Under the pieces are notes generated by a model that saw only the letters and a program-made list of their open reading frames with translations, did no database searches and was not told the origin of the DNA. A stretch of 64,000 bases of DNA. Source: Halomonas sp. Lineage in GTDB: Bacteria > Pseudomonadota > Gammaproteobacteria > Pseudomonadales > Halomonadaceae. A program made the position numbers and the translations under genes. The stretch is from the NCBI RefSeq assembly GCF_020832045.1, contig NZ_JAFIFK010000050.1:62001-126000 (forward strand), read 5' to 3'. Below, in pieces: positions 1 to 64,000 of this stretch; the first letter of the stretch is position 1, and the number at the start of each line of letters is the position of its first letter.

Positions 1-1189
1 CGCCCGTGGCGGGGCCACCGCACACAGCGCGATTCTCGCCCGCGCGCTGGGCATCCCCGCCGTGGTGGGCGCCGGTGAACGGGTGCTGACGCTGACAAAC
101 GGCTGCGAACTGATTCTCGACGGCGAACGCGGCCGGGTGATTCCGGCCCCTTCCGCCGAGCGCCGTGCCGCGGCGGAGCAGCGCCTGGCCGAGCGCCAGC
201 GCCGCGAAACCGAGGCCTGGCAGGCACGCTTCGAAGAAGCCCGCTGCCGCGACGGGCATCGCGTGGAAGTGGCCGCCAATCTGGGCAATCCGGCGCATAC
301 TGCCGACGCAGTGGAGCGTGGTGCCGAAGGTATCGGCCTGCTGCGAACCGAATTTTTATTCATGGCCCACGCCACGGAGCCGGATCTCGAGACCCAAATC
401 GCGGATTATCGCGAGGCTCTCGAAGCGCTCGACGGCCTTCCGCTAGTCGCCCGCACCATGGATGTGGGTGGCGACAAGCCCCTGCCCTACTGGCCGCTCC
501 CCAGGGAAGACAACCCATTTCTCGGCCTGCGCGGCATTCGGCTCAGCCTGACCCGTCCCGAGGTATTCGAGATACAGCTGAGAGCCTTGCTGATGGCGGC
601 TGCCCCCACTGGCGGGAAGGAATCGAATGGCAGGCCGCGACCTCTGCGCATCATGTTACCGATGGTCAAGGACTTGGGCGAGTTCCGTGAGGCACGCGCT
701 ATCTTCGATCGCCTGCTCGAGGAAATTCCCGCCGACGAGCGCACTACGGACGTCCAGCTTGGCGTGATGATCGAGGTACCCTCGGCAGCGCTGCTGGCAC
801 CGACGCTGGCCGCCGAAGTGGACTTTTTCTCGGTAGGAACCAACGACCTGACCCAGTATGCCCTGGCCATCGATCGCGACCACCCTGCGCTCTCGGCCCA
901 GGCAGATGGTCTCCACCCGGCGGTGCTGCGCCTGATCGAGATGACGGTGGCGGCGGCCCGCAGCCACGGTAAATGGGTCGGCGTGTGCGGTGAATTGGCC
1001 AGCGACCCCCTGGCCATTCCGGTGCTGGTGGGGCTCGGGGTCGACGAACTCTCGGTGAGCGCGCGTCAGGTTCCGCTGGTCAAGGCGCGATTGAAGGAGT
1101 TCGACTTGACCGAGGCTCGCGCCCAGGCCGAGCTGGCCCTGGCCCAGGCCACCAGCGCAGCGGTTCGTGACGCCCTGGAGGTACGCTGA
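1..1189 (+). CDS. fruB: Fructose PTS phosphoenolpyruvate-protein phosphotransferase (EI part of FruB-type fusion), 5' truncated
   Basis: The reading frame is open from base 2, upstream of the ATG used by the ORF track, so the gene starts outside the window. The first visible residues are the EI phosphohistidine motif GGATAHSAILAR, with the active His at visible residue 8. Next come the PEP-binding TIM-barrel motifs, including FFSVGTNDLTQYALAIDRDH and the catalytic Cys in GVCGELASDP. About 395 residues are visible. EI takes phosphate from PEP and passes it to HPr. The neighbours fruK and fruA imply the multidomain fructose version (EIIA-HPr-EI), but the N-terminal domains are not visible, so the symbol rests on context. 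The stop overlaps the fruK start (TGATG). Confidence 0.93.
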   Translation, partial: ARGGATAHSAILARALGIPAVVGAGERVLTLTNGCELILDGERGRVIPAPSAERRAAAEQRLAERQRRETEAWQARFEEARCRDGHRVEVAANLGNPAHTADAVERGAEGIGLLRTEFLFMAHATEPDLETQIADYREALEALDGLPLVARTMDVGGDKPLPYWPLPREDNPFLGLRGIRLSLTRPEVFEIQLRALLMAAAPTGGKESNGRPRPLRIMLPMVKDLGEFREARAIFDRLLEEIPADERTTDVQLGVMIEVPSAALLAPTLAAEVDFFSVGTNDLTQYALAIDRDHPALSAQADGLHPAVLRLIEMTVAAARSHGKWVGVCGELASDPLAIPVLVGLGVDELSVSARQVPLVKARLKEFDLTEARAQAELALAQATSAAVRDALEVR

Positions 1190-2163
1190 TGGCGCGTGTG
1201 CTCACCCTGACGCTGAACCCGGCGCTGGATCTCTCCGTGAGCCTGGAGCGGCTGGTGCCTGGGGCTGTCAATCGCACCCGTGAAACCCACCTGACGGCGG
1301 CCGGCAAAGGGGTGAACGTGGCGCGAGTATTGGCCGAGCTCGGCCACGACGTGACGGTTTCCGGCTTCCTCGGTGCCGACAATGACGGCCCCTTCCTGCG
1401 CGCCTTCGAGGCCATGGGGGTAGAGGACGCCTTCCTGCGCGTGCCTGGCGAGACCCGTATCAACGCCAAGCTGGCCGAAGCCGATGGCCGGATCACCGAC
1501 ATCAACGGTCCCGGAACGACCATTGATGCAACAGCCTGGCAGCGCTTTCTCCACTGGCTCGGTACGCGTGTCGACGATCCCCGGCGCTGCCCCGATGCGG
1601 TGGTCATCGCAGGCAGCCTGCCGCCCGGGGTGACGGCCGACGCGCTCGTCGAACTCATTACCCACCTGCGTGCCGCCGAGCTGCCGGTATGGGTGGATAC
1701 CAGTGGCGAGGCATTGAATCGGGCCATCGAGGCCCGCCCCACTGCGGTCAAACCCAACGAACACGAGCTGGCTGCCTGGGCCGGCGGCACTCTCGACTCG
1801 GCACCGGCACGCCTTGCCGCGGCGCTGCGCCTTTATGCCGCGGGCATCGAGGAGGCCGTGATCTCCGCCGGCCCTGCCGGCGTGCTGTGGGTCAGTCGTC
1901 GCGGCGCCTGGCAGGCCACGCCACCGCCGGTAGCAGTGGTTAGCACCGTGGGCGCCGGCGACACTCTGCTTGCCGCGCTGCTACACGGCGTCGTGTGTGG
2001 CCACCCTCCCGACCAGACGCTGCGCCTGGCCACGGCCCTTTCTGCCGAATCGGTTCGTCATCTGGGCGTGGGTGACATTCACGCCGATGACTTCCCGCAA
2101 CTTCAACAACAGACCCGCGTGCGTCGCCTCAATGACGTCGACGCAGGGGGAGCACTCGCATGA
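1189..2163 (+). CDS. fruK: 1-phosphofructokinase
   Basis: A 324-residue PfkB-family sugar kinase that phosphorylates fructose-1-phosphate, made by the PTS during uptake, to fructose-1,6-bisphosphate in the cytoplasm. The N-terminal substrate motif AAGKGVNVARVLAELG and the C-terminal ATP/catalytic motif VGAGDTLLAALL (about residue 255) are both intact. The length is normal for the family. It overlaps the EI gene by one base and fruA by four (ATGA), so the three genes should be co-transcribed and translationally coupled. The order EI-fusion, fruK, fruA is the standard fructose operon of gammaproteobacteria. Confidence 0.95.
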   Translation: MARVLTLTLNPALDLSVSLERLVPGAVNRTRETHLTAAGKGVNVARVLAELGHDVTVSGFLGADNDGPFLRAFEAMGVEDAFLRVPGETRINAKLAEADGRITDINGPGTTIDATAWQRFLHWLGTRVDDPRRCPDAVVIAGSLPPGVTADALVELITHLRAAELPVWVDTSGEALNRAIEARPTAVKPNEHELAAWAGGTLDSAPARLAAALRLYAAGIEEAVISAGPAGVLWVSRRGAWQATPPPVAVVSTVGAGDTLLAALLHGVVCGHPPDQTLRLATALSAESVRHLGVGDIHADDFPQLQQQTRVRRLNDVDAGGALA

Positions 2164-3905
2164 ACGTGATCATCATCACCGCCTGCCCCAGCGGCATGGC
2201 CACCACCTTCCTCGCTGCCCGTCGCCTGGAGCAGGCCGCACGTCGACTCGGCTGGCAGCCCAGCGTCGAGATGCACAGCCAGCTCGAAAGCGTCGAACCG
2301 ATATCAGCCCAGGCAATTGCCGATGCCGAATTGATCGTCGTCGCTGCCGACCAACTCCCAGCCGCCGAGCGTTTTGCCGGTAAGCGGTTATTCCAGGCCA
2401 CCACCAATGACGCTCTGCGCGACCCCGAGGCTTTCCTGCAGCGCGCCCGGCGCGAGGCCGGCGACTACACGCCATCCGTCACGAGCGCGCCGGCGGAGCC
2501 AGTGCAGGCAGAGCCAGGCGGCAGTCGGATCGTCGCCGTTACGGCCTGCCCCACCGGCGTGGCTCACACCTTCATGGCCGCCGAGGCGCTGAGCGAAGCG
2601 GGCAGGAGTCTGGGACACGCCATTCGCGTCGAGACCCAGGGTTCGGTGGGCGCTCAAAACAAGCTCACCGACGAGGAGATCGCCGCAGCGGACGTGGTGA
2701 TACTCGCCTGCGACATCGAGGTCGATCCCACCCGCTTCGCCGGCAAGCGCATCTACCGCACCTCGACCGGCAATGCGCTGAAAAAACCGCGCCCCACCAT
2801 CGAGACAGCGCTCGACCAGGCCGAGGTTGAGGAGACCGGCAGCTCTCGCCACGGCGACGCGAACCGGAGCACCAAGGAGAATGGGGTCTACAAGCACTTG
2901 CTCACCGGGGTCTCCTTCATGCTGCCCATGGTGGTGGCCGGCGGTCTGTTGATCGCCCTCTCCTTCGTCTTCGGCATCGAGGCCTTCCAGGAAGAAGGCA
3001 CACTGGCCGCGGCGCTGATGCAGATCGGCGGCTGCACCGCTTTCGCCCTGATGATCCCGGTGCTGGCCGGCTACATCGCCTACTCCATCGCCGATCGGCC
3101 GGGTATCGCCCCCGGCATGATCGGCGGCATGCTGGCGGCCGAGATCGAAGCCGGTTTCTTCGGCGGCATCATCGCCGGCTTCCTGGCCGGCTACGTGGCA
3201 CTGGCCGTGACCCGCTACGTCAAACTGCCGGCCAGCGTCGAATCGCTCAAGCCGATCCTGATCATTCCCCTGATCGCGAGTCTGGTCACCGGGCTGACCA
3301 TGATCTACGTGATCGGCGAACCGGTAGCGGCGATACTGGCCGGCCTGACCAGCTTTCTTGCCGGCATGGACGCTACCAATGCGGTGCTGCTGGGCATCCT
3401 GCTTGGCGCCATGATGTGCTTCGACCTGGGTGGTCCGGTCAATAAGGCCGCCTACACCTTCGGCGTCGGCCTGCTAGCCTCCCAGACTTATGCGCCAATG
3501 GCTGCAATCATGGCCGCCGGCATGGTGCCGGCGATCGGCATGGGTATCGCCAGCTTCGTCGCGCGGCACAAGTTCTCCGAACCGGAGCGCGAGGCGGGCA
3601 AGGCGTCGTTCGTGCTGGGGCTATGCTTCATCAGTGAAGGGGCCATCCCCTTCGCCGCCAAAGATCCACTGAGAGTCATTCCGGCATGCATATTGGGCGG
3701 CGCAACGACCGGCGCCCTCTCCATGCTTGTCGGCGCCCAGTTGATGGCGCCCCATGGCGGTATTTTCGTGCTGCTGATCCCCAATGCCATCAGCCCGGCA
3801 CTACTCTACCTGGGCGCCATCGTCGTCGGCTCCCTGATCACTGGCCTGGGCTACGCCGCTATCAAACGCGGCGCGGCGCCGGTCGCGGTGGGCGCCACTG
3901 CCTGA
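2160..3905 (+). CDS. fruA: PTS fructose transporter subunit EIIB'BC
   Basis: A 581-residue inner-membrane permease that imports fructose and phosphorylates it to fructose-1-phosphate. Two EIIB-type domains come first. The N-terminal one has the variant loop ACPSGMATT (Cys9). The second has the canonical phosphocysteine loop ACPTGVAHT (Cys130). A long hydrophobic EIIC domain follows from about residue 240, starting at GVYKHLLTGVSFMLP and containing the polar stretch GGPVNKAAYTFG. The B'-B-C order matches E. coli FruA. The ATG lies inside the fruK stop (ATGA). No clear U-tract terminator is visible after the gene. Confidence 0.95.
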   Translation: MNVIIITACPSGMATTFLAARRLEQAARRLGWQPSVEMHSQLESVEPISAQAIADAELIVVAADQLPAAERFAGKRLFQATTNDALRDPEAFLQRARREAGDYTPSVTSAPAEPVQAEPGGSRIVAVTACPTGVAHTFMAAEALSEAGRSLGHAIRVETQGSVGAQNKLTDEEIAAADVVILACDIEVDPTRFAGKRIYRTSTGNALKKPRPTIETALDQAEVEETGSSRHGDANRSTKENGVYKHLLTGVSFMLPMVVAGGLLIALSFVFGIEAFQEEGTLAAALMQIGGCTAFALMIPVLAGYIAYSIADRPGIAPGMIGGMLAAEIEAGFFGGIIAGFLAGYVALAVTRYVKLPASVESLKPILIIPLIASLVTGLTMIYVIGEPVAAILAGLTSFLAGMDATNAVLLGILLGAMMCFDLGGPVNKAAYTFGVGLLASQTYAPMAAIMAAGMVPAIGMGIASFVARHKFSEPEREAGKASFVLGLCFISEGAIPFAAKDPLRVIPACILGGATTGALSMLVGAQLMAPHGGIFVLLIPNAISPALLYLGAIVVGSLITGLGYAAIKRGAAPVAVGATA

Positions 3906-4135
3906 AGTCTCTTTGTCGCTTTTGGTTTCATCTATTGGCGTGTCGCCTTTCCGGCTTACCGCAACCGGGCAGGCGACAATGATCCCCCCTTCTCCTGCAT
4001 TCGTCTCGCCATGGCGACACGAGCCTGCTATCGGCGTCATAGCATCAATTTTCTATACAAAAGTGTTACCAAGCGCTATAAAAGACATGCACAGCACAAA
4101 AACGTACAGCTTGTGCATAACTTTTGAGGTCGTCC
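3906..4135. other. Intergenic region between fruA and the PAS chemoreceptor
   Basis: A 230-bp gap that becomes AT-rich towards the chemoreceptor start. I could not fit a confident sigma70 or flagellar sigma28 promoter. The short ORFs here (for example 3913..4146) look like chance frames. A GAGG Shine-Dalgarno sequence lies six bases upstream of the ATG at 4136. Confidence 0.6.
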
Positions 4136-5818
4136 ATGCGCCATAACGGTCCGGTAACGCAGAAAGAATATGTGTTGCGGGAAGATGATGTTCTCATCTC
4201 GAAAACCGATACACGAAGCATCATCACCTATGCCAATCGGCGTTTTATAGAAGTCAGCGGTTACGACTATGAGGAGCTGCACGGAGAGCCTCACAACGTC
4301 GTGCGACACCCTGATATGCCGCCCAGCGTCTTCGCCGACATGTGGCACGACCTCAAGGAAGGGGAATTCTGGTCCGGTCTCGTAAAGAACCGGCGCAAGG
4401 ACGGAGATCACTACTGGGTTCGAGCCAACGTCGTTCCGATTCGCGAGAACGGCGTGCTCAAGGGCTTCGCCTCCATCCGGGTCAAGCCCAGCGCTGAAGA
4501 GACCGCTCATGCCGAGAATGTCTATCGGGATATTCGGGAGAATGGGGGGCGCTTCATGGTCAAGCACGGCCGGCCCTACCGGCGTGGCTTGCTGCATGCG
4601 GCCAGACGCATTCAATGGAACAGCCTGTTTACCCGTAGCCTCTTTTCCAGCCTCAGCATCGCTGCGTTGCCAGCAGCCCTGGGCATCTCCGCATGGTCCT
4701 CGATGCCAGCCTCGTCTTCACTGCTCGACGAGGGCTTCATTGCCGCCGGCATGCTGGGCGGGGCACTGCTGGGCTGGATAAACTGGCGAGGCAGCGCACG
4801 TCTGCGCCACTCGCTGCATCAGGCTCACGATTTCTCGCTGCAGGTGGCCGCAGGCAACCTTCGAGCCGAGCTGCCCATGCAAGGCAAGGATGAGCTGGGA
4901 AGAATGCTTGGTGCCATGACCTTCATGCGCCAATCCCTCGGCGCGTTGATCGGCGAGCTGGAGCGGCGCATCGGGATCGTAGAGCCGTCGGTATCGGAGT
5001 TGGTACGAAACAACGACGCCATGGCCAGCCGACTGGAGCAGCAAGCATCCTCGGTACAGCAAACCGCCGCCAGTACGGAACAGATCAGCGCCACGGTCAG
5101 CCAGAGTGCCGAGCACGCTCACCAGGCAAGCGAAGCCACTTTCGGCAATGCCACGGCAGTCGATCATGCCGGTGACGTCATGCAAGCGCTGGCTGCCACC
5201 ATGCAGGAGATCAAGCGACAGGCAGATAACATGGCCAGCATCGTCGGCACCATCGACAGCATCGCTTTTCAAACCAATATCCTGGCTCTCAACGCCTCGG
5301 TGGAAGCAGCACGAGCCGGCGAACACGGTCGCGGTTTTGCCGTAGTGGCCCAAGAGGTGCGCAAGCTTGCCAGCGAGTCGGCGAATGCTGCCCATCGCGT
5401 ACAGTCATTGATCCTTTCGGCTCGTAACGAAATCGAGGCGGGCAGAGGAAGGGCCAGTGAAGCGGAAGAGGCCATGGTGCGTATCAGGACGGCCAGCCAC
5501 AAGGTCAATGGGTTGATGCAGGAGATCAGTGCCGCCACTGCCGAACAGAGCCAGGGAATAGAACAGATCAGCCAGGCCATCGGCGAGATCGACCAGGCGA
5601 CGCAGACAAGCGCCGCCAGTATGCAGCAATACCGCCGGGCAACGGCTTCGCTGGAACGGGAAGTCAGTGCGCTTGCCCACAGCGCAGCGGCCTTCGGGGG
5701 TAGCGATACGATTCCCAAGCACGCAACAGTGACCAGCCATCATGAAAACCGCTTGCCCAGACTTCCAAGCAAGCAGAGCCGCAGGAGCGCGCAAGCCGAG
5801 GAGTGGGAAACGTTTTGA
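4136..5818 (+). CDS. Aer-like methyl-accepting chemotaxis protein with N-terminal PAS domain
   Basis: I chose ATG 4136 over the track's TTG at 4124 because GAGG sits six bases before it, giving 560 residues. Residues 10-120 form a PAS domain of the Aer type ([18 protein letters not shown] and [17 protein letters not shown]), which in Aer binds FAD and senses redox state. Two hydrophobic stretches near residues 165-215 form a membrane hairpin, followed by a HAMP-like linker. The cytoplasmic signalling tip contains [20 protein letters not shown], the CheA/CheW contact hairpin of all MCPs. It stands alone, with no che genes nearby. An aerotaxis or energy-taxis role is inferred from the PAS type. 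Confidence 0.9.
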
Positions 5819-5838
5819 GTAGGAAAAGCATACGGAGT

Positions 5839-5863
5839 AAAAAAGCCCGGCCATGAGCCGGGC
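5839..5863 (-). terminator. Rho-independent terminator after eda
   Basis: GCCCGGC-CATGA-GCCGGGC forms a perfect 7-bp stem with a 5-nt loop. On the minus strand it is followed directly by six T residues. It lies about 50 bp beyond the eda stop and probably ends the zwf-pgl-eda transcript. On the plus strand the same stem lies 27 bp past the chemoreceptor stop, without a U tract. Confidence 0.85.
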
Positions 5864-5914
5864 AATGACAGCACTGGCTGCCGAGAGAGCACAACAAGAC
5901 GGGTGGATAGCCGC

Positions 5915-6577
5915 TCAGTGGTGAAAGCGTTCGGCGGCTTCCCTGGCCAGTTGGCGAATACCGTTCCAATCCTCGGCCTCGACCAGGGATTTTGGCGTCA
6001 GCCATGAGCCACCCACACACATCACGTTCTTCAACATCAGGTAGTCCTCGGCATTGTCGAGGTTGATCCCCCCTGTAGGGCAGAATCGCGCCTCGGGAAT
6101 CGGGCCGGCGAAAGCTTTCAGCGCCTTTACGCCGCCGCTGGCTTCGGCGGGGAAGAACTTGAAGCGCCGATAGCCGTACTGCCAGCCGGTCATCAGCTCG
6201 GACACCGTGGCCACGCCGGGCAGCATCGGCACCGGACTGGTGACGCCGTAACGATAGAGCGCTTCAGTGGTACCGGGGGTGACGACGAAATCGGCACCCA
6301 CCTGCTCGCTCTGCCGATACTGGGCCGGGGTGAGGACGGTACCCACGCCGATACTCGCTTGGGGCAAGGCTTCCTTCAGTCGCTTTACCGCTTCGAGGGC
6401 GCAGTCGGTGCGCAGGGTCACTTCCAATACGGTGAGCCCCCCTTCGACCAGGGCACGGCCCAACGGTACGGCATCCTCGATCCGCTGAATGGCCAGCACC
6501 GGTATCACCTCGGCTTTCAGGCAGATACTGTCGAGTTCGGTAGTCCGCGTGGACGGCAGCTGTTTCTCGATGGTCAT
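5915..6577 (-). CDS. eda: KDPG aldolase (2-dehydro-3-deoxy-phosphogluconate aldolase)
   Basis: Entner-Doudoroff aldolase that splits KDPG into pyruvate and glyceraldehyde-3-phosphate. The start was moved from the track's TTG at 6583 to ATG 6577, which has GGAG eight bases upstream, giving 220 residues. Seen: the catalytic Glu in LEVTLRT, the Schiff-base Lys in RFKFFPAEASGG, and the phosphate-binding FCPTGGINLDNA. It is the last gene of zwf-pgl-eda on the minus strand and is followed by a terminator. edd is not in the window. Control by HexR at the zwf promoter is likely from known gammaproteobacterial biology. Confidence 0.95.
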   Translation of the reverse strand: MTIEKQLPSTRTTELDSICLKAEVIPVLAIQRIEDAVPLGRALVEGGLTVLEVTLRTDCALEAVKRLKEALPQASIGVGTVLTPAQYRQSEQVGADFVVTPGTTEALYRYGVTSPVPMLPGVATVSELMTGWQYGYRRFKFFPAEASGGVKALKAFAGPIPEARFCPTGGINLDNAEDYLMLKNVMCVGGSWLTPKSLVEAEDWNGIRQLAREAAERFHH

Positions 6578-6592
6578 GAGCAAGACTCCAGA

Positions 6593-7270
6593 TCAGGGGG
6601 CCCAGTAAATCGCCAGCGGGCAAGAAAGAAAGGCACGAATCGGCAGCTCGCGCGAATCGTCGCCGGACATGGCCCGGGCCAGCACACTACGCTTGTCGTC
6701 ACCGGTGATATGCAGAACATGGCGCCGCGCCTGATGCAGACGATCGGCGCTCAGGGTGATTCGCGGCTGGGGCTGACTGGGCGTGCGGGCGGCCAGAACC
6801 GGGGCGTCGGTGGTCAACCCCAGCTCCAGCTCACGACTGTCGGGAAACAGCGAGGCGGTATGGCCGTCTGACCCCATGCCCAGCACCACCAGGCTGGCAG
6901 GCCAGGAGAGTGCTTCGATGCGCCGAGTGACGGCCTCGACGCCCTGCTCGGGTGTCTCGTCGTCGGTGGTCAGCGAGACGAAATTGGCCGCGGCTGCAGA
7001 GCCGGTCAGCAAATGCAGACGCACTAGACGCGCGTTGCTTGCCTCGTCGGTCTCCCTTACCCAGCGCTCATCGGCCAGCGTTACCTCGACACGTTCCCAC
7101 GGCAGCTGCTGCCGAGCCAGTGCCTGGAGAAAAGGTACCGGCGTCGATCCACCGGAGAGGACCAACAGCGCACGTTCCTGTCGCGCCAGGTCCTGGCGTA
7201 GCGCCTCACCGGTGGCCTCGGCCAGGTGCTCGGCAAGCTGTTCGCGCGGCTTGGCATCCAAGTGGTTCAT
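6593..7270 (-). CDS. pgl: 6-phosphogluconolactonase
   Basis: Hydrolyses 6-phosphogluconolactone, the zwf product, to 6-phosphogluconate. ATG 7270 fits best: it is one base beyond the zwf stop, with GAGG inside the end of zwf as ribosome site. This gives 225 residues against the track's 235. Family motifs are present: LSGGSTPVPFLQAL near the N-terminus, LADERWV, and GMGSDGHTASLFP, which holds the proposed catalytic His. The length is typical of the DevB/SOL type. Fifteen bases separate it from eda, supporting one transcript. Confidence 0.94.
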   Translation of the reverse strand: MNHLDAKPREQLAEHLAEATGEALRQDLARQERALLVLSGGSTPVPFLQALARQQLPWERVEVTLADERWVRETDEASNARLVRLHLLTGSAAAANFVSLTTDDETPEQGVEAVTRRIEALSWPASLVVLGMGSDGHTASLFPDSRELELGLTTDAPVLAARTPSQPQPRITLSADRLHQARRHVLHITGDDKRSVLARAMSGDDSRELPIRAFLSCPLAIYWAP

Positions 7271-7271
7271 C

Positions 7272-8780
<1,509 letters not shown>

Positions 8781-8809
8781 GTTTGCCCCCATCTGGTTAT
8801 CTTACATAA

Positions 8810-8838
8810 AAAATACGGCGATTCGGCCTGCCCTGCAA
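8810..8838 (-). promoter_or_regulatory. Predicted sigma70 promoter of zwf-pgl-eda
   Basis: On the minus strand TTGCAG (8838-8833) and TATTTT (8815-8810) are separated by exactly 17 bp, giving a start site about 20 bp before the ATG at 8780. This is a motif match only. Confidence 0.55.
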
Positions 8839-8847
8839 CATTTGTTC

Positions 8848-8859
8848 TGTAATATTACA
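8848..8859. promoter_or_regulatory. Perfect 12-bp palindrome, candidate HexR operator
   Basis: TGTAATATTACA is a perfect palindrome just upstream of the predicted zwf -35 element, in the gap shared with hexR. Its TGTAAT/ATTACA half-sites match those of the published gammaproteobacterial HexR motif (TGTAATTAAATTACA), but here they abut without the 3-bp spacer. A looser match, TGTTGTTAAATCACT, lies nearer hexR at about 8933-8947. Either could be the real site. HexR assignment is inferred. Confidence 0.5.
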
Positions 8860-8974
8860 CCAAATATCACGCTTTCAAATCACCAAATTCGCGGTCGAGA
8901 CGACTCCGCGATAGGATAGCCCTAGCTAATGTTGTTAAATCACTACATGACTGTCCTGGAGAGCAACGATCACC

Positions 8975-9835
8975 ATGGCCCACGATCTGCTGCAACGAAT
9001 AAGGCAACGCCTGGAAGAGCTCAACCGCTCTGAGCGCAAGGTAGCAGATGTGATCCTGGCCGACCCAGCCAGAGCCACTGGGTTGAGCATTGCCAGCCTG
9101 GCCCAGGCAGCGTCCGTCAGCGAGCCTACCGTCAATCGTTTCTGCCGCAGCTTCAATGCCAAAGGCTATCCCGATTTCAAGATCAAGCTGGCTCAAAGTC
9201 TGGCTGGCGGCACCCCCTACGTCAGCCAATCGGTAGAGCCCGGTGACGCAGCGGCCGAGTACACCGGCAAGATCTTCGGCGCGACCATCGCCGCCCTGGA
9301 CGAAGCCAGTCGCACCCTCGACCCGGCACGTATCGAGCGGGTGGTGGACTATCTGATCCAGGCCAAGCAAATACACTTCTTCGGTTTGGGTGCCTCTGGC
9401 GCCGTGGCCCAGGATGCACAGCACAAGTTCTTCCGCTTCAACCTGCCGGTCACGGCCTATGTGGACGTTCTCATGCAGCGCATGGTGGCGTCGGCCTGCC
9501 ACACCGGCGACGTGGTGGTGGTCATCTCCTGGACAGGCCGCACCCGCGAACTGGTGGACATCGCCCGCCTGGCGCGTGAGAGCGGCGCCGTGGTGCTGGG
9601 CATCACAGCGCCAAACTCACCGCTCGCCGCAGAGTGCACCGAAACCCTCGAGGTGGCCACACCTGAGGATACCGACGTCTACATGCCAATGACATCGCGC
9701 ATGATCCAGCTCACCTTGATCGACGTTTTGGCCACCGGGGTCACCCTGCGTCGCGGTGAGGACTTCCTGCCCCACCTGAAGAAGATCAAGGACAGCCTGC
9801 TGGAAACCCGCTACCCGGCCACTCGGCAGGATTGA
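8975..9835 (+). CDS. hexR: HexR, RpiR-family regulator of central sugar metabolism
   Basis: A 286-residue regulator. Residues 1-80 form the RpiR helix-turn-helix domain ([16 protein letters not shown] and [21 protein letters not shown]), very close to HexR of Pseudomonas and Shewanella. Residues 125-255 form a SIS sugar-phosphate-binding domain ([19 protein letters not shown]). In known HexR proteins KDPG binding releases the repressor from zwf, edd, eda and gap promoters. Its divergent position opposite zwf supports the same role here, with the shared 194-bp gap probably also serving autoregulation. The Shine-Dalgarno sequence GGAGAG is a little far (about 11 nt) from the ATG. Confidence 0.92.
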
Positions 9836-9916
9836 GCCCAACGGTCAAAGGGTTGCCAGGGCGCCGCGACGCCACAACAATAGCGGCTTCGTCCTCGCTC
9901 ATGCCATGGAGCCCTC

Positions 9917-10789
9917 ATGCGTCGGATCGCGCTTACCCCTCTCTTTATGCCCGCCATCGCCTTGGCCCTGTTCGCTCAGGTTGCCATCGCCGAGACCTTT
10001 CGCTTCACCGCCATCCCCGACGAGGACCAGGCCCGCCTGGTGGAGCGCTTCGGCAAGGTGGCCGACTATCTCGAGGAGCGCCTCGGCATCGAGGTGGAGT
10101 TCGTGCCGGTGAAGTCATACAGCGCGGCGGTCACCGCCTTCCGCAACGATCAGGTGCAACTGGCCTGGTTCGGCGGTCTGTCGGGTGTGCAGGCGCGCCG
10201 CCTGGTGTCAGGTTCCCAGGCGCTGGCCCAGGGCAGCGAGGACGACGCCTTCATGAGCTACTTCATCGCTCACACGTCCACCGGCCTGACACAAGCCGAT
10301 GAGCTGCCCGACGAGCTCGAGGGCATGAGTCTGACCTTCGGCTCGCGTACCTCTACCTCCGGCCGGCTGATGCCGGAACATTACTTTCGCCAGCGCTTCG
10401 ACGATGTCGACCCGGACCGATTCTTCTCCCGCGTGGGTTACTCGGGCGATCACTCGCGCACCATCGCACTGGTGGAAGCAGGCACCTATGACATCGGCGC
10501 GGTCAATTACACCGTGTGGGAGGCCGCCGTCGAAGATGGCCGAATCAATACCGACCAAGTTCGCGTGATCTGGGCCACTCCCCCCTATCCCGACTACAAC
10601 TGGACTCTGCGCGGCGACGCCGATGAACGTTTCGGCGAAGGCTTCACGGAGAAGGTCCGGGCCGCCTTCCTGGAAATGGACGACCCGGAGCTGCTCGCCT
10701 CTTTCCCACGTGAGGCGTTCATTCCCGCCGACAACGACCTCTACGCCCCCATCGAAGAAGTGGCCGAAGAGCTCGGCCTGCTGCGCTGA
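9917..10789 (+). CDS. PhnD-type ABC transporter substrate-binding protein (phosphonate or putative selenate type)
   Basis: A 290-residue secreted binding protein with a signal peptide over residues 1-25 ending in AIAE. The mature part is PhnD-like: FRFTAIPDEDQARLVERFG, VPVKSYSAAVTAFRNDQVQ and LTFGSRTSTSGRLMPEHYF. This domain family binds phosphonate, phosphite or related oxyanions. The sequence resembles the subgroup annotated as putative selenate-binding proteins, but nothing in the window decides the ligand, and no phn lyase or selenium gene is adjacent. ATG 9917 has GGAG five bases upstream. The stop overlaps the ATPase start (TGATG). Confidence 0.8.
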   Translation: MRRIALTPLFMPAIALALFAQVAIAETFRFTAIPDEDQARLVERFGKVADYLEERLGIEVEFVPVKSYSAAVTAFRNDQVQLAWFGGLSGVQARRLVSGSQALAQGSEDDAFMSYFIAHTSTGLTQADELPDELEGMSLTFGSRTSTSGRLMPEHYFRQRFDDVDPDRFFSRVGYSGDHSRTIALVEAGTYDIGAVNYTVWEAAVEDGRINTDQVRVIWATPPYPDYNWTLRGDADERFGEGFTEKVRAAFLEMDDPELLASFPREAFIPADNDLYAPIEEVAEELGLLR

Positions 10790-11553
10790 TGGAGGGCGAG
10801 CAACGGCGACTGCTGGTACGCTTCGATGACGAGGACCTGGGGCACGGTGCTCAGGTGGTCCTGCCGCGGCTTGCCCTCGCACTGCACGAGGGCGACCGGG
10901 TCGCCCTGCTCGGCCAGAGCGGCGCCGGCAAGTCCACCCTGCTAGGCGAACTGCGCCGTCGGCTGGGTGGCCAAGTGGCCTGGTGCCCCCAGCATCACGG
11001 CCTGGTCCCTCAGCTCGCCGTGTATCACAACGTCTTCATGGGCCGTTTGCCCGAGCACTCGACCCTGGCCAACCTGTGGAATCTGGTGCGCCCGCTGCGA
11101 GGGCCATGGCGGGAGGTAGCCGCGCTGTGCGACGCATTGGGGCTGGCCGGCCTGATGCGCCGGCCAGTGGGCGAGCTCTCCGGTGGCCAACGCCAGCGAG
11201 TGGCTATCGCTCGCGCCCTATATCAGGCGCGTCCACTCTTTCTCGGTGACGAACCGGTGGCCAGCGTCGACCCCCACCAGGCGCTGCGGCTACTGTCACT
11301 GATCGACGCCCGCCACACCACCTCGGTGGTCGCCCTGCATCAACGCGAACTGGCGCTGACCCACTTCGATCGGGTATGGGGGCTGCGCGACGGCCGCCTG
11401 GTGATCGATGCTCGCGCCAACTCGCTCACACTTGCCGAACTGGATGAGCTCTATCCCGATGCCAAGGCGCCGGAACACGACCCGCTGCCTGACGCTGCCG
11501 CTGCGGCCATGCCAAGCGTCGATGCGCTGCCCTGTGCGCGAGGGAAACCGTGA
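10789..11553 (+). CDS. ABC transporter ATP-binding protein, PhnC-like
   Basis: A 254-residue ATPase of the importer coded with its neighbours. Walker A is GQSGAGKST, the signature is LSGGQRQRVAIARAL and Walker B is FLGDEPVASVD, all intact. The spacing and the VASVD end of Walker B resemble PhnC phosphonate ATPases. About 35 extra residues follow the core and have no recognisable domain. It overlaps the binding protein by one base and the permease by four (GTGA), so the three proteins should be made in fixed ratio. Confidence 0.88.
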   Translation: MEGEQRRLLVRFDDEDLGHGAQVVLPRLALALHEGDRVALLGQSGAGKSTLLGELRRRLGGQVAWCPQHHGLVPQLAVYHNVFMGRLPEHSTLANLWNLVRPLRGPWREVAALCDALGLAGLMRRPVGELSGGQRQRVAIARALYQARPLFLGDEPVASVDPHQALRLLSLIDARHTTSVVALHQRELALTHFDRVWGLRDGRLVIDARANSLTLAELDELYPDAKAPEHDPLPDAAAAAMPSVDALPCARGKP

Positions 11554-13073
11554 ATGGCGGCCTGACAAAGGAACCTGCACCATCGGCCAGCGCCTGGTGG
11601 CGTGGGGGTTCACCCGGCTTGCGTCTGGCCCGCCATAGCCTCGGGTTGTTAGCACTGGCCATACTGCTGGTACCTTTCGCCGACCTCGCCATCCATACTC
11701 GCGACCCTTGGGGGGAACTGGCGCGCATGGCTTCCGGCATGGCCTGGCCAGCCTGGGGTGCCTTGGAGTCGCCTTTCGCGGCGCTGGGCCTCACCGTGGC
11801 AGTGGCCCTGTGGGGCACCCTGGCCGGGGTGGTGCTGGGCTTCCCCCTGGCGCTGCTGTTTGCACGCTCGCGACTGGTTCGCGCCGGCTGCGCCTTCGTG
11901 CGCGCCATCCATGAGCTGTTCTGGGCGCTTTTGTTCCTGCAGGTGTTCGGTCTCTCGGCACTCACCGCGCTAGCCGCGCTGGCGATTCCCTACGCCGGGA
12001 TCTTCGCCAAGGTATATGCCGAGATCCTCGAGCAGACCCCAAGCGCACCGCGCGATGCCCTGCCTTCAGGCAGCGGACGCTTGGCACGCTTCGTCTATGC
12101 CGAGCTGCCGCTGGCCTGGTCTCAGCTCGCCGCCTATACCCGCTACCGCTTCGAATGCGGCCTGCGTGCCAGCGTGCTACTCGGCTTCGTCGGCCTGCCG
12201 ACCTTGGGCTTCCATCTCGAAACCGCCTTTCGCGAAGGGCGCTACCCTGAAGCCGGTGCGCTGCTGTGGCTGTTCTATCTGCTGATCGCAAGCCTGCCGT
12301 GGTGGGGCCACAAGCGGCTGATTCCGCTGCTGCTGGTGGGCGGCGCCTGGCTGCTGGGGCCGTGGCCCAGAGTGGACGGTGCGCTGCTGTGGCGGTTCGT
12401 CTCCGAGGATATCTGGCCGGCGGCACTGCTGACCGGCGACTGGGCGGGACTGCTCGAATGGCTGGCGCGGATACCGGAGCTGGGGCCAGCCATCGGCAAT
12501 ACCCTGCTACTGGGGCTGCTCGGTACCGTCGGCGCACTTGCCGTGGCACTGGTGCTGTGGCCGCTGGCCAGCCGGCACTTCGGCAACCGCGCTTCCCGCC
12601 TGGCCGGGCACGGCGTGCTGATCTTCCTGCGCTCGACGCCGGAGCTGATGCTGGCGTTCATCTTCCTGCTGCTGCTCGGCCCTTCGCTGCTGCCCGCCTG
12701 GCTGGCACTCGCGCTGCACAATGGCGCCTTGATCGCCTTTCTGGTGGCACGCCACGCCGACGCCATCACCCCCGGCATGCCCGGGCTACCCGCCAGTAGC
12801 CGCCTGGCCTATGAACTGCTGCCGCGGGTCTACCCGGGTCTGCTGGCGCTGCTCTACTACCGCGCCGAGGTGATCCTGCGGGAAACGGCGATACTGGGCA
12901 TGCTGGGCGTCGCCACCCTGGGCTTCTATATCGAAGAGGGCTTCGACTACCTGATGTTCGACGTGGCCTTCTTCCTGCTGCTTATCACCGCCGTGCTCAA
13001 CATCGCCGTGGACGCCCTCTCGCGGCGCCTGAGGCCGCGAGAGGCACCATTGGATGACCCCTGTATCCGTTAG
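11550..13073 (+). CDS. Double-length ABC transporter permease (two fused PhnE-like halves)
   Basis: A 507-residue inner-membrane protein with two similar transmembrane permease halves: first half about residues 60-250 ([20 protein letters not shown]), second half about 305-490 ([20 protein letters not shown]). Typical PhnE subunits are about half this length and act as dimers, so this looks like an internal fusion of two copies. Each half carries a short helix-loop resembling the ATPase-coupling EAA loop. Translation appears to begin at a GTG inside the ATPase stop (GTGA). The 3' end overlaps convergent ridA by four bases. Confidence 0.85.
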
Positions 13074-13444
13074 TAACTGTAGTCGCCGCCGGTCACTGCC
13101 GCCGTAACGGTGATCTCCACCTTGAGCTCGTCGGCGGGCATGGGTGCACAGACGCAGGTGCGCGCCGGGGCGTGGCCGGTGGGTACCCAGGCATCCCACA
13201 CCGCATTCATGGCTGCGAAGTCGCTGCCGTCCTTGAGATAGATCGTGGCCGTCAGCAGGTTTTCACGGTCGGAGCCGATCTCGGCGAGCAGCGCATCGAC
13301 CCGGGCCAGCATGCTTTCGGTCTGCTCGGCGATGTCGCCGTGGCGCGCCTCCGGGCCGGCCACCTGGCCGCACAAATAGGCAATACCGTTATGGATCACG
13401 GCGCGGCTCATGCGTGCCTTGGTGTCGTGACGAACGATGGTCAT
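13070..13444 (-). CDS. ridA: RidA family protein (reactive enamine/imine deaminase)
   Basis: A 124-residue YjgF/YER057c/UK114 protein. Canonical RidA hydrolyses 2-aminoacrylate and similar enamines released by PLP enzymes. The conserved Arg is present in [18 protein letters not shown], where it binds the substrate carboxylate, and the N-terminal YLCGQVAG motif is recognisable. The family is broad, so the exact substrate is unknown. Its stop codon overlaps the stop of the convergent ABC permease by a few bases, leaving no room for a terminator between them. The symbol is a family assignment. Confidence 0.85.
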
Positions 13445-13582
13445 GTAACTCTCCTGCCAATGGAATTCGACAGATTCTAACGCATCATCGCGCCCCGTCG
13501 ATGCAGCGTCTCAGGATCAAGCTGCTATGATGCCGGGCTTCGTTTCATCTATTACTGCTTGTCATCGCCAAGGGAGGGCGTC

Positions 13583-14776
13583 ATGGGCTATCGCACCTTG
13601 CTGCGAGATCACCGAGGGTTGCTCGGCATCTGCTTCCTGGCGATGTTCACCTCGAGCATGGGCCAGAGCTTCTTCATCGGACTGTTTCAGGCACCGATCA
13701 GCGAACGGCTCGACTTGACGCCTGGCCAGTTCGGTAGCGCCTATGCCCTGGTCACGCTGGCGGCCGGCTTTGCCGTGCTGCGCCTGGGGCCAAGCCTCGA
13801 TTGGGTATCGCCGCGGCGCTTCGCTCTGCTGGTATTGACGACGCTCGCCACCGGCGTGTTGCTGCTGACGCTCTCACCCTGGTGGGGGCTGGGGGTGCTC
13901 GGCCTGGGGTTGGTACGCTTCTGCGGTCAGGGCATGATGACGCACCTGGGCAACACGTTGGCCGGGCGTGAGTTCGTGGCCCTGCGCGGACGCGCCCTGG
14001 GGCTGACAGGCATGGGGCTGATGCTCGGCGAAACGCTGCTGCCGCCCCTCGTCGCCCTGCTGCTGGTGCTGCTCGGATGGCGTGAGTTGTGGTGGCTGTT
14101 CGTACTGGTGTTGGCTGCCTGCTGGCTACCGGCGCTCGTGCGTGGCCCCTGGCCCGCGGCGCCCGGGGAGCGCCCCTCCCGCGGCCAACGCCTCGAAGGC
14201 CCACGCCCCTTTCGCGACGCGCGCTTCTGGCGTCTGCTGCCGCTGCTGATGACGCTACCTGTGACACTGACGGGGCTGTTCATCTACCAAGCGGTAATGA
14301 CACGGGACCTTGGCAGCACGCTCACCGTCTATGCCCTGGCGCTGACCGGCATGGGCCTGGCCAAGCTGCCCGGCGCACTGCTTGGCGGGCGCTGGGTCGA
14401 CCGCCTGGGGCCCGTAGCACTGGCGCGTTGGTATCTGCTGCCCTTTGCGCTTGCCTTGCTGCTTGCCATCGCCTTCGGCGGCCATTTCGGCGTATGGGCG
14501 CTGATGGTGGGTGGCGGGCTAGCCATGGGCACACAGGAACCCATCGCCACGAGCCTGCTGGTACGTATCTGGGGTGCCGAGTACCTCGGCACGGTCCGCG
14601 CCACGCTGAGCGCCAGCATGGTGTTTGCCACCGGGCTCGCCCCGGCGGCCTTGGGCATCGCCCTGGACCTGGGAGCGAGCTTTTCGCTCATCCTCGCCGG
14701 CATGCTGGCCTTCCTCGTGTTCGGCTGGTGGCTGGCCCAAAGCGTGCTGCGTAGCCCCGAAGCGCGGGGAGAATGA
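13583..14776 (+). CDS. Major facilitator superfamily transporter
   Basis: The start is moved from the track's TTG 13559 to ATG 13583, which has GGAGG five bases upstream, giving 397 residues. The protein is almost wholly hydrophobic with about 12 membrane segments, and the loop VDRLGPVALARWYLL between helices resembles MFS loop motifs. The N-terminal line LLGICFLAMFTSSMGQSFF places it with MFS carriers of unknown substrate. A stem-loop follows the stop. The neighbours (ridA, universal stress protein) give no hint of the cargo. Confidence 0.85.
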   Translation: MGYRTLLRDHRGLLGICFLAMFTSSMGQSFFIGLFQAPISERLDLTPGQFGSAYALVTLAAGFAVLRLGPSLDWVSPRRFALLVLTTLATGVLLLTLSPWWGLGVLGLGLVRFCGQGMMTHLGNTLAGREFVALRGRALGLTGMGLMLGETLLPPLVALLLVLLGWRELWWLFVLVLAACWLPALVRGPWPAAPGERPSRGQRLEGPRPFRDARFWRLLPLLMTLPVTLTGLFIYQAVMTRDLGSTLTVYALALTGMGLAKLPGALLGGRWVDRLGPVALARWYLLPFALALLLAIAFGGHFGVWALMVGGGLAMGTQEPIATSLLVRIWGAEYLGTVRATLSASMVFATGLAPAALGIALDLGASFSLILAGMLAFLVFGWWLAQSVLRSPEARGE

Positions 14777-14777
14777 A

Positions 14778-14808
14778 CGACGCCACCGGCCTGAAGCCGA
14801 CGGCGTCG
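14778..14808. terminator. Stem-loop between convergent MFS and usp genes
   Basis: CGACGCC pairs with GGCGTCG and an inner CGGC-CTGAA-GCCG extends the stem. It lies directly after the MFS stop and 16 bp after the usp stop. No clear U tract follows on either strand, so termination is only probable. Confidence 0.4.
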
Positions 14809-14823
14809 AAACATGGTGGAAAC

Positions 14824-15678
14824 CTAACGCAGCAGCAGCACCGGCACTCTGACCCGCCTAAGCATGGCGGTGGTGGTGCTGCCCACCAGAAGGTGACGAA
14901 TACGCGAGTGGCCGTAGGCGCCCATCACCAGCAGGTCGATGGCGTGCTCTTCCTTGTAGGCGCGAAGGGTCTCCTCCACCTCGCCGGCGCGGATCGCCCC
15001 TTCCGCCTCGTGGCCGGCCTCGCGCAGCGTAGCCAGCGCCCAGTCGAGCTGCGAGCGGTTGTCGCCAGTCTCGGCGCCGACGATCACCACATGCACGGGA
15101 ATGCCGCTGAACAGCGGGCTCTTGGCCAGCATCTCGACGCCCTTGCGGGTGGTCTTGCTGCCGTCGAAGGCAAGCATCACCCGCTGGGGTGGGGTGAAGG
15201 TTTGCGGCACCATCAGGATCGGCCGGTGCAGGGCACGCACCACCCGCTCCAGGTTGGAGCCCAAGTGCTCGCTGGCCTGATGGTAGGTCTCGCCGCGCTT
15301 GCCCAGCACCAGCAGGCGCATTTCGTTCTGCAGCTCCTCCAGGGTCTCCACCAGGGTGCCGTTGCGCTGTCGGGTGACGGGCTGTGCCACGCCATCCTCG
15401 ATGGCACGCTCCTTGGCCGCCTGAAGCATCGACCGCCCTTGCTCCTGAGCCACTTTGGCGCGCTGCTCGTCGAGCTGCGAAAGTTCCTCGAGCAGGTGTT
15501 CGCGTGAACCCAGACCGATGTTGCCGGCGAGGTCCACCTCAGCGGTTTGGGGGTGATTGTCCGCCACGTGAAGGAAGGTCAGCGGCGCACCGAGTGCAAG
15601 GCTGGCCCATGCGGCGTAGTCGCACACCCCAGTGGAGAACTGCGAGCCGTCGATGGCGGCCATTACCTGTTCGGTCAT
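14824..15678 (-). CDS. Tandem-domain universal stress protein
   Basis: A 284-residue cytoplasmic protein with two UspA domains, about residues 1-140 and 150-284 (first domain starts MAAIDGSQFSTGVCDYAAWA, second MLAFDGSKTTRKGVEMLAKS). The second domain ends with the ATP-binding pattern GAYGHSRIRHLLVGSTT. Tandem Usp proteins resemble E. coli UspE in layout and are linked to stress survival, but no specific role can be read here. AGGA lies about nine bases before the ATG. It is a single-gene unit. Confidence 0.9.
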   Translation of the reverse strand: MTEQVMAAIDGSQFSTGVCDYAAWASLALGAPLTFLHVADNHPQTAEVDLAGNIGLGSREHLLEELSQLDEQRAKVAQEQGRSMLQAAKERAIEDGVAQPVTRQRNGTLVETLEELQNEMRLLVLGKRGETYHQASEHLGSNLERVVRALHRPILMVPQTFTPPQRVMLAFDGSKTTRKGVEMLAKSPLFSGIPVHVVIVGAETGDNRSQLDWALATLREAGHEAEGAIRAGEVEETLRAYKEEHAIDLLVMGAYGHSRIRHLLVGSTTTAMLRRVRVPVLLLR

Positions 15679-15802
15679 CGTGTCGTTTCCTGGCTGGCGT
15701 ATGTCGTCATTCTCCCCTTCGTTTCTACCTCAGAGAAAGCGCCTTGGCCATGTGACAGATCATTGTCTTCAATCATCGAACCCGAGAAAACCATAGACGC
15801 TT

Positions 15803-16492
15803 TTATCGGTGCTGAATAGCTTGATGCCTGACTGACGAGGCCCTACTGTTAGCACGCTGCCAACGTCTAGCCAGCAACACGAATTCGATGACCGCAATCA
15901 GTATCAGCCCATAGCCGAGCAACTCCACCACCTCTTCCGCAGCGTTTTTGAAGGTTCGCACATAGTTTTCCTCCAGAACGGCCATCCAGAAGCTCTGACG
16001 GCCATAGAGACGGGAGAAAACATGGGTCACCAATACCCCAGCGGCGAACAAGCCAAAGGAAAAGCTGTTGCCGTACCAGGCAAACTCTTCAATAAATCGT
16101 CGGCGTTCCATTATCACCCAGTAGAGACACGGCACGATGACCAAGGCCACCAGCACCTTCCAGGTATGCCGGGCCACCCAGGTGTCCAGCCAATAGTCCT
16201 GCTCGCGAATGAAGGAGCTGAAGACGAAGGCGAACATCAGCAGCGTTATGGTTGGCCACACGCGCAGCACTTGGCGTACATAGAGAAGCAGCATGGCGCT
16301 CATCAACAGCAGCACGCTCTGTGCCAGCTCGGTGAACCCGAGCTCCGAGAATCGGCCTTCCGGGTGATATAGCGCTTCATAATAGGTGCCCTGAGCAAGG
16401 GCTGCGATGAAGAGCATATATATAAGGGTCCTCAGGCAGCTCATGCCGAAGCTTATGGACCCATTTTCGCCTGAGCAGGGAGAGGTGGACAT
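15803..16492 (-). CDS. Integral membrane protein of unknown function
   Basis: I do not recognise the family. From ATG 16492 (AGG seven bases upstream) it has 229 residues with five or six likely membrane segments, including LIYMLFIAALAQGTYYEALY near residue 25, LAQSVLLLMSAMLLLYV, a segment after RVWPTITLLMFAFVF, then VLVALVIVPCLYWVIM and VVELLGYGLILIAVIEFVLL at the C-terminus. Conserved-looking polar features are FIREQDYWLD and ERRRFIEEFAW between helices. It stands alone between usp and the ABM gene, and codon use resembles its neighbours. The ORF track's GTG start at 16510 is less likely. Confidence 0.75.
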   Translation of the reverse strand: MSTSPCSGENGSISFGMSCLRTLIYMLFIAALAQGTYYEALYHPEGRFSELGFTELAQSVLLLMSAMLLLYVRQVLRVWPTITLLMFAFVFSSFIREQDYWLDTWVARHTWKVLVALVIVPCLYWVIMERRRFIEEFAWYGNSFSFGLFAAGVLVTHVFSRLYGRQSFWMAVLEENYVRTFKNAAEEVVELLGYGLILIAVIEFVLLARRWQRANSRASSVRHQAIQHR

Positions 16493-16530
16493 AGTCAGAC
16501 CTGTTCGCACTTCACCAAATGATATCGGGG

Positions 16531-16878
16531 TCAGAACTGAGGTGCATCGAAGTCGTGGGGTTCGTCAGTATAGACGCATACATTGGCGTGCTGTACGTCT
16601 CCGTCGGGTGACTGGACGTGAGTGACGAAGAACTTCTGGATCTCACGACGGTTACAGTGCGCCTCAAACGCTTCGCGGCTGGCCCAGACCTCGTGAAAGA
16701 CGATCGGATAGCTGGCACCTTGTGCATTCGGATGGTCGATGTGGCGGGTCACCGTGTACTGCAGGCAACCATCTTCCCGGTGCGTATTAGGCTCCAATGC
16801 CTGCAGTGCTTTGAACAGGGCTTCTTCCCTGCCTGGCTTGGGCTTGAAGCTGGCGATACAGAAGATCTTGCTGGACAT
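16531..16878 (-). CDS. Small ABM-domain (putative quinol monooxygenase) protein
   Basis: A 115-residue protein from ATG 16878, preceded by AAGGAAGG. The track start at 16947 would read back into sulP. It fits the antibiotic biosynthesis monooxygenase fold, a ferredoxin-like dimer: IASFKPKPGREEALFKALQA, NTHREDGCLQYTVTRH and VFHEVWASREAFEAHCN. Members include YgiN-type quinol monooxygenases and many stress-related proteins of unknown substrate. It follows the SulP gene by 16 bp on the same strand and is probably co-transcribed. Confidence 0.82.
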   Translation of the reverse strand: MSSKIFCIASFKPKPGREEALFKALQALEPNTHREDGCLQYTVTRHIDHPNAQGASYPIVFHEVWASREAFEAHCNRREIQKFFVTHVQSPDGDVQHANVCVYTDEPHDFDAPQF

Positions 16879-16894
16879 ACGTTTTTTTCCTTCC

Positions 16895-18412
16895 TTAGTG
16901 TCCGCCCATGAGCTTCTCGACGGCGGCAGGGTCGTCATGAATGGCATAGCGATCGACGATGGTGGCAGTGGCTTGATTGAGGCCGATCAGCTCCACCTCG
17001 GTGCCTTCCCGGCGGAACTTGATGACGACTCGATCCAGTGTCTGCACCGCACTAATGTCCCAGAAGTGGGCGCGGGAGAGATCGATAGTGACCTTCTGCA
17101 CGGTTTCCTTGAAATCGAAGGCGTTACCGAAGCGCTCGGAAGAAGCAAAGAACACCTGGCCCACGACATTGTAGATTCTACGGCTGCCATCGTCGGCTTC
17201 TTCGGAGCCGATATAGAGAATGTTGCCCACCTTGTTGGCGAAGAACATCGCCGCCAACAGCACGCCGACGAAGACCCCGATGGCCAGATTATGCGTACCC
17301 ACGGTGACGGCCACGGTGGCCAGCATCACGATGTTGGTGCTCATCGGGTGTTTCTTGAGATCGCGGATCGAGGCCCAGCTGAAGGTGCCGATGGAAACCA
17401 TGATCATCACCGCCACCAGCGCGGCCATGGGAATCAGCGACACCCAGTCGGCGAGGAAAACCACCAAGATCAAAAGCAGCACGCCGGCTACCAGCGTGGA
17501 GAGCCGCCCGCGACCTCCCGACTTCACGTTGATCACCGACTGGCCGATCATCGCGCAGCCGGCCATGCCGCCCAGCAGGCCGGAGCCGATGTTTGCGATC
17601 CCTTGGCCCTTGCATTCGCGGTGCTTGTCGCTGGGAGTATCGGTCAGGTCATCGACGATGGTGGCGGTCATCATAGACTCCAGCAGGCCCACCACGGTAA
17701 GCATGATGGAGGTCGGCAGGATGATCCACAGCGTCTCGAGGTTCAGCGGCACGTCGGGCCAGAGGAAGATCGGCAGCGTATCGGGCAGCTCGCCCATGTC
17801 GCCCACGGTGCGAATGTCCATGCCGGAGAGTAGGTAGACGGCGGTGAGCACCACGATGCAGACCAGCGGCGAGGGAATCGTCTTGCCGATCTTGGGCACA
17901 TAGGGGAAGAGATAGATGATCCCGAGCCCAGCGATGGTCATGACATAGACGTGCCAGGTCACGCCGGTGAGCTCGGGCAGCTGCGCCATGAAGATCAGAA
18001 TCGCCAGCGCGTTGACGAAACCGGTGACCACCGAGCGCGAGACGAAGCGCATCAGCTCGGCCAGCTTCAGGTATCCGGCGGCTATCTGCAGCACCCCGGT
18101 GAGCAGGGTCGCGGCGAGCAGGTACTCGAGACCGTGGTCGCGCACCAGGGTAACCATCAATAGTGCCATGGCCCCGGTGGCGGCGGAAATCATACCCGGG
18201 CGCCCGCCGGTGAAGGCAATGATCACGGCGATACAGAAGGAGGCGTATAGCCCTACCTTGGGGTCGACGCCGGCAATGATGGAGAAGGCGATTGCCTCGG
18301 GAATCAGGGCCAGCGCGACCACGATGCCGGCGAGGGTGTCGCCCTTGATATTGGAGAACCACTCTTGCTGGATGGATCGGAACATTCTTTGGTCCAGTGG
18401 GTGAAGTGTCAT
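16895..18412 (-). CDS. SulP family inorganic anion transporter with C-terminal STAS domain
   Basis: A 505-residue membrane protein. The SulP core has 12-14 membrane segments, with the family signature area [20 protein letters not shown] near residue 35 and [20 protein letters not shown] near residue 285. A STAS domain follows from about residue 400 ([20 protein letters not shown]). Members carry sulfate, bicarbonate or other anions. No carbonic anhydrase or sulfur gene is adjacent to decide between them. An internal ATG at 18385 is an alternative start, and neither start has a strong ribosome site. The ABM gene follows. Confidence 0.9.
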
Positions 18413-18821
18413 GCCGACAGGGGCCAGGCCTGTGGCGCATCAGGGGCAAGTCAAACGCTTACGGAGACCGGCGTCTAAGAGACGCAGTCTTAAGTGCGTT
18501 GCGAAATCGGCGTGAAAGAAACAGGTCGAGAAGCCCGGAACATCATAACGATGTCGAGCAGTGGTGTGCCGAGGACGGCATCACCCGAGGAGAGGGAACG
18601 CTAGGGCGGAGTGGCCAGCCCGGTCAGAGGAATCAGCACGTTGCGTTGGTCCAAGTTCAGATCAGTCGGCTCGCCGTGACACGATTGCGTCCCGACGTTC
18701 CGAAAAGAGGGGCGCATTCTAGCAGAGTCGATGCGGCGCTGCACCCCGGCCAGGATCAGCAGCACGTTGCCGCCTTTGGTCAGCAATAGACACTGCTGAC
18801 GATGAGCAAGTGAGTGAAACA
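18413..18821. other. Noncoding stretch upstream of sulP
   Basis: About 410 bp without a convincing gene. The 73-codon minus-strand frame 18601..18822 has no recognisable domain or good ribosome site. Two small stem-loops are visible: GCGTCT-AAG-AGACGC near 18472, within the likely sulP leader, and GTCAGCA-8 nt-TGCTGAC at 18779-18800. No tRNA fold was found. Confidence 0.6.
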
Positions 18822-18849
18822 AGGCGACCTCGGCTCAGACAGGTCGCCT
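18822..18849 (-). terminator. Rho-independent terminator of the nfeD-slipin operon
   Basis: AGGCGACCT and AGGTCGCCT form a perfect 9-bp stem around a 10-nt loop. On the minus strand it is followed by TGTTTCA, a weak U-rich tail, 34 bp beyond the slipin stop. Confidence 0.7.
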
Positions 18850-18882
18850 CAGCATGCTACGCCCAAGCTGCATGACAATGCT

Positions 18883-19701
18883 TCAACCCTCTCCCAGGTC
18901 ATTGGGCCGGCCCGTCGCCGCCTCTCTCGCATCATCTCTCGCCTTGGCTGCCGGGGACGCCTTGAGGTGCCGGAACGCTTCCATGATATCCATCGGCAGC
19001 GGGAAAAAGATGGTCGAGGCGTTCTTGTTGCTCATGTCGCTCATGGTCTGTAGGTAGCGCAGCTGCAGCGCGGCGGAGTTCTCAGCCATGACGTTGGCGG
19101 CCTCGACCAGCTTCTTCGACGCTTGCAGCTCGCCTTCGGCATGGATCACCTTGGCACGACGCTCACGCTCGGCCTCGGCCTGGCGGGCAATGGCACGGAT
19201 CATGCTCTCGTTGAGATCGACGTGCTTGATCTCGACATTGGCCACCTTGATGCCCCAATCCTCGGTCTGGGCGTCGATGATCTCCTGGATATCATTATTG
19301 AGTTTGTCGCGCTCGGAGAGCATCTCGTCCAGATCATGCTTGCCCAGTACCGAACGCAGAGTGGTCTGAGCCAGCTGGCTGGTGGCCACGGTGAAATTCT
19401 CGACCTTGATGATCGCCTTCTCGGGATCGACCACGCGGAAGTAGAGTACCGCGTTGACTTTCACCGTGACGTTGTCCTGGGAGATGACGTCCTGCTCCGG
19501 CACGTCCATGGTGATCACGCGAAGATCCACCACGCTCATCTGCTGAATACCGGGTATGACAATGATGAGCCCCGGCCCCTTGACCGCCTGAAAACGACCG
19601 AGAAAGAAGATAACGCCACGTTTATACTCCGGCAAGATGCGAATCGACGCGGCGATTAGCATCAGTAGCAGGACTACCGGAATCAGGTATTCGATCATCA
19701 T
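18883..19701 (-). CDS. Slipin / SPFH (stomatin-prohibitin) membrane protein
   Basis: A 272-residue protein from ATG 19701 (AAGGAG eight bases upstream; the track's GTG lies too close to it). Residues 1-22 form a single membrane anchor, followed by the SPFH domain ([20 protein letters not shown] and [20 protein letters not shown]) and a helical coiled-coil region with [20 protein letters not shown]. It belongs to the slipin group (bacterial stomatin homologues, p-stomatin), which forms membrane microdomains and is normally coded with an NfeD-type protease, as here: nfeD lies 22 bp upstream on the same strand. Confidence 0.93.
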
Positions 19702-19723
19702 GAGCACTTCTCCTTGGTATCGA

Positions 19724-21217
19724 TCACTGCGTTGTGGATGGTGGCCGATTGGCCGGCTCGACCTTGAGCGTAAGCCCCTCGACGGCCACTACGCGAACCT
19801 GTTGACCTCGGCGCAGCGCAGCGCTGCTACGTGCATTCCAGCGCTCGCCTTCCAGGCGCACATGGCCTTCGTTCCGAAAATCCTCTAACGCCACTCCCAG
19901 GCTGCCGATCATATGCTCATGGCCAATACGAGCCGGACGACGGCGAAGAGCGGTAAAGCGCACCATCACCCATAGCATGATGCCCGCCGCCAGCAAAGCC
20001 ACGCCGCCGATCATGGGCAGCGAGACGGCCAACTGATCGGAATCCATCAGTATCACCGACCCGATCACGAAGGCGACGATGCCCCCCATGCCGAGGATGC
20101 CGAAGCTGGGCATCAAGGCTTCACCAACGATCAAAGCGAGGCCGACAAGAATCAGCGCCAGTCCAGCATAGTTGATCGGCAATACCTGGAAGGCGAACAG
20201 GGCGAGCAGCAGCGAAATAATGCCAATGGTGCCCGGTACCAGGGCGCCCGGGTTGGAGAGTTCGAAGATCAGGCCGTAGAAGCCGATGATCATCAGGAAG
20301 TAGGCCACGTTGGGGTTGGTGATCACCTGCAGCAATTGGGTACGCCAGTCGGGATCAAGGCGTTCAACGGTAACGTCGGTGGTATTGAGGATGCGTTCGC
20401 CTCGCTCCATCACCACCTCGCGACCGTCGATCTGCGCCAGCAGGTCATCGATGTCACTGGCGACGACATCGATCACGTTGAGCTCGAGCGCCTCACGCGA
20501 GGTCAGGTTGACCGCCTCACGTACCGCTTCCTCTGCCCAATCGGCGTTGCGATCATGCCGCTCGGCCAGCCCGCGGATGTAATAGACTGCATCCTCGAGC
20601 ACCTTACGCTCCATGGCGGTCTCGCCACGCCGCCGGGTATCGGCCGGCGCTTCATCTGCGGCATCCTCCGCTTCGCCCTCGGCGACTTCGTCATTACCGC
20701 CTTCTGCTTCTTCCGTGGCTTCCTCCCCGTTGCGCTCTTCAGCCCTCGCATCTTCCTCGTCACGATCATCCATGCCGGGAAAGCCGCCGCCCATTTGCAC
20801 CGGCGTGGCCGAACCCAGATGCGTCGAAGGGGCCATGGCGGCGACGTGGCTACCGTAGAGCAAGTAGGTACCGGCACTGGCGGCACGCGCCCCACTGGGT
20901 GACACATAGATGGCTACGGGTACGGGTGAGGTGAGCATGGCGCGGATCATGCTGCGCATGGTGGCATCGAGCCCGCCCGGGGTATCCATTTGCACGATGA
21001 CCAGTTCGGCGTCGCGATCGGCCGCCTGGCGCAGGCCACGCTCGAAATAATCGCCGGTGGCCGGCCCGATTGCTCCTTCCACCGTAAGCACCAGGGCAAG
21101 GCGCTCGTTCTCCTGGGCCTGGCTCTGCCACGCCAGCAATCCGCCGCCCAAGGCGAGGCACAAGAAGCTGAACCAAAGCACAAGTCGGTGAAGCCAGGCG
21201 ACGCGGCGCACGCTCAT
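19724..21217 (-). CDS. NfeD-type membrane serine protease (stomatin partner)
   Basis: A 497-residue protein with an N-terminal signal or anchor, then a ClpP-class periplasmic protease domain: [19 protein letters not shown], and the Ser nucleophile in [12 protein letters not shown] with a likely catalytic Lys in [12 protein letters not shown]. Four or five membrane helices follow at about residues 310-425, then a C-terminal NfeD OB-fold (about 440-497). In the archaeal homologue this protease cleaves its partner stomatin. About 45 strongly acidic residues ([20 protein letters not shown] and on) interrupt the protease domain between Ser and Lys, longer than I expect for the family. It is the first gene of a two-gene operon. 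Confidence 0.9.
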
Positions 21218-21270
21218 GACAAACTTTCCTCACGACGTGATAGGGGTATGCTTGTAGGACCCATTGAGGA

Positions 21271-21292
21271 TGATTCAGTTTCTACTGAATCA
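21271..21292. promoter_or_regulatory. Perfect 9-bp inverted repeat between nfeD and the YnjB-like gene
   Basis: TGATTCAGT-TTCT-ACTGAATCA is a perfect stem or operator dyad in the 132-bp divergent gap, 58 bp before the plus-strand start. No U tract follows, so an operator or leader hairpin is more likely than a terminator. Confidence 0.5.
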
Positions 21293-21349
21293 GGTTAGCA
21301 GGCAGAACCGAGAACGCCGAACCCAACATCTGCCTAGGAGTTGATGACG

Positions 21350-22573
21350 ATGCGGATCCCAGCCCTTGCGGTCCCCCTACCAGCCCTTGCGGTCCCCCTA
21401 TTTGTCTCATTGAGCCTGTCGCTTCCTGCAGCGGCCGATACCTGGCAACACGTTCTCGACGATGCCCGCGGACAGACCGTCTACTGGCATGCCTGGGCCG
21501 GCGACACACGGGTCAACGACTATCTCGATTGGGTGAAGCGCCAGGTGCGGGACGAGCATGGGGTCGAGCTGGTACACGTCAAGATCGACGACACCGGCGC
21601 CGCTGTCTCGCGGGTGCTGGCCGAGCGCAGTGCCGGCAACCACGACGACGGCAGCGTCGATCTGATCTGGCTCAACGGCGAGAACTTCGCCGCCATGAAA
21701 GCGAACGACCTGCTCTACGGCCCCTTCGCCGAGACGCTGCCCAACTTCGCGCTGACCTTTCCCGAGCATAATCCCGAGGTGGTCACCGACTTCACGCTGC
21801 CTACGGAAGGCTATGAGTCGCCCTGGGGAAAGGCGCAGATCACTTTCTATTACGACGCCGAGGAATTCGACGAAGCACCGCCGCGCAGCATGGCGGAGAT
21901 CCTCGCCTGGGCCGAAGCCAATCCGGGGCGCTTCACGTATCCGCGAATTCCCGACTTCCTCGGCAGCACCTTCCTCAAGCAGGCGCTCATCGTCCTGGCC
22001 GACGATACCAAGGCCCTTTACGAACCGGTGGCACAGAGCGATTTCGAGACCGTCACCGCGCCGCTGTGGGACTACCTCGATGCCTTGCACCCCCACCTAT
22101 GGCGTAGCGGTCGACAGTTTGCCGCCAGCGGCCCCGAGATGCGCCGTTTGATGGCCGACGGCGAGCTGGCACTTGCCTTTACCTTCAACCCCGCGGAACC
22201 GGCCGCCGCCGTGGCCGACTTCGAATTGCCCGAATCGACCCGCAGCTACGTTCTCGAGGGCGGCACCCTGGGCAACGTGCATTTCGTCGCCATCCCGTTC
22301 AATTCCCCGCGTCGTTCCGGTGCCATGGTGGTAGCCAATTTTCTGCTCTCGCCCGAGGCTCAGGCACATAAGCAGGATATCTCGGTGTGGGGCGATCCCA
22401 CCGTACTCGACGTGACGCGTCTGGACGACGAAACTCGCGCGCTCTTTGCACAGGAGCGCGACAATCCCGCCCTGCTGGCCCCGGAGGCGCTGGCCGAGAC
22501 CCTGCCGGAACCGCATCCGAGCTGGATGACGGCGCTGCAGGACGCCTGGCAGTCACGTTACGTCGGCCGCTAG
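21350..22573 (+). CDS. ynjB: YnjB-like ABC transporter substrate-binding protein
   Basis: A 407-residue extracytoplasmic binding protein. ATG 21350 has GGAG nine bases upstream, and earlier TTG/ATG codons are too close. The signal peptide contains an exact duplication of PALAVPL coded by a 21-bp tandem repeat. The mature part matches the YnjB family: TVYWHAWAGDTRVNDYLDWV, VDLIWLNGENFAAMKAN and GYESPWGKAQITFYYDAEEF. In E. coli ynjBCD code an importer of unproven substrate. The permease and ATPase genes follow on the same strand. The symbol is by homology. Confidence 0.88.
   Translation: MRIPALAVPLPALAVPLFVSLSLSLPAAADTWQHVLDDARGQTVYWHAWAGDTRVNDYLDWVKRQVRDEHGVELVHVKIDDTGAAVSRVLAERSAGNHDDGSVDLIWLNGENFAAMKANDLLYGPFAETLPNFALTFPEHNPEVVTDFTLPTEGYESPWGKAQITFYYDAEEFDEAPPRSMAEILAWAEANPGRFTYPRIPDFLGSTFLKQALIVLADDTKALYEPVAQSDFETVTAPLWDYLDALHPHLWRSGRQFAASGPEMRRLMADGELALAFTFNPAEPAAAVADFELPESTRSYVLEGGTLGNVHFVAIPFNSPRRSGAMVVANFLLSPEAQAHKQDISVWGDPTVLDVTRLDDETRALFAQERDNPALLAPEALAETLPEPHPSWMTALQDAWQSRYVGR
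21359..21400 (+). repeat. 21-bp tandem duplication within the signal peptide
   Basis: CCAGCCCTTGCGGTCCCCCTA occurs twice, head to tail and without mismatch, adding seven residues (PALAVPL) to the hydrophobic core of the YnjB-like signal peptide. Exact identity suggests a recent slippage event or an unstable repeat. Confidence 0.95.
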
Positions 22574-22634
22574 GGTAGGTGTCAATGTTGGATGACCTGG
22601 ACCGGCTCCGCCTGGAGAAGGGAGACAGGTCCTG

Positions 22635-24329
22635 ATGCTGCGTTTTGCGCCACCGCTGATCATGGCTTTACTGGTAGGGCCGATTCTCGCCGGTTTGGTC
22701 ATGGCGGTGCTGCCCGCATTCGGCTACCTGCCGGCGCTGGGCGGCCATGCCTTCAGCCTGGACCCCTGGCGGCAGCTCTTTGGCCAGCCGGGACTGGCCC
22801 GCTCGGTGGGAGTGAGTTTCGCCAGTGGCCTGGTCACCACGGCCCTCTCGCTCGCCGTGGTGCTGCTGTTCCTGGCCGGTGTCTCGGGTAGTCGCCTGGA
22901 TCGCTGGATACGGCGCATGGTCGCACCGCTGCTGTCGGTCCCCCATGCCGCCGCGGCCTTCGGCCTGGCCTTCCTGATCGCGCCATCCGGCCTGCTGGCA
23001 CGGCTGGTCTCGCCGGAACTGAGCGGCTGGGAGCGTCCGCCGGACGTGCAGATCGTTCAGGATCCCTGGGGGATCTCACTCATGGCCGGGTTGATCATCA
23101 AGGAGATCCCCTTCCTGCTGCTGATGTGCCTCGCCGCCCTGCCCCAGCTCGACCCGGAGCGCCGCGTGGCCATGGCCCGCTCTCTCGGCTACCGACCGAC
23201 CACCGCCTGGCTCAAGGTGGTGGCCCCCTCGCTCTACCCGCTGATCCGTCTACCGGTCTTTGCCGTCATCGCCTATGCCACCTCAGTGGTCGACGTGGCG
23301 CTGATTCTCGGCCCAACCCTGCCGCCAACGCTGGCGGTCTCGATTCTCACCTGGTTCAACGACCCGAACCTGAGCCAACGCTTCGTGGCCTCGGCCGGCG
23401 CCGTGCTACAGCTCGGCGTCACGGCCTCGGCCCTCATCGCCTGGTGGTGCCTGGAACGCCTCGCCGCGCGGTTGGGGCGTCGATGGCTCGATCGAGGCGA
23501 GCGCGGCAGGAGCGAGCGGCCGCTACGCCTGGCGGGCAAAGGGCTGATTCTGCTGGCCACCCTCACCGCCTTCGTCGGCATCGCCGGCCTAGCGCTCAAC
23601 TCCGTTGCCGGCTTCTGGCGCTTTCCCGATGCCCTTCCTCAAGGCATCACCGCGGTGCACTGGTTACGCGCCCTACCCACCCTTTCGGGGCCGGTGGCCT
23701 CGACAGTACTGATCGCCACCGCCGCCACCCTGGTGGCGCTGGCACTGACCCTGGCAGCCCTGGAAAACGAGCAGCGAACGGGGCGGCAGCCGGCGCAAGG
23801 CCGCCTGCTCTCGGCATTGGGGCTGCTCTACTTGCCACTGATCGTACCGCAGATCGCCTTTCTGTTCGGGCTGGTGGTGATGATGGAGTCGCTGGGCATA
23901 CGCCCCACCCATGCACTGGTGATCTTCGGCCATCTGCTGTTCGTGCTGCCCTATGTGTTTCTCTCCCTCTCGGAGAGCTATCGTCTCTTCGATGCGCGCT
24001 GGTCGCAGCTGGCGCTGAGTCTCGGGGCCTCACGCAACGGCACCTTCTGGCGGGTTCGGCTGCCGATGCTGCTGGCGCCGATGCTCACCGCCGCCGCCGT
24101 GGGCCTGGCCGTCAGCATCGGCCAGTATCTGCCTACCCAGTTGCTCGGCGCCGGCCGGGTGCCCACCGTAACGACCGAGGCGGTATCGCTTGCCGCCGGC
24201 GGTAACCGACGGGTAATCGGCGTTTGGGCGATGGTGCAGGCCAGCCTGCCGTTGGTAGGCTTCATCATCGCCGTGGGCTTGCCGCGGCTGCTCTGGAGCA
24301 ATCGCCGCGGCATGAGGGGTTCACCATGA
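22635..24329 (+). CDS. ynjC: YnjC-like ABC transporter permease
   Basis: A 564-residue inner-membrane permease with two fused binding-protein-dependent transport halves, about residues 50-280 and 340-555. Each half has an EAA-type coupling loop (ARSLGYRPTTAWLKVVAP in the first, ALSLGASRNGTFWRVRLP in the second). This double layout and length fit the YnjC/ThiP type. It begins 61 bp after the binding protein with a GA-rich ribosome site, and its stop overlaps the ATPase start (ATGA). The substrate is unknown. Confidence 0.88.
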   Translation: MLRFAPPLIMALLVGPILAGLVMAVLPAFGYLPALGGHAFSLDPWRQLFGQPGLARSVGVSFASGLVTTALSLAVVLLFLAGVSGSRLDRWIRRMVAPLLSVPHAAAAFGLAFLIAPSGLLARLVSPELSGWERPPDVQIVQDPWGISLMAGLIIKEIPFLLLMCLAALPQLDPERRVAMARSLGYRPTTAWLKVVAPSLYPLIRLPVFAVIAYATSVVDVALILGPTLPPTLAVSILTWFNDPNLSQRFVASAGAVLQLGVTASALIAWWCLERLAARLGRRWLDRGERGRSERPLRLAGKGLILLATLTAFVGIAGLALNSVAGFWRFPDALPQGITAVHWLRALPTLSGPVASTVLIATAATLVALALTLAALENEQRTGRQPAQGRLLSALGLLYLPLIVPQIAFLFGLVVMMESLGIRPTHALVIFGHLLFVLPYVFLSLSESYRLFDARWSQLALSLGASRNGTFWRVRLPMLLAPMLTAAAVGLAVSIGQYLPTQLLGAGRVPTVTTEAVSLAAGGNRRVIGVWAMVQASLPLVGFIIAVGLPRLLWSNRRGMRGSP

Positions 24330-24961
24330 AGGCAGGTCATCGCCTGAAGCTTGACGAAATCAGCATCGTACTGGATGGGAAAACGCTACTTGAAGTCGAT
24401 GTCGAGATCGCCCCTGGCGAGGTATTCACCGTGATGGGGCCGTCAGGCTCGGGCAAGTCGACGCTGCTGGCCTACCTGGCCGGCTTCCTGGCGCCGGCCT
24501 TCCAGGCAAGCGGGCAAGCACTGCTCGACGGGCGCGACATATCCTGTCTGCCGGCAGAGCAACGCGGTATCGGCCTGCTGTTTCAGGACCCGCTGCTGTT
24601 TCCGCATCTTTCGGTGGCCGGCAACCTGCGCTTCGGCATCCCGCGAGCGAGCCCTCACAAGGCCGGGAGAATCGAGGCAGCGCTGGCCCAGGTCGGCCTG
24701 GCCGGCTTCGGGCCGCGCGATCCGGCCACCCTCTCCGGCGGCCAGAAGGCCCGGGTGGCCCTGATGCGCCTGCTGCTTTCCGAACCTCGCGCCGTTCTGC
24801 TCGACGAACCCTTTTCGAAGCTCGACAGGCAGCTGCGCCACGACATGCGCCGGCTGGTCTTCGACCGACTGCGCGAGGCGGGCCTGCCCAGCCTGCTGGT
24901 GACCCATGACCGCGAGGATGCCGAGGAAGCGGGCGGCCGGGTGATTGAATTAACTCATTGA
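24326..24961 (+). CDS. ynjD: YnjD-like ABC transporter ATP-binding protein
   Basis: A 211-residue ATPase starting at ATG 24326, inside the permease stop and with GAGGGG six bases upstream. The track frame from 24224 reads back into the permease. Walker A is GPSGSGKST, the signature LSGGQKARVALMR, Walker B AVLLDEPFSKLD, and the switch His is in LLVTHDREDAEEA. Its short length, without a regulatory C-terminal domain, matches YnjD. It completes the binding protein-permease-ATPase set. Confidence 0.9.
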   Translation: MKAGHRLKLDEISIVLDGKTLLEVDVEIAPGEVFTVMGPSGSGKSTLLAYLAGFLAPAFQASGQALLDGRDISCLPAEQRGIGLLFQDPLLFPHLSVAGNLRFGIPRASPHKAGRIEAALAQVGLAGFGPRDPATLSGGQKARVALMRLLLSEPRAVLLDEPFSKLDRQLRHDMRRLVFDRLREAGLPSLLVTHDREDAEEAGGRVIELTH

Positions 24962-25471
24962 ACCGATACTTGAAAATGGTGGGCGCGAACCCCCTTGATT
25001 CTACCAAGAACGCTCTAACACTTTTTAATGGGTACTTATCTAAACAGGCATTAGTATTTTAATGACGAACAATCAACATACAAGCCCGCTGCACTCGAAT
25101 AACATCTCTCTATCTTTCAGTACAAACAATTACATGACCGCTGAAAACCGCCATGCTTATATTGCCAATGTGGCACACCTTTTCAGGCTGTGTCGTATCG
25201 CAAAGTTATCAATTATTTCAACAAGTTAAAACAGCAAGCTATAATGAAGGACGCCTTATCTCAACAAGAGCCAGGAAATCATGAATTTATGAAGACTTGA
25301 CATAGGTTAGTGCTTTTCCTGTCCAACAAAGCTAGCCTTAATAGTCTATAACTATGCAAATAAGAGACATCGCTTCCTCCGGTCAGTAAAAGGTCAAGGA
25401 TACGGCTCCTACCGGAAAGATTGCTGTGTATAGCATTGTCTGGCCATGCCAAAACAGGGAGGGTTGTCATC
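24962..25471. other. AT-rich leader region upstream of the glucan/trehalose cluster
   Basis: A 510-bp gap much richer in A+T than the rest of the window. It has no believable ORF on the plus strand; 25279..25677 on the minus strand is largely a shadow of glgA. It holds the predicted promoter listed separately, a further TATAAC at about 25349 and an isolated TTGACA at about 25297. With about 220 nt from the best promoter to the glgA start, a long untranslated leader is likely. Confidence 0.65.
25217..25245 (+). promoter_or_regulatory. Candidate promoter for the glgA-glgB cluster
   Basis: A perfect TATAAT at 25240-25245 (context CTATAATG) with a weak TTCAAC (3 of 6 matches) 17 bp upstream, in AT-rich DNA. 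The C before the -10 hexamer would also suit the stationary-phase sigma factor. This is a motif match only. Confidence 0.45.
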
Positions 25472-27088
25472 ATGGGCAATGTGGCACTGAAGGGCATCGG
25501 CTCCGATGCCGTCGTGGTCCGTCGAAGTCGTACGATCACATCACCGCTGGCTGATCTCACGCTCGACGATGCCCTCCGAACCAGGCGGGACTTGGCTCCT
25601 CCCAAGCGGGAAGACGATGGCTCACATCCATCGCAACGGGTGCTGTTCGTTACCCCCGAAATTGCGGATTTCGTCAAGGTGGGCGGGCTTGGAGACGTTT
25701 CCTCGGCACTTCCTCGAGCGCTGGCTTGCCATCACGATATTCGCATCCTCATTCCAGGCTACCGAGAGGTGCGCCACTCGGGGCTCGATCTCCGCCGCGT
25801 CGGCCAGCTCCCGGCCCACGCCGAACTGCCGGCCTGTGAGATAGGCGAGCTTACCTGTGCCGATGGCATGGTGATCTACGTACTGCTCTGCCCAGAGCTG
25901 TATGAGCGTGAAGGCGGCCCTTATGGTACCGGACCGGGTGGCTACGGCGGAAACGGCTGGGATGACAACGACATACGCTTTGCCAGGCTGTCGCTGGCTG
26001 CTGCCGAGATCGCTGCCGGGCGCGCCGGGCTCGACTGGCAGCCGCAGCTCCTGCACCTCAACGACTGGGCATGCGGCCTGGCACCCGCCTATCTGCACTG
26101 GTGGAAGATCAACGTTCCCAGCGTATACACCATCCACAATCTGGCCTACCAGGGGCTCTACGATAGAAGCCGCTGCACGGCCCTGGGAGTTCCCGAGAGC
26201 GCCTTCCACATCGAGGGGGTCGAGTACTACGGCAAGCTCTCGTTCATGAAGGCCGGGATCGTTTACGCCTCGCACGTCACCACGGTCAGCGCGACCTATG
26301 CCCAGGAAATCACGACGCCGGAGTTCGGCTGTGGCCTGGACGGCCTGCTGCGCTGCAAGGCGGAGCAAGGCAAGCTCAGCGGTATTCCCAACGGCATCGA
26401 CGACTCCTGGGACCCGCGCACCGACGCCCATCTGGTACAGGCCTTCTCGGCCAATGATTGGCGAGGCAAGCGTGCCAATGCCGACTATGTTCGCCATCGC
26501 TTCGGTCTGGCCCCCAGCGCGGGACCGCTGTTCGCCATGATTTCGCGCATGGTGCACCAGAAAGGGGTCGACCTGGTCATCGAGGCGGCCCCGAGCATCA
26601 TCCAGGCGGGTGGGCAGATAGTCTTCATGGGCAGCGGCGAACGTCGTGTCGAAGCGCAGTTGGACCGCCTGGCCGAACGTTATCCGGGCGCCATCGGCAC
26701 CTATATCGGCTTTGCAGAAGATGAGGCCCGCTGCATCTACGCCGGTAGCGACTTCCTGCTGATGCCGTCGCGTTTCGAGCCCTGCGGACTCAGTCAGATG
26801 TATGCCCAGCGCTTCGGTTCGCTGCCCATTGCGCACCGTACCGGTGGACTCGCCGATACCATCGAGGACGGTATCACCGGCTTCCTGTTCGATGGGGTCA
26901 GACTATCGAGCTTCATGCAGTCGGTTCAGCAGGCCTTTTCGGTCTATCACTCCACCGAGCTGTTCTATGCCATGCGACGCGCCGCCATGACCGGACGTTA
27001 TCACTGGCGCCAGTCGATCGCTCCCTACACGCAGCTCTATCAGCAGGCTTGCGCTGCGACAGGCTTGGAGGCACGAGCAGCAGGATGA
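25472..27088 (+). CDS. glgA: Glycogen synthase (ADP-glucose type, GT5)
   Basis: ATG 25472 has GGGAGG nine bases upstream, giving 538 residues; the track start at 25421 has no ribosome site. The GT5 core begins at about residue 58 with VLFVTPEIADFVKVGGLGDV, whose KxGGL binds ADP-glucose. The C-terminal Rossmann domain has SRFEPCGLSQMYAQRFGSLP, with the conserved Glu, and RTGGLADT. The enzyme extends alpha-1,4-glucan. An unusual basic/polar N-terminal extension of about 57 residues precedes the core. It is first in the cluster and its stop overlaps treZ (ATGA). No glgC is present in the window. Confidence 0.93.
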   Translation: MGNVALKGIGSDAVVVRRSRTITSPLADLTLDDALRTRRDLAPPKREDDGSHPSQRVLFVTPEIADFVKVGGLGDVSSALPRALACHHDIRILIPGYREVRHSGLDLRRVGQLPAHAELPACEIGELTCADGMVIYVLLCPELYEREGGPYGTGPGGYGGNGWDDNDIRFARLSLAAAEIAAGRAGLDWQPQLLHLNDWACGLAPAYLHWWKINVPSVYTIHNLAYQGLYDRSRCTALGVPESAFHIEGVEYYGKLSFMKAGIVYASHVTTVSATYAQEITTPEFGCGLDGLLRCKAEQGKLSGIPNGIDDSWDPRTDAHLVQAFSANDWRGKRANADYVRHRFGLAPSAGPLFAMISRMVHQKGVDLVIEAAPSIIQAGGQIVFMGSGERRVEAQLDRLAERYPGAIGTYIGFAEDEARCIYAGSDFLLMPSRFEPCGLSQMYAQRFGSLPIAHRTGGLADTIEDGITGFLFDGVRLSSFMQSVQQAFSVYHSTELFYAMRRAAMTGRYHWRQSIAPYTQLYQQACAATGLEARAAG

Positions 27089-28899
27089 ACGAAGCGCAGC
27101 GTTTCCAATACGGTTTCGGCGCACAGGTCCTGGGGCCGCAATGGACAAGCTTTTCGCTCTGGGCGCCGAGCGCCAACCGGGTCGACCTGGAGGTGGAAGG
27201 CTTGAAGCCCCTCGCCATGACCCATGCCGGCGAGGGCCGCTTCATCGGTGAGGCACGCTGCGACCATGGCGCCCGCTACCGTTACCGCGTTTACCTCGAC
27301 GATGCGCCCGAGGGCATTTCGGTGCCCGACCCCGCCGCCCGCGCCCAAGCGGGCGGCATCGACGGTCCGAGCTTGGTGATCGACCCCTACCAGCACCCCT
27401 GGCGGCATGCCGGCTGGCGAGGCCGGCCCTGGCATGAAACCGTGCTCTACGAGCTCCACCTGGGCGCCCTGGGCGGACTGGCAGGGGCGCGTGAACTGCT
27501 GCCCTACCTGGCCGAACTAGGCGTTACGGCAGTCGAGCTGATGCCGGTGGCAGCGTTTCCGGGAAAGCGCAACTGGGGCTACGACGGCGTGCTTCCCTAC
27601 GCCGTGGATGAAACCTACGGCGACCCGGATGCGCTCAAGGCCTTCATCGACGATGCTCACGGCCTCGGCCTGATGGTATTCCTCGATGTGGTCTACAACC
27701 ACTTCGGCCCTGACGGTAACTATTTACCACTCTACGCCAAGACTTTCTTCCGACACGACCGCGAAACACCCTGGGGTCCGGCCATCGACTTCCGCCACCC
27801 CATGGTGCGCCGTTTCTTCATTGAAAATGCGCTGATGTGGATCGATGAATACCGCCTCGACGGGCTGCGGCTGGATGCGGTACACGCCATTGGTGAGCGC
27901 GACTTTCTCATCGAACTGGCCGAGACGCTGCACAGCCACCTCGATTCCCAGCGCCACCTCCACCTGGTGCTGGAGAACGAGCACAACGATGCCCAGCTGA
28001 TTGGCCCCGGCCGCTTCACCGCGCAGTGGAACGACGATTGGCACAACGTGATGCACGTACTGCTGACCGGAGAGCGAGAAGGCTATTACAGCGATTTCAC
28101 CGACGATACGATCCACAAGCTGGTGCGCTGCCTCAGCGAAGGCTTCATTTACCAAGGCGATACCACCCGCAGCGGCACACCACGCGGTACACCTAGCGGC
28201 CATCTGCCACCCCAGGCCTTCGTGGCCTTCCTGCAGAACCACGATCAGGTGGGAAATCGCGCCCTGGGGGAGCGCCTGTCCCGGCTCGTCGAACCCCCGG
28301 CGCTCGAGGCCGCCACACTGCTACTGCTGCTCTCGCCCATGGTGCCGCTGCTCTTCATGGGCGAGGAGTGGGCCAGCCGGCAGCCTTTCCTGTTTTTCAC
28401 CGACCATCGCGACGAACTCGCCGAAGCCGTGCGCGAGGGTCGCCGCGCCGAGTTCGCCGCGTTCAGCACCTTCAGCGATCCGGCCAGCCGAGAGGCCATC
28501 CCCGATCCCAATGACGCCGCCACTTTCGAGGCTTCTCGGCCCGACTTGGAGGCTCGCGATACCCCACCTCATGCCGACTGGTTGGGCTTCGTTCGTCATC
28601 TTCTGAAGATTCGCCATGCCGAGGTCGTGCCACGGCTGGACGGCGCCAAGCCGCTGAGCGCCGAAGCACTGGGAGAATCTGCCTTCGTTGCCCGCTGGCT
28701 GATGAACGATGACACCCAACTGGTCATAGCTGTGAATCTGAGCGAACAACCGATCGCCACCTGCGCCTTCGGCATCGGAAGATGCCTGTACGAGACCCGC
28801 GCCGGCGTTGCGGTTGCCACCGAGAGCGGCAACCTTCCAGCCTGCTGCGCAGCCGCCTGGCTGAGACCGGGACCCGGGGACGAGGAGCTTAGCGCATGA
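27085..28899 (+). CDS. treZ: Malto-oligosyltrehalose trehalohydrolase
   Basis: A 604-residue GH13 enzyme, starting at ATG 27085 inside the glgA stop (the track start 27049 lies within glgA). It cleaves trehalose from malto-oligosyltrehalose made by TreY. Seen: an N-terminal CBM48-like domain (FSLWAPSANRVDLEVEG), the nucleophile Asp in LDGLRLDAVHAIGER, the acid/base Glu in LVLENEHNDAQ, and the transition-state Asp in FLQNHDQVGNRALG. It overlaps malQ by four bases. Placed next to malQ and treY as in pseudomonads. Confidence 0.94.
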   Translation: MNEAQRFQYGFGAQVLGPQWTSFSLWAPSANRVDLEVEGLKPLAMTHAGEGRFIGEARCDHGARYRYRVYLDDAPEGISVPDPAARAQAGGIDGPSLVIDPYQHPWRHAGWRGRPWHETVLYELHLGALGGLAGARELLPYLAELGVTAVELMPVAAFPGKRNWGYDGVLPYAVDETYGDPDALKAFIDDAHGLGLMVFLDVVYNHFGPDGNYLPLYAKTFFRHDRETPWGPAIDFRHPMVRRFFIENALMWIDEYRLDGLRLDAVHAIGERDFLIELAETLHSHLDSQRHLHLVLENEHNDAQLIGPGRFTAQWNDDWHNVMHVLLTGEREGYYSDFTDDTIHKLVRCLSEGFIYQGDTTRSGTPRGTPSGHLPPQAFVAFLQNHDQVGNRALGERLSRLVEPPALEAATLLLLLSPMVPLLFMGEEWASRQPFLFFTDHRDELAEAVREGRRAEFAAFSTFSDPASREAIPDPNDAATFEASRPDLEARDTPPHADWLGFVRHLLKIRHAEVVPRLDGAKPLSAEALGESAFVARWLMNDDTQLVIAVNLSEQPIATCAFGIGRCLYETRAGVAVATESGNLPACCAAAWLRPGPGDEELSA

Positions 28900-31010
28900 G
28901 CGAAAAACGATTGGACGCGCTGGCCGACGCCGCCGGCCTGATCAGTGAATGGGAGGACAGCGAGGGCAATCTCTGTCGGCTCGACCCTGCCACTCGTCGC
29001 GAGCTGCTGTCATGCCTAGGCTATCCGGCCGAGAGCGACAGGGAGATCGCTGCCAGTCTGGAGCGCCTGCGCGGCCCTGCGTCACCGTCAGAGTGGCCGC
29101 CATTGATCACCGCCGAACAAGGACAGAGTACCCCCCTGCCATCGTCGCTGCCGCCAGGGACTCGTTACGTACTGACGCTTGAAGAGGGCAAACGAGACGA
29201 AGGCGTGCTGGACGCTCAGGGCGCGCTGCCGGGTGTTGCCACCACCGGCTACCATCGTCTGAGCATCGCAGAAGTCGACATTACCCTGGCCGTAGCGCCA
29301 ACACGCTGTTTCACCGTCGCCGACGCTTGCGGCAGCGAGACACCGCGGCTATGGGGCCTGACCGCCCAGCTCTATGCCCTGCGCCGTCTAGGCGACGACG
29401 GCATCGGCGACACCCTGGCGCTGGAGCGGCTGGTTCGACATGCCGCCGAAGCCGGCGCAGCGGCCGTGGCCATCAGCCCCGTGCACGCCATGTTCAGTGC
29501 CGATGTGACGCGCTTCAGCCCCTACGCGCCCTCCAGCCGCCTGCTCTACAACGTCCTGCACGCGTCGCCGGAAGCCCTGCTCGGCGAAGAGGCAGTCAAG
29601 CACGCCAAGGAGATAAGCGGCGTGAATGGCGACCTGCCGCGGCTCGAAGCGGATCCCCTACTCGACTGGCCTGCCACGGCCAGCGCCAAGCTGACCTGGC
29701 TACGCGCCTTATGGGACGACCTCATGCACCGTGAGGACGCACAGGCGCACAGCATCCGCCAGGCCCTATCGGCGTTTCGCGAAGACGGCGGCTCGACGCT
29801 CGAACTTCACTGCCGCTTCGAGGCACTGCAGCAGCGGCTCGGCATACTCGACTGGCGACAGTGGCCGCAGGAGCTGCGTGACCCGGCAGGCCAGGAAGTG
29901 GCTCGCTTCGCCGAGGTGGATTCTCGCGACGTCGAGTATCACGCTTTCCTGCAGTGGCTGGTCAGCGAAGGGCTGGCCCACGCTCAGGCGTCGGCCCGAG
30001 AAGCCGGTATGCCCATTGGCTTGATGTCCGACCTCGCGGTAGGCGCCGATGCGGCCGGCAGTCAGGCCTGGAGCCGCCAGGAGGAGATGCTCGAGGGGCT
30101 TTCGATCGGCGCACCACCGGACACCTTCAATGTGCACGGCCAGGACTGGGGGCTCGCCCCCTTCTCGCCCCAAGGGCTGGTGCGATCGGGCTTTCGAAGC
30201 TTCATCGACATGCTGCGAGCCGGCTTCGCCCATGCCGGTGGGCTACGCATCGACCATGTGCTGGGACTCATGCGCCTGTGGCTGATACCGCATGGCAATG
30301 CGCCCAACGAAGGCGGTTACGTGCGCTACCCGCTCGACGATCTGTTACGGCTGGTCGCACTGGAATCATGGCGTCATCGCGCCATCGTCATCGGTGAGGA
30401 CCTGGGCACCGTAGCGCCCGGCTTTCGTCGGCAGCTGGCGCGGCGCGGCATCCTCGGCATAAGTGTGCTGTGGTTCGAACGCGACGACGAGGGCAACTTC
30501 CTGGCCCCAGCGCAGTGGTCGAAGGATGCCATTGCCACCAGCACGACCCATGACCTGCCCACACTGGCAGGCTGGTGGGTGGGCCGCGATATCGAATGGC
30601 GCAGCCACCTCGGCCTGCTTGGAGAAGGGCAGGACGCCGAAAGCGAGCACGCCGAACGCCGGGTTGCGCGTGCCCGCCTGGCCGACGCTCTCGGCCTGAC
30701 CGACCCCCAGCATCATCCCGAGGTATTGGATGCCAACGAACTGCCGGCCTCGCAGGTACTGGACGCCTGCATCCGGCACCTGGGTCTGACGCCCGCTCCT
30801 CTCGTGCTACTACCGGTGGAAGATGCTCTGGGCCTGGAGGAGCAGGCCAACTTGCCGGGTACCATCAAAGAGCACCCCAACTGGCGCCGACGCCTGCCCG
30901 ATGCCAGCGCGCGGCTGTTCGCCTCCACCGAAGTACGACACCGCATGGAGCAGCTGGTCGAGGCCCGCCAGAAAGCGAATAGCGTACAGGAGGGCAGCGC
31001 CGATGAGTGA
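28896..31010 (+). CDS. malQ: 4-alpha-glucanotransferase (amylomaltase)
   Basis: A 704-residue GH77 enzyme that transfers malto-oligosaccharide segments and releases glucose, balancing chain lengths for TreY and GlgX. Family residues are all seen: nucleophile Asp in GLRIDHVLGLMRLW, acid/base Glu in VIGEDLGTVAPGFR and the third Asp in TTHDLPTLAGWW. The 170 or so N-terminal residues form the extra domain common to bacterial MalQ. Its start is within the treZ stop (ATGA, with GAGGAG eight bases upstream) and its end overlaps the treY start by eight bases. Confidence 0.93.
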   Translation: MSEKRLDALADAAGLISEWEDSEGNLCRLDPATRRELLSCLGYPAESDREIAASLERLRGPASPSEWPPLITAEQGQSTPLPSSLPPGTRYVLTLEEGKRDEGVLDAQGALPGVATTGYHRLSIAEVDITLAVAPTRCFTVADACGSETPRLWGLTAQLYALRRLGDDGIGDTLALERLVRHAAEAGAAAVAISPVHAMFSADVTRFSPYAPSSRLLYNVLHASPEALLGEEAVKHAKEISGVNGDLPRLEADPLLDWPATASAKLTWLRALWDDLMHREDAQAHSIRQALSAFREDGGSTLELHCRFEALQQRLGILDWRQWPQELRDPAGQEVARFAEVDSRDVEYHAFLQWLVSEGLAHAQASAREAGMPIGLMSDLAVGADAAGSQAWSRQEEMLEGLSIGAPPDTFNVHGQDWGLAPFSPQGLVRSGFRSFIDMLRAGFAHAGGLRIDHVLGLMRLWLIPHGNAPNEGGYVRYPLDDLLRLVALESWRHRAIVIGEDLGTVAPGFRRQLARRGILGISVLWFERDDEGNFLAPAQWSKDAIATSTTHDLPTLAGWWVGRDIEWRSHLGLLGEGQDAESEHAERRVARARLADALGLTDPQHHPEVLDANELPASQVLDACIRHLGLTPAPLVLLPVEDALGLEEQANLPGTIKEHPNWRRRLPDASARLFASTEVRHRMEQLVEARQKANSVQEGSADE

Positions 31011-33795
31011 CATCCGTGCCACCGTGCGCCTGCAGTTCCATCGCGGCTTCACCTTGGACGATGCCTGCGAGTGCGTCGACTACTACGCCCGGCTCGGTAT
31101 CAGCCATGTCTATGCCTCACCGCTGCAGGTGTCGCGCAGCGACTCACCTCACGGCTACGACGGCATCGATCCTACCCGTATCGACCCCGAGCTCGGCGGT
31201 GAAGAGGCCCTGGAGCGGCTGGTCTATCGCCTGAGCTCCCACGACATGGGCCTGATCCTCGATATCGTTCCCAACCATGTGGCCGTAGGCGGCTCGCAGA
31301 ACCCTTGGTGGCAGGACGTGCTGGCATGGGGGCAGCAAAGCCCCTTCGCCGGTTTCTTCGATATCGACTGGCACGTCCCCGACCCCACCCTGGCCGGCAA
31401 GGTGCTACTACCCTTCCTTGGTGGCCCCTATGCCGATGCGCTGCAAGGGGGTGAGCTGGCGTTGCGCCACGAGGCCGAAACGACACGCTTCCAGGTCGTT
31501 TATCACGAACACCGCTACCCCATCGACCCTCGCCGCTATGGCGACATTCTGCGCCTTGCCGAGCATGAGACGTTATGGGACCTGGCGCCGCGTTTCGACG
31601 CCCTGCGCCAGCGCGACGACGCCTATACCGCCGTGACCGAGAGCCGCGATGCCCTGCGCCAGGCCCTTTCGGACCGCACCGCCAGCCAGGCACTGGAACA
31701 CGCCCTCAGCCTCTTCGACGGCAAAACGCGCGGCGGCGCCATTCGGCTGCACGACCTGCTTGAGCAACAGCATTATCGATTGGCCTGGTGGCGCAGTGGG
31801 GCCGACGAAATCAATTGGCGACGCTTCTTCGACATTACCGAGCTCGGTGGGCTGCGCATCGAGCAGCCTGAGGTGTTCGAGGCCGTACATGCGCTGCCGC
31901 TGCGCCTGGTGGAGCAGGGCTGGGTCGACGGCCTGCGCATCGACCATATCGACGGTCTGGCCGACCCGCGCGGCTACTGTCGTCGGTTGCGCACCCGCCT
32001 GGATGAGGTCCAGCAGCGGCGCCCGCCGGACGCGGTACGCCACGTGCCGATCTTCGTCGAGAAGATCCTGGCCGCCGAGGAGACACTGCATGGCGACTGG
32101 GGAGTCGAAGGCACCACCGGCTACGAGGTGATGAACGCGATTTCCGCTCTGCAGCACGACCCAGCCGGCGCCGAGCCGCTGCGTAACCTGTGGCAAGATG
32201 TCACCCACCGCAGCGCCGATTTCCTCTTCGAGGCTCGCCTGGCTCGTCGCGAGGTGCTCGCCAGCCTGCTGGCAAGCGAGTTCGAGGCGTGCGCCCGCGC
32301 CCTGCACGCCGTGGCCCGCCACGCGTTGGCAACTCGGGATATCACCCTGGCGTCGGTACGTCGGTCGCTTGAAGCACTGATCGTGCACTTCCCGGTCTAT
32401 CGGACCTATGCCGATGACGGTGGCCGCCCGGAACTCGACGCGCCCTTTTTCGACGAGGCCATGGCTGGCGCCCGGGATGAGCTGAGTCCGCCCGATACCG
32501 AAGTGCTGGAGTGGCTGCAGCGCTGGCTGGGCGGCGAGGCACCCTGCGATGTCGAAGATGCCGAGGAGCGCTGGCTGCGCCAGCGGGCCATCGTTCGCTT
32601 CCAGCAGCTCACCTCGCCGGTAGCCGCCAAGGCCGTGGAAGATACCGCTGGCTATCGTAGCGCGGCGCTGATTTCGCGTAACGACGTCGGCTTCGACGGC
32701 GAGCACTTCAGCCATACGCCACGCCAGTTTCACGATGCCAACGTCTGGCGAAGTCGCCACTTCCCACACGGCCTGGTTGCTACCGCCACCCATGACCACA
32801 AGCGTGGCGAGGACGTGCGGGCGCGGCTGGCTGCATTGAGCGAGAACGCCGGTGGCTTAGCCAGCCGAATCGCTCACTGGCGCGAGCTCGCCGCTCCACT
32901 GCGCCAGACGCAAGCGGCGGGGCCCGCCCCCAGCCCCGGCGACGAGCTGATTCTCTATCAACTCCTGCTTGGTGCCTGGCCGCCAGCCCTCCAGAGTCAC
33001 GATGAGGACGGCATACGTACGTTTGCCGAGCGAGTGGCCAAATGGCAGCAGAAGGCACTGCGCGAAGCCAAACTGCGCACTCACTGGCTGTGGCCCGACG
33101 ACGCCTACGAGGCCGCCTGCCGCGATTACCTGATGGGGATCCTGACCACGCCCGAGCTGTGCCGCGAGATCGAGGCGGCGGCCCGCGAACTCGATCTGCC
33201 AGGTGCGCTCAACGGCCTGGTCCAGACGACACTGCGCCTGACCGTACCCGGTGTGCCGGATCTTTACCAAGGCTGCGAATTCTGGGACTACAGCCTGGTC
33301 GACCCCGACAACCGGCGCCCTGTCGACCATGACGTGCGTCGGCACTCACTCGAAGCCGACAAGGAGCTCGCTGCAGCGCTGGCGGATTGGCAAGACGGTA
33401 CTGTCAAGCAGACGCTGATCGCACGCTTGCTGGCCCTGCGCCAGCAGCGGCGCGAGCTTTTCCTGGATGGGAATTACCACCCTCTGGCGGTCGAGTGCGG
33501 ACAGGGCGACAGGCTGGTCGCCTTCTTGCGTAGCCACGCTGACCAGCAGCTGATGGTTGTCGTACCACGTCTAACCGCACGACTCCTGCTGGATGCCGAT
33601 CGTCCCCATGTGGTGCCATCACAGTGGGGTAATACCGCCATCTGCCTCCCCACGGAAGCAATGGGCGTTTGGCAAAACGCACTGACCGGTACCATCCTGA
33701 ACGTATTGGAATCGCCTGTTGCCGCCGGTGAACTGCTGAACGATTTTTCCGTCGGCATCTATCTACGTAACCCGCAAGGGCAAAGGGAGAGCTAG
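31003..33795 (+). CDS. treY: Malto-oligosyltrehalose synthase
   Basis: A 930-residue GH13 enzyme from ATG 31003, which has AGGAGG nine bases upstream; the track start 30823 lies in malQ. It isomerises the reducing-end alpha-1,4 linkage of maltodextrin to alpha-1,1, making the TreZ substrate. Seen: N-terminal TVRLQFHRGFTLDDA, nucleophile Asp in GLRIDHIDGLADPRGY, acid/base Glu in FVEKILAAEETLHGDW, and TATHDHKRGEDVRARLA, typical of TreY. The length suits the longer proteobacterial form. It overlaps malQ and is followed after one base by the DUF2934 gene. Confidence 0.94.
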   Translation: MSDIRATVRLQFHRGFTLDDACECVDYYARLGISHVYASPLQVSRSDSPHGYDGIDPTRIDPELGGEEALERLVYRLSSHDMGLILDIVPNHVAVGGSQNPWWQDVLAWGQQSPFAGFFDIDWHVPDPTLAGKVLLPFLGGPYADALQGGELALRHEAETTRFQVVYHEHRYPIDPRRYGDILRLAEHETLWDLAPRFDALRQRDDAYTAVTESRDALRQALSDRTASQALEHALSLFDGKTRGGAIRLHDLLEQQHYRLAWWRSGADEINWRRFFDITELGGLRIEQPEVFEAVHALPLRLVEQGWVDGLRIDHIDGLADPRGYCRRLRTRLDEVQQRRPPDAVRHVPIFVEKILAAEETLHGDWGVEGTTGYEVMNAISALQHDPAGAEPLRNLWQDVTHRSADFLFEARLARREVLASLLASEFEACARALHAVARHALATRDITLASVRRSLEALIVHFPVYRTYADDGGRPELDAPFFDEAMAGARDELSPPDTEVLEWLQRWLGGEAPCDVEDAEERWLRQRAIVRFQQLTSPVAAKAVEDTAGYRSAALISRNDVGFDGEHFSHTPRQFHDANVWRSRHFPHGLVATATHDHKRGEDVRARLAALSENAGGLASRIAHWRELAAPLRQTQAAGPAPSPGDELILYQLLLGAWPPALQSHDEDGIRTFAERVAKWQQKALREAKLRTHWLWPDDAYEAACRDYLMGILTTPELCREIEAAARELDLPGALNGLVQTTLRLTVPGVPDLYQGCEFWDYSLVDPDNRRPVDHDVRRHSLEADKELAAALADWQDGTVKQTLIARLLALRQQRRELFLDGNYHPLAVECGQGDRLVAFLRSHADQQLMVVVPRLTARLLLDADRPHVVPSQWGNTAICLPTEAMGVWQNALTGTILNVLESPVAAGELLNDFSVGIYLRNPQGQRES

Positions 33796-33796
33796 G

Positions 33797-34522
33797 ATGG
33801 CTGACGAAGAGCGCATACGGAATCTCGCCTACGAAATATGGGAATCGGAAGGCCGCCCCGAAGGCCAACAACAGCGGCATTGGGACATGGCATTGAAGAT
33901 CGTCGCCGCTGAACAGGCAGCAGGCATGGATGCCGAACTCGAGGAGCTGGGCGAACCGGTAGAGGAGACTCCCATCTTCGAGGACGATCTGCCACTGGAG
34001 GACGACGAGGTAGGCATCCAGGAGAACCGGCTACCGCTCGACCCACCCGATGGCAGGGTCGACTTCGACGAGCTGCCTTATCGTGACGACCATGACGTGG
34101 CCCAGGACGTGCCGGTACAGGACCGTGGCAGCCCTGGGTCTACGACAACGGACAGCGTACCCACCGCCGCATCGCGCAGCCCGCTACCGGCCGAAGAGGC
34201 CACGAGCAGCGGTGCTCAGAATCAGGACATCGCCAATCGCGGAGGGCCGGACACCGCGCCGAGCTCACCGGACCCCGGGCCTGGCCCGATGGAGCCGCTG
34301 CCAGCGGAGTCGGCAACGGCCAAGCGAAAACGCAAGCCGCGCCGCGCCGACGATGGCCTGAGTCAGCCTGACGGCACCGACACCTCTCAGGTACCGGGAA
34401 AGACCGCCAAGTCCGCCGGCAGCAAGCGCAGCGCCAAGGCAGGCGACAGCGGCAAAGCGGCCAAGACGTCGTCCACCACCAAGGCGAAGAAATCACCGAG
34501 CCGCAAGAAGCCCAAGGAATGA
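33797..34522 (+). CDS. DUF2934 protein with lysine/serine/alanine-rich histone-like tail
   Basis: A 241-residue protein. Residues 1-40 match DUF2934 (RIRNLAYEIWESEGRPEGQQ), a short domain with no proven function. The next 60 residues are strongly acidic (LEELGEPVEETPIFEDDLPL), then a low-complexity Pro/Ser stretch, then a basic C-terminus from about residue 175 (KRKRKPRRADD, and a repeated K-A/S-K pattern ending SRKKPKE) like histone H1 or AlgP tails. It starts one base after treY (GGGAG seven bases upstream), so it belongs to the glucan operon. I recall a DUF2934-type gene in the same place in Pseudomonas. DNA, RNA or glucan-granule binding are all only possible. Confidence 0.8.
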   Translation: MADEERIRNLAYEIWESEGRPEGQQQRHWDMALKIVAAEQAAGMDAELEELGEPVEETPIFEDDLPLEDDEVGIQENRLPLDPPDGRVDFDELPYRDDHDVAQDVPVQDRGSPGSTTTDSVPTAASRSPLPAEEATSSGAQNQDIANRGGPDTAPSSPDPGPGPMEPLPAESATAKRKRKPRRADDGLSQPDGTDTSQVPGKTAKSAGSKRSAKAGDSGKAAKTSSTTKAKKSPSRKKPKE

Positions 34523-34555
34523 ACGACACCTGGTAAGACGCCCACCGCTTCATGG

Positions 34556-36772
<2,217 letters not shown>

Positions 36773-36824
36773 AGCCGCCACGTCCCGAGCGGTGGCAGGA
36801 AGAACGAGAGACAAGGAGTCCGAA

Positions 36825-38852
36825 ATGAGTTCACCTGCGTTGACAATTCCAAGGGTCGATCAGCTGCAAGAGCCGTTTCCGAGCGATGTCTCGGCCGCTG
36901 CTCATGCCCCTCGTATCGCCATCGAGGACGTGCATCCATCGCTAGATCACGGTCGTTTCGCCGCCAAAACCATCGTCGACGAACCTGTCATCGTCAAGGC
37001 GACGATATTCGCCGATGGTCACGACGTTCTGGCCGCCGCCATTTGCTGGCACGACGATTTAGGGGCGCAAAAGCGGGAACCCATGGAGGCAGTCCTCCCC
37101 CCCGGACGCGATCTCTACCAAGGGTGCTTCACGCCTTCCAGAGTGGGGAGACACGGTTTTTACATCGAGGCCTGGTGGGACATCTACGGCACTTATCACA
37201 GCGAGCTTTCCAAGAAATATCGGGCGGGCGTGCCGGTCGGCCTCGAGCTCGAAGAGGGACGGCTGTTAGTCACTCAGGCCATGGAGCGCAGCGAAGGTGA
37301 GCTGAGAGAAGCGCTGGCCGCCCTGCATGAAAAGTATCAGCAGCTCGAGCTCGATGCCGATCGAGTTGCGCTGCTGTTGGACAACAGCACGGTAAAGCTG
37401 ATGGAGGCCGCGGATTCACGCCCGCATCTGGTACGCAGCGACGCTTGCTACGGCGTCGAAGTAGAGCGCCTCAGGGCGCGTTACTCGAGCTGGTACGAGC
37501 TGTTCCCGCGCTCGGAAACCGACAGTCCGCATCGCCACGGTACCTTCCGTGACGTGCACGCACGCCTCCCCCTGATTCGCGACATGGGTTTCGATGTTCT
37601 CTATTTCCCGCCTATTCATCCCATCGGTCGCACACATCGCAAGGGACCCAACAACTCACTTGAAGCAGGGCCGGACGACCCCGGCAGTCCTTACGCCATC
37701 GGTAGCGAGGAGGGTGGTCATGAAGCGATACATCCGGAGCTTGGCACACGAGACGATTTCCGCGATCTGGTACGCGCTGCAGCCGATCATGGCTTGGAAA
37801 TCGCGCTGGACTTCGCCATCCAGTGCTCGCCCGACCACCCCTGGCTCGACGAGCACCCCGGTTGGTTCTCATGGCGCCCCGACGGGTCTATCCGCTACGC
37901 AGAGAATCCGCCCAAGAAGTATCAGGACATCGTCAACGTCGATTTTTATGCCGCGGACGCGGTCCCTTCGCTCTGGATCGAGCTTCGCGACATCGTTCAG
38001 GGCTGGGTCGACGAAGGCGTAAAGATCTTCCGCGTCGACAACCCCCATACCAAGCCGCTGCCTTTCTGGGAGTGGCTGATTGCCGATATTCGAGGTCGCG
38101 ACCCAGCGGTAATTTTTCTTGCCGAGGCCTTCACGCGGCCGGCGATGATGCTGCGACTTGGCAAGCTGGGCTTCAATCAGAGCTATACCTATTTCACTTG
38201 GCGCCATACCAAACAGGAGCTGACCGAGTACTTCACCCAGCTCAACGAATCACCGCTGCGCGAAGGCTACCGCCCCAACTTCTTCGTCAACACGCCCGAC
38301 ATCAACCCCTACTTCCTGCAGTCTTCGGGAAGACCCGGCTTTCTGCAACGAGCGGCCCTGGCGGCTCTCGGGGCCGGTTCCTGGGGGGTGTATTCAGGCT
38401 TCGAGCTGTGCGAGGGGGAACCGGTGCCGGGCAAGGAGGAGTATCTCGATTCGGAGAAGTACGAGATTCGCCCGCGTATCTATACCTCCCCCGGCAACAT
38501 CACCTATGAGATAGCGCAGCTCAACCGCATTCGACGGGAGAACCCGGCACTGCAGACCCACCTGGGCGTGTCCTTCTACACGGTGCACAACGAGAGGATT
38601 CTCCTTTTCGGCAAGCGTACCGAAGCACAGGACAATTTCATCCTCGCCGCGATCAACCTTGATCCGTTCGAGGCTCAGGAGGGGGTGTTCGAACTACCGC
38701 TGTGGGAGTTCGGGTTGCCCGACGACGCCACCTTGCAGGGAGAGGACCTGATGAATGGGCAACGCTGGACGTGGCACGGCAAGTGGCAATCGCTACGACT
38801 CGAGCCGTGGCATATGCCCTTCGCCATTTGGCGTATTCGCCCGGTTCACTAG
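36825..38852 (+). CDS. glgE: Alpha-1,4-glucan:maltose-1-phosphate maltosyltransferase
   Basis: A 675-residue GH13_3 enzyme that adds maltose from maltose-1-phosphate to glucan ends. ATG 36825 has AAGGAG six bases upstream. The N-terminal domain (AAHAPRIAIEDVHPSLDHGR) and helical insert are typical. The catalytic Asp lies in IFRVDNPHTKPLPFW, the acid/base Glu in FLAEAFTRPAMM, and NTPDINPYFLQSSGRP is a GlgE hallmark. The donor is made by the neighbouring TreS-Pep2 fusion and the product is branched by GlgB, so the GlgE pathway is complete here. Confidence 0.95.
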   Translation: MSSPALTIPRVDQLQEPFPSDVSAAAHAPRIAIEDVHPSLDHGRFAAKTIVDEPVIVKATIFADGHDVLAAAICWHDDLGAQKREPMEAVLPPGRDLYQGCFTPSRVGRHGFYIEAWWDIYGTYHSELSKKYRAGVPVGLELEEGRLLVTQAMERSEGELREALAALHEKYQQLELDADRVALLLDNSTVKLMEAADSRPHLVRSDACYGVEVERLRARYSSWYELFPRSETDSPHRHGTFRDVHARLPLIRDMGFDVLYFPPIHPIGRTHRKGPNNSLEAGPDDPGSPYAIGSEEGGHEAIHPELGTRDDFRDLVRAAADHGLEIALDFAIQCSPDHPWLDEHPGWFSWRPDGSIRYAENPPKKYQDIVNVDFYAADAVPSLWIELRDIVQGWVDEGVKIFRVDNPHTKPLPFWEWLIADIRGRDPAVIFLAEAFTRPAMMLRLGKLGFNQSYTYFTWRHTKQELTEYFTQLNESPLREGYRPNFFVNTPDINPYFLQSSGRPGFLQRAALAALGAGSWGVYSGFELCEGEPVPGKEEYLDSEKYEIRPRIYTSPGNITYEIAQLNRIRRENPALQTHLGVSFYTVHNERILLFGKRTEAQDNFILAAINLDPFEAQEGVFELPLWEFGLPDDATLQGEDLMNGQRWTWHGKWQSLRLEPWHMPFAIWRIRPVH

Positions 38853-38891
38853 CAGAGTGGTGCGTACCTAACCCCCAAGGAGGGCAAGACC

Positions 38892-41800
38892 ATGATGGAT
38901 GCCAGCAGCGAATCCCACGCCGTCGAGACCCTCGATTTCCTCGACGACCCCCTCTGGTACAAGGACGCCGTGATCTATCAGGTGCACGTCAAGTCCTTCT
39001 TCGACGCCAACGACGACGGTATCGGCGATTTCAAGGGGCTGATCGAAAAGCTCGATTACATCGTCAGCCTCGGTGTGAATACCATTTGGGTACTGCCGTT
39101 CTACCCATCGCCACGACGCGACGATGGCTACGACATCGCCGAATACACCAGCGTCAGCCCGGACTACGGCACCATGGAGGATGCCCGACACTTCATCGAA
39201 GAGGCACATCGTCGGGGATTGCGGGTGCTCACGGAGCTGGTCATCAACCATACGTCCGACCAGCATGAATGGTTCCAGCGCGCTCGCCGATCGCCGCCCG
39301 GCTCGCCGGAGCGAGACTTCTACGTATGGTCCGACACTGACCTCAAGTATCCCGGCACCCGCATCATCTTTCTCGACACCGAAGTATCCAATTGGACATG
39401 GGATCCGCTAGCTGGCGCCTATTATTGGCATCGCTTCTATTCTCACCAGCCCGATCTCAATTTCGATAACCCGCAGGTGCTGGACGAAGTGATCAAGGTC
39501 ATGGAGTACTGGCTCGACATGGGCGTCGACGGCCTGCGCCTGGATGCCATTCCATACCTGGTCGAGCGCGAAGGCACCAACAACGAGAATCTTCCCGAGA
39601 CCCACGAGGTGCTCAAGAAGATTCGCGCGGTAATCGACGATCGTTACCCTGACCGCATGCTGCTCGCCGAGGCCAACCAGTGGCCCGAGGACACCCGCCC
39701 CTACTTCGGCGACGGCGACGAGTGTCATATGGCGTTCCATTTCCCATTGATGCCGCGCATGTACATGGCCCTCGCCCAGGAAGACCGCTTCCCGATCACC
39801 GACATACTGCGACAGACCCCCGAGATACCGGCCAATTGCCAATGGGCCATCTTCCTGCGCAATCACGATGAGCTGACGCTGGAGATGGTCACCGACAAGG
39901 AGCGCGACTACCTCTGGAACCACTACGCCGCCGATCGCCGTGCTCGCATCAACCTCGGAATACGCCGACGCCTGGCGCCGCTGCTCGAGCGCGACCGTCG
40001 TCGTGTCGAGCTGCTCAATAGCCTGCTGCTGTCGATGCCGGGAACACCGGTGCTCTACTATGGCGACGAGATCGGTATGGGCGACAACATCTACCTCGGC
40101 GACCGCGACGGGGTGCGTACCCCCATGCAATGGTCGGTGGATCGCAACGGCGGCTTCTCACGTGCCGACCCGGCAAGCCTCGTGCTGCCGGCGCTCATGG
40201 ACCCCCTCTACGGCTATCAGGCGGTCAACGTCGAATCCCAGCTGCGCGATCCGCATTCGCTACTGAACGCCATGCGGCGCCTGCTCGCGGTGCGCGATCA
40301 GCATCGAGCTTTCAGCCGCGGCACCATGCGGCCACTCTACCCGGCCAATCGCCATATCCTCGCCTACCTCCGCGAAATGACACTCGACAACGGCGAGACG
40401 GAAACACTGCTGTGCGTCGCCAATATGGCGCGAACCGCCCAGGCGGTGGAAGTCGATCTCTCCGCCTTCGCCGGCCAGGTGCCGGTGGAAATGGTCGGTG
40501 GCAGTGCATTTCCGCCGATCGGACGGACGCCGTACCTGCTGACACTGCCTCCTTATGGCTTCTTCTGGTTCCTGCTGGCACCGGAATCCGCCATGCCTGA
40601 ATGGCACGTGCCGGCCCCCGAGCCCATGCCGGAATATGTCACGCTGATCGTCAAAAAACGGCTCGAGGAGATATTCCAAGCCCCGGCGCGCCAGCTGCTC
40701 GAGCGTGAGACCCTACCTAGCTACCTGCCCAAGCGACGCTGGTTCGCCACCAAGCAGGCCCATATCGACCAAGTGCGCATCCTCTACGTTGCCCGGCTGG
40801 AGCACAGCCAGCACGCCATGCTGATCGCCGAGATGGAGGTCCACCATGCCGAGGGCATCGAACGCTACCAACTACCGCTGGCGTTTCTCGGTGAAGAGGA
40901 GCAGACCAGTGCCCTGCCCCAGCAGCTCGCCATGGCACGCGTCCGCCGCTTCCACGAAGTGGGGCTGCTGACCGATGCGCTGACACTGGATGCCTTTGCC
41001 CTGGCGGTTATCGATGCCATGCGACAAGGCCTAAAACTGCCGTGCGGCAGCGGGGAAATTCGCTTCGAGTCTACGCCCTTGCTCACCGCGCTGGAGCTTC
41101 CCGACCCCCTCGAAGTGGAGCAGCTGAGCGCGGAGCAATCCAACAGTTCGGTCATCATCGGCCGCCAACTGGTGCTCAAGCTATTCCGCAAGGTGGCGCC
41201 AGGAATTCACCCCGAAGCTGAGATCGGTCGCTTCCTCACCGAGCGCGGTTTCACCCATATCGCTGCCTTGCTTGGCGAGGTAACCCGCTTCGATGAGCAG
41301 GGAACGCCTCACACGCTGATGGTGATGCAGAGCTTCATCGATAACCAGGGCGATGCCTGGGCCTGGTTTCGAGCCACGCTCGCGCGTGCAGTTCGCGAGG
41401 CCAGAGCCGATCGGGATCAGGGACACGACAAGGCTTTCGAAGAGCCGGGTTATGGCGCCTGCGAGGAGTTGGAGTCTTTCGCCACCACCCTGGGCAAGCG
41501 TTTAGGCGAAATGCATAGCGTATTGGCTTCGCCCAGTGAGGATCCCGCCTTCAGTCCTCAAATTGCTTCGGATACCCAAGTCGAGCAGTGGAAGCAGCGA
41601 GTGCGGGAGCGTGTCGAAGAAGCGCTGGCACTGCTTGAGCAGCATGCAAAACAGTGTGACGAAGCCGAGCGACAGATCATCGAAGGGATCATGGCAAGTC
41701 GTGACTCGCTCACGGCCGCCATCGCTACCATCGCTGGGCTGACCAAAGGCAGCCTGCTGACGCGTATCCACGGCGACCTGCACCTGGGACAGGTGTTGGT

Positions 41801-42242
41801 CGCGCACCACGATGCCTACATCATCGACTTCGAGGGCGAGCCTGACCGCCCGCTGGAAGAGCGTCGCATAAAGGACAGCCCGCTAAGAGACGTGGCGGGC
41901 ATGTTGCGCTCCTTCGACTATGCCTTCACAAGGGTGGATGAGGCTCTTCCCGGTGGCGAGGGCGAAGAGATGCACGACGACAGCGATCACGAGGTGGCGG
42001 AGCGCTGCCTACTGAGCGCTCGCCAGGCCTTCCTCAATGCCTATTGGCATGCCACCCAGGCATTGCCGCACGAATGGCAACAAACGGCCGGCCCGGCCGC
42101 GGCAGTCGATCTGTTCGTTCTGGAAAAGACCGCCTACGAAATCGCCTATGAAATATCCAATCGTCCCGCCTGGCTGAGCGTGCCGCTGCGTGGCCTGGCG
42201 GCGCTAGTCGAGCAATTGGATGAAGGAGAGCCAAATGTCTGA
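38892..42242 (+). CDS. treS: Trehalose synthase fused to maltokinase (TreS-Pep2)
   Basis: A 1116-residue fusion. Residues 1-570 are TreS, interconverting trehalose and maltose ([20 protein letters not shown]; Asp in [15 protein letters not shown]; Glu in [11 protein letters not shown]; Asp in [13 protein letters not shown]). From about residue 610 a Pep2 maltokinase follows: the N-cap [10 protein letters not shown], catalytic [13 protein letters not shown] and metal-binding IDFEGEP. It therefore turns trehalose into maltose-1-phosphate for GlgE. Such fusions are known in pseudomonads and other proteobacteria. AAGGAGG lies eight bases before the ATG, and the 3' end overlaps glgB by eight bases. 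Confidence 0.95.
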
Positions 42243-44457
42243 TCTCACCGCCAGGCTTACACCTGATCCGAGCCTGTGGCTGCCCGAGGAGGAAGCTGAG
42301 GCCTTGGCGCGTGGCACCCATGGCGATCCGTTTTCGCTGCTAGGCGTCCATGAACACGACGGGGCTCCCATACTGAGGGTCTTCTTGCCCGGTGCGTTGG
42401 GCGTCGACGTGCTCGACCGAAAGGACGGTAGCTTTCGCTGCTGCCTGACGAGCATGCAGATCCCCGGCCTCTTTGCCGGCCGTCTGCCGTATGCAGCTCC
42501 CTACACCCTGCGCATTCGCTGGTCCAGCGGTGAAGAGAGCACGGAAGACCCCTACAGCTTCGACCTGCTGCTTGGCGAAATGGACCTTTATCTGATCGGC
42601 GAGGGTACGCATCGCTATCTGGGCGACTGTCTCGGCGCTCAGCACATGGCGGTGGAGGGCATCAAGGGGGTTCGTTTTGCCGTGTGGGCTCCCAATGCCC
42701 GGCGTGTCTCGGTGGTAGGCAATTTCAACGGCTGGGATGGGCGCCGCCATGTGATGCGTCTGCGCCATCCCGCTGGCGTCTGGGAGCTGTTCATTCCACG
42801 CATTGGCCCCGGTGAGTCCTACCAATACGAGATCCTCGATGCCCACGGAGCACTGGGCCTGCGGGCCGACCCGGTCGCGCTAGCCACTGAGACGCCACCC
42901 AGCACTGCCTCCGTCGTGGCCGATTCCACGCCCTACCAATGGCACGACGAGGCCTGGCTCGCACAACGCGGCAAGGCGCATGCGCCGAACCGGCCAATCA
43001 GCATTTATGAGGTGCACGCTTCCTCATGGCGGAAGCATGGCGGCGACCATGGCGAACTCTATAGCTGGCGCGAACTGGCCGAACACCTGATTCCCTACGT
43101 GCGGGAAATGGGCTTCACCCACGTTGAACTGCTGCCCATCATGGAACACCCGTTCGGCGGCTCCTGGGGCTACCAGCCGCTAAGCCAATTCGCCCCCAGC
43201 GGGCGCTTCGGCACACCTGCCGACTTCGCTCATTTCGTCGACGAGTGTCATCAGGCAGGACTCGGCGTGGTGCTCGACTGGGTGCCTGCCCACTTCCCCA
43301 CCGACCTCCACGGCCTGGCTCGCTTCGACGGCACAGCGCTGTACGAGTACGAGCACCCCTTCGAGGGCTTCCATCAGGATTGGGACACCTTCATCTATAA
43401 CTGGGGAAGGCGTGAGGTACACGGCTTTCTGCTGGCCTCGGCGCTGCACTGGCTGCGCCACTTTCATGTCGATGCACTACGCGTCGATGCCGTCGCCTCG
43501 ATGCTATATCGCAATTACTCGCGCAACGAGGGTGAGTGGATTCCCAACAAGCACGGCGGACATGAAAACCTGGAAGCGATCGACTTCCTGCGCCACCTCA
43601 ACGATGTTGTCAGCGAGGAAGCTCCCGGCACGCTGGTGATCGCCGAGGAGTCCACCGCCTGGCCCGGCGTTACAAAGCCGACCGCCGAGGGGGGGCTGGG
43701 ATTCGCCTACAAGTGGAACATGGGCTGGATGCACGACACCCTGAGCTTTATCGGTGAGGAACCCATCCATCGCCGATATCACCATCACCACATGACGTTT
43801 CCCATGGTCTACGCTTTTTCGGAGCATTACGTGTTGCCGATCTCCCACGACGAGGTCGTGCACGGCAAGGGATCGCTGATCGGCAAGATGCCTGGCGACG
43901 AGTGGCAGCAGTTCGCCAACCTACGCGCCTACCTCGCCACCATGTGGACCCAGCCCGGCAAGAAGCTGTTGTTCATGGGCTGCGAGTTCGGCCAATGGCG
44001 CGAGTGGAGCCACGATCGTGAACTTGACTGGTTCCTGCTCAGCGAGCCACGTCATTCCGGTGTACGCCAGCTGCTAACCGATCTCAATCACCTATACGTC
44101 GAGCATGCTGCCCTGCATGAATGCGATTCCGACCCTCACGGTTTCACCTGGGTGGTAGGCAACGACGATACCAACAGCGTCTTCGCCTGGCTGCGGTGGA
44201 GTGCTAAGGGAGAACCACTGTTGATCGTAGCCAACATGACGCCGGTTCCGCGCGGTGGCTACCGCTTGGGTGTGCCCCGCCCCGGATTATGGCAGGAGAT
44301 TTTCAACAGCGATGCCGAATGCTATGGCGGCTCGAATGTCGGCAATATGGGCCATCTGGAAGCCGAGGACGCTCCACTTCACGGCCAGACCGCCAGTCTA
44401 TCGATGACACTACCGCCGCTGGCGGTAGTGATATTGCAACCTGCCGAGCCACACTGA
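42235..44457 (+). CDS. glgB: 1,4-alpha-glucan branching enzyme
   Basis: A 740-residue GH13_9 enzyme from ATG 42235 (AAGGAG six bases upstream), overlapping treS by eight bases. Two N-terminal beta-sandwich domains ([20 protein letters not shown], then [20 protein letters not shown]) precede the barrel. The catalytic residues are in [16 protein letters not shown] (Asp), [14 protein letters not shown] (Glu) and [14 protein letters not shown] (Asp). It makes alpha-1,6 branches on the glucan formed by GlgE or GlgA. It is last in the nine-gene cluster. A strong hairpin is embedded in its last codons. Confidence 0.95.
44408..44430 (+). repeat. Perfect 10-bp hairpin inside the 3' end of glgB
   Basis: CACTACCGCC-GCT-GGCGGTAGTG folds into a perfect 10-bp stem with a 3-nt loop about 10 codons before the stop. 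No U tract follows. It may stabilise the 3' end of the long glucan-cluster mRNA, or may simply reflect coding constraint (LPPLAVV). Confidence 0.5.
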
Positions 44458-44549
44458 GCAGCATCAGCCAACCCGGCCTCTTCGATGACCCTGGTTTCTA
44501 AAGGAGCGCGTGCGGTTGGTCGAAGCTGACCAACAGCGGGAATAGCGAC

Positions 44550-45233
44550 TCAGCCCAGCCGGTCGGCCAGTGCAATCAGATCGGCTACGGTCAGGTCGGG
44601 CTCGATGCCCCAGGGATCGAAGGGGGCATCGAGACTACGCCTGACCCAGGCGGCATGCAGCCCGGCATGGCGCGCGCCGATCACATCGAAGGGGTTGCTG
44701 GAGATCAGCCAGGTATCGCCGGGAGCGACCTCCAGACGGTTACGCAGATGAGCGTAAACGGCGGGGTCGGGCTTGAACCGCTTTACCTCATCGACGCTGA
44801 TCACTGCCTCGAAATGCGCGAGCACACCGGCCTGGTCGAGCAGGGCGTTCACCGCCTCGTAGGTGCCGTTGGAGAAAGCCACGCAGCGAAAGCCGGCAGC
44901 CGCCAGACGCTCCAGAGCGGTGGCAACCTCGGGAAAGGACGGCAATCGAGCATAAACGGCCATTAGGTGGTCCTTGTCGACATCCGACAGCTGGGTCTGC
45001 ATGGCTCGGTCGGTGAAATCCAGAGCTTCTCGAGTGCACTGTCCGAAGGGCAGATAGGCACCCATCAGGCCACGCCGGAAGCTGTACTCCAACTGTTTGT
45101 CACGCCAGCGACGCGAGAACTCGGCGGCAAGCTCCGTCTTGCCACTCTTGCCTAGCCGTGCCTCAAGCTCGGTGACAACGCCGTGGGTATCGATCAGGGT
45201 ACCGTAGACATCGAAGGCCAGTACCGTTGCCAT
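44550..45233 (-). CDS. Haloacid dehalogenase type II-like HAD hydrolase
   Basis: A 226-residue HAD hydrolase from ATG 45233, with GGAG eight bases upstream (the track uses GTG 45242). Motif I is VLAFDVYGTLID with the Asp nucleophile, motif II is in AFSNGTYEAV, the Lys is in EVKRFKPDPAVY and motif III is SSNPFDVIGARHAG, the type II 2-haloacid dehalogenase pattern. Many such proteins act on other 2-substituted acids, so the substrate is unsure. It is the last gene on the minus-strand side of the ectoine locus, 87 bp after eutC. A link to the pathway is unproven. Confidence 0.85.
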   Translation of the reverse strand: MATVLAFDVYGTLIDTHGVVTELEARLGKSGKTELAAEFSRRWRDKQLEYSFRRGLMGAYLPFGQCTREALDFTDRAMQTQLSDVDKDHLMAVYARLPSFPEVATALERLAAAGFRCVAFSNGTYEAVNALLDQAGVLAHFEAVISVDEVKRFKPDPAVYAHLRNRLEVAPGDTWLISSNPFDVIGARHAGLHAAWVRRSLDAPFDPWGIEPDLTVADLIALADRLG

Positions 45234-45320
45234 ATGCCGCACTCCTCGTTTCGCTTCGTCCTTCTCAGCATGGGGGCAGGAAGTCAGTTGCTCAAGGCCT
45301 GCCAGGCGAGACGTGGCGGC

Positions 45321-46274
45321 TCATCGTCCGGCAAGTCGCGACAAAGCGAAGCTGGCGATAGCCGTGTCCTGCACGCCGGTGCCGGTCAGGTCGCAGACCG
45401 TGATGTCGGCCTCGGAAGTCCGTAACCGCTCGCCCCGGTCGATCACCCGGCCAAGCTCTAGAACAACGAACGGTGGCTCACGCTTCTCCTGGGTAAAGAC
45501 CTTGAGTTCACCATTGTGCTCACTTTGCGCGCGACAATCGCAAACGAAGGCACCGGCATGGATCAGCACCGATTCGTCGAGCTCGCGCTTATCGGGACTG
45601 TCCGACCCCATGGCCGTAACATGCACGCCATCCGGCAGATCGTGGGCGAACAGCAGTGGCTCTCGCGCCGACGTCGCCGTGATGATGATATCGGCTTGGT
45701 CGCAGGCGGAATGCACGCTGTCATGCATGCTGACGGTAAAGCCTCGACTGCGCATGCGATCGGCGTAGTCCTCGGCTCCCTCAGAGCGGCGAGCCCACAC
45801 GTCAACGATATCGATGTTGCGCACAAGGCGCAGGGCTTCGACCTGGCGCTGCGCCTGCTCACCGGCGCCCAGGACCGCCACCCGACGGCTGTCCTCACGG
45901 GAAAGATACTTGGCGGCGATGGCGCCCGCCATGGCAGTGCGCACCATGGTCAGGTAGCCTTCGTCGAACAGAACCGCCTCGACCTGACCGGTCCTTGCAG
46001 AGAACAGCATCATCAGACCGTTGAGACTCGGCAGGCCATGCTTGGGGTTGTCGAAGGCGCCACTGCTGACCTTGATCGCATAGCGCTCCCAGCCTTTGAT
46101 GTGAGCGGTCTTGACGTCGACTTCGCTGTTGAACTCCTCCATGACCATCGACAGGATCGCCGGTTGCACCGCCTCGCCGCGCCCCAGGGCGATAAAGCCC
46201 GCCTCCACCTGGCGCAGCGCCTCGTCGTCGATACCCACCACGGCCTGAATTTCATCACGTTGATAGAGCTTCAT
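45321..46274 (-). CDS. eutC: EutC, ornithine cyclodeaminase-like protein of hydroxyectoine utilisation
   Basis: A 317-residue member of the ornithine cyclodeaminase/mu-crystallin family, starting at ATG 46274 with GGAGG five bases upstream. The start overlaps the eutB stop (ATGA), and the track start 46286 lies in eutB. The NAD-binding loop is VAVLGAGEQAQRQVEAL, with the family stretch HIKGWERYAIKVSSGAF before it. In ectoine-degrading bacteria EutB and EutC sit together and are proposed to help convert hydroxyectoine to ectoine. The assignment here rests on family plus context with doeABXCD. Confidence 0.88.
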   Translation of the reverse strand: MKLYQRDEIQAVVGIDDEALRQVEAGFIALGRGEAVQPAILSMVMEEFNSEVDVKTAHIKGWERYAIKVSSGAFDNPKHGLPSLNGLMMLFSARTGQVEAVLFDEGYLTMVRTAMAGAIAAKYLSREDSRRVAVLGAGEQAQRQVEALRLVRNIDIVDVWARRSEGAEDYADRMRSRGFTVSMHDSVHSACDQADIIITATSAREPLLFAHDLPDGVHVTAMGSDSPDKRELDESVLIHAGAFVCDCRAQSEHNGELKVFTQEKREPPFVVLELGRVIDRGERLRTSEADITVCDLTGTGVQDTAIASFALSRLAGR

Positions 46275-47326
46275 CCCTTCCTCCATGAAGTCCGAAAAGC
46301 AACTCTACGACCGGCAAGTCGGCGAGCCCGATCCAGCGTATCGAGTCCCACCCCATTGCCGGAGACGATCAGTGCTACCCGCTGGCCGCTCACGTCGAGT
46401 TCATGCTCGTTGAGTGCGGCAAGCCCCACCGCAGCGGCACCTTCCACCATCAGCTTTTCATGCTCGAGAAAGTCGACCATGGCATGGGCGATGGCCGCCT
46501 CCGAGACTTGATAATGGTTGTCCATCACCTTGCGCACCAGGTCCAGGGTGCACTGGTTGTCGAGACCGATACCGCCACAGAGAGAGTCAGCCAGGCTGTC
46601 GACCTCTTCCACCTCGACGGGCCGGCCCGCTTGCAGGCTTTCCCACATGGCCGCCCCCCGGGATAGGCTCACCCCCGTCAGCTGCGTCTCGGGACGTATG
46701 GCCTTCACCGTTGCGCCGATGCCGCCCAAGAGCCCGCCGCCGGAAAGAGCGACGATGACACGATCAAGATCGGGCGCGTCCTCCATCAGCTCCAACCCGA
46801 TGGTGCCCTGCCCCGCGGCGATCAGCGGGTCGTCGAAGGGTGGGATCAACCTCATGCCGCGCTCATGCACCAGCCGATCGACCTCGAGGAAGGCTTCGTC
46901 CTGACTTTCGCCCACGCGTCTCACCTCGGCGCCCAATGCCTCGATGGCGGCCACCTTGTTGGCCGGCACCAGCCGCGAGAGGCAGATCGTCGCCGGCACC
47001 CCGAGCCGGGCTGCGGCAAACGCCACCGCACGCCCATGGTTGCCGGTGGAAGCCGTGGTCACACCGGCGGCCAGGGCATCTCGCCCTTCACGCTCGATCA
47101 GCGCGGCGATCATGTTGGTGGCCCCGCGCAGCTTGAAGGCCCCCGTAGGTTGAAGGGTTTCCAGCTTGAGCAGGATCTCGGCGTCGAAGCGCCGGGACAG
47201 CATAGCGGAATGAATCAATGGGGTACGCACCGCCTCACCGGCAATGCGCCGGCGCGCCTGGTAAACGGAAGCGAGGGAAACACCGTGGTTGGAATACGAC
47301 ATATCGCTGTTGATTCGAAGGCTCAT
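46271..47326 (-). CDS. eutB: EutB, threonine dehydratase-like PLP enzyme of hydroxyectoine utilisation
   Basis: A 351-residue fold-type II PLP enzyme resembling threonine/serine dehydratase. The Schiff-base Lys is in PTGAFKLRGATNMIAAL, the phosphate loop in VALSGGGLLGGIGA, and TTASTGNHGRAVAFAAARLG is also typical. Coded upstream of and coupled to eutC, as in known hydroxyectoine gene clusters, where it is proposed to act on hydroxyectoine-derived intermediates. An internal ATG at 47302 is an alternative start, and neither has a strong ribosome site. A terminator separates it from doeD, so eutBC may have its own promoter. Confidence 0.87.
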   Translation of the reverse strand: MSLRINSDMSYSNHGVSLASVYQARRRIAGEAVRTPLIHSAMLSRRFDAEILLKLETLQPTGAFKLRGATNMIAALIEREGRDALAAGVTTASTGNHGRAVAFAAARLGVPATICLSRLVPANKVAAIEALGAEVRRVGESQDEAFLEVDRLVHERGMRLIPPFDDPLIAAGQGTIGLELMEDAPDLDRVIVALSGGGLLGGIGATVKAIRPETQLTGVSLSRGAAMWESLQAGRPVEVEEVDSLADSLCGGIGLDNQCTLDLVRKVMDNHYQVSEAAIAHAMVDFLEHEKLMVEGAAAVGLAALNEHELDVSGQRVALIVSGNGVGLDTLDRARRLAGRRVAFRTSWRKG

Positions 47327-47375
47327 AGCGTCGGTTAGCGTTTTTCCAGACTAGGAAAGATTGCCGGGTAGAGCC

Positions 47376-47405
47376 AAGAAAAAGGCCGCGGGGTTGCCCG
47401 CGGCC
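47376..47405 (-). terminator. Rho-independent terminator after doeD
   Basis: GGCCGCGGG-4 nt-CCCGCGGCC is a perfect 9-bp GC stem. On the minus strand it is followed by TTTTTCTT, only 19 bp beyond the doeD stop. It should end the doeC-doeD transcript before eutB. Confidence 0.88.
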
Positions 47406-47423
47406 ATGTTGTGACACGGCGAT

Positions 47424-48848
47424 TCAGCTGATCGACATGACGGTCTTGATGGCACCTTCACGGACCAGCTGATCGGTGACCTTGCTCACAGCGCGCTCGG
47501 TGCGGGCAACGATCTCGTCTACCTCGGCGCGGGTCGCGACCAACGGCGGGGCAAAGCCGAGAATGTCGCCCTGAGGCATGGCGCGGGCGATCAGGTTCTC
47601 GTCCAGCGCTGCCGCGGCGATACGCGCACCGACCTTGTGCGCGGCGTCGAAGTGCTGGCGCTTGGCCGGGTCGACGGAGAATTCCAGCGCGGCCAGCATG
47701 CCCACGCCGCGCACGTTACCGACGATGGGATGCTCGCCGAAGGCGGCCTGCATCTGCTGCTGCAGATAGGCGCCGGTCTCGGCGGCGTTGGCGGTAAGCC
47801 CCTCGCGCTCGATGATCGCCAGGTTGGCCAGCGCAGCGGCACACCCAAGGGCGTGGCCGGAGTAGGTCCAGCCGTGACCGATGGGACCATACTCGGCGGT
47901 GCCCTGCTCCAGCACGCTCCACACGCGGTCGCCGACGATCACGCCGGAGAGCGGCTGGTAGGCGCTGGTCAGGCCCTTGGCGACGGTAATCAGGTCGGGC
48001 TTGATACCGTAATAGTGGCTGCCGAAGTCAGCGCCGATACGGCCGAAGCCGCATACCACTTCGTCGGCGATCAGCAGCACGTCGTACTTGGCCAGCACCG
48101 CCTGAATCGCCTCCCAGTAGCCTTCCGGTGGCGGCACGATACCGCCGGTGCCGAGCACCGGTTCGCCGATGAAGGCGGCCACGGTGTCGGGGCCTTCGGC
48201 CAGGATCATCTCCTCCAGCTTCTGCGCGCAGAACCGGGAGAATTCACGCTCACTCATGCCTTGCTGCTCGGCAGCGCGGTGGTAGTAGTGCGGCGCCTCG
48301 GTGTGCAGGATACCGGCTAACGGCAGGTCGAACTGGTCGTGAAACGCCTTGAGACCGGTCAGCGAGCCGGTGGCCAGGCCCGAGCCGTGGTAGCCGCGCT
48401 GGCGCGAGATCACCTTCTTCTTCTGCGGGCGACCCAGCACGTTGTTGTAGTAGCGCACGATCTTGAGCTGGGTCTCGTTGGCGTCAGAGCCGCCGAGGCC
48501 GTAGTAGACCTTGGACATGCCGGGGCCGGCGAGCGCGAGAATCTTCTCGGAGAGTGCGATCTGCGGCTCGTTGGAGTGGCCCACGTAGGTGTGGTAGTAC
48601 GAGAGCTCCAGCGCCTGCTGGTAGATCGCCTCGGCCACCTCGGTGCGGCCGTAGCCGATGTTGACGCAGTACAGCCCGGCGAAACCGTCGATGAACTCGC
48701 GGCCATCCTTGTCGACGATATGAATGCCCTTGCCGCCGGTGATCACCCGGCCCGGTGCGTCGCCATGGGCGAAGTCGCGCAGGTGGGTGGAGGCGTGAAA
48801 GGTGACCTTGCGGTCGCGCTCGATCAGATCGCGGTGCTGCTGGTTCAT
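47424..48848 (-). CDS. doeD: Diaminobutyrate transaminase-type class III aminotransferase (DoeD)
   Basis: ATG 48848 gives 474 residues; the track start 49001 runs into the intergenic repeat. It is a class III PLP aminotransferase with the Lys in DLITVAKGLTSAYQPLSG and the Asp in LLIADEVVCGFGR. In Halomonas DoeD moves the amino group of L-2,4-diaminobutyrate to give aspartate semialdehyde, the DoeC substrate. Similar enzymes act on beta-alanine or putrescine, so the identity leans on the locus. GAGAG precedes the start. A terminator follows it, and the noncoding repeat separates it from doeC. Confidence 0.9.
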   Translation of the reverse strand: MNQQHRDLIERDRKVTFHASTHLRDFAHGDAPGRVITGGKGIHIVDKDGREFIDGFAGLYCVNIGYGRTEVAEAIYQQALELSYYHTYVGHSNEPQIALSEKILALAGPGMSKVYYGLGGSDANETQLKIVRYYNNVLGRPQKKKVISRQRGYHGSGLATGSLTGLKAFHDQFDLPLAGILHTEAPHYYHRAAEQQGMSEREFSRFCAQKLEEMILAEGPDTVAAFIGEPVLGTGGIVPPPEGYWEAIQAVLAKYDVLLIADEVVCGFGRIGADFGSHYYGIKPDLITVAKGLTSAYQPLSGVIVGDRVWSVLEQGTAEYGPIGHGWTYSGHALGCAAALANLAIIEREGLTANAAETGAYLQQQMQAAFGEHPIVGNVRGVGMLAALEFSVDPAKRQHFDAAHKVGARIAAAALDENLIARAMPQGDILGFAPPLVATRAEVDEIVARTERAVSKVTDQLVREGAIKTVMSIS

Positions 48849-48889
48849 CAGACTCTCTCTTATCTCAAGGTCCCTGCCGCAGCGGGGAG

Positions 48890-49116
48890 AGTGTTCACAT
48901 GACGCATATTGGGATGTACATCGCCGCCATGCGACAACTCGCGATGCCCTCGGACGAAACCCTGAGGCTTCGCTTGCGGCTTGCGCGTCGAATCGGAACA
49001 AGGTCCCTCTTGCCGATTCTCGATCGATATCCCTGTCGATCGCCGCGCGCCGCTGCGCTTGCCTCAGCGTCCTCGGGTAGATATCGCTCGATGTCGCATC
49101 CCGGCTAAGTGTTCAC
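48890..49116. repeat. Noncoding element flanked by 9-bp direct repeats with imperfect terminal inverted repeats
   Basis: AGTGTTCAC occurs at 48890-48898 and again at 49108-49116, enclosing 209 bp. The inner ends are imperfect inverted copies. On the left are GGGATGTACATCG, ATGCGACA and CTGAGGC. Read from the right on the other strand are GGGATGCGACATCGAG, the same ATGCGACA, and CTGAGGC. A smaller CGATCGA/TCGATCG stem lies nearer the middle. No ORF of note is present. This resembles a small nonautonomous insertion or REP/ERIC-like repeat. The right direct repeat touches the doeC stop codon. Only one copy is present in the window. Confidence 0.55.
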
Positions 49117-50615
49117 TAGCTTCCGGAAACAGACCCCAAGGCGCCGAGGCAGTAATACTTCGTTTCCAGATACTCGTCGATGCCGGTAATGCCGCCCTCG
49201 CGACCCAGCCCCGACTGCTTGACGCCGCCAAAGGGCACCGGCGGGCCGGTCATCTTCACCGAGTTGACGCTGACCATGCCGAACTCCAGCGCCCGCAGCA
49301 GCTTCCAGATGCGGCGGATGTCGTGGGTGTAGACATAGGCCGCCAGGCCGTACTCGGTATCGTTGGCCATGGCGATGACTTCATCGTCGTCGCGGTAGGC
49401 GGTCACGCCCGCCACCGGGGCGAAGTTCTCCTCGCGCCATACCTTCATCTGCGGCGTCACGTCGGTCAGCAGAACGGGCATGAAGAAGTTCTCGCCCGGC
49501 GCCTGGGTCTGGTCGCCGGCCACCAGCGTGGCGCCACGAGAGATGGCGTCGTCGACGATGGCGGAAGCCTTGTCCACCGCCTGGCGGTGGATCAGGGGCC
49601 CCATGTCGACCTCGCCCTCCATGCCGTTGCCCACGGTCAACGCCGCCATGCGCTCGGCAAAGTGCGCGACGAACTCATCGTGGATCGACTCGTGCACCAG
49701 AATGCGGTTGGCTGCCAGGCAGTCCTGACCCGCCGTCTGGAACTTTGCCGCAACCGCGGCGAAGGCCGCCTCCTTCGGGTCCATGTCGGGGCCGACGATG
49801 AACGGGGCGTTGCCGCCCAGCTCCAGCGACACGCGCTTCACGGTCTGGGCGCTCTGCTCCAGCAGCAGCCGACCGACGCGCGTGGAACCGGTGAAGGATA
49901 GCGCCTTGACGTGCTCCTCGGCACACAGAATTTTCGACACTTCCGCCGGCTCGCCCAGCACCACGTTGAATACCCCCGCCGGAATGCCGGCTCGCTCGGC
50001 CAGTTCGGCCAGCGCCAGCGCCGAGAACGGGGTCTCGCCGGCCGGCTTGACGATCACCGGGCAGCCGGCGGCCAGGGCGGCGGCGGCCTTGCGAGTGATC
50101 ATCGCCAGCGGAAAGTTCCACGGCGTGATCAGTGCGGCAATGCCCACCGGCTCCTTGAGCGTACCCAGGGCGGCGTTGGGGATGTGGCTGGGAATGGTCT
50201 CGCCGAAGGTGCGCTTGCCCTCCTCGGCGAACCAGCGCACGAAACTGGCGCCGTACTCCACTTCGCCGCGAGCGTCGGGCAGCGGCTTGCCCTGCTCCAG
50301 CGTCATGATGATGGCGAGATCCTCACGGTTCGCTTGAAGCAGGTCGTGCCAGGCCATGAGACGCTCGGCACGCTCGTCAGCGCGCAGCGCACGCCAGTGC
50401 GCGAAAGCGGCATCGGCAGCGTCTATCGCTTCGCGGATCTGATGCGCTTCGAGCCAGGGGATATAGCCGATGGATTCGCCGGTGGCGGGATCGAACACGG
50501 TCTCTTCACGGCCGCCCTCGCCATGAGTCCACTTGCCGTTGACGTAGGCGTGCTGACGAAACAGACGCGGATCATCAAGCATGGTGGACAGTGTATTGGT
50601 CAGCTTCATGTTCAT
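49116..50615 (-). CDS. doeC: NAD(P)-dependent semialdehyde dehydrogenase (DoeC)
   Basis: A 499-residue aldehyde dehydrogenase starting at ATG 50615, with GGGAGG five bases upstream. The conserved Glu lies in SLELGGNAPFIV and the catalytic Cys in FQTAGQDCLAANRI. General family scoring would call it succinate-semialdehyde dehydrogenase (GabD-like). In Halomonas the doe-locus enzyme oxidises aspartate semialdehyde to aspartate, the last step of ectoine breakdown, and that is the likely role here. It is preceded by the doeX terminator and followed by the noncoding repeat and doeD. Confidence 0.9.
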   Translation of the reverse strand: MNMKLTNTLSTMLDDPRLFRQHAYVNGKWTHGEGGREETVFDPATGESIGYIPWLEAHQIREAIDAADAAFAHWRALRADERAERLMAWHDLLQANREDLAIIMTLEQGKPLPDARGEVEYGASFVRWFAEEGKRTFGETIPSHIPNAALGTLKEPVGIAALITPWNFPLAMITRKAAAALAAGCPVIVKPAGETPFSALALAELAERAGIPAGVFNVVLGEPAEVSKILCAEEHVKALSFTGSTRVGRLLLEQSAQTVKRVSLELGGNAPFIVGPDMDPKEAAFAAVAAKFQTAGQDCLAANRILVHESIHDEFVAHFAERMAALTVGNGMEGEVDMGPLIHRQAVDKASAIVDDAISRGATLVAGDQTQAPGENFFMPVLLTDVTPQMKVWREENFAPVAGVTAYRDDDEVIAMANDTEYGLAAYVYTHDIRRIWKLLRALEFGMVSVNSVKMTGPPVPFGGVKQSGLGREGGITGIDEYLETKYYCLGALGSVSGS

Positions 50616-50659
50616 GGGCACCTCCCCTGACACCGACCCTCGCTCACGGGCCGGCTGTG

Positions 50660-50690
50660 GCAAAAACGACAGAGCAGCCGGCGGCTGCTC
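50660..50690 (-). terminator. Terminator between doeX and doeC
   Basis: GAGCAGCC-GGC-GGCTGCTC forms an 8-bp stem. On the minus strand a TTTTT run begins five bases after it. It lies about 110 bp beyond the doeX stop and 45 bp before the doeC start, suggesting that doeABX and doeCD are at least partly separate transcripts. Confidence 0.55.
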
Positions 50691-50802
50691 AATGGCTACA
50701 GGGTAAGGGCAAACCCGGGGCGGGACTTTTCGTTAACCAGCAGGGCAAGTGCGCTTTTTTTTGTGTTAGCCGGCAAAGCTGTGCTTTTTTCCTCGCCGCG
50801 GC

Positions 50803-51276
50803 TCAGGCCAGCCGGTCGGGCATGACGTGGGAGCTCTTCTGCTTCACCGTCTTGGTCACGATGTAGGTGAAATAGCGCTCGATACCGACCTCTGAGGTGA
50901 GCCACGCATCGATCAGCCGCTGGTAGGCATCGACGGAGTCGGCCTCGATCTTGATCAGATAGTCGACCCCGCCCCCCACCGCCACACACTCGGTGACTTC
51001 CGGCGTCTCCTGCACCCGGGCCTCGAAGAGGGCAAAGCTCTCGGCATTGTGCTGCTTGAGCTCGATCTGCACCCACACCGGAGTAAGTTTGACCAGCGCA
51101 TCGGGGTTGATACGCGCACTGTACCCCTCGATGATGCCGGCCTTCTCCAGGCGCCGAACCCGCTCCCAGCACGGGCTGACCGAGAGATTGATCGCCTCGG
51201 CCAGCTTCGACTTGGTGATGCGACCATCGCGGGTCAGGATCTCGAGAATCTTCAGGTCATAGCGATCGAGTTTCAT
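50803..51276 (-). CDS. doeX: DoeX, Lrp/AsnC-family regulator of ectoine catabolism
   Basis: A 157-residue regulator. The N-terminal helix-turn-helix is DGRITKSKLAEAINLSVSPC followed by WERVRRLEKAGIIEGYSARI. The C-terminal RAM ligand domain has VAVGGGVDYLIKIEADSVDA. In Halomonas DoeX binds upstream of doeA and responds to pathway intermediates. It is coded between doeB and doeC on the same strand, 19 bp after doeB. About 190 bp follow it, containing two T-rich runs on the minus strand and a terminator. Confidence 0.92.
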   Translation of the reverse strand: MKLDRYDLKILEILTRDGRITKSKLAEAINLSVSPCWERVRRLEKAGIIEGYSARINPDALVKLTPVWVQIELKQHNAESFALFEARVQETPEVTECVAVGGGVDYLIKIEADSVDAYQRLIDAWLTSEVGIERYFTYIVTKTVKQKSSHVMPDRLA

Positions 51277-51295
51277 TGTTCTCTCTATGTCAGCC

Positions 51296-52309
51296 TCAGC
51301 CCAGCGAATCCACGACCTCGGCGATCACGGCAATAGTGTCCCCCATGTTGACCAAGGCCGGGAAACGGCGCGCCACCAGGATGCCGTCGCGACTGGCGCG
51401 GTACTCCACCGGCGCGGCACCGCTGCGGGTCATGTCGTACACTCGGGCGATCACCTGCCCCTCGTTCACCGTGTCGCCCAGCGCCAGAGTCAGCTCGAGC
51501 AGCCCCGTGTGCTCGCTCTGCACGTAACAGCTGGCGTCTGGCATGTCGAGATAGACCTGGGGTTCGGCGGGCATCTCCACCTCCCCTTCCAGCAAGCCAA
51601 AGTGGATCAGGAAGTTGCGCACGCCACGTTCGGTGATGGCCAGGCTCTCGGGGGTCGAAGTGCCACCGCCGCCGAGTTCGGTGGCGACGAACACCTTGCC
51701 CTGACTCTCCACCGCAGTGTCGAACAGCGCGGCGGCGTCGAGCTCGAACATCATCATGGCGTAAGGAGCGCCGAAGGCCTTGGCGCCCTCCAGCGCCTGG
51801 CGCTGCTGCTCGGGGTTCTCGAGCACGTGGGAGGCGCCGAAGGGCAGGATGTCCAGGGTGCGGCCACCGGAGTGCAGATCGAGCACCACGTCACACTTCG
51901 GTACCATCACCCGTGTGAAGTAGTCGGCGATCTTCGCGGTCACGCTGCCGTCGGGGTCGCCGGGGAAGCTGCGATTGAGGTTGCCGCCATCCATCGGGGA
52001 CGTGCGTTTGCCGGCCATGGCCGCCGGCAGGTTCATCATTGGCACGATGATCACGCGTCCGCGCACGTCTTCGGCTCGCAGGGAGTTCGCCAGCTTCATC
52101 AGCGCGGTGATGCCCTCGTATTCGTCACCGTGATTACCGCCGGTCAAAAGCGCCGTGGGGCCTTCGCCGTTGCCGACCACGGTGACCGGGATCATCACCG
52201 CGCCCCAGGCCGACTCATCGGTGGAGATCGGCAGCTTGAGAAAGCCGTGCTGGACGCCGTCGGCGTCGAAGTCCACGGTGGCGCTGATCGGGCTGGGTCG
52301 CTTGCTCAT
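51296..52309 (-). CDS. doeB: N-alpha-acetyl-L-2,4-diaminobutyrate deacetylase (DoeB)
   Basis: A 337-residue zinc hydrolase of the succinylglutamate desuccinylase/aspartoacylase family. It starts at ATG 52309 with GGAGAG five bases upstream; the track start 52423 lies within doeA. The metal motif is TGGNHGDEYEG (His and Glu), with a second zinc His in VVLDLHSGGRTLDI. It removes acetate from N-alpha-acetyl-diaminobutyrate made by DoeA, giving diaminobutyrate for DoeD. It lies 11 bp after doeA and 19 bp before doeX. Confidence 0.94.
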   Translation of the reverse strand: MSKRPSPISATVDFDADGVQHGFLKLPISTDESAWGAVMIPVTVVGNGEGPTALLTGGNHGDEYEGITALMKLANSLRAEDVRGRVIIVPMMNLPAAMAGKRTSPMDGGNLNRSFPGDPDGSVTAKIADYFTRVMVPKCDVVLDLHSGGRTLDILPFGASHVLENPEQQRQALEGAKAFGAPYAMMMFELDAAALFDTAVESQGKVFVATELGGGGTSTPESLAITERGVRNFLIHFGLLEGEVEMPAEPQVYLDMPDASCYVQSEHTGLLELTLALGDTVNEGQVIARVYDMTRSGAAPVEYRASRDGILVARRFPALVNMGDTIAVIAEVVDSLG

Positions 52310-52320
52310 CTTGGCTCTCC

Positions 52321-53520
52321 TTATTTCACGAATAGCTGGCGGGGAAAGTTGGCCAGCGACTCGCAACCGGTCTCGGTGATTAGAATGCTCTCGGTGATCT
52401 CCAGTCCCCAGTCGTCCTGCCACAGGCCGGGCATGAAGTGGAAGGTCATTCCCGGTTCGAGGATATTGTCGTCCGAAGGACGCAGACTCATGGTGCGCTC
52501 GCCCCAGTCAGGCGGATAGCTGATGCCGATAGGATAGCCGCAGCGCGCACCGCCGCGGTCGAAGCCGTACTTGTCCATGGCGGCGCCCAGCGCCATGGCG
52601 ATATCGGCGGTACGGTTGCCGGGGCGGGCCACGGCAAGCCCGCGCTCGATCCCTTCGAGCAGGGCCGATTCCGCGCGGATGAAATCCTGCGGCGGCCGTC
52701 CCAGGAACACGGTGCGCGACAGCGGCGCATGGTAGCGCTTGAACACGCCGGCGATCTCGAAGAAGGTGCCCTCCCCTTCGCGGAAGGGGGTGTCGTCCCA
52801 GGTTAGATGGGGCGCCGCCGCGTCCTTGCCGGTGGGCAGCATGGGCACGATGGCGGGGTAGTCACCGCCATGCACCTTGCCGTTCTCGTCCACCCAACCT
52901 TCGATACCGACACGGTAGATCTCGGAAACCAGCTTGCTCTTGGGCAGGCCGGGTTCGATCACCTCGAGAATGCGCGAATGCATGCCCTCGACGATCTTGC
53001 CGGCAATGCGCATGTAGGCGATTTCCTGGGGCGACTTGATCTTGCGGCACCAGTTGACCAATGCATTGGCATCCAGAAAACGTGCGTGAGGCAGCTCGCG
53101 CAAGAGGCTCTGGTAGGCCTTGGCAGAAAAGTAATAATTGTCCATCTCCAGGCCCACCACCCCCTGGTGCCAGCCTCGGTCGGGCATGATCGACTGGGCC
53201 AGATAGTCCATGGGGTGCATGTCCGGGTTCTGCACGTAATAGTCGGGGTAGTAGGTGATATTGTCAGGATCGATCCAACAGGTGCGCAGCGCCCCGTTGG
53301 CATCCATACGGCGACCGTACCAGACCGGCTCGCCCTCGAGCCCTACCAGCACGCATTGATGCACATAGAAAGACCAGCCATCGTAGCCGGTCAGCCAAGC
53401 CATGTTGGAGGGATCGCTGATAACTAGCACGTCGATCCCTCGACTGGCCATTTCGGCACGTACCTTCCATAGGCGGCTTGCGTATTCTTCACGAGTGAAG
53501 GGCAGGGTTACCTGAGTCAT
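52321..53520 (-). CDS. doeA: Ectoine hydrolase (DoeA)
   Basis: A 399-residue member of the M24 creatinase/prolidase fold. The N-terminal creatinase-like domain (residues 1-150) has WLTGYDGWSFYVHQCVLV. The C-terminal pita-bread domain has EGTFFEIAGVFKRYHAPLSR and GYPIGISYPPDWGERTM, closely recalling EutD/DoeA. It hydrolyses the ectoine ring to N-acetyl-diaminobutyrate. It is the first gene of the minus-strand doe operon, facing enuR across a 210-bp control region. A large leader hairpin lies just before its start. The ribosome site is weak (GGCGAG). Confidence 0.94.
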   Translation of the reverse strand: MTQVTLPFTREEYASRLWKVRAEMASRGIDVLVISDPSNMAWLTGYDGWSFYVHQCVLVGLEGEPVWYGRRMDANGALRTCWIDPDNITYYPDYYVQNPDMHPMDYLAQSIMPDRGWHQGVVGLEMDNYYFSAKAYQSLLRELPHARFLDANALVNWCRKIKSPQEIAYMRIAGKIVEGMHSRILEVIEPGLPKSKLVSEIYRVGIEGWVDENGKVHGGDYPAIVPMLPTGKDAAAPHLTWDDTPFREGEGTFFEIAGVFKRYHAPLSRTVFLGRPPQDFIRAESALLEGIERGLAVARPGNRTADIAMALGAAMDKYGFDRGGARCGYPIGISYPPDWGERTMSLRPSDDNILEPGMTFHFMPGLWQDDWGLEITESILITETGCESLANFPRQLFVK

Positions 53521-53548
53521 GGGCCACTCGCCGTTGGATCACCACGAA

Positions 53549-53575
53549 CCGGCCGACTCAGGGAGAGTCGGCCGG
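53549..53575 (-). promoter_or_regulatory. 11-bp GC-rich hairpin in the doeA leader
   Basis: CCGGCCGACTC-AGGGA-GAGTCGGCCGG is a perfect 11-bp stem with a 5-nt loop, ending 28 bp upstream of the doeA ATG. No U tract follows. If transcribed it would form a very stable structure near the ribosome site; as DNA it is a strong dyad that could bind DoeX. Confidence 0.6.
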
Positions 53576-53649
53576 GCCATCGGATAGTCGGTCATCTACG
53601 GTCAGGGTAAAAGACCGATACCGGAATCGTGCTGATCTATTTGGCCATA

Positions 53650-53661
53650 AATCATGACAAT
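53650..53661. promoter_or_regulatory. First copy of 12-bp direct repeat, candidate EnuR/DoeX site
   Basis: AATCATGACAAT, identical to the copy at 53727-53738 and in the same orientation, 77 bp apart start to start. Direct repeats are common operators of MocR-type regulators such as EnuR. Confidence 0.5.
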
Positions 53662-53726
53662 CCCAGTCCAATGCCGCTAAGCTGATAGTAGCACCACCCG
53701 TTGGCTGGCGGTCAAAGGCTTTATTG

Positions 53727-53738
53727 AATCATGACAAT
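53727..53738. promoter_or_regulatory. Second copy of 12-bp direct repeat, over the enuR start codon
   Basis: AATCATGACAAT spans the first codons of enuR (ATGACAAT), so a protein bound here would block enuR expression. This suggests autorepression, but it has not been tested. Confidence 0.5.
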
Positions 53739-55137
53739 TGATCTAACTCCGTACCTGACCGACACCGGGCCTAAGTATCTGGCCATAGCGCGTGCCCTTT
53801 CGGAAGCGGTGCGCCAGGGAGAACTCGTGCCGGGTACTCGGCTGCCACCCCATCGGCAGTTGGCCGAAAGCCTTGGGGTCAGCGTACAGACCGTATCGCG
53901 AGCCTACGCCCAGGCCGAGAAAATGGGGCTGGTGCAGGCCCGAGTCGGCAGCGGCACCTGGATCAATGCCCTGGACGACGCCCGCGAGTCGGCTTATCTA
54001 CGGGGACATGAGGCGCGTCAGGACAACCCTCTGATCGACCTGTCGATCGCCCATCCGGTCTGCCCCCCCGGGCATCACCTGCGCTTTCGCCAGACGCTTG
54101 CAGAGCTGGCCGAACTGGCAAGCCCCGAGGTCATCAGCGCCTGTCGCCCTATCGCCGGCCTTGCCCATCAGCGGGAACGTGCCAGTGCGTGGCTGCAACA
54201 TCGCCTTCACGTTCCCGGCGAGATGGACGATCGAATTTTGTGCAATGGCGCCGCCCATGGCCTGATGCTGGCGATTTCCAGCGTGGTGCAACACGGCGAT
54301 CTGGTGCTGACCGAAGCCCTGACCGATCACGGTCTGATCGCACTGTCACGCACGCTCGGTTTCCAGTTGCGCGGCATTGCCATCGACGCCGAAGGCATCG
54401 TGCCCGAGGCGTTGGAGCTTGCCTGTCAGCGCTTCAAGCCGCGTGCGCTCTATCTCACCCCCACCCAGCTCAACCCCACCGGAGCGACCATGAGCGAGGC
54501 CCGCCGCGACGCCGTGGCCGACGTGCTGGCCCGCCATCGGGTATGGTTGATCGAGGACGATGTGCATGCGCTATTGGAATCTCCAAGCTTCACCCCGGTC
54601 ACGGCGCGCATTCCACAGCTGAGCTTTCATGTCACCAGCTTGACCAAGGTGACCGTACCGGGCCTGCGCGCCGGCTACCTCACCGTACCCCGTGGCCAGT
54701 TGCATCACGTACTGCCACGCATGCGTGCCACCACCTGGATGGCGACTCCGCTGATCTTCGAGATCGCCGACCGCTGGATCGGCGATGGCTCCGTGGAAAC
54801 TCTGGCCGCCGAGCAGCGCAACCTGCTCGGCGAACGCCAACAGCTCGCCCGTCGCCTGCTCGGCCATCATGCATTGGAGTCGCGTCCCACCAGCCTGCAC
54901 GTCTGGATCTCGCTGCCCGACGCCTGGCGCGGCGAGGAGCTTCAACAGCAGGCGGAACAGGAAGGCCTGGCAATCACCACTGCGGTGCCGTTCATGGTGG
55001 AGCAGACCCCACCCCCCCGGCGCATTCGGGTGAGCCTGGGTGCCGAACAGGATATCGCTCGGCTAGAAGAGGGCCTAAGGCGTCTGGTCGCCCTGCTCGA
55101 CGAGGCGCCACCGCCCATGATGCAGATCGTCTACTGA
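53731..55137 (+). CDS. enuR: EnuR, MocR/GntR-type regulator of ectoine utilisation
   Basis: A 468-residue MocR protein. Residues 1-80 form a GntR winged helix (PPHRQLAESLGVSVQTVSRA). The rest is a fold-type I aminotransferase-like domain with the PLP Lys at residue 306 in TSLTKVTVPGLRAGY, preceded by NPTGATMSEARRDAV and WLIEDDVHALL. EnuR of marine bacteria represses ectoine genes until PLP reacts with an ectoine breakdown product. Divergence from doeA and the matching locus support that name over other MocR types. The hydroxyacid dehydrogenase gene follows after 15 bp. Confidence 0.87.
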   Translation: MTIDLTPYLTDTGPKYLAIARALSEAVRQGELVPGTRLPPHRQLAESLGVSVQTVSRAYAQAEKMGLVQARVGSGTWINALDDARESAYLRGHEARQDNPLIDLSIAHPVCPPGHHLRFRQTLAELAELASPEVISACRPIAGLAHQRERASAWLQHRLHVPGEMDDRILCNGAAHGLMLAISSVVQHGDLVLTEALTDHGLIALSRTLGFQLRGIAIDAEGIVPEALELACQRFKPRALYLTPTQLNPTGATMSEARRDAVADVLARHRVWLIEDDVHALLESPSFTPVTARIPQLSFHVTSLTKVTVPGLRAGYLTVPRGQLHHVLPRMRATTWMATPLIFEIADRWIGDGSVETLAAEQRNLLGERQQLARRLLGHHALESRPTSLHVWISLPDAWRGEELQQQAEQEGLAITTAVPFMVEQTPPPRRIRVSLGAEQDIARLEEGLRRLVALLDEAPPPMMQIVY

Positions 55138-55152
55138 AGAAGAGGAGCCGCC

Positions 55153-56088
55153 ATGCGCATATTGCTGCATATCGACGACATCGAAGCCTGGCGTGACGCC
55201 CTCGCCGAACGCCTGACCGAGGCTGAGATCGTCACCGCCAAGGACCCCCTCGAGCGGCGCCGCGACGCCGATTACCTGGCGGTGTGGAAGCCATCGGAAG
55301 CACTGCTGCGCGAGCAGAACCAGGCCAGGGGGATCGTCAATCTGGGCGCCGGCGTCGATGCGCTACTCAACAATCCGGCACTCCCCGAAGGGGTGCCCAT
55401 CGTCAAGCTGCGCGATGCCGGCATGGCTGAGCTCATCGGCGATTACGTACGCTACGGCGTGTTGCATTTCCAGCGCGATTTCGACCGCTACCGTCGCCAG
55501 CAGGCACGCTGCGAGTGGAAGGAACATGCCGTCACCGACAAGCGCAACTGGCCGGTGGGTGTGCTCGGCCTTGGGGCCATTGGGGCCAAGGTAGCTGCCA
55601 TGGTTGCCGCCGATGGTTTCCCCGTACATGGCTGGAGCCGTTCGCCTAAGACGCTCGAAGGCATCACCTGCCATCACGGAGAGGAGGGCTTCAGCGATCT
55701 GCTCGCCCAGGTGCGTACGCTGATACTGCTGCTACCAGGCACCTCATCGACCCGTCATATCATCGACGCCGAGGCGCTGGCTGCCTTGCCTGCCGGCGCC
55801 AGCCTGATCAACCCCGGCCGCGGCAGTCTCATCGACGAGACGGCTCTGCTCGAGGCACTGGGGAGCGGCGAGCAGGAGGGCCGGCTGCGCGGCGCCATCC
55901 TCGACGCCTTCCCCGAAGAGCCCCTACCTCAGGCAAGCCCACTGTGGGCACACCCGCGGATCTGGGTGACACCGCACATGGCCGGACCGACGCCGCTGGG
56001 TGAGGCCGTCGACCAGGTGGCAGACGCGATACGCGCTTTCGAAGCCGGTAAGGAGATCGATACCGTTGATCCTGATGCCGGCTACTAA
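55153..56088 (+). CDS. GhrA-like D-2-hydroxyacid dehydrogenase (glyoxylate/hydroxypyruvate reductase A type)
   Basis: A 311-residue NAD(P)-dependent enzyme of the D-isomer 2-hydroxyacid dehydrogenase family, closest in pattern to GhrA. The Rossmann motif is VLGLGAIGAKVAAMVAADGF, then SLINPGRGSLIDETAL with the conserved Arg region, and the catalytic His is in WVTPHMAGPTPLGEA. GAGGAG lies five bases before the ATG. It is 15 bp downstream of enuR and probably in the same transcript, which hints at a role beside ectoine breakdown, but no step of the known pathway needs it. A 12-bp hairpin follows. Confidence 0.9.
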   Translation: MRILLHIDDIEAWRDALAERLTEAEIVTAKDPLERRRDADYLAVWKPSEALLREQNQARGIVNLGAGVDALLNNPALPEGVPIVKLRDAGMAELIGDYVRYGVLHFQRDFDRYRRQQARCEWKEHAVTDKRNWPVGVLGLGAIGAKVAAMVAADGFPVHGWSRSPKTLEGITCHHGEEGFSDLLAQVRTLILLLPGTSSTRHIIDAEALAALPAGASLINPGRGSLIDETALLEALGSGEQEGRLRGAILDAFPEEPLPQASPLWAHPRIWVTPHMAGPTPLGEAVDQVADAIRAFEAGKEIDTVDPDAGY

Positions 56089-56091
56089 CCG

Positions 56092-56119
56092 GCACATGCC
56101 GCCCGCAGGCGGCATGTGC
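56092..56119. terminator. Strong stem-loop between convergent ghrA-like and MCP genes
   Basis: GCACATGCCGCC-CGCA-GGCGGCATGTGC is a perfect 12-bp stem with a 4-nt loop, three bases after the dehydrogenase stop and five before the MCP stop. Neither strand has a U tract, but position and strength suggest a bidirectional terminator. Confidence 0.6.
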
Positions 56120-56124
56120 AACGC

Positions 56125-57762
56125 TCAGGCGGGTTCGGCGCGCTTCTGCGGTAGTGGATCGTGAGCGAGAGCGGGCTGCCAGGCCGGAGCGTCGTGGCTG
56201 GACCTCTGCGTCGCTTCGATGCGGAACCACATCACCTCCTTCACGAGCAGCTCCACCTGGTGACGCAGAGTCGACGCCTCGCCGGCGGCCTGCTCGACCA
56301 GGGCGGCGTTCTGCTGGGTCACCTGGTCCATCTGACCGACGGCGGTATTGACCTGTTCGATTCCGATGCGCTGCTCACCGGATGCCGACGCGATTTCCTC
56401 CATCAGATCGGTGACCCGGGTGACGGCTTCGACGACCTGCCTTATGGTGCTGCCGGTCCTTTCGACGAGCTCCGCTCCCTGCCCTACCTGCTGGTGGGAC
56501 GACTCGATCAGGGTTCGAATCTCACGCGAGGCATCGGCGCTACGGCTGGCCAGCGTACGCACCTCACCCGCCACCACGGCGAAGCCTCTACCCTGCTCAC
56601 CGGCCCGCGCTGCCTCGACGGAGGCATTTAGCGCAAGGATACTGGTCTGGAAGGCGATCGAGTCGATCACTTCGATGATGTCTTTCACGCGTCCGGCGCT
56701 CTGTGCGATGCCGTGCATGGTGGTCACCACGTTGGCCATCATTTCGCCACCCTGGTGTGCCGTCTCCCTCGCCTCCAGAGCCAGTTGGCTGGCCACGTTG
56801 GCGTTTTCGGCATTCTGTCCCACCGTCTGCGTCAGCTCCTCCATGCTGGAGGCGGTTTCTTCAATCGATGCAGCCTGCTGCTCCGTTCGTGCGGAAAGGT
56901 CCTGATTGCCGACCACGATCTGGTCGACGCCGGCGTTGATCCGCTCCGTGCCATGGTGGATGTTCATCAATGACGCCACCAGGCGCTGGCGCATGCTCTC
57001 GATACCTGCCAGCAGACTGTCCTCATCCCCGGCCTTGAGCGTCAGGGCCTGGGTCAGATCGCCGCCGGCGATTCGCCTCACCACTTCCTGGGCATGATGT
57101 GGGTCACCACCAAGACTCTTGAGCACGTCACGAATGATCCAACCCATGGAGAGGGTCAACAGGATGCCGATGCCAAGCAGTAGCAAGCCCAGCTCGATTA
57201 AGCTTTCCCAGAAGGCGGCGTTGATATCGTCCATGTAAACGCCTGCCGCCAGGTCCCAATTCCAACCGGGCACCCGCTGCACATAGCTCATCTTGGGCAC
57301 CTGATCGGAGCCCGCCTGGCTGCGCTGGGACATATAACCGACGAAACCGCCCGTCAGGGGGTTCCTATCCGCCATTGTCTTGAGCTCTCGATAAAGGTAC
57401 AGCCCATTCTTGTCCTGGAAGTCGCGCATGGAATCGCCCAGTCCCCGCCGCGGGTGTGCCACGATACGGATATCGCTGTCGAAGGCGAAGATGTAGCCAT
57501 CGTCTCCGAAACTCAGGTTCGCCAGGCTCTCGATGGCCCTGTTTTGCGCCTCATCCTGCGTCAGCTCGCCGCTCTCGGCGCGGGCGGCAAGGCTCGCCAC
57601 CATATCGCGCGCACTGCCCACGAAATACTCGAGACTCGCGATGCGCTCATTCAACAGACCCTCTCGCTTGTCGTAAGCCGTCCATCCCACCAGCACCAAC
57701 ATGCCCACCCACATCAAGCCCAATGTTGCCCATAGCTTGGTACTCGTTGCCCAATTGCGCAT
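56125..57762 (-). CDS. Methyl-accepting chemotaxis protein with periplasmic single Cache domain
   Basis: ATG 57762 with AAGGAAG eight bases upstream gives 545 residues; the track start 57927 has no ribosome site and adds a non-conserved stretch. It has a first membrane helix at residues 12-32, then an sCache-type sensor ([50 protein letters not shown]). A second helix is at about 190-210, then HAMP, and the signalling hairpin [20 protein letters not shown]. Such Cache domains often sense carboxylic acids. The ligand is unknown. It ends next to the ectoine locus, so a catabolite attractant is possible. Confidence 0.92.
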
Positions 57763-57816
57763 CGTCACTGCTTCCTTGAATTCGTTTCGTAGGGGTTGAA
57801 TCACTGTCATGCAGAA

Positions 57817-57872
57817 GAACCGAAAGCGCATACGCCGCTTTCGGTTCCGTTTTGACGGGCGTAATCGCCCGT
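57817..57872 (-). terminator. Two stem-loops between the adjacent chemoreceptor genes
   Basis: GAACCGAAAGCG-7 nt-CGCTTTCGGTTC (12-bp stem, 57817-57847) and ACGGGCG-TAAT-CGCCCGT (7-bp stem, 57855-57872) lie within 70 bp after the NIT-MCP stop. On the minus strand only TTCT follows the larger stem, so it may be a weak or Rho-assisted terminator. Confidence 0.5.
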
Positions 57873-57886
57873 TGTCGTTGTTCCGT

Positions 57887-59884
57887 TCAGGCGGGCTGCG
57901 GCAAGCGTGCAACCCCTTGGTCACCATGCTCGACCAGTGCCGATGTCTGCCATTTCAGGCCGTTGTTGACGTCTTCGCTGACACGAAAACGGGCGATCAG
58001 CCTGGCCATTTCTCCGGCCTGGTCGTCGAGTGAGCGGCTTGCAGTGGCGACCTGCTCGACCAGTGCAGCGTTTTGCTGTGTCGTGTCCTCGAGCTGGGAG
58101 ATGGCCTGATTGATCTGCTCGATGCCTGCAGATTGTTCGCTGCTGGCCGATGAGATCTCGGCGACGAGCCCGGCGACCTGCTTCACGTCCCGGGAAATTG
58201 CCGTCAGGGCTTCGGAGGTCTGGCCCACCAGGCCGTTACCTGCCTCCACCCGCTGGGTGGTATTGCCGATCAACTGGCGGATACGCTCGGCTTCCTCGGC
58301 GCTGCGGCTGGCCAGCTTGCGCACCTCACCGGCCACTACGGCAAAACCGCGGCCGTGATCTCCGGCACGCGCTGCCTCCACCGAGGCGTTGAGCGCAAGC
58401 AGGTTGGTCTGGAAAGCGATACCGTCGATGGCTTCGACAATGGCGGTGACTTGGCGGTTGGCTTCGAAGATCTGCTGCATGGCCTCGCGTGCCTCTTCGG
58501 CCACGCGGCTGGCCTGCTCAGCCTGAGCTACGGTCTGGTCCGTCATGCTGCTGGCCTGGCGTGCATTGTCCGCCGACTGGCGCACGGTGGAGGTCATCTG
58601 CTCCATGCTGGTGGCCGTCTCGACCAGCGAGGCGGACTGCTCCTCGGTGCGGCTGGCCAGGTCCTCGTTGCCCTGGGCGATTTCACCGCTGGCCGAGCCG
58701 ACCCCTCGCGCCCCCTGCTGAATCGAGGACACCAGCGCCTCCATGCTGGCCGTGGACTTATTGAAGGCGGCATAGAGCTGTGAGAGCTCGTCGCTGCCGG
58801 GCTCGTCCAGCCGCTGCGTCAGGTCGCCTTCACGCGTGGCTATCTCGTCCAGCGCCCGGCGGAGCGGCAACACCATGCTGCGTACGAGGACGGTAGAGAG
58901 CAGCGTCGCTATCACAATGGCCAACCCCGCCAGTACGACGAATGTCCACAGTTCCTGACGAGCCTGCCTTGCCAACGCGTTGGCACGGGTTTGCAAGTCG
59001 TTGGCCAACTCCAACTCGACACCACGTAGACGCTCCATTTTGCCGGTTTGCGATTCGAACCAACGATCGGAACCGATACCGTAACCGCCGTCGATACCCT
59101 GACGCATGGCAATCTGGCGCATCATGTAGAGGCTACTGTTGGCCTCGTGCTCCGTCGTGGCGGCACGATACCGAGCCAGCATGTCTGCGCCGGCCTGGAT
59201 GGTGAAACTTTCCTCGAATGCCTGCTCCTCGCCCAGCAGCCGCATGAATCGGTAGTAGACGTCGGGCGACATGGTGTTGGCAGCAAAGGCGCTGGCCAGC
59301 AGCGCCCGCTCGATACCGGCGCTCTCCTTGATCTCCAGCAGCGAGTAATAAGCCCCGCGATCACGCGCCAACTCCCCGGCGTTCCCCAGCGAATTCAGCC
59401 GCCCCACGCTTTCGGCTAGCCGTGCATTGATGTCGGTGTAGTAGTCCAGCGCTTGCAGGTCTCTCATGCTCAGCGCATCGATCTGACGACGGTTGAGGGC
59501 GAGCTCAGCGAGCAGCGCGTCGATCTCTTCACGGCGAAGGTCGATTTGCGTGTCGCCGCTGGTGTCGATGTCCCCCCAAGCCGAGTAGTATCCGGTCAAA
59601 AGCTCATCCACTCGCTGACGCTGGGCAACCAGCCGCTCGCCGAAGGCTTCGCCACGACTGCCCAGGAAACCGACCGAAAGGCCTCGCTCCACTTGGAGTT
59701 CATGCATCAACCCCCCTAGCTGGGCGGACAGCCCGGCGAAGCGGTCGACCTGTAACATGTCGCTGGCCAAGCGCTGGCGCTCGATGATGCCGACCGCGGC
59801 TAGCCACACGATGATGCAGAGAGGTAGTGCCAGTGCCAGCATGAACTTGCGTGACACCGGTATACGGTGAAGAAAATTGTGCAT
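57887..59884 (-). CDS. Methyl-accepting chemotaxis protein with NIT (nitrate/nitrite-sensing type) domain
   Basis: A 665-residue chemoreceptor. A first membrane helix (residues 13-30) is followed by a helical periplasmic NIT-type domain over about 45-300 ([20 protein letters not shown] and [20 protein letters not shown]). A second helix comes next ([20 protein letters not shown]), then HAMP, methylation helices, and the tip [23 protein letters not shown] domains in some proteins sense nitrate or nitrite; here that is family inference. It is upstream of the Cache-type MCP on the same strand with 124 bp and two hairpins between. Confidence 0.92.
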
Positions 59885-60223
59885 GGTAGGTATCCTGCCG
59901 AGCTAGTGATATCGGAATTCGGGACGTGGCTCGCGTGTGTGCCGTTGTTGTTGTGATATCCGTCGGCCATGATGCGAGCGCGCTCACCCAGCTCGCGAAA
60001 TATTCTTCGGCAGGGCGTCTTGAATCTTTAGCTCGGCGTCACCGCCACCCATCAGATTATTGACCTGCGTCAGACTAAGGCTCGGGAATGGCTCCGACTG
60101 GACGCTGCGGTTCGTCACGGCTGCTGCAGCAGACAAAACCATGAAACAATCGTGCATCACGGAACCCGCCGCGCCGATGAGGTTCACAGCTACTGTCGCC
60201 TATCAGCCAAGCGGTGCCCCGAA

Positions 60224-60907
60224 ATGTATCGATCCACAAGAGCCCTGGCTCGTCTGTCACTCTTCACTCTGGCGCTGACCTGGCTCCCCGCCATGGCAGC
60301 GGCAGCCATCGCGGACTCTGTGCCCCAACTCCAGCCTTTCAATGCGAACTATCGACTGGAAGTGAAGGGTTGGCCCAACGCCACCATCGAGCATCGCTTG
60401 AGCCGGCAGAGCGGCCATTGGCAGAGCCGCATGCAGGCGTCCATTGCCGTGGCTCGAGGCAATGAGAGTAGCCGCTTCATCATGACCCCCGAGGGCGTGC
60501 ATTCGGTGAACTATGCCAGCGGCTATTCGCTGCTCGGCATGGGCGGCAGGTACCGTTTGAGCAGCAGCGAACTCACCGACATGCCGGACCGTCAAGCGGC
60601 GCTGGTGGAGCTCTCGCGCAGAGCTCTACAGGGCGGCTGTGTAGAAGACAGCTGCCGTCTGGTGTATCAGGATCATCGCGGCCGCGAGGAGACACTCGAT
60701 TATCGGTCGCTGGGTACCCAAATGCTTAACGTGCCCGCCGGTGAGTTCCAGGCACTCAAGGTCGAGGTCAACGAAACGGATAAACCGGAACGCAAGATGA
60801 TGTTCCACTTTCACCCCGGCTACCCCGGACTGCTGCTAGCGGTGGACTATTACCGCGAGGGGGAGCGCAGGAGTCGTCTCACACTGACATCCCTTGAGGG
60901 CAAGTAG
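60224..60907 (+). CDS. DUF3108 periplasmic protein
   Basis: A 227-residue protein from ATG 60224; the track start 60152 precedes the signal peptide without support. Residues 1-30 form a signal peptide (ARLSLFTLALTWLPAMAAAA). The mature part fits DUF3108: FNANYRLEVKGWPNATIEHR, GRYRLSSSELTDMPDRQAAL and, at the end, PGYPGLLLAVDYYREGERRS. The family is found in many proteobacteria, often as a periplasmic beta-rich protein of unknown role. No clear ribosome site is visible. The lysO-like gene follows after 86 bp on the same strand. Confidence 0.78.
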   Translation: MYRSTRALARLSLFTLALTWLPAMAAAAIADSVPQLQPFNANYRLEVKGWPNATIEHRLSRQSGHWQSRMQASIAVARGNESSRFIMTPEGVHSVNYASGYSLLGMGGRYRLSSSELTDMPDRQAALVELSRRALQGGCVEDSCRLVYQDHRGREETLDYRSLGTQMLNVPAGEFQALKVEVNETDKPERKMMFHFHPGYPGLLLAVDYYREGERRSRLTLTSLEGK

Positions 60908-60993
60908 CGTTCAAGATCCCGGCATAGGGCCTAAAAGGCTGGTAGAGTTAGCGATTTTTGCCGCGACATGCGGCTTGAACGTAAGGAATCGCA

Positions 60994-61920
60994 ATGCTGT
61001 CCGGGCTTTTGATCGTGCTGCTGCCGTTGATGCTGGGCTACCTGGTGCCGGTACGAAACGCTGGTGTCATGGCCGGGATCAATCGCGGCGTCAGCGCTGC
61101 CGTCTATGTCATCTTGTTGCTGATGGGCATCAGCCTGGCGGGCCTCGACGAGCTCGGCCGCGAGCTATCTCGCATGGGTGGGCAGGCCTTGGCGCTGTTC
61201 AGCATCATCACTGTCTGCAATCTGGTCGCGCTTGTGTGGCTGTCGCGCCGCCTAGGGCTACGCATGGGGTCGTCTCCGGTGGTGGCGAACGCGCCCACTA
61301 CCAAACTGGCCGCACTAGCCGGATCCCTGGCCCTGGTGGCAGTGGTCGCAGGGGGCATCATGATCGGCCTGGCGCTCGCCTGGCTGGGCGGCGACACCAT
61401 CTTCCAGCATGCAGAGCGGCTGGCCGAGTGGGTTCTCTACGTACTGCTGGCACTGATCGGCTGTCAGTTGCGCAATTCGGGCATGCCGCTGCGTCAGATC
61501 CTGCTCAATCGGTACGGCCTGGCCATTGCCGTGACTCTGGCAGTCAGCTCGCTCATCGGCGGCTTGCTTGCCGCACCCCTGCTGGCGTTGCGCTGGAACG
61601 AAGGCCTGGCGCTGGCATCCGGTTTCGGCTGGTATTCCCTCTCGGCGATCCTGGTCGGCGACCAGTTGGGGCCGCTACTGGGTGGGGTCGCCTTTTTTAA
61701 CGATCTCACCCGTGAACTGCTGGCTTTCATTTTGATTCCGCTGATCATTCGCCGTCACGCCCCAGTGGCGATCGGTTACGGGGGCGCGACCTCCATGGAC
61801 TTTACCCTGCCGGTCATTCAACAGCATGGCGGGGTGGCGTGCGTGCCCATCGCCGTTGTCAGCGGCTTCATCCTCTCGCTGCTGTCACCGCCGCTGATCC
61901 TGTTCTTCCTGTCGTTGTGA
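60994..61920 (+). CDS. lysO: LysO-like (YbjE, DUF340) lysine exporter family protein
   Basis: A 308-residue inner-membrane protein with about eight hydrophobic segments. Its layout matches LysO: N-terminal LIVLLPLMLGYLVPVRNAGV, mid-region VLLALIGCQLRNSGMPLRQI, then LASGFGWYSLSAILVGDQLG and the end motif YGGATSMDFTLPVIQQHGG. E. coli LysO exports L-lysine and toxic analogues. The ATG has AAGGA six bases upstream. Local genes do not show its control. The symbol is by homology. Confidence 0.88.
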   Translation: MLSGLLIVLLPLMLGYLVPVRNAGVMAGINRGVSAAVYVILLLMGISLAGLDELGRELSRMGGQALALFSIITVCNLVALVWLSRRLGLRMGSSPVVANAPTTKLAALAGSLALVAVVAGGIMIGLALAWLGGDTIFQHAERLAEWVLYVLLALIGCQLRNSGMPLRQILLNRYGLAIAVTLAVSSLIGGLLAAPLLALRWNEGLALASGFGWYSLSAILVGDQLGPLLGGVAFFNDLTRELLAFILIPLIIRRHAPVAIGYGGATSMDFTLPVIQQHGGVACVPIAVVSGFILSLLSPPLILFFLSL

Positions 61921-62021
61921 CGTACCGCGCCGGGCAAGCGGCCGCCCGTCACGATGCCGAACTGCACTAGCCGAAAGTCTAGGTTGAACTCGCAAGACAG
62001 AAACGGCTAACTGAGCACCAA

Positions 62022-62043
62022 TGAACTTAATCGATTAAGTTCA
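62022..62043. promoter_or_regulatory. Perfect 22-bp palindrome, predicted LacI-family operator
   Basis: TGAACTTAATCGATTAAGTTCA is a perfect palindrome 42 bp upstream of the sugar-binding protein gene. Its core AATCGATT fits the AANCGNTT centre of LacI-family operators, the usual regulators of such sugar importers. The regulator gene is not in the window. Confidence 0.75.
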
Positions 62044-62085
62044 CATCAAAGCCGTCGATAACAACAAGCCGACAAGGATTCCTTC

Positions 62086-63351
62086 ATGCTCAAGAAGTCG
62101 TTGTTCTCCACTCTCGTCGTTGCCGGAGCCGCCAGCCTCAGCTACGCACAGGCCGCCGATCTGACTATATCCTGCGGTGCCGTGGGCGCCGAACTACAGC
62201 TCTGTCAGCAGGGCGTTAGAATATGGGAAGAGAAAACCGGGCACAGCGTCGACGTGGTCTCGACGCCAAACTCCTCCACCGAGCGCCTATCGCTCTACCA
62301 GCAGATTCTCTCTGCCAACTCCACCGACATCGACGTCATGCAGATCGACGTGGTATGGCCGGGCCTGCTCGCCAATCATCTGCTCGATCTGCGCGAAGTG
62401 TTGGGCGATGACGTCGGCGAAGGCCACTTCTCCGCCATCGTCGAGAACAACACCATCGATGGTCGTCTGGTGGCGATGCCCTGGTTCACCGACGCAGGGG
62501 TACTCTACTACCGCGCCGACCTGCTCGAGCAGTACGGCTTCGAGGCACCGCAGACCTGGCAGGAACTGACCGAGATCGCCCGCGAGATTCAGAACGCAGA
62601 GCGCGAAGCGGGCAACGATCGTATGCACGGCTTCGTCTTTCAGGGCCGCGCCTACGAAGGCCTGACCTGCAATGCGCTGGAGTGGGTGGCCAGCCACGGC
62701 GGCGGCACTATCGTCGATGCCGACGGCGCGATCACCATCGACAACTCTCAGGCAGCCGCGGCGCTGGATCTCGCCGCCTCCTGGATCGGCGACATCTCTC
62801 CCCATGGCGTGCTCAACTATACCGAAGAAGAGGCACGCGGCGTGTTTCAGGGTGGCAACGCCGTGTTCATGCGCAACTGGCCCTATGCCTGGGCACTGGC
62901 GCAGAGCGAGGGCAGCGAGGTGCGCGGCAAGGTGGGCGTGACCCAACTGCCCTACGGCGGTGACGGCAGCACCTCTGCCACGCTGGGCGGCTGGAACCTG
63001 GCGGTGTCGCGCTACAGCGATAACGCCGAGCTTGCCGCCGACCTGGTAGCCTTCCTCGCCGGTGAGGAGGAGCAGAAGCGTCGTGCCATCGAAGGCGCCT
63101 ACAACCCGACGCTCGAATCGCTCTATCAGGACGATGAAGTGCTCGCCGCGGTGCCCTTCTTCGGCGAACTCTACGAGACCTTCGTCAATGCCGTGGCGCG
63201 CCCGTCGGCTCCCACCGGCGACGCCTACGGCCGGGTCAGCAACGCCTTCTTCAGCGCTACCCACGACGTGCTCTCCGGTAGCAGGAACGGCGAGCAGGCG
63301 GTAAGTGACCTGGAGAACGAGCTGGCCCGTATCAAGCGCCGCAATTGGTAA
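62086..63351 (+). CDS. Trehalose/alpha-glucoside-type ABC transporter substrate-binding protein
   Basis: A 421-residue family 1 sugar-binding protein with a signal peptide over residues 1-24 (ending YAQAADL). The mature region matches the ThuE/AglE type: DVMQIDVVWPGLLANHLLDL, AMPWFTDAGVLYYRADLLEQ and NAVFMRNWPYAWALAQSEGS. Such proteins take up trehalose, maltose or sucrose. ATG 62086 has AAGGA seven bases upstream. The permease gene follows after 17 bp. It sits 17.6 kb from the trehalose/glucan cluster; feeding trehalose into TreS is a reasonable guess, not shown. Confidence 0.9.
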   Translation: MLKKSLFSTLVVAGAASLSYAQAADLTISCGAVGAELQLCQQGVRIWEEKTGHSVDVVSTPNSSTERLSLYQQILSANSTDIDVMQIDVVWPGLLANHLLDLREVLGDDVGEGHFSAIVENNTIDGRLVAMPWFTDAGVLYYRADLLEQYGFEAPQTWQELTEIAREIQNAEREAGNDRMHGFVFQGRAYEGLTCNALEWVASHGGGTIVDADGAITIDNSQAAAALDLAASWIGDISPHGVLNYTEEEARGVFQGGNAVFMRNWPYAWALAQSEGSEVRGKVGVTQLPYGGDGSTSATLGGWNLAVSRYSDNAELAADLVAFLAGEEEQKRRAIEGAYNPTLESLYQDDEVLAAVPFFGELYETFVNAVARPSAPTGDAYGRVSNAFFSATHDVLSGSRNGEQAVSDLENELARIKRRNW

Positions 63352-63368
63352 CCCTCCTGGAGCCCGCC

Positions 63369-64000
63369 ATGTCGACTCCCGTGACCGAAAGCGCGCCGAT
63401 TCCGGCGCGCCCACAGCCAGTAAGCTACCGCAGCACCAAGGTAAGGCGTCAGCGGGTGCGTGCCGCCTGGCTGTTCCTGGCACCGATGCTGGTGACACTC
63501 ACCCTGGTGGCCGGCTGGCCCTTGCTACGCACCTTCTATTTCAGCTTCACCGACGCCTCGCTGTCGGACATGAGCAATACCCTGTTCATCGGCCTGGAGA
63601 ACTACCTGGTCTATGAGGACGGCCGCTGGTTCGGCGTACTGGCAGATCCCATCTGGTGGCGGGCAGTGTGGAACACCGTCTATTTCTCGGTGGTCTCGGT
63701 GTCGCTGGAGGTGGTGTTCGGGGTCATCGTCGCGCTGGTGCTCAACGCTGAATTCAAGGGACGCACCCTGGTACGCGCCGCGGTGCTGATCCCATGGGCG
63801 ATTCCTACCATCGTCTCGGCACAGATGTGGGCGTGGATGCTCAACGACCAGTTCGGCATCATCAATCACCTGCTGATGGCACTGGGCATCATCGCCAGCC
63901 CCATCGCCTGGACCGCCGACGCGGCCTACTCCATGTGGGCGGTGATCATGGTCGACGTGTGGAAGGCCACCCCCTTCGTCGCCCTTCTGGTACTGGCCGC
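63369..64000 (+). CDS. ABC sugar transporter permease (MalF/ThuF type), 3' truncated by window end
   Basis: Not listed in the ORF track because it runs off the window. ATG 63369 has GGAG six bases upstream, and the frame stays open to the end (about 210 residues). The start is hydrophilic, then the first helix WLFLAPMLVTLTLVAGWPLL, the typical FYFSFTDASLS loop, LENYLVYED, and permease segments WNTVYFSVVSVSLEVVFGVI and LIPWAIPTIVSAQMWAWMLN. This is the MalF-like inner-membrane subunit expected after the binding protein. A second permease and an ATPase probably follow outside the window. Confidence 0.9.
   Translation, partial: MSTPVTESAPIPARPQPVSYRSTKVRRQRVRAAWLFLAPMLVTLTLVAGWPLLRTFYFSFTDASLSDMSNTLFIGLENYLVYEDGRWFGVLADPIWWRAVWNTVYFSVVSVSLEVVFGVIVALVLNAEFKGRTLVRAAVLIPWAIPTIVSAQMWAWMLNDQFGIINHLLMALGIIASPIAWTADAAYSMWAVIMVDVWKATPFVALLVLA

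Follow-up and report, generated by a model that had tools for sequence, protein, structure and literature searches.

An exact 12-bp repeat lies between doeA and the beginning of enuR

The window (the whole 64,000-nucleotide stretch of Halomonas sp. DNA that was analyzed) harbors the ectoine hydrolase gene doeA at 52321 to 53520 on the minus strand (TIGR02993, 655.7 bits; cut-off, 613). It is the first gene of doeABX; doeB also scored above its curated cut-off, and the third product, the Lrp/AsnC protein DoeX, is encoded at 50803 to 51276, minus strand. Divergently oriented to doeA is enuR (53731 to 55137, plus strand), which encodes a MocR-type repressor of ectoine catabolism. With NF052286, the EhuR/EnuR model used for this gene, it reached 597.5 bits (cut-off, 480). 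The next gene after enuR is GhrA-like. The gap between doeA and enuR comprises 210 bp (53521 to 53730).

The 12-mer AATCATGACAAT is present at 53650 to 53661 (copy 1) and at 53727 to 53738 (copy 2), both on the plus strand and 77 bp apart (start to start). These are its only two copies in the whole 4.08-Mb genome. The preliminary description had reported an exact direct repeat occurring twice in the 210-bp gap, with one copy over the enuR start codon. The repeat was found in the same orientation, and the ATG (53731 to 53733) indeed lies inside copy 2. This copy is not confined to the gap, however, but extends 8 bases into enuR, so that its last 8 bases are coding sequence.

We considered that the repeat may be a functionless chance match. 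An exact direct repeat of at least 12 bp occurred in 31 of 20,000 first-order Markov sequences with the composition of the region (about 0.0016) and in 42 of 2551 overlapping 225-bp stretches of the real window (1.6%). Because real stretches carry such a repeat at this rate, its length by itself is unconvincing. By length alone, the repeat is moderately unusual at most; conservation, not length, gives it significance. To analyze conservation, enuR upstream DNA was collected from 87 loci of the family, which yielded 85 distinct regions. Although the full 12-bp identity between the two copies was found in only 7 of the 85, half-sites were retained in all of them, including relatives with EnuR identity down to about 71%, while the flanks drift. 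The distance between the ACAAT of the upstream half-site (site B, see below) and the start-codon site was 75 to 78 bp in 85/85 regions and exactly 77 bp in 74. A half-site core at such nearly fixed spacing contradicts chance, which is an extremely improbable explanation. As judged from this comparison, the exact 12-bp repeat is partly accidental and sits atop a real shared core. The check proposed in the preliminary description, conservation of the repeat in other Halomonadaceae, thus came out in favor of the half-sites and not of the exact 12-mer.

Copy 2 belongs to an inverted repeat over the enuR start codon

Together with the four bases to its left, copy 2 forms ATTGAATCATGACAAT (53723 to 53738, plus strand), a 16-bp inverted repeat of which copy 2 is the right part. 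According to the account of Suvorova and Rodionov (2016) given in PMC8739950, the EnuR/EutR consensus is the inverted repeat ATTGTN6ACAAT. The element at the start codon matches it at 9 of 10 positions and is a predicted EnuR site with the boxes ATTG (53723 to 53726) and ACAAT (53734 to 53738). ATTG and TC were each conserved in 85/85 regions, and ACAAT showed rare single changes. The corresponding site of Chromohalobacter, ATTGTGTCATGACAAT, matches the consensus at 10 of 10 positions.

Copy 2 spans enuR codons 1 to 3. Of 62 genes, 59 have ACA as codon 2, compared to 5.6% ACA among later threonines, and 54 have ATT as codon 3, compared to 18% among later isoleucines. The placement on the start codon couples the regulator gene tightly to its predicted operator, and codon choice is visibly constrained. 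A general preference for A-rich early codons may contribute to this bias. It does not account for the invariant ATTG, which lies just outside the coding sequence.

Copy 1 is one arm of a second, widely spaced inverted pair

In the frame of the consensus (CATAAATCATGACAAT), copy 1 corresponds to the right half of ATTGTN6ACAAT alone. Its conserved half-site, CA-NN-ACAAT at 53653 to 53661 (plus strand), was designated site B. The CA and the ACAAT of site B are retained in the 85 regions, with TCAAT in a single genome, and the flanking bases drift; its left half shows no conservation of a palindrome. The inverted partner of copy 1 is located 26 bp upstream of it: the half-site at 53626 to 53635 on the minus strand (site A) reads ATCGTGCTGA in the window, corresponding to 7/8 of ATTGTNNTGA. 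All 8 positions of ATTGTNNTGA were matched in 71 of the 85 regions and 7 of them in the other 14, among which is the window. Site A is ATTGTCATGA in most relatives and partly degraded in the window. The start-to-start distance between A and B was 25 to 28 bp in 79/85 regions, and the remaining six represent rival matches chosen by the scoring. The two sites move together relative to the start codon, and their pentamer centers are about 31 bp apart, i.e., three helical turns.

In ten Chromohalobacter genomes, site A is ATTGTACTGA or one base off and site B is TCAGTACAAT. The inner pairs of A and B are AC/GT in these 10 and CA/TG in 62 genomes. Such a matching change of both arms fits a protein that would read the inverted pair. 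The changed genomes all belong to one genus, and the paired change may therefore represent a single event.

Two additional boxes were detected. Box D (YCAAT; CCAAT in the window, 53668 to 53672, plus strand) lies 11 bp after the ACAAT of site B and is weaker, with C, A, A, and T conserved in 81, 79, 80, and 79 of the 85 regions, respectively. The GTCAA box (53711 to 53715, plus strand) is invariant (85/85), lies 23 bp upstream of the start-codon ACAAT, and overlaps the putative −35 element of doeA.

We rejected the idea that the 12-mer is recognized as a direct repeat, since conservation is limited to its core and the element at the start codon is arranged as an inverted repeat. The preliminary description had pointed to direct repeats as frequent targets of MocR regulators and had proposed the 12-mer as a candidate EnuR operator. 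The first idea does not apply here, with one copy belonging to an inverted repeat and the other being half of a separate inverted pair. The second was borne out in part: the elements are very probably EnuR operator sequences, but the 12-bp direct repeat is not the unit.

The predicted sites bracket the putative doeA promoter

For doeA, we assigned a conserved −35 element, TTGACC (53710 to 53715, minus strand), and a conserved −10 element, TACTAT (53685 to 53690, minus strand), the latter with an extended TG and separated by a 19-bp spacer. No promoter was detected in a strict sigma-70 scan, as expected from the 19-bp distance between the two elements and the extended −10. Rfam gave no match close to a gathering score. 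In H. elongata, the mapping data given in PMC3187862 place the doeA transcript start 154 nt upstream of the gene. Strain 153B has a 149-bp insert in the doeA leader; when this is allowed for, and provided that the type strain lacks it, the start lies immediately downstream of the conserved extended −10. Transferred to the window, this start falls near 53680. Relative to the start thus deduced, boxes D, B, and A lie at roughly +8 to +54, and the palindrome over the enuR start codon occupies about −43 to −58. Hence, the predicted sites bracket the putative doeA promoter, and GTCAA is the other strand of the putative −35 element.

This arrangement bears on a reading in which the bases are conserved because they direct transcription (core promoter) or translation start of doeA and enuR, no repressor is involved, and any resemblance to an operator is fortuitous. 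Conservation of GTCAA can be explained by its role as the complement of the doeA −35 alone, and the presence of the enuR ATG in copy 2, along with the A-richness of early codons, points in the same direction. Sites A and B, however, are neither promoter hexamers nor coding sequence, yet they are conserved and changed together, and the ATTG-N8-CAAT dyad agrees with the published EnuR consensus. We consider this reading unlikely, also in view of the genomes lacking EnuR (see below).

The 149-bp element in the doeA leader of H. elongata 153B (L147, 1713 to 1861) is MITE-like, has the inverted ends TAGGGAAACACTG and CAGTGCTTCCATA, and is placed between doeA and its promoter. In H. eurihalina (L148), the distance from doeA to the −10 is the same as in H. 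elongata 153B. The −10 region of doeA (53684 to 53694) is nearly palindromic and reads GGTGATACTATCACC in two relatives. It might accommodate overlapping promoters of opposite orientation and is a candidate enuR promoter. Closer to doeA, about 30 nt before the gene, the leader contains an 11-bp inverted repeat, CCGGCCGACTC/GAGTCGGCCGG (53549 to 53575, minus strand). This hairpin is kept in most of 67 distinct leaders, from genomes with and without EnuR, and several stem positions show paired changes; in the genomes without EnuR, it is followed by ATTTTCTTG. The hairpin is possibly an RNA element or a DoeX site.

The sites occur together with EnuR and not with DoeX

We compared the 85 regions with 21 genomes of the same genus that have DoeA at 90 to 93% identity and no EnuR. 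Neither ATGACAAT nor ATTGTCAT was found within 600 bp of doeA in any of the 21. The TTGACC promoter element is still present in these genomes while all predicted sites are lost, which argues against conserved bases serving as promoter signals only. DoeX was retained in 21/21 of them, and the GhrA-like gene was located beside doeA in 20/21. Thus, the sites occur where EnuR occurs (85 distinct regions with EnuR and 0/21 without). On a DoeA tree, the presence and absence of EnuR require about three changes, one of which is forced by well-supported branches, and the 85-versus-0 contrast therefore reflects few independent events and not 106 independent trials.

These data also bear on DoeX, the Lrp/AsnC regulator encoded in doeABX, as the protein recognizing the repeat. 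Schwibbert et al. examined DoeX binding in gel shifts with three oligonucleotides from H. elongata, and specific binding is reported, in the description of these experiments, for fragment F3, which immediately precedes the start codon of doeA (PMC3187862). The repeat lies within the same intergenic region. Fragment F1 (TGTTAACAAATGTCATGACAATGAACAT) holds site A, with 27/28 bases identical to this stretch of H. elongata 153B, and it was F3, not F1, that was reported as bound, so DoeX most likely acts elsewhere in the region. F3 overlaps the 3′ arm of the leader hairpin. We rejected a DoeX site because of this and because the sites are missing from EnuR-less genomes that carry DoeX; moreover, the consensus matched is the published EnuR one. 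DoeX is accordingly a quite improbable ligand of the repeat.

Comparison to known operators and a model of regulation

The predicted sites resemble the EnuR/EutR/EhuR operators (PMC5320631, PMC8739950) in having inverted ATTGT/ACAAT half-sites with a 6-bp gap and in the presence of two operators at the promoter of an ectoine catabolic operon adjoining enuR. In R. pomeroyi, the EnuR operators overlap the promoter core, and EnuR binds this DNA in vitro (PMC8739950); in the window, a comparable overlap would be that of the GTCAA box with the inferred doeA −35. In contrast to the known operators, one operator in the window contains the enuR ATG, doeA and enuR are divergent, and the other operator is an inverted pair with about 31 bp between centers and an extra YCAAT box. 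The operator is thus probably of a known kind, its unusual features being the start-codon position and the second, widely spaced pair.

Similarity to GabR/TauR-type operators consists in a MocR regulator and several same-direction boxes in one control region. The rule for MocR direct repeats, quoted in PMC5320631, is a distance of two or three whole helical turns. Here, the copies are 77 bp apart, corresponding to 7.3 turns (10.5 bp per turn), and the best element is an inverted repeat. Since 7.3 is not a whole number, a head-to-tail dimer across both copies is not specially favored. The DoeX site of H. elongata (PMC3187862) shares the intergenic region and the target operon with the predicted sites, but F3 adjoins the doeA start codon without containing them, and they vanish with EnuR and not with DoeX.

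Comparison across genomes and the existing literature support the EnuR-operator reading well. With good confidence, we propose that both copies are EnuR-binding elements of a divergent control region in which doeA and enuR are repressed, with doeABX probably being controlled to the same extent as enuR. From the sequence, its conservation, the link with EnuR, and the placement at the doeA promoter, we infer binding, the boxes occupied, repression, and release as follows. Inducer-free EnuR would occupy the start-codon site (GTCAA, 53711 to 53715; ATTG, 53723 to 53726; ACAAT, 53734 to 53738) and the upstream set (A, 53626 to 53635; B, 53652 to 53661; D, 53668 to 53672). The upstream set would cover the start of the doeA transcript, and the GTCAA box would coincide with the doeA −35, so that EnuR on both sides would exclude RNA polymerase from the doeA promoter or trap it there. 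Occupancy of the start codon would block enuR expression; this autorepression is the least certain step. Binding of alpha-ADABA or DABA, products of ectoine breakdown, would release EnuR and turn both genes on.

Ectoine breakdown caps the yield in industrial producers such as Halomonas elongata. The predicted sites are also present in H. elongata 153B. In the 2011 H. elongata genome blueprint, the DNA-binding regulator given for doeABX is DoeX, and there is no mention of a MocR protein. The sites suggest that EnuR is a second, perhaps the main, switch of doeABX, and they provide the exact bases to alter in a laboratory strain.

Related sites elsewhere

No ACAAT or ATTGT was found at the other doe gene borders (50600 to 50830, 48900 to 49130, and 47300 to 47460). 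The pattern ATTGWN6WCAAT occurs at 9 places in this genome. Besides the site described here and a paralogue locus, these overlap predicted open reading frames (ORFs), with one exception, which is located in a gap in front of a gene that has no obvious connection to ectoine. A wider EnuR regulon in this genome was rejected, as the matches mostly overlap predicted ORFs. A gene for the EhuB transporter above cut-off was not found in the genome. In a class-wide search, the Halomonadaceae EnuR profile at 1e-120 retrieved this genome only, and a few distant relatives were recovered with the more general EhuR family model.

In the EnuR paralogue of this genome (C20:126600, 37% identity) and in MocR relatives from other genera, the start codon is enclosed by ATTGTCACCATGACAAT or a close variant of it. 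The GTCAA box is also found upstream of MocR paralogues, and most of the MocR genes with such a start codon have a GTCA(A) box a little upstream. In 339 genomes, exact ATTGTCAYCATGACA was found at 9 places in 9 genomes. Four of the 9 are the first codons of MocR genes 33 to 37% identical to EnuR; the remaining five are unrelated, and the pattern by itself therefore has no diagnostic value. Tentatively, the start-codon operator (ATTGTCAYCATGACA(AT) with the ATG inside) may be old in the EnuR-like MocR clade, and Halomonadaceae may have added the three-turn inverted pair beside the divergent promoter.

At the paralogue locus (L044, 2589 to 4080; G000:C20), the EnuR-like MocR gene is divergent from a LysE/RhtB-like transporter gene. 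Its start codon lies in ATTGTCACCATGACAAT, and a second palindrome, ATTGAATCCATACAAT, is located upstream. In one relative (L010; G053:C1:3425044-3427143), the full enuR is directly followed by a second piece matching enuR residues 329 to 468 at 84% identity, a partial duplication.
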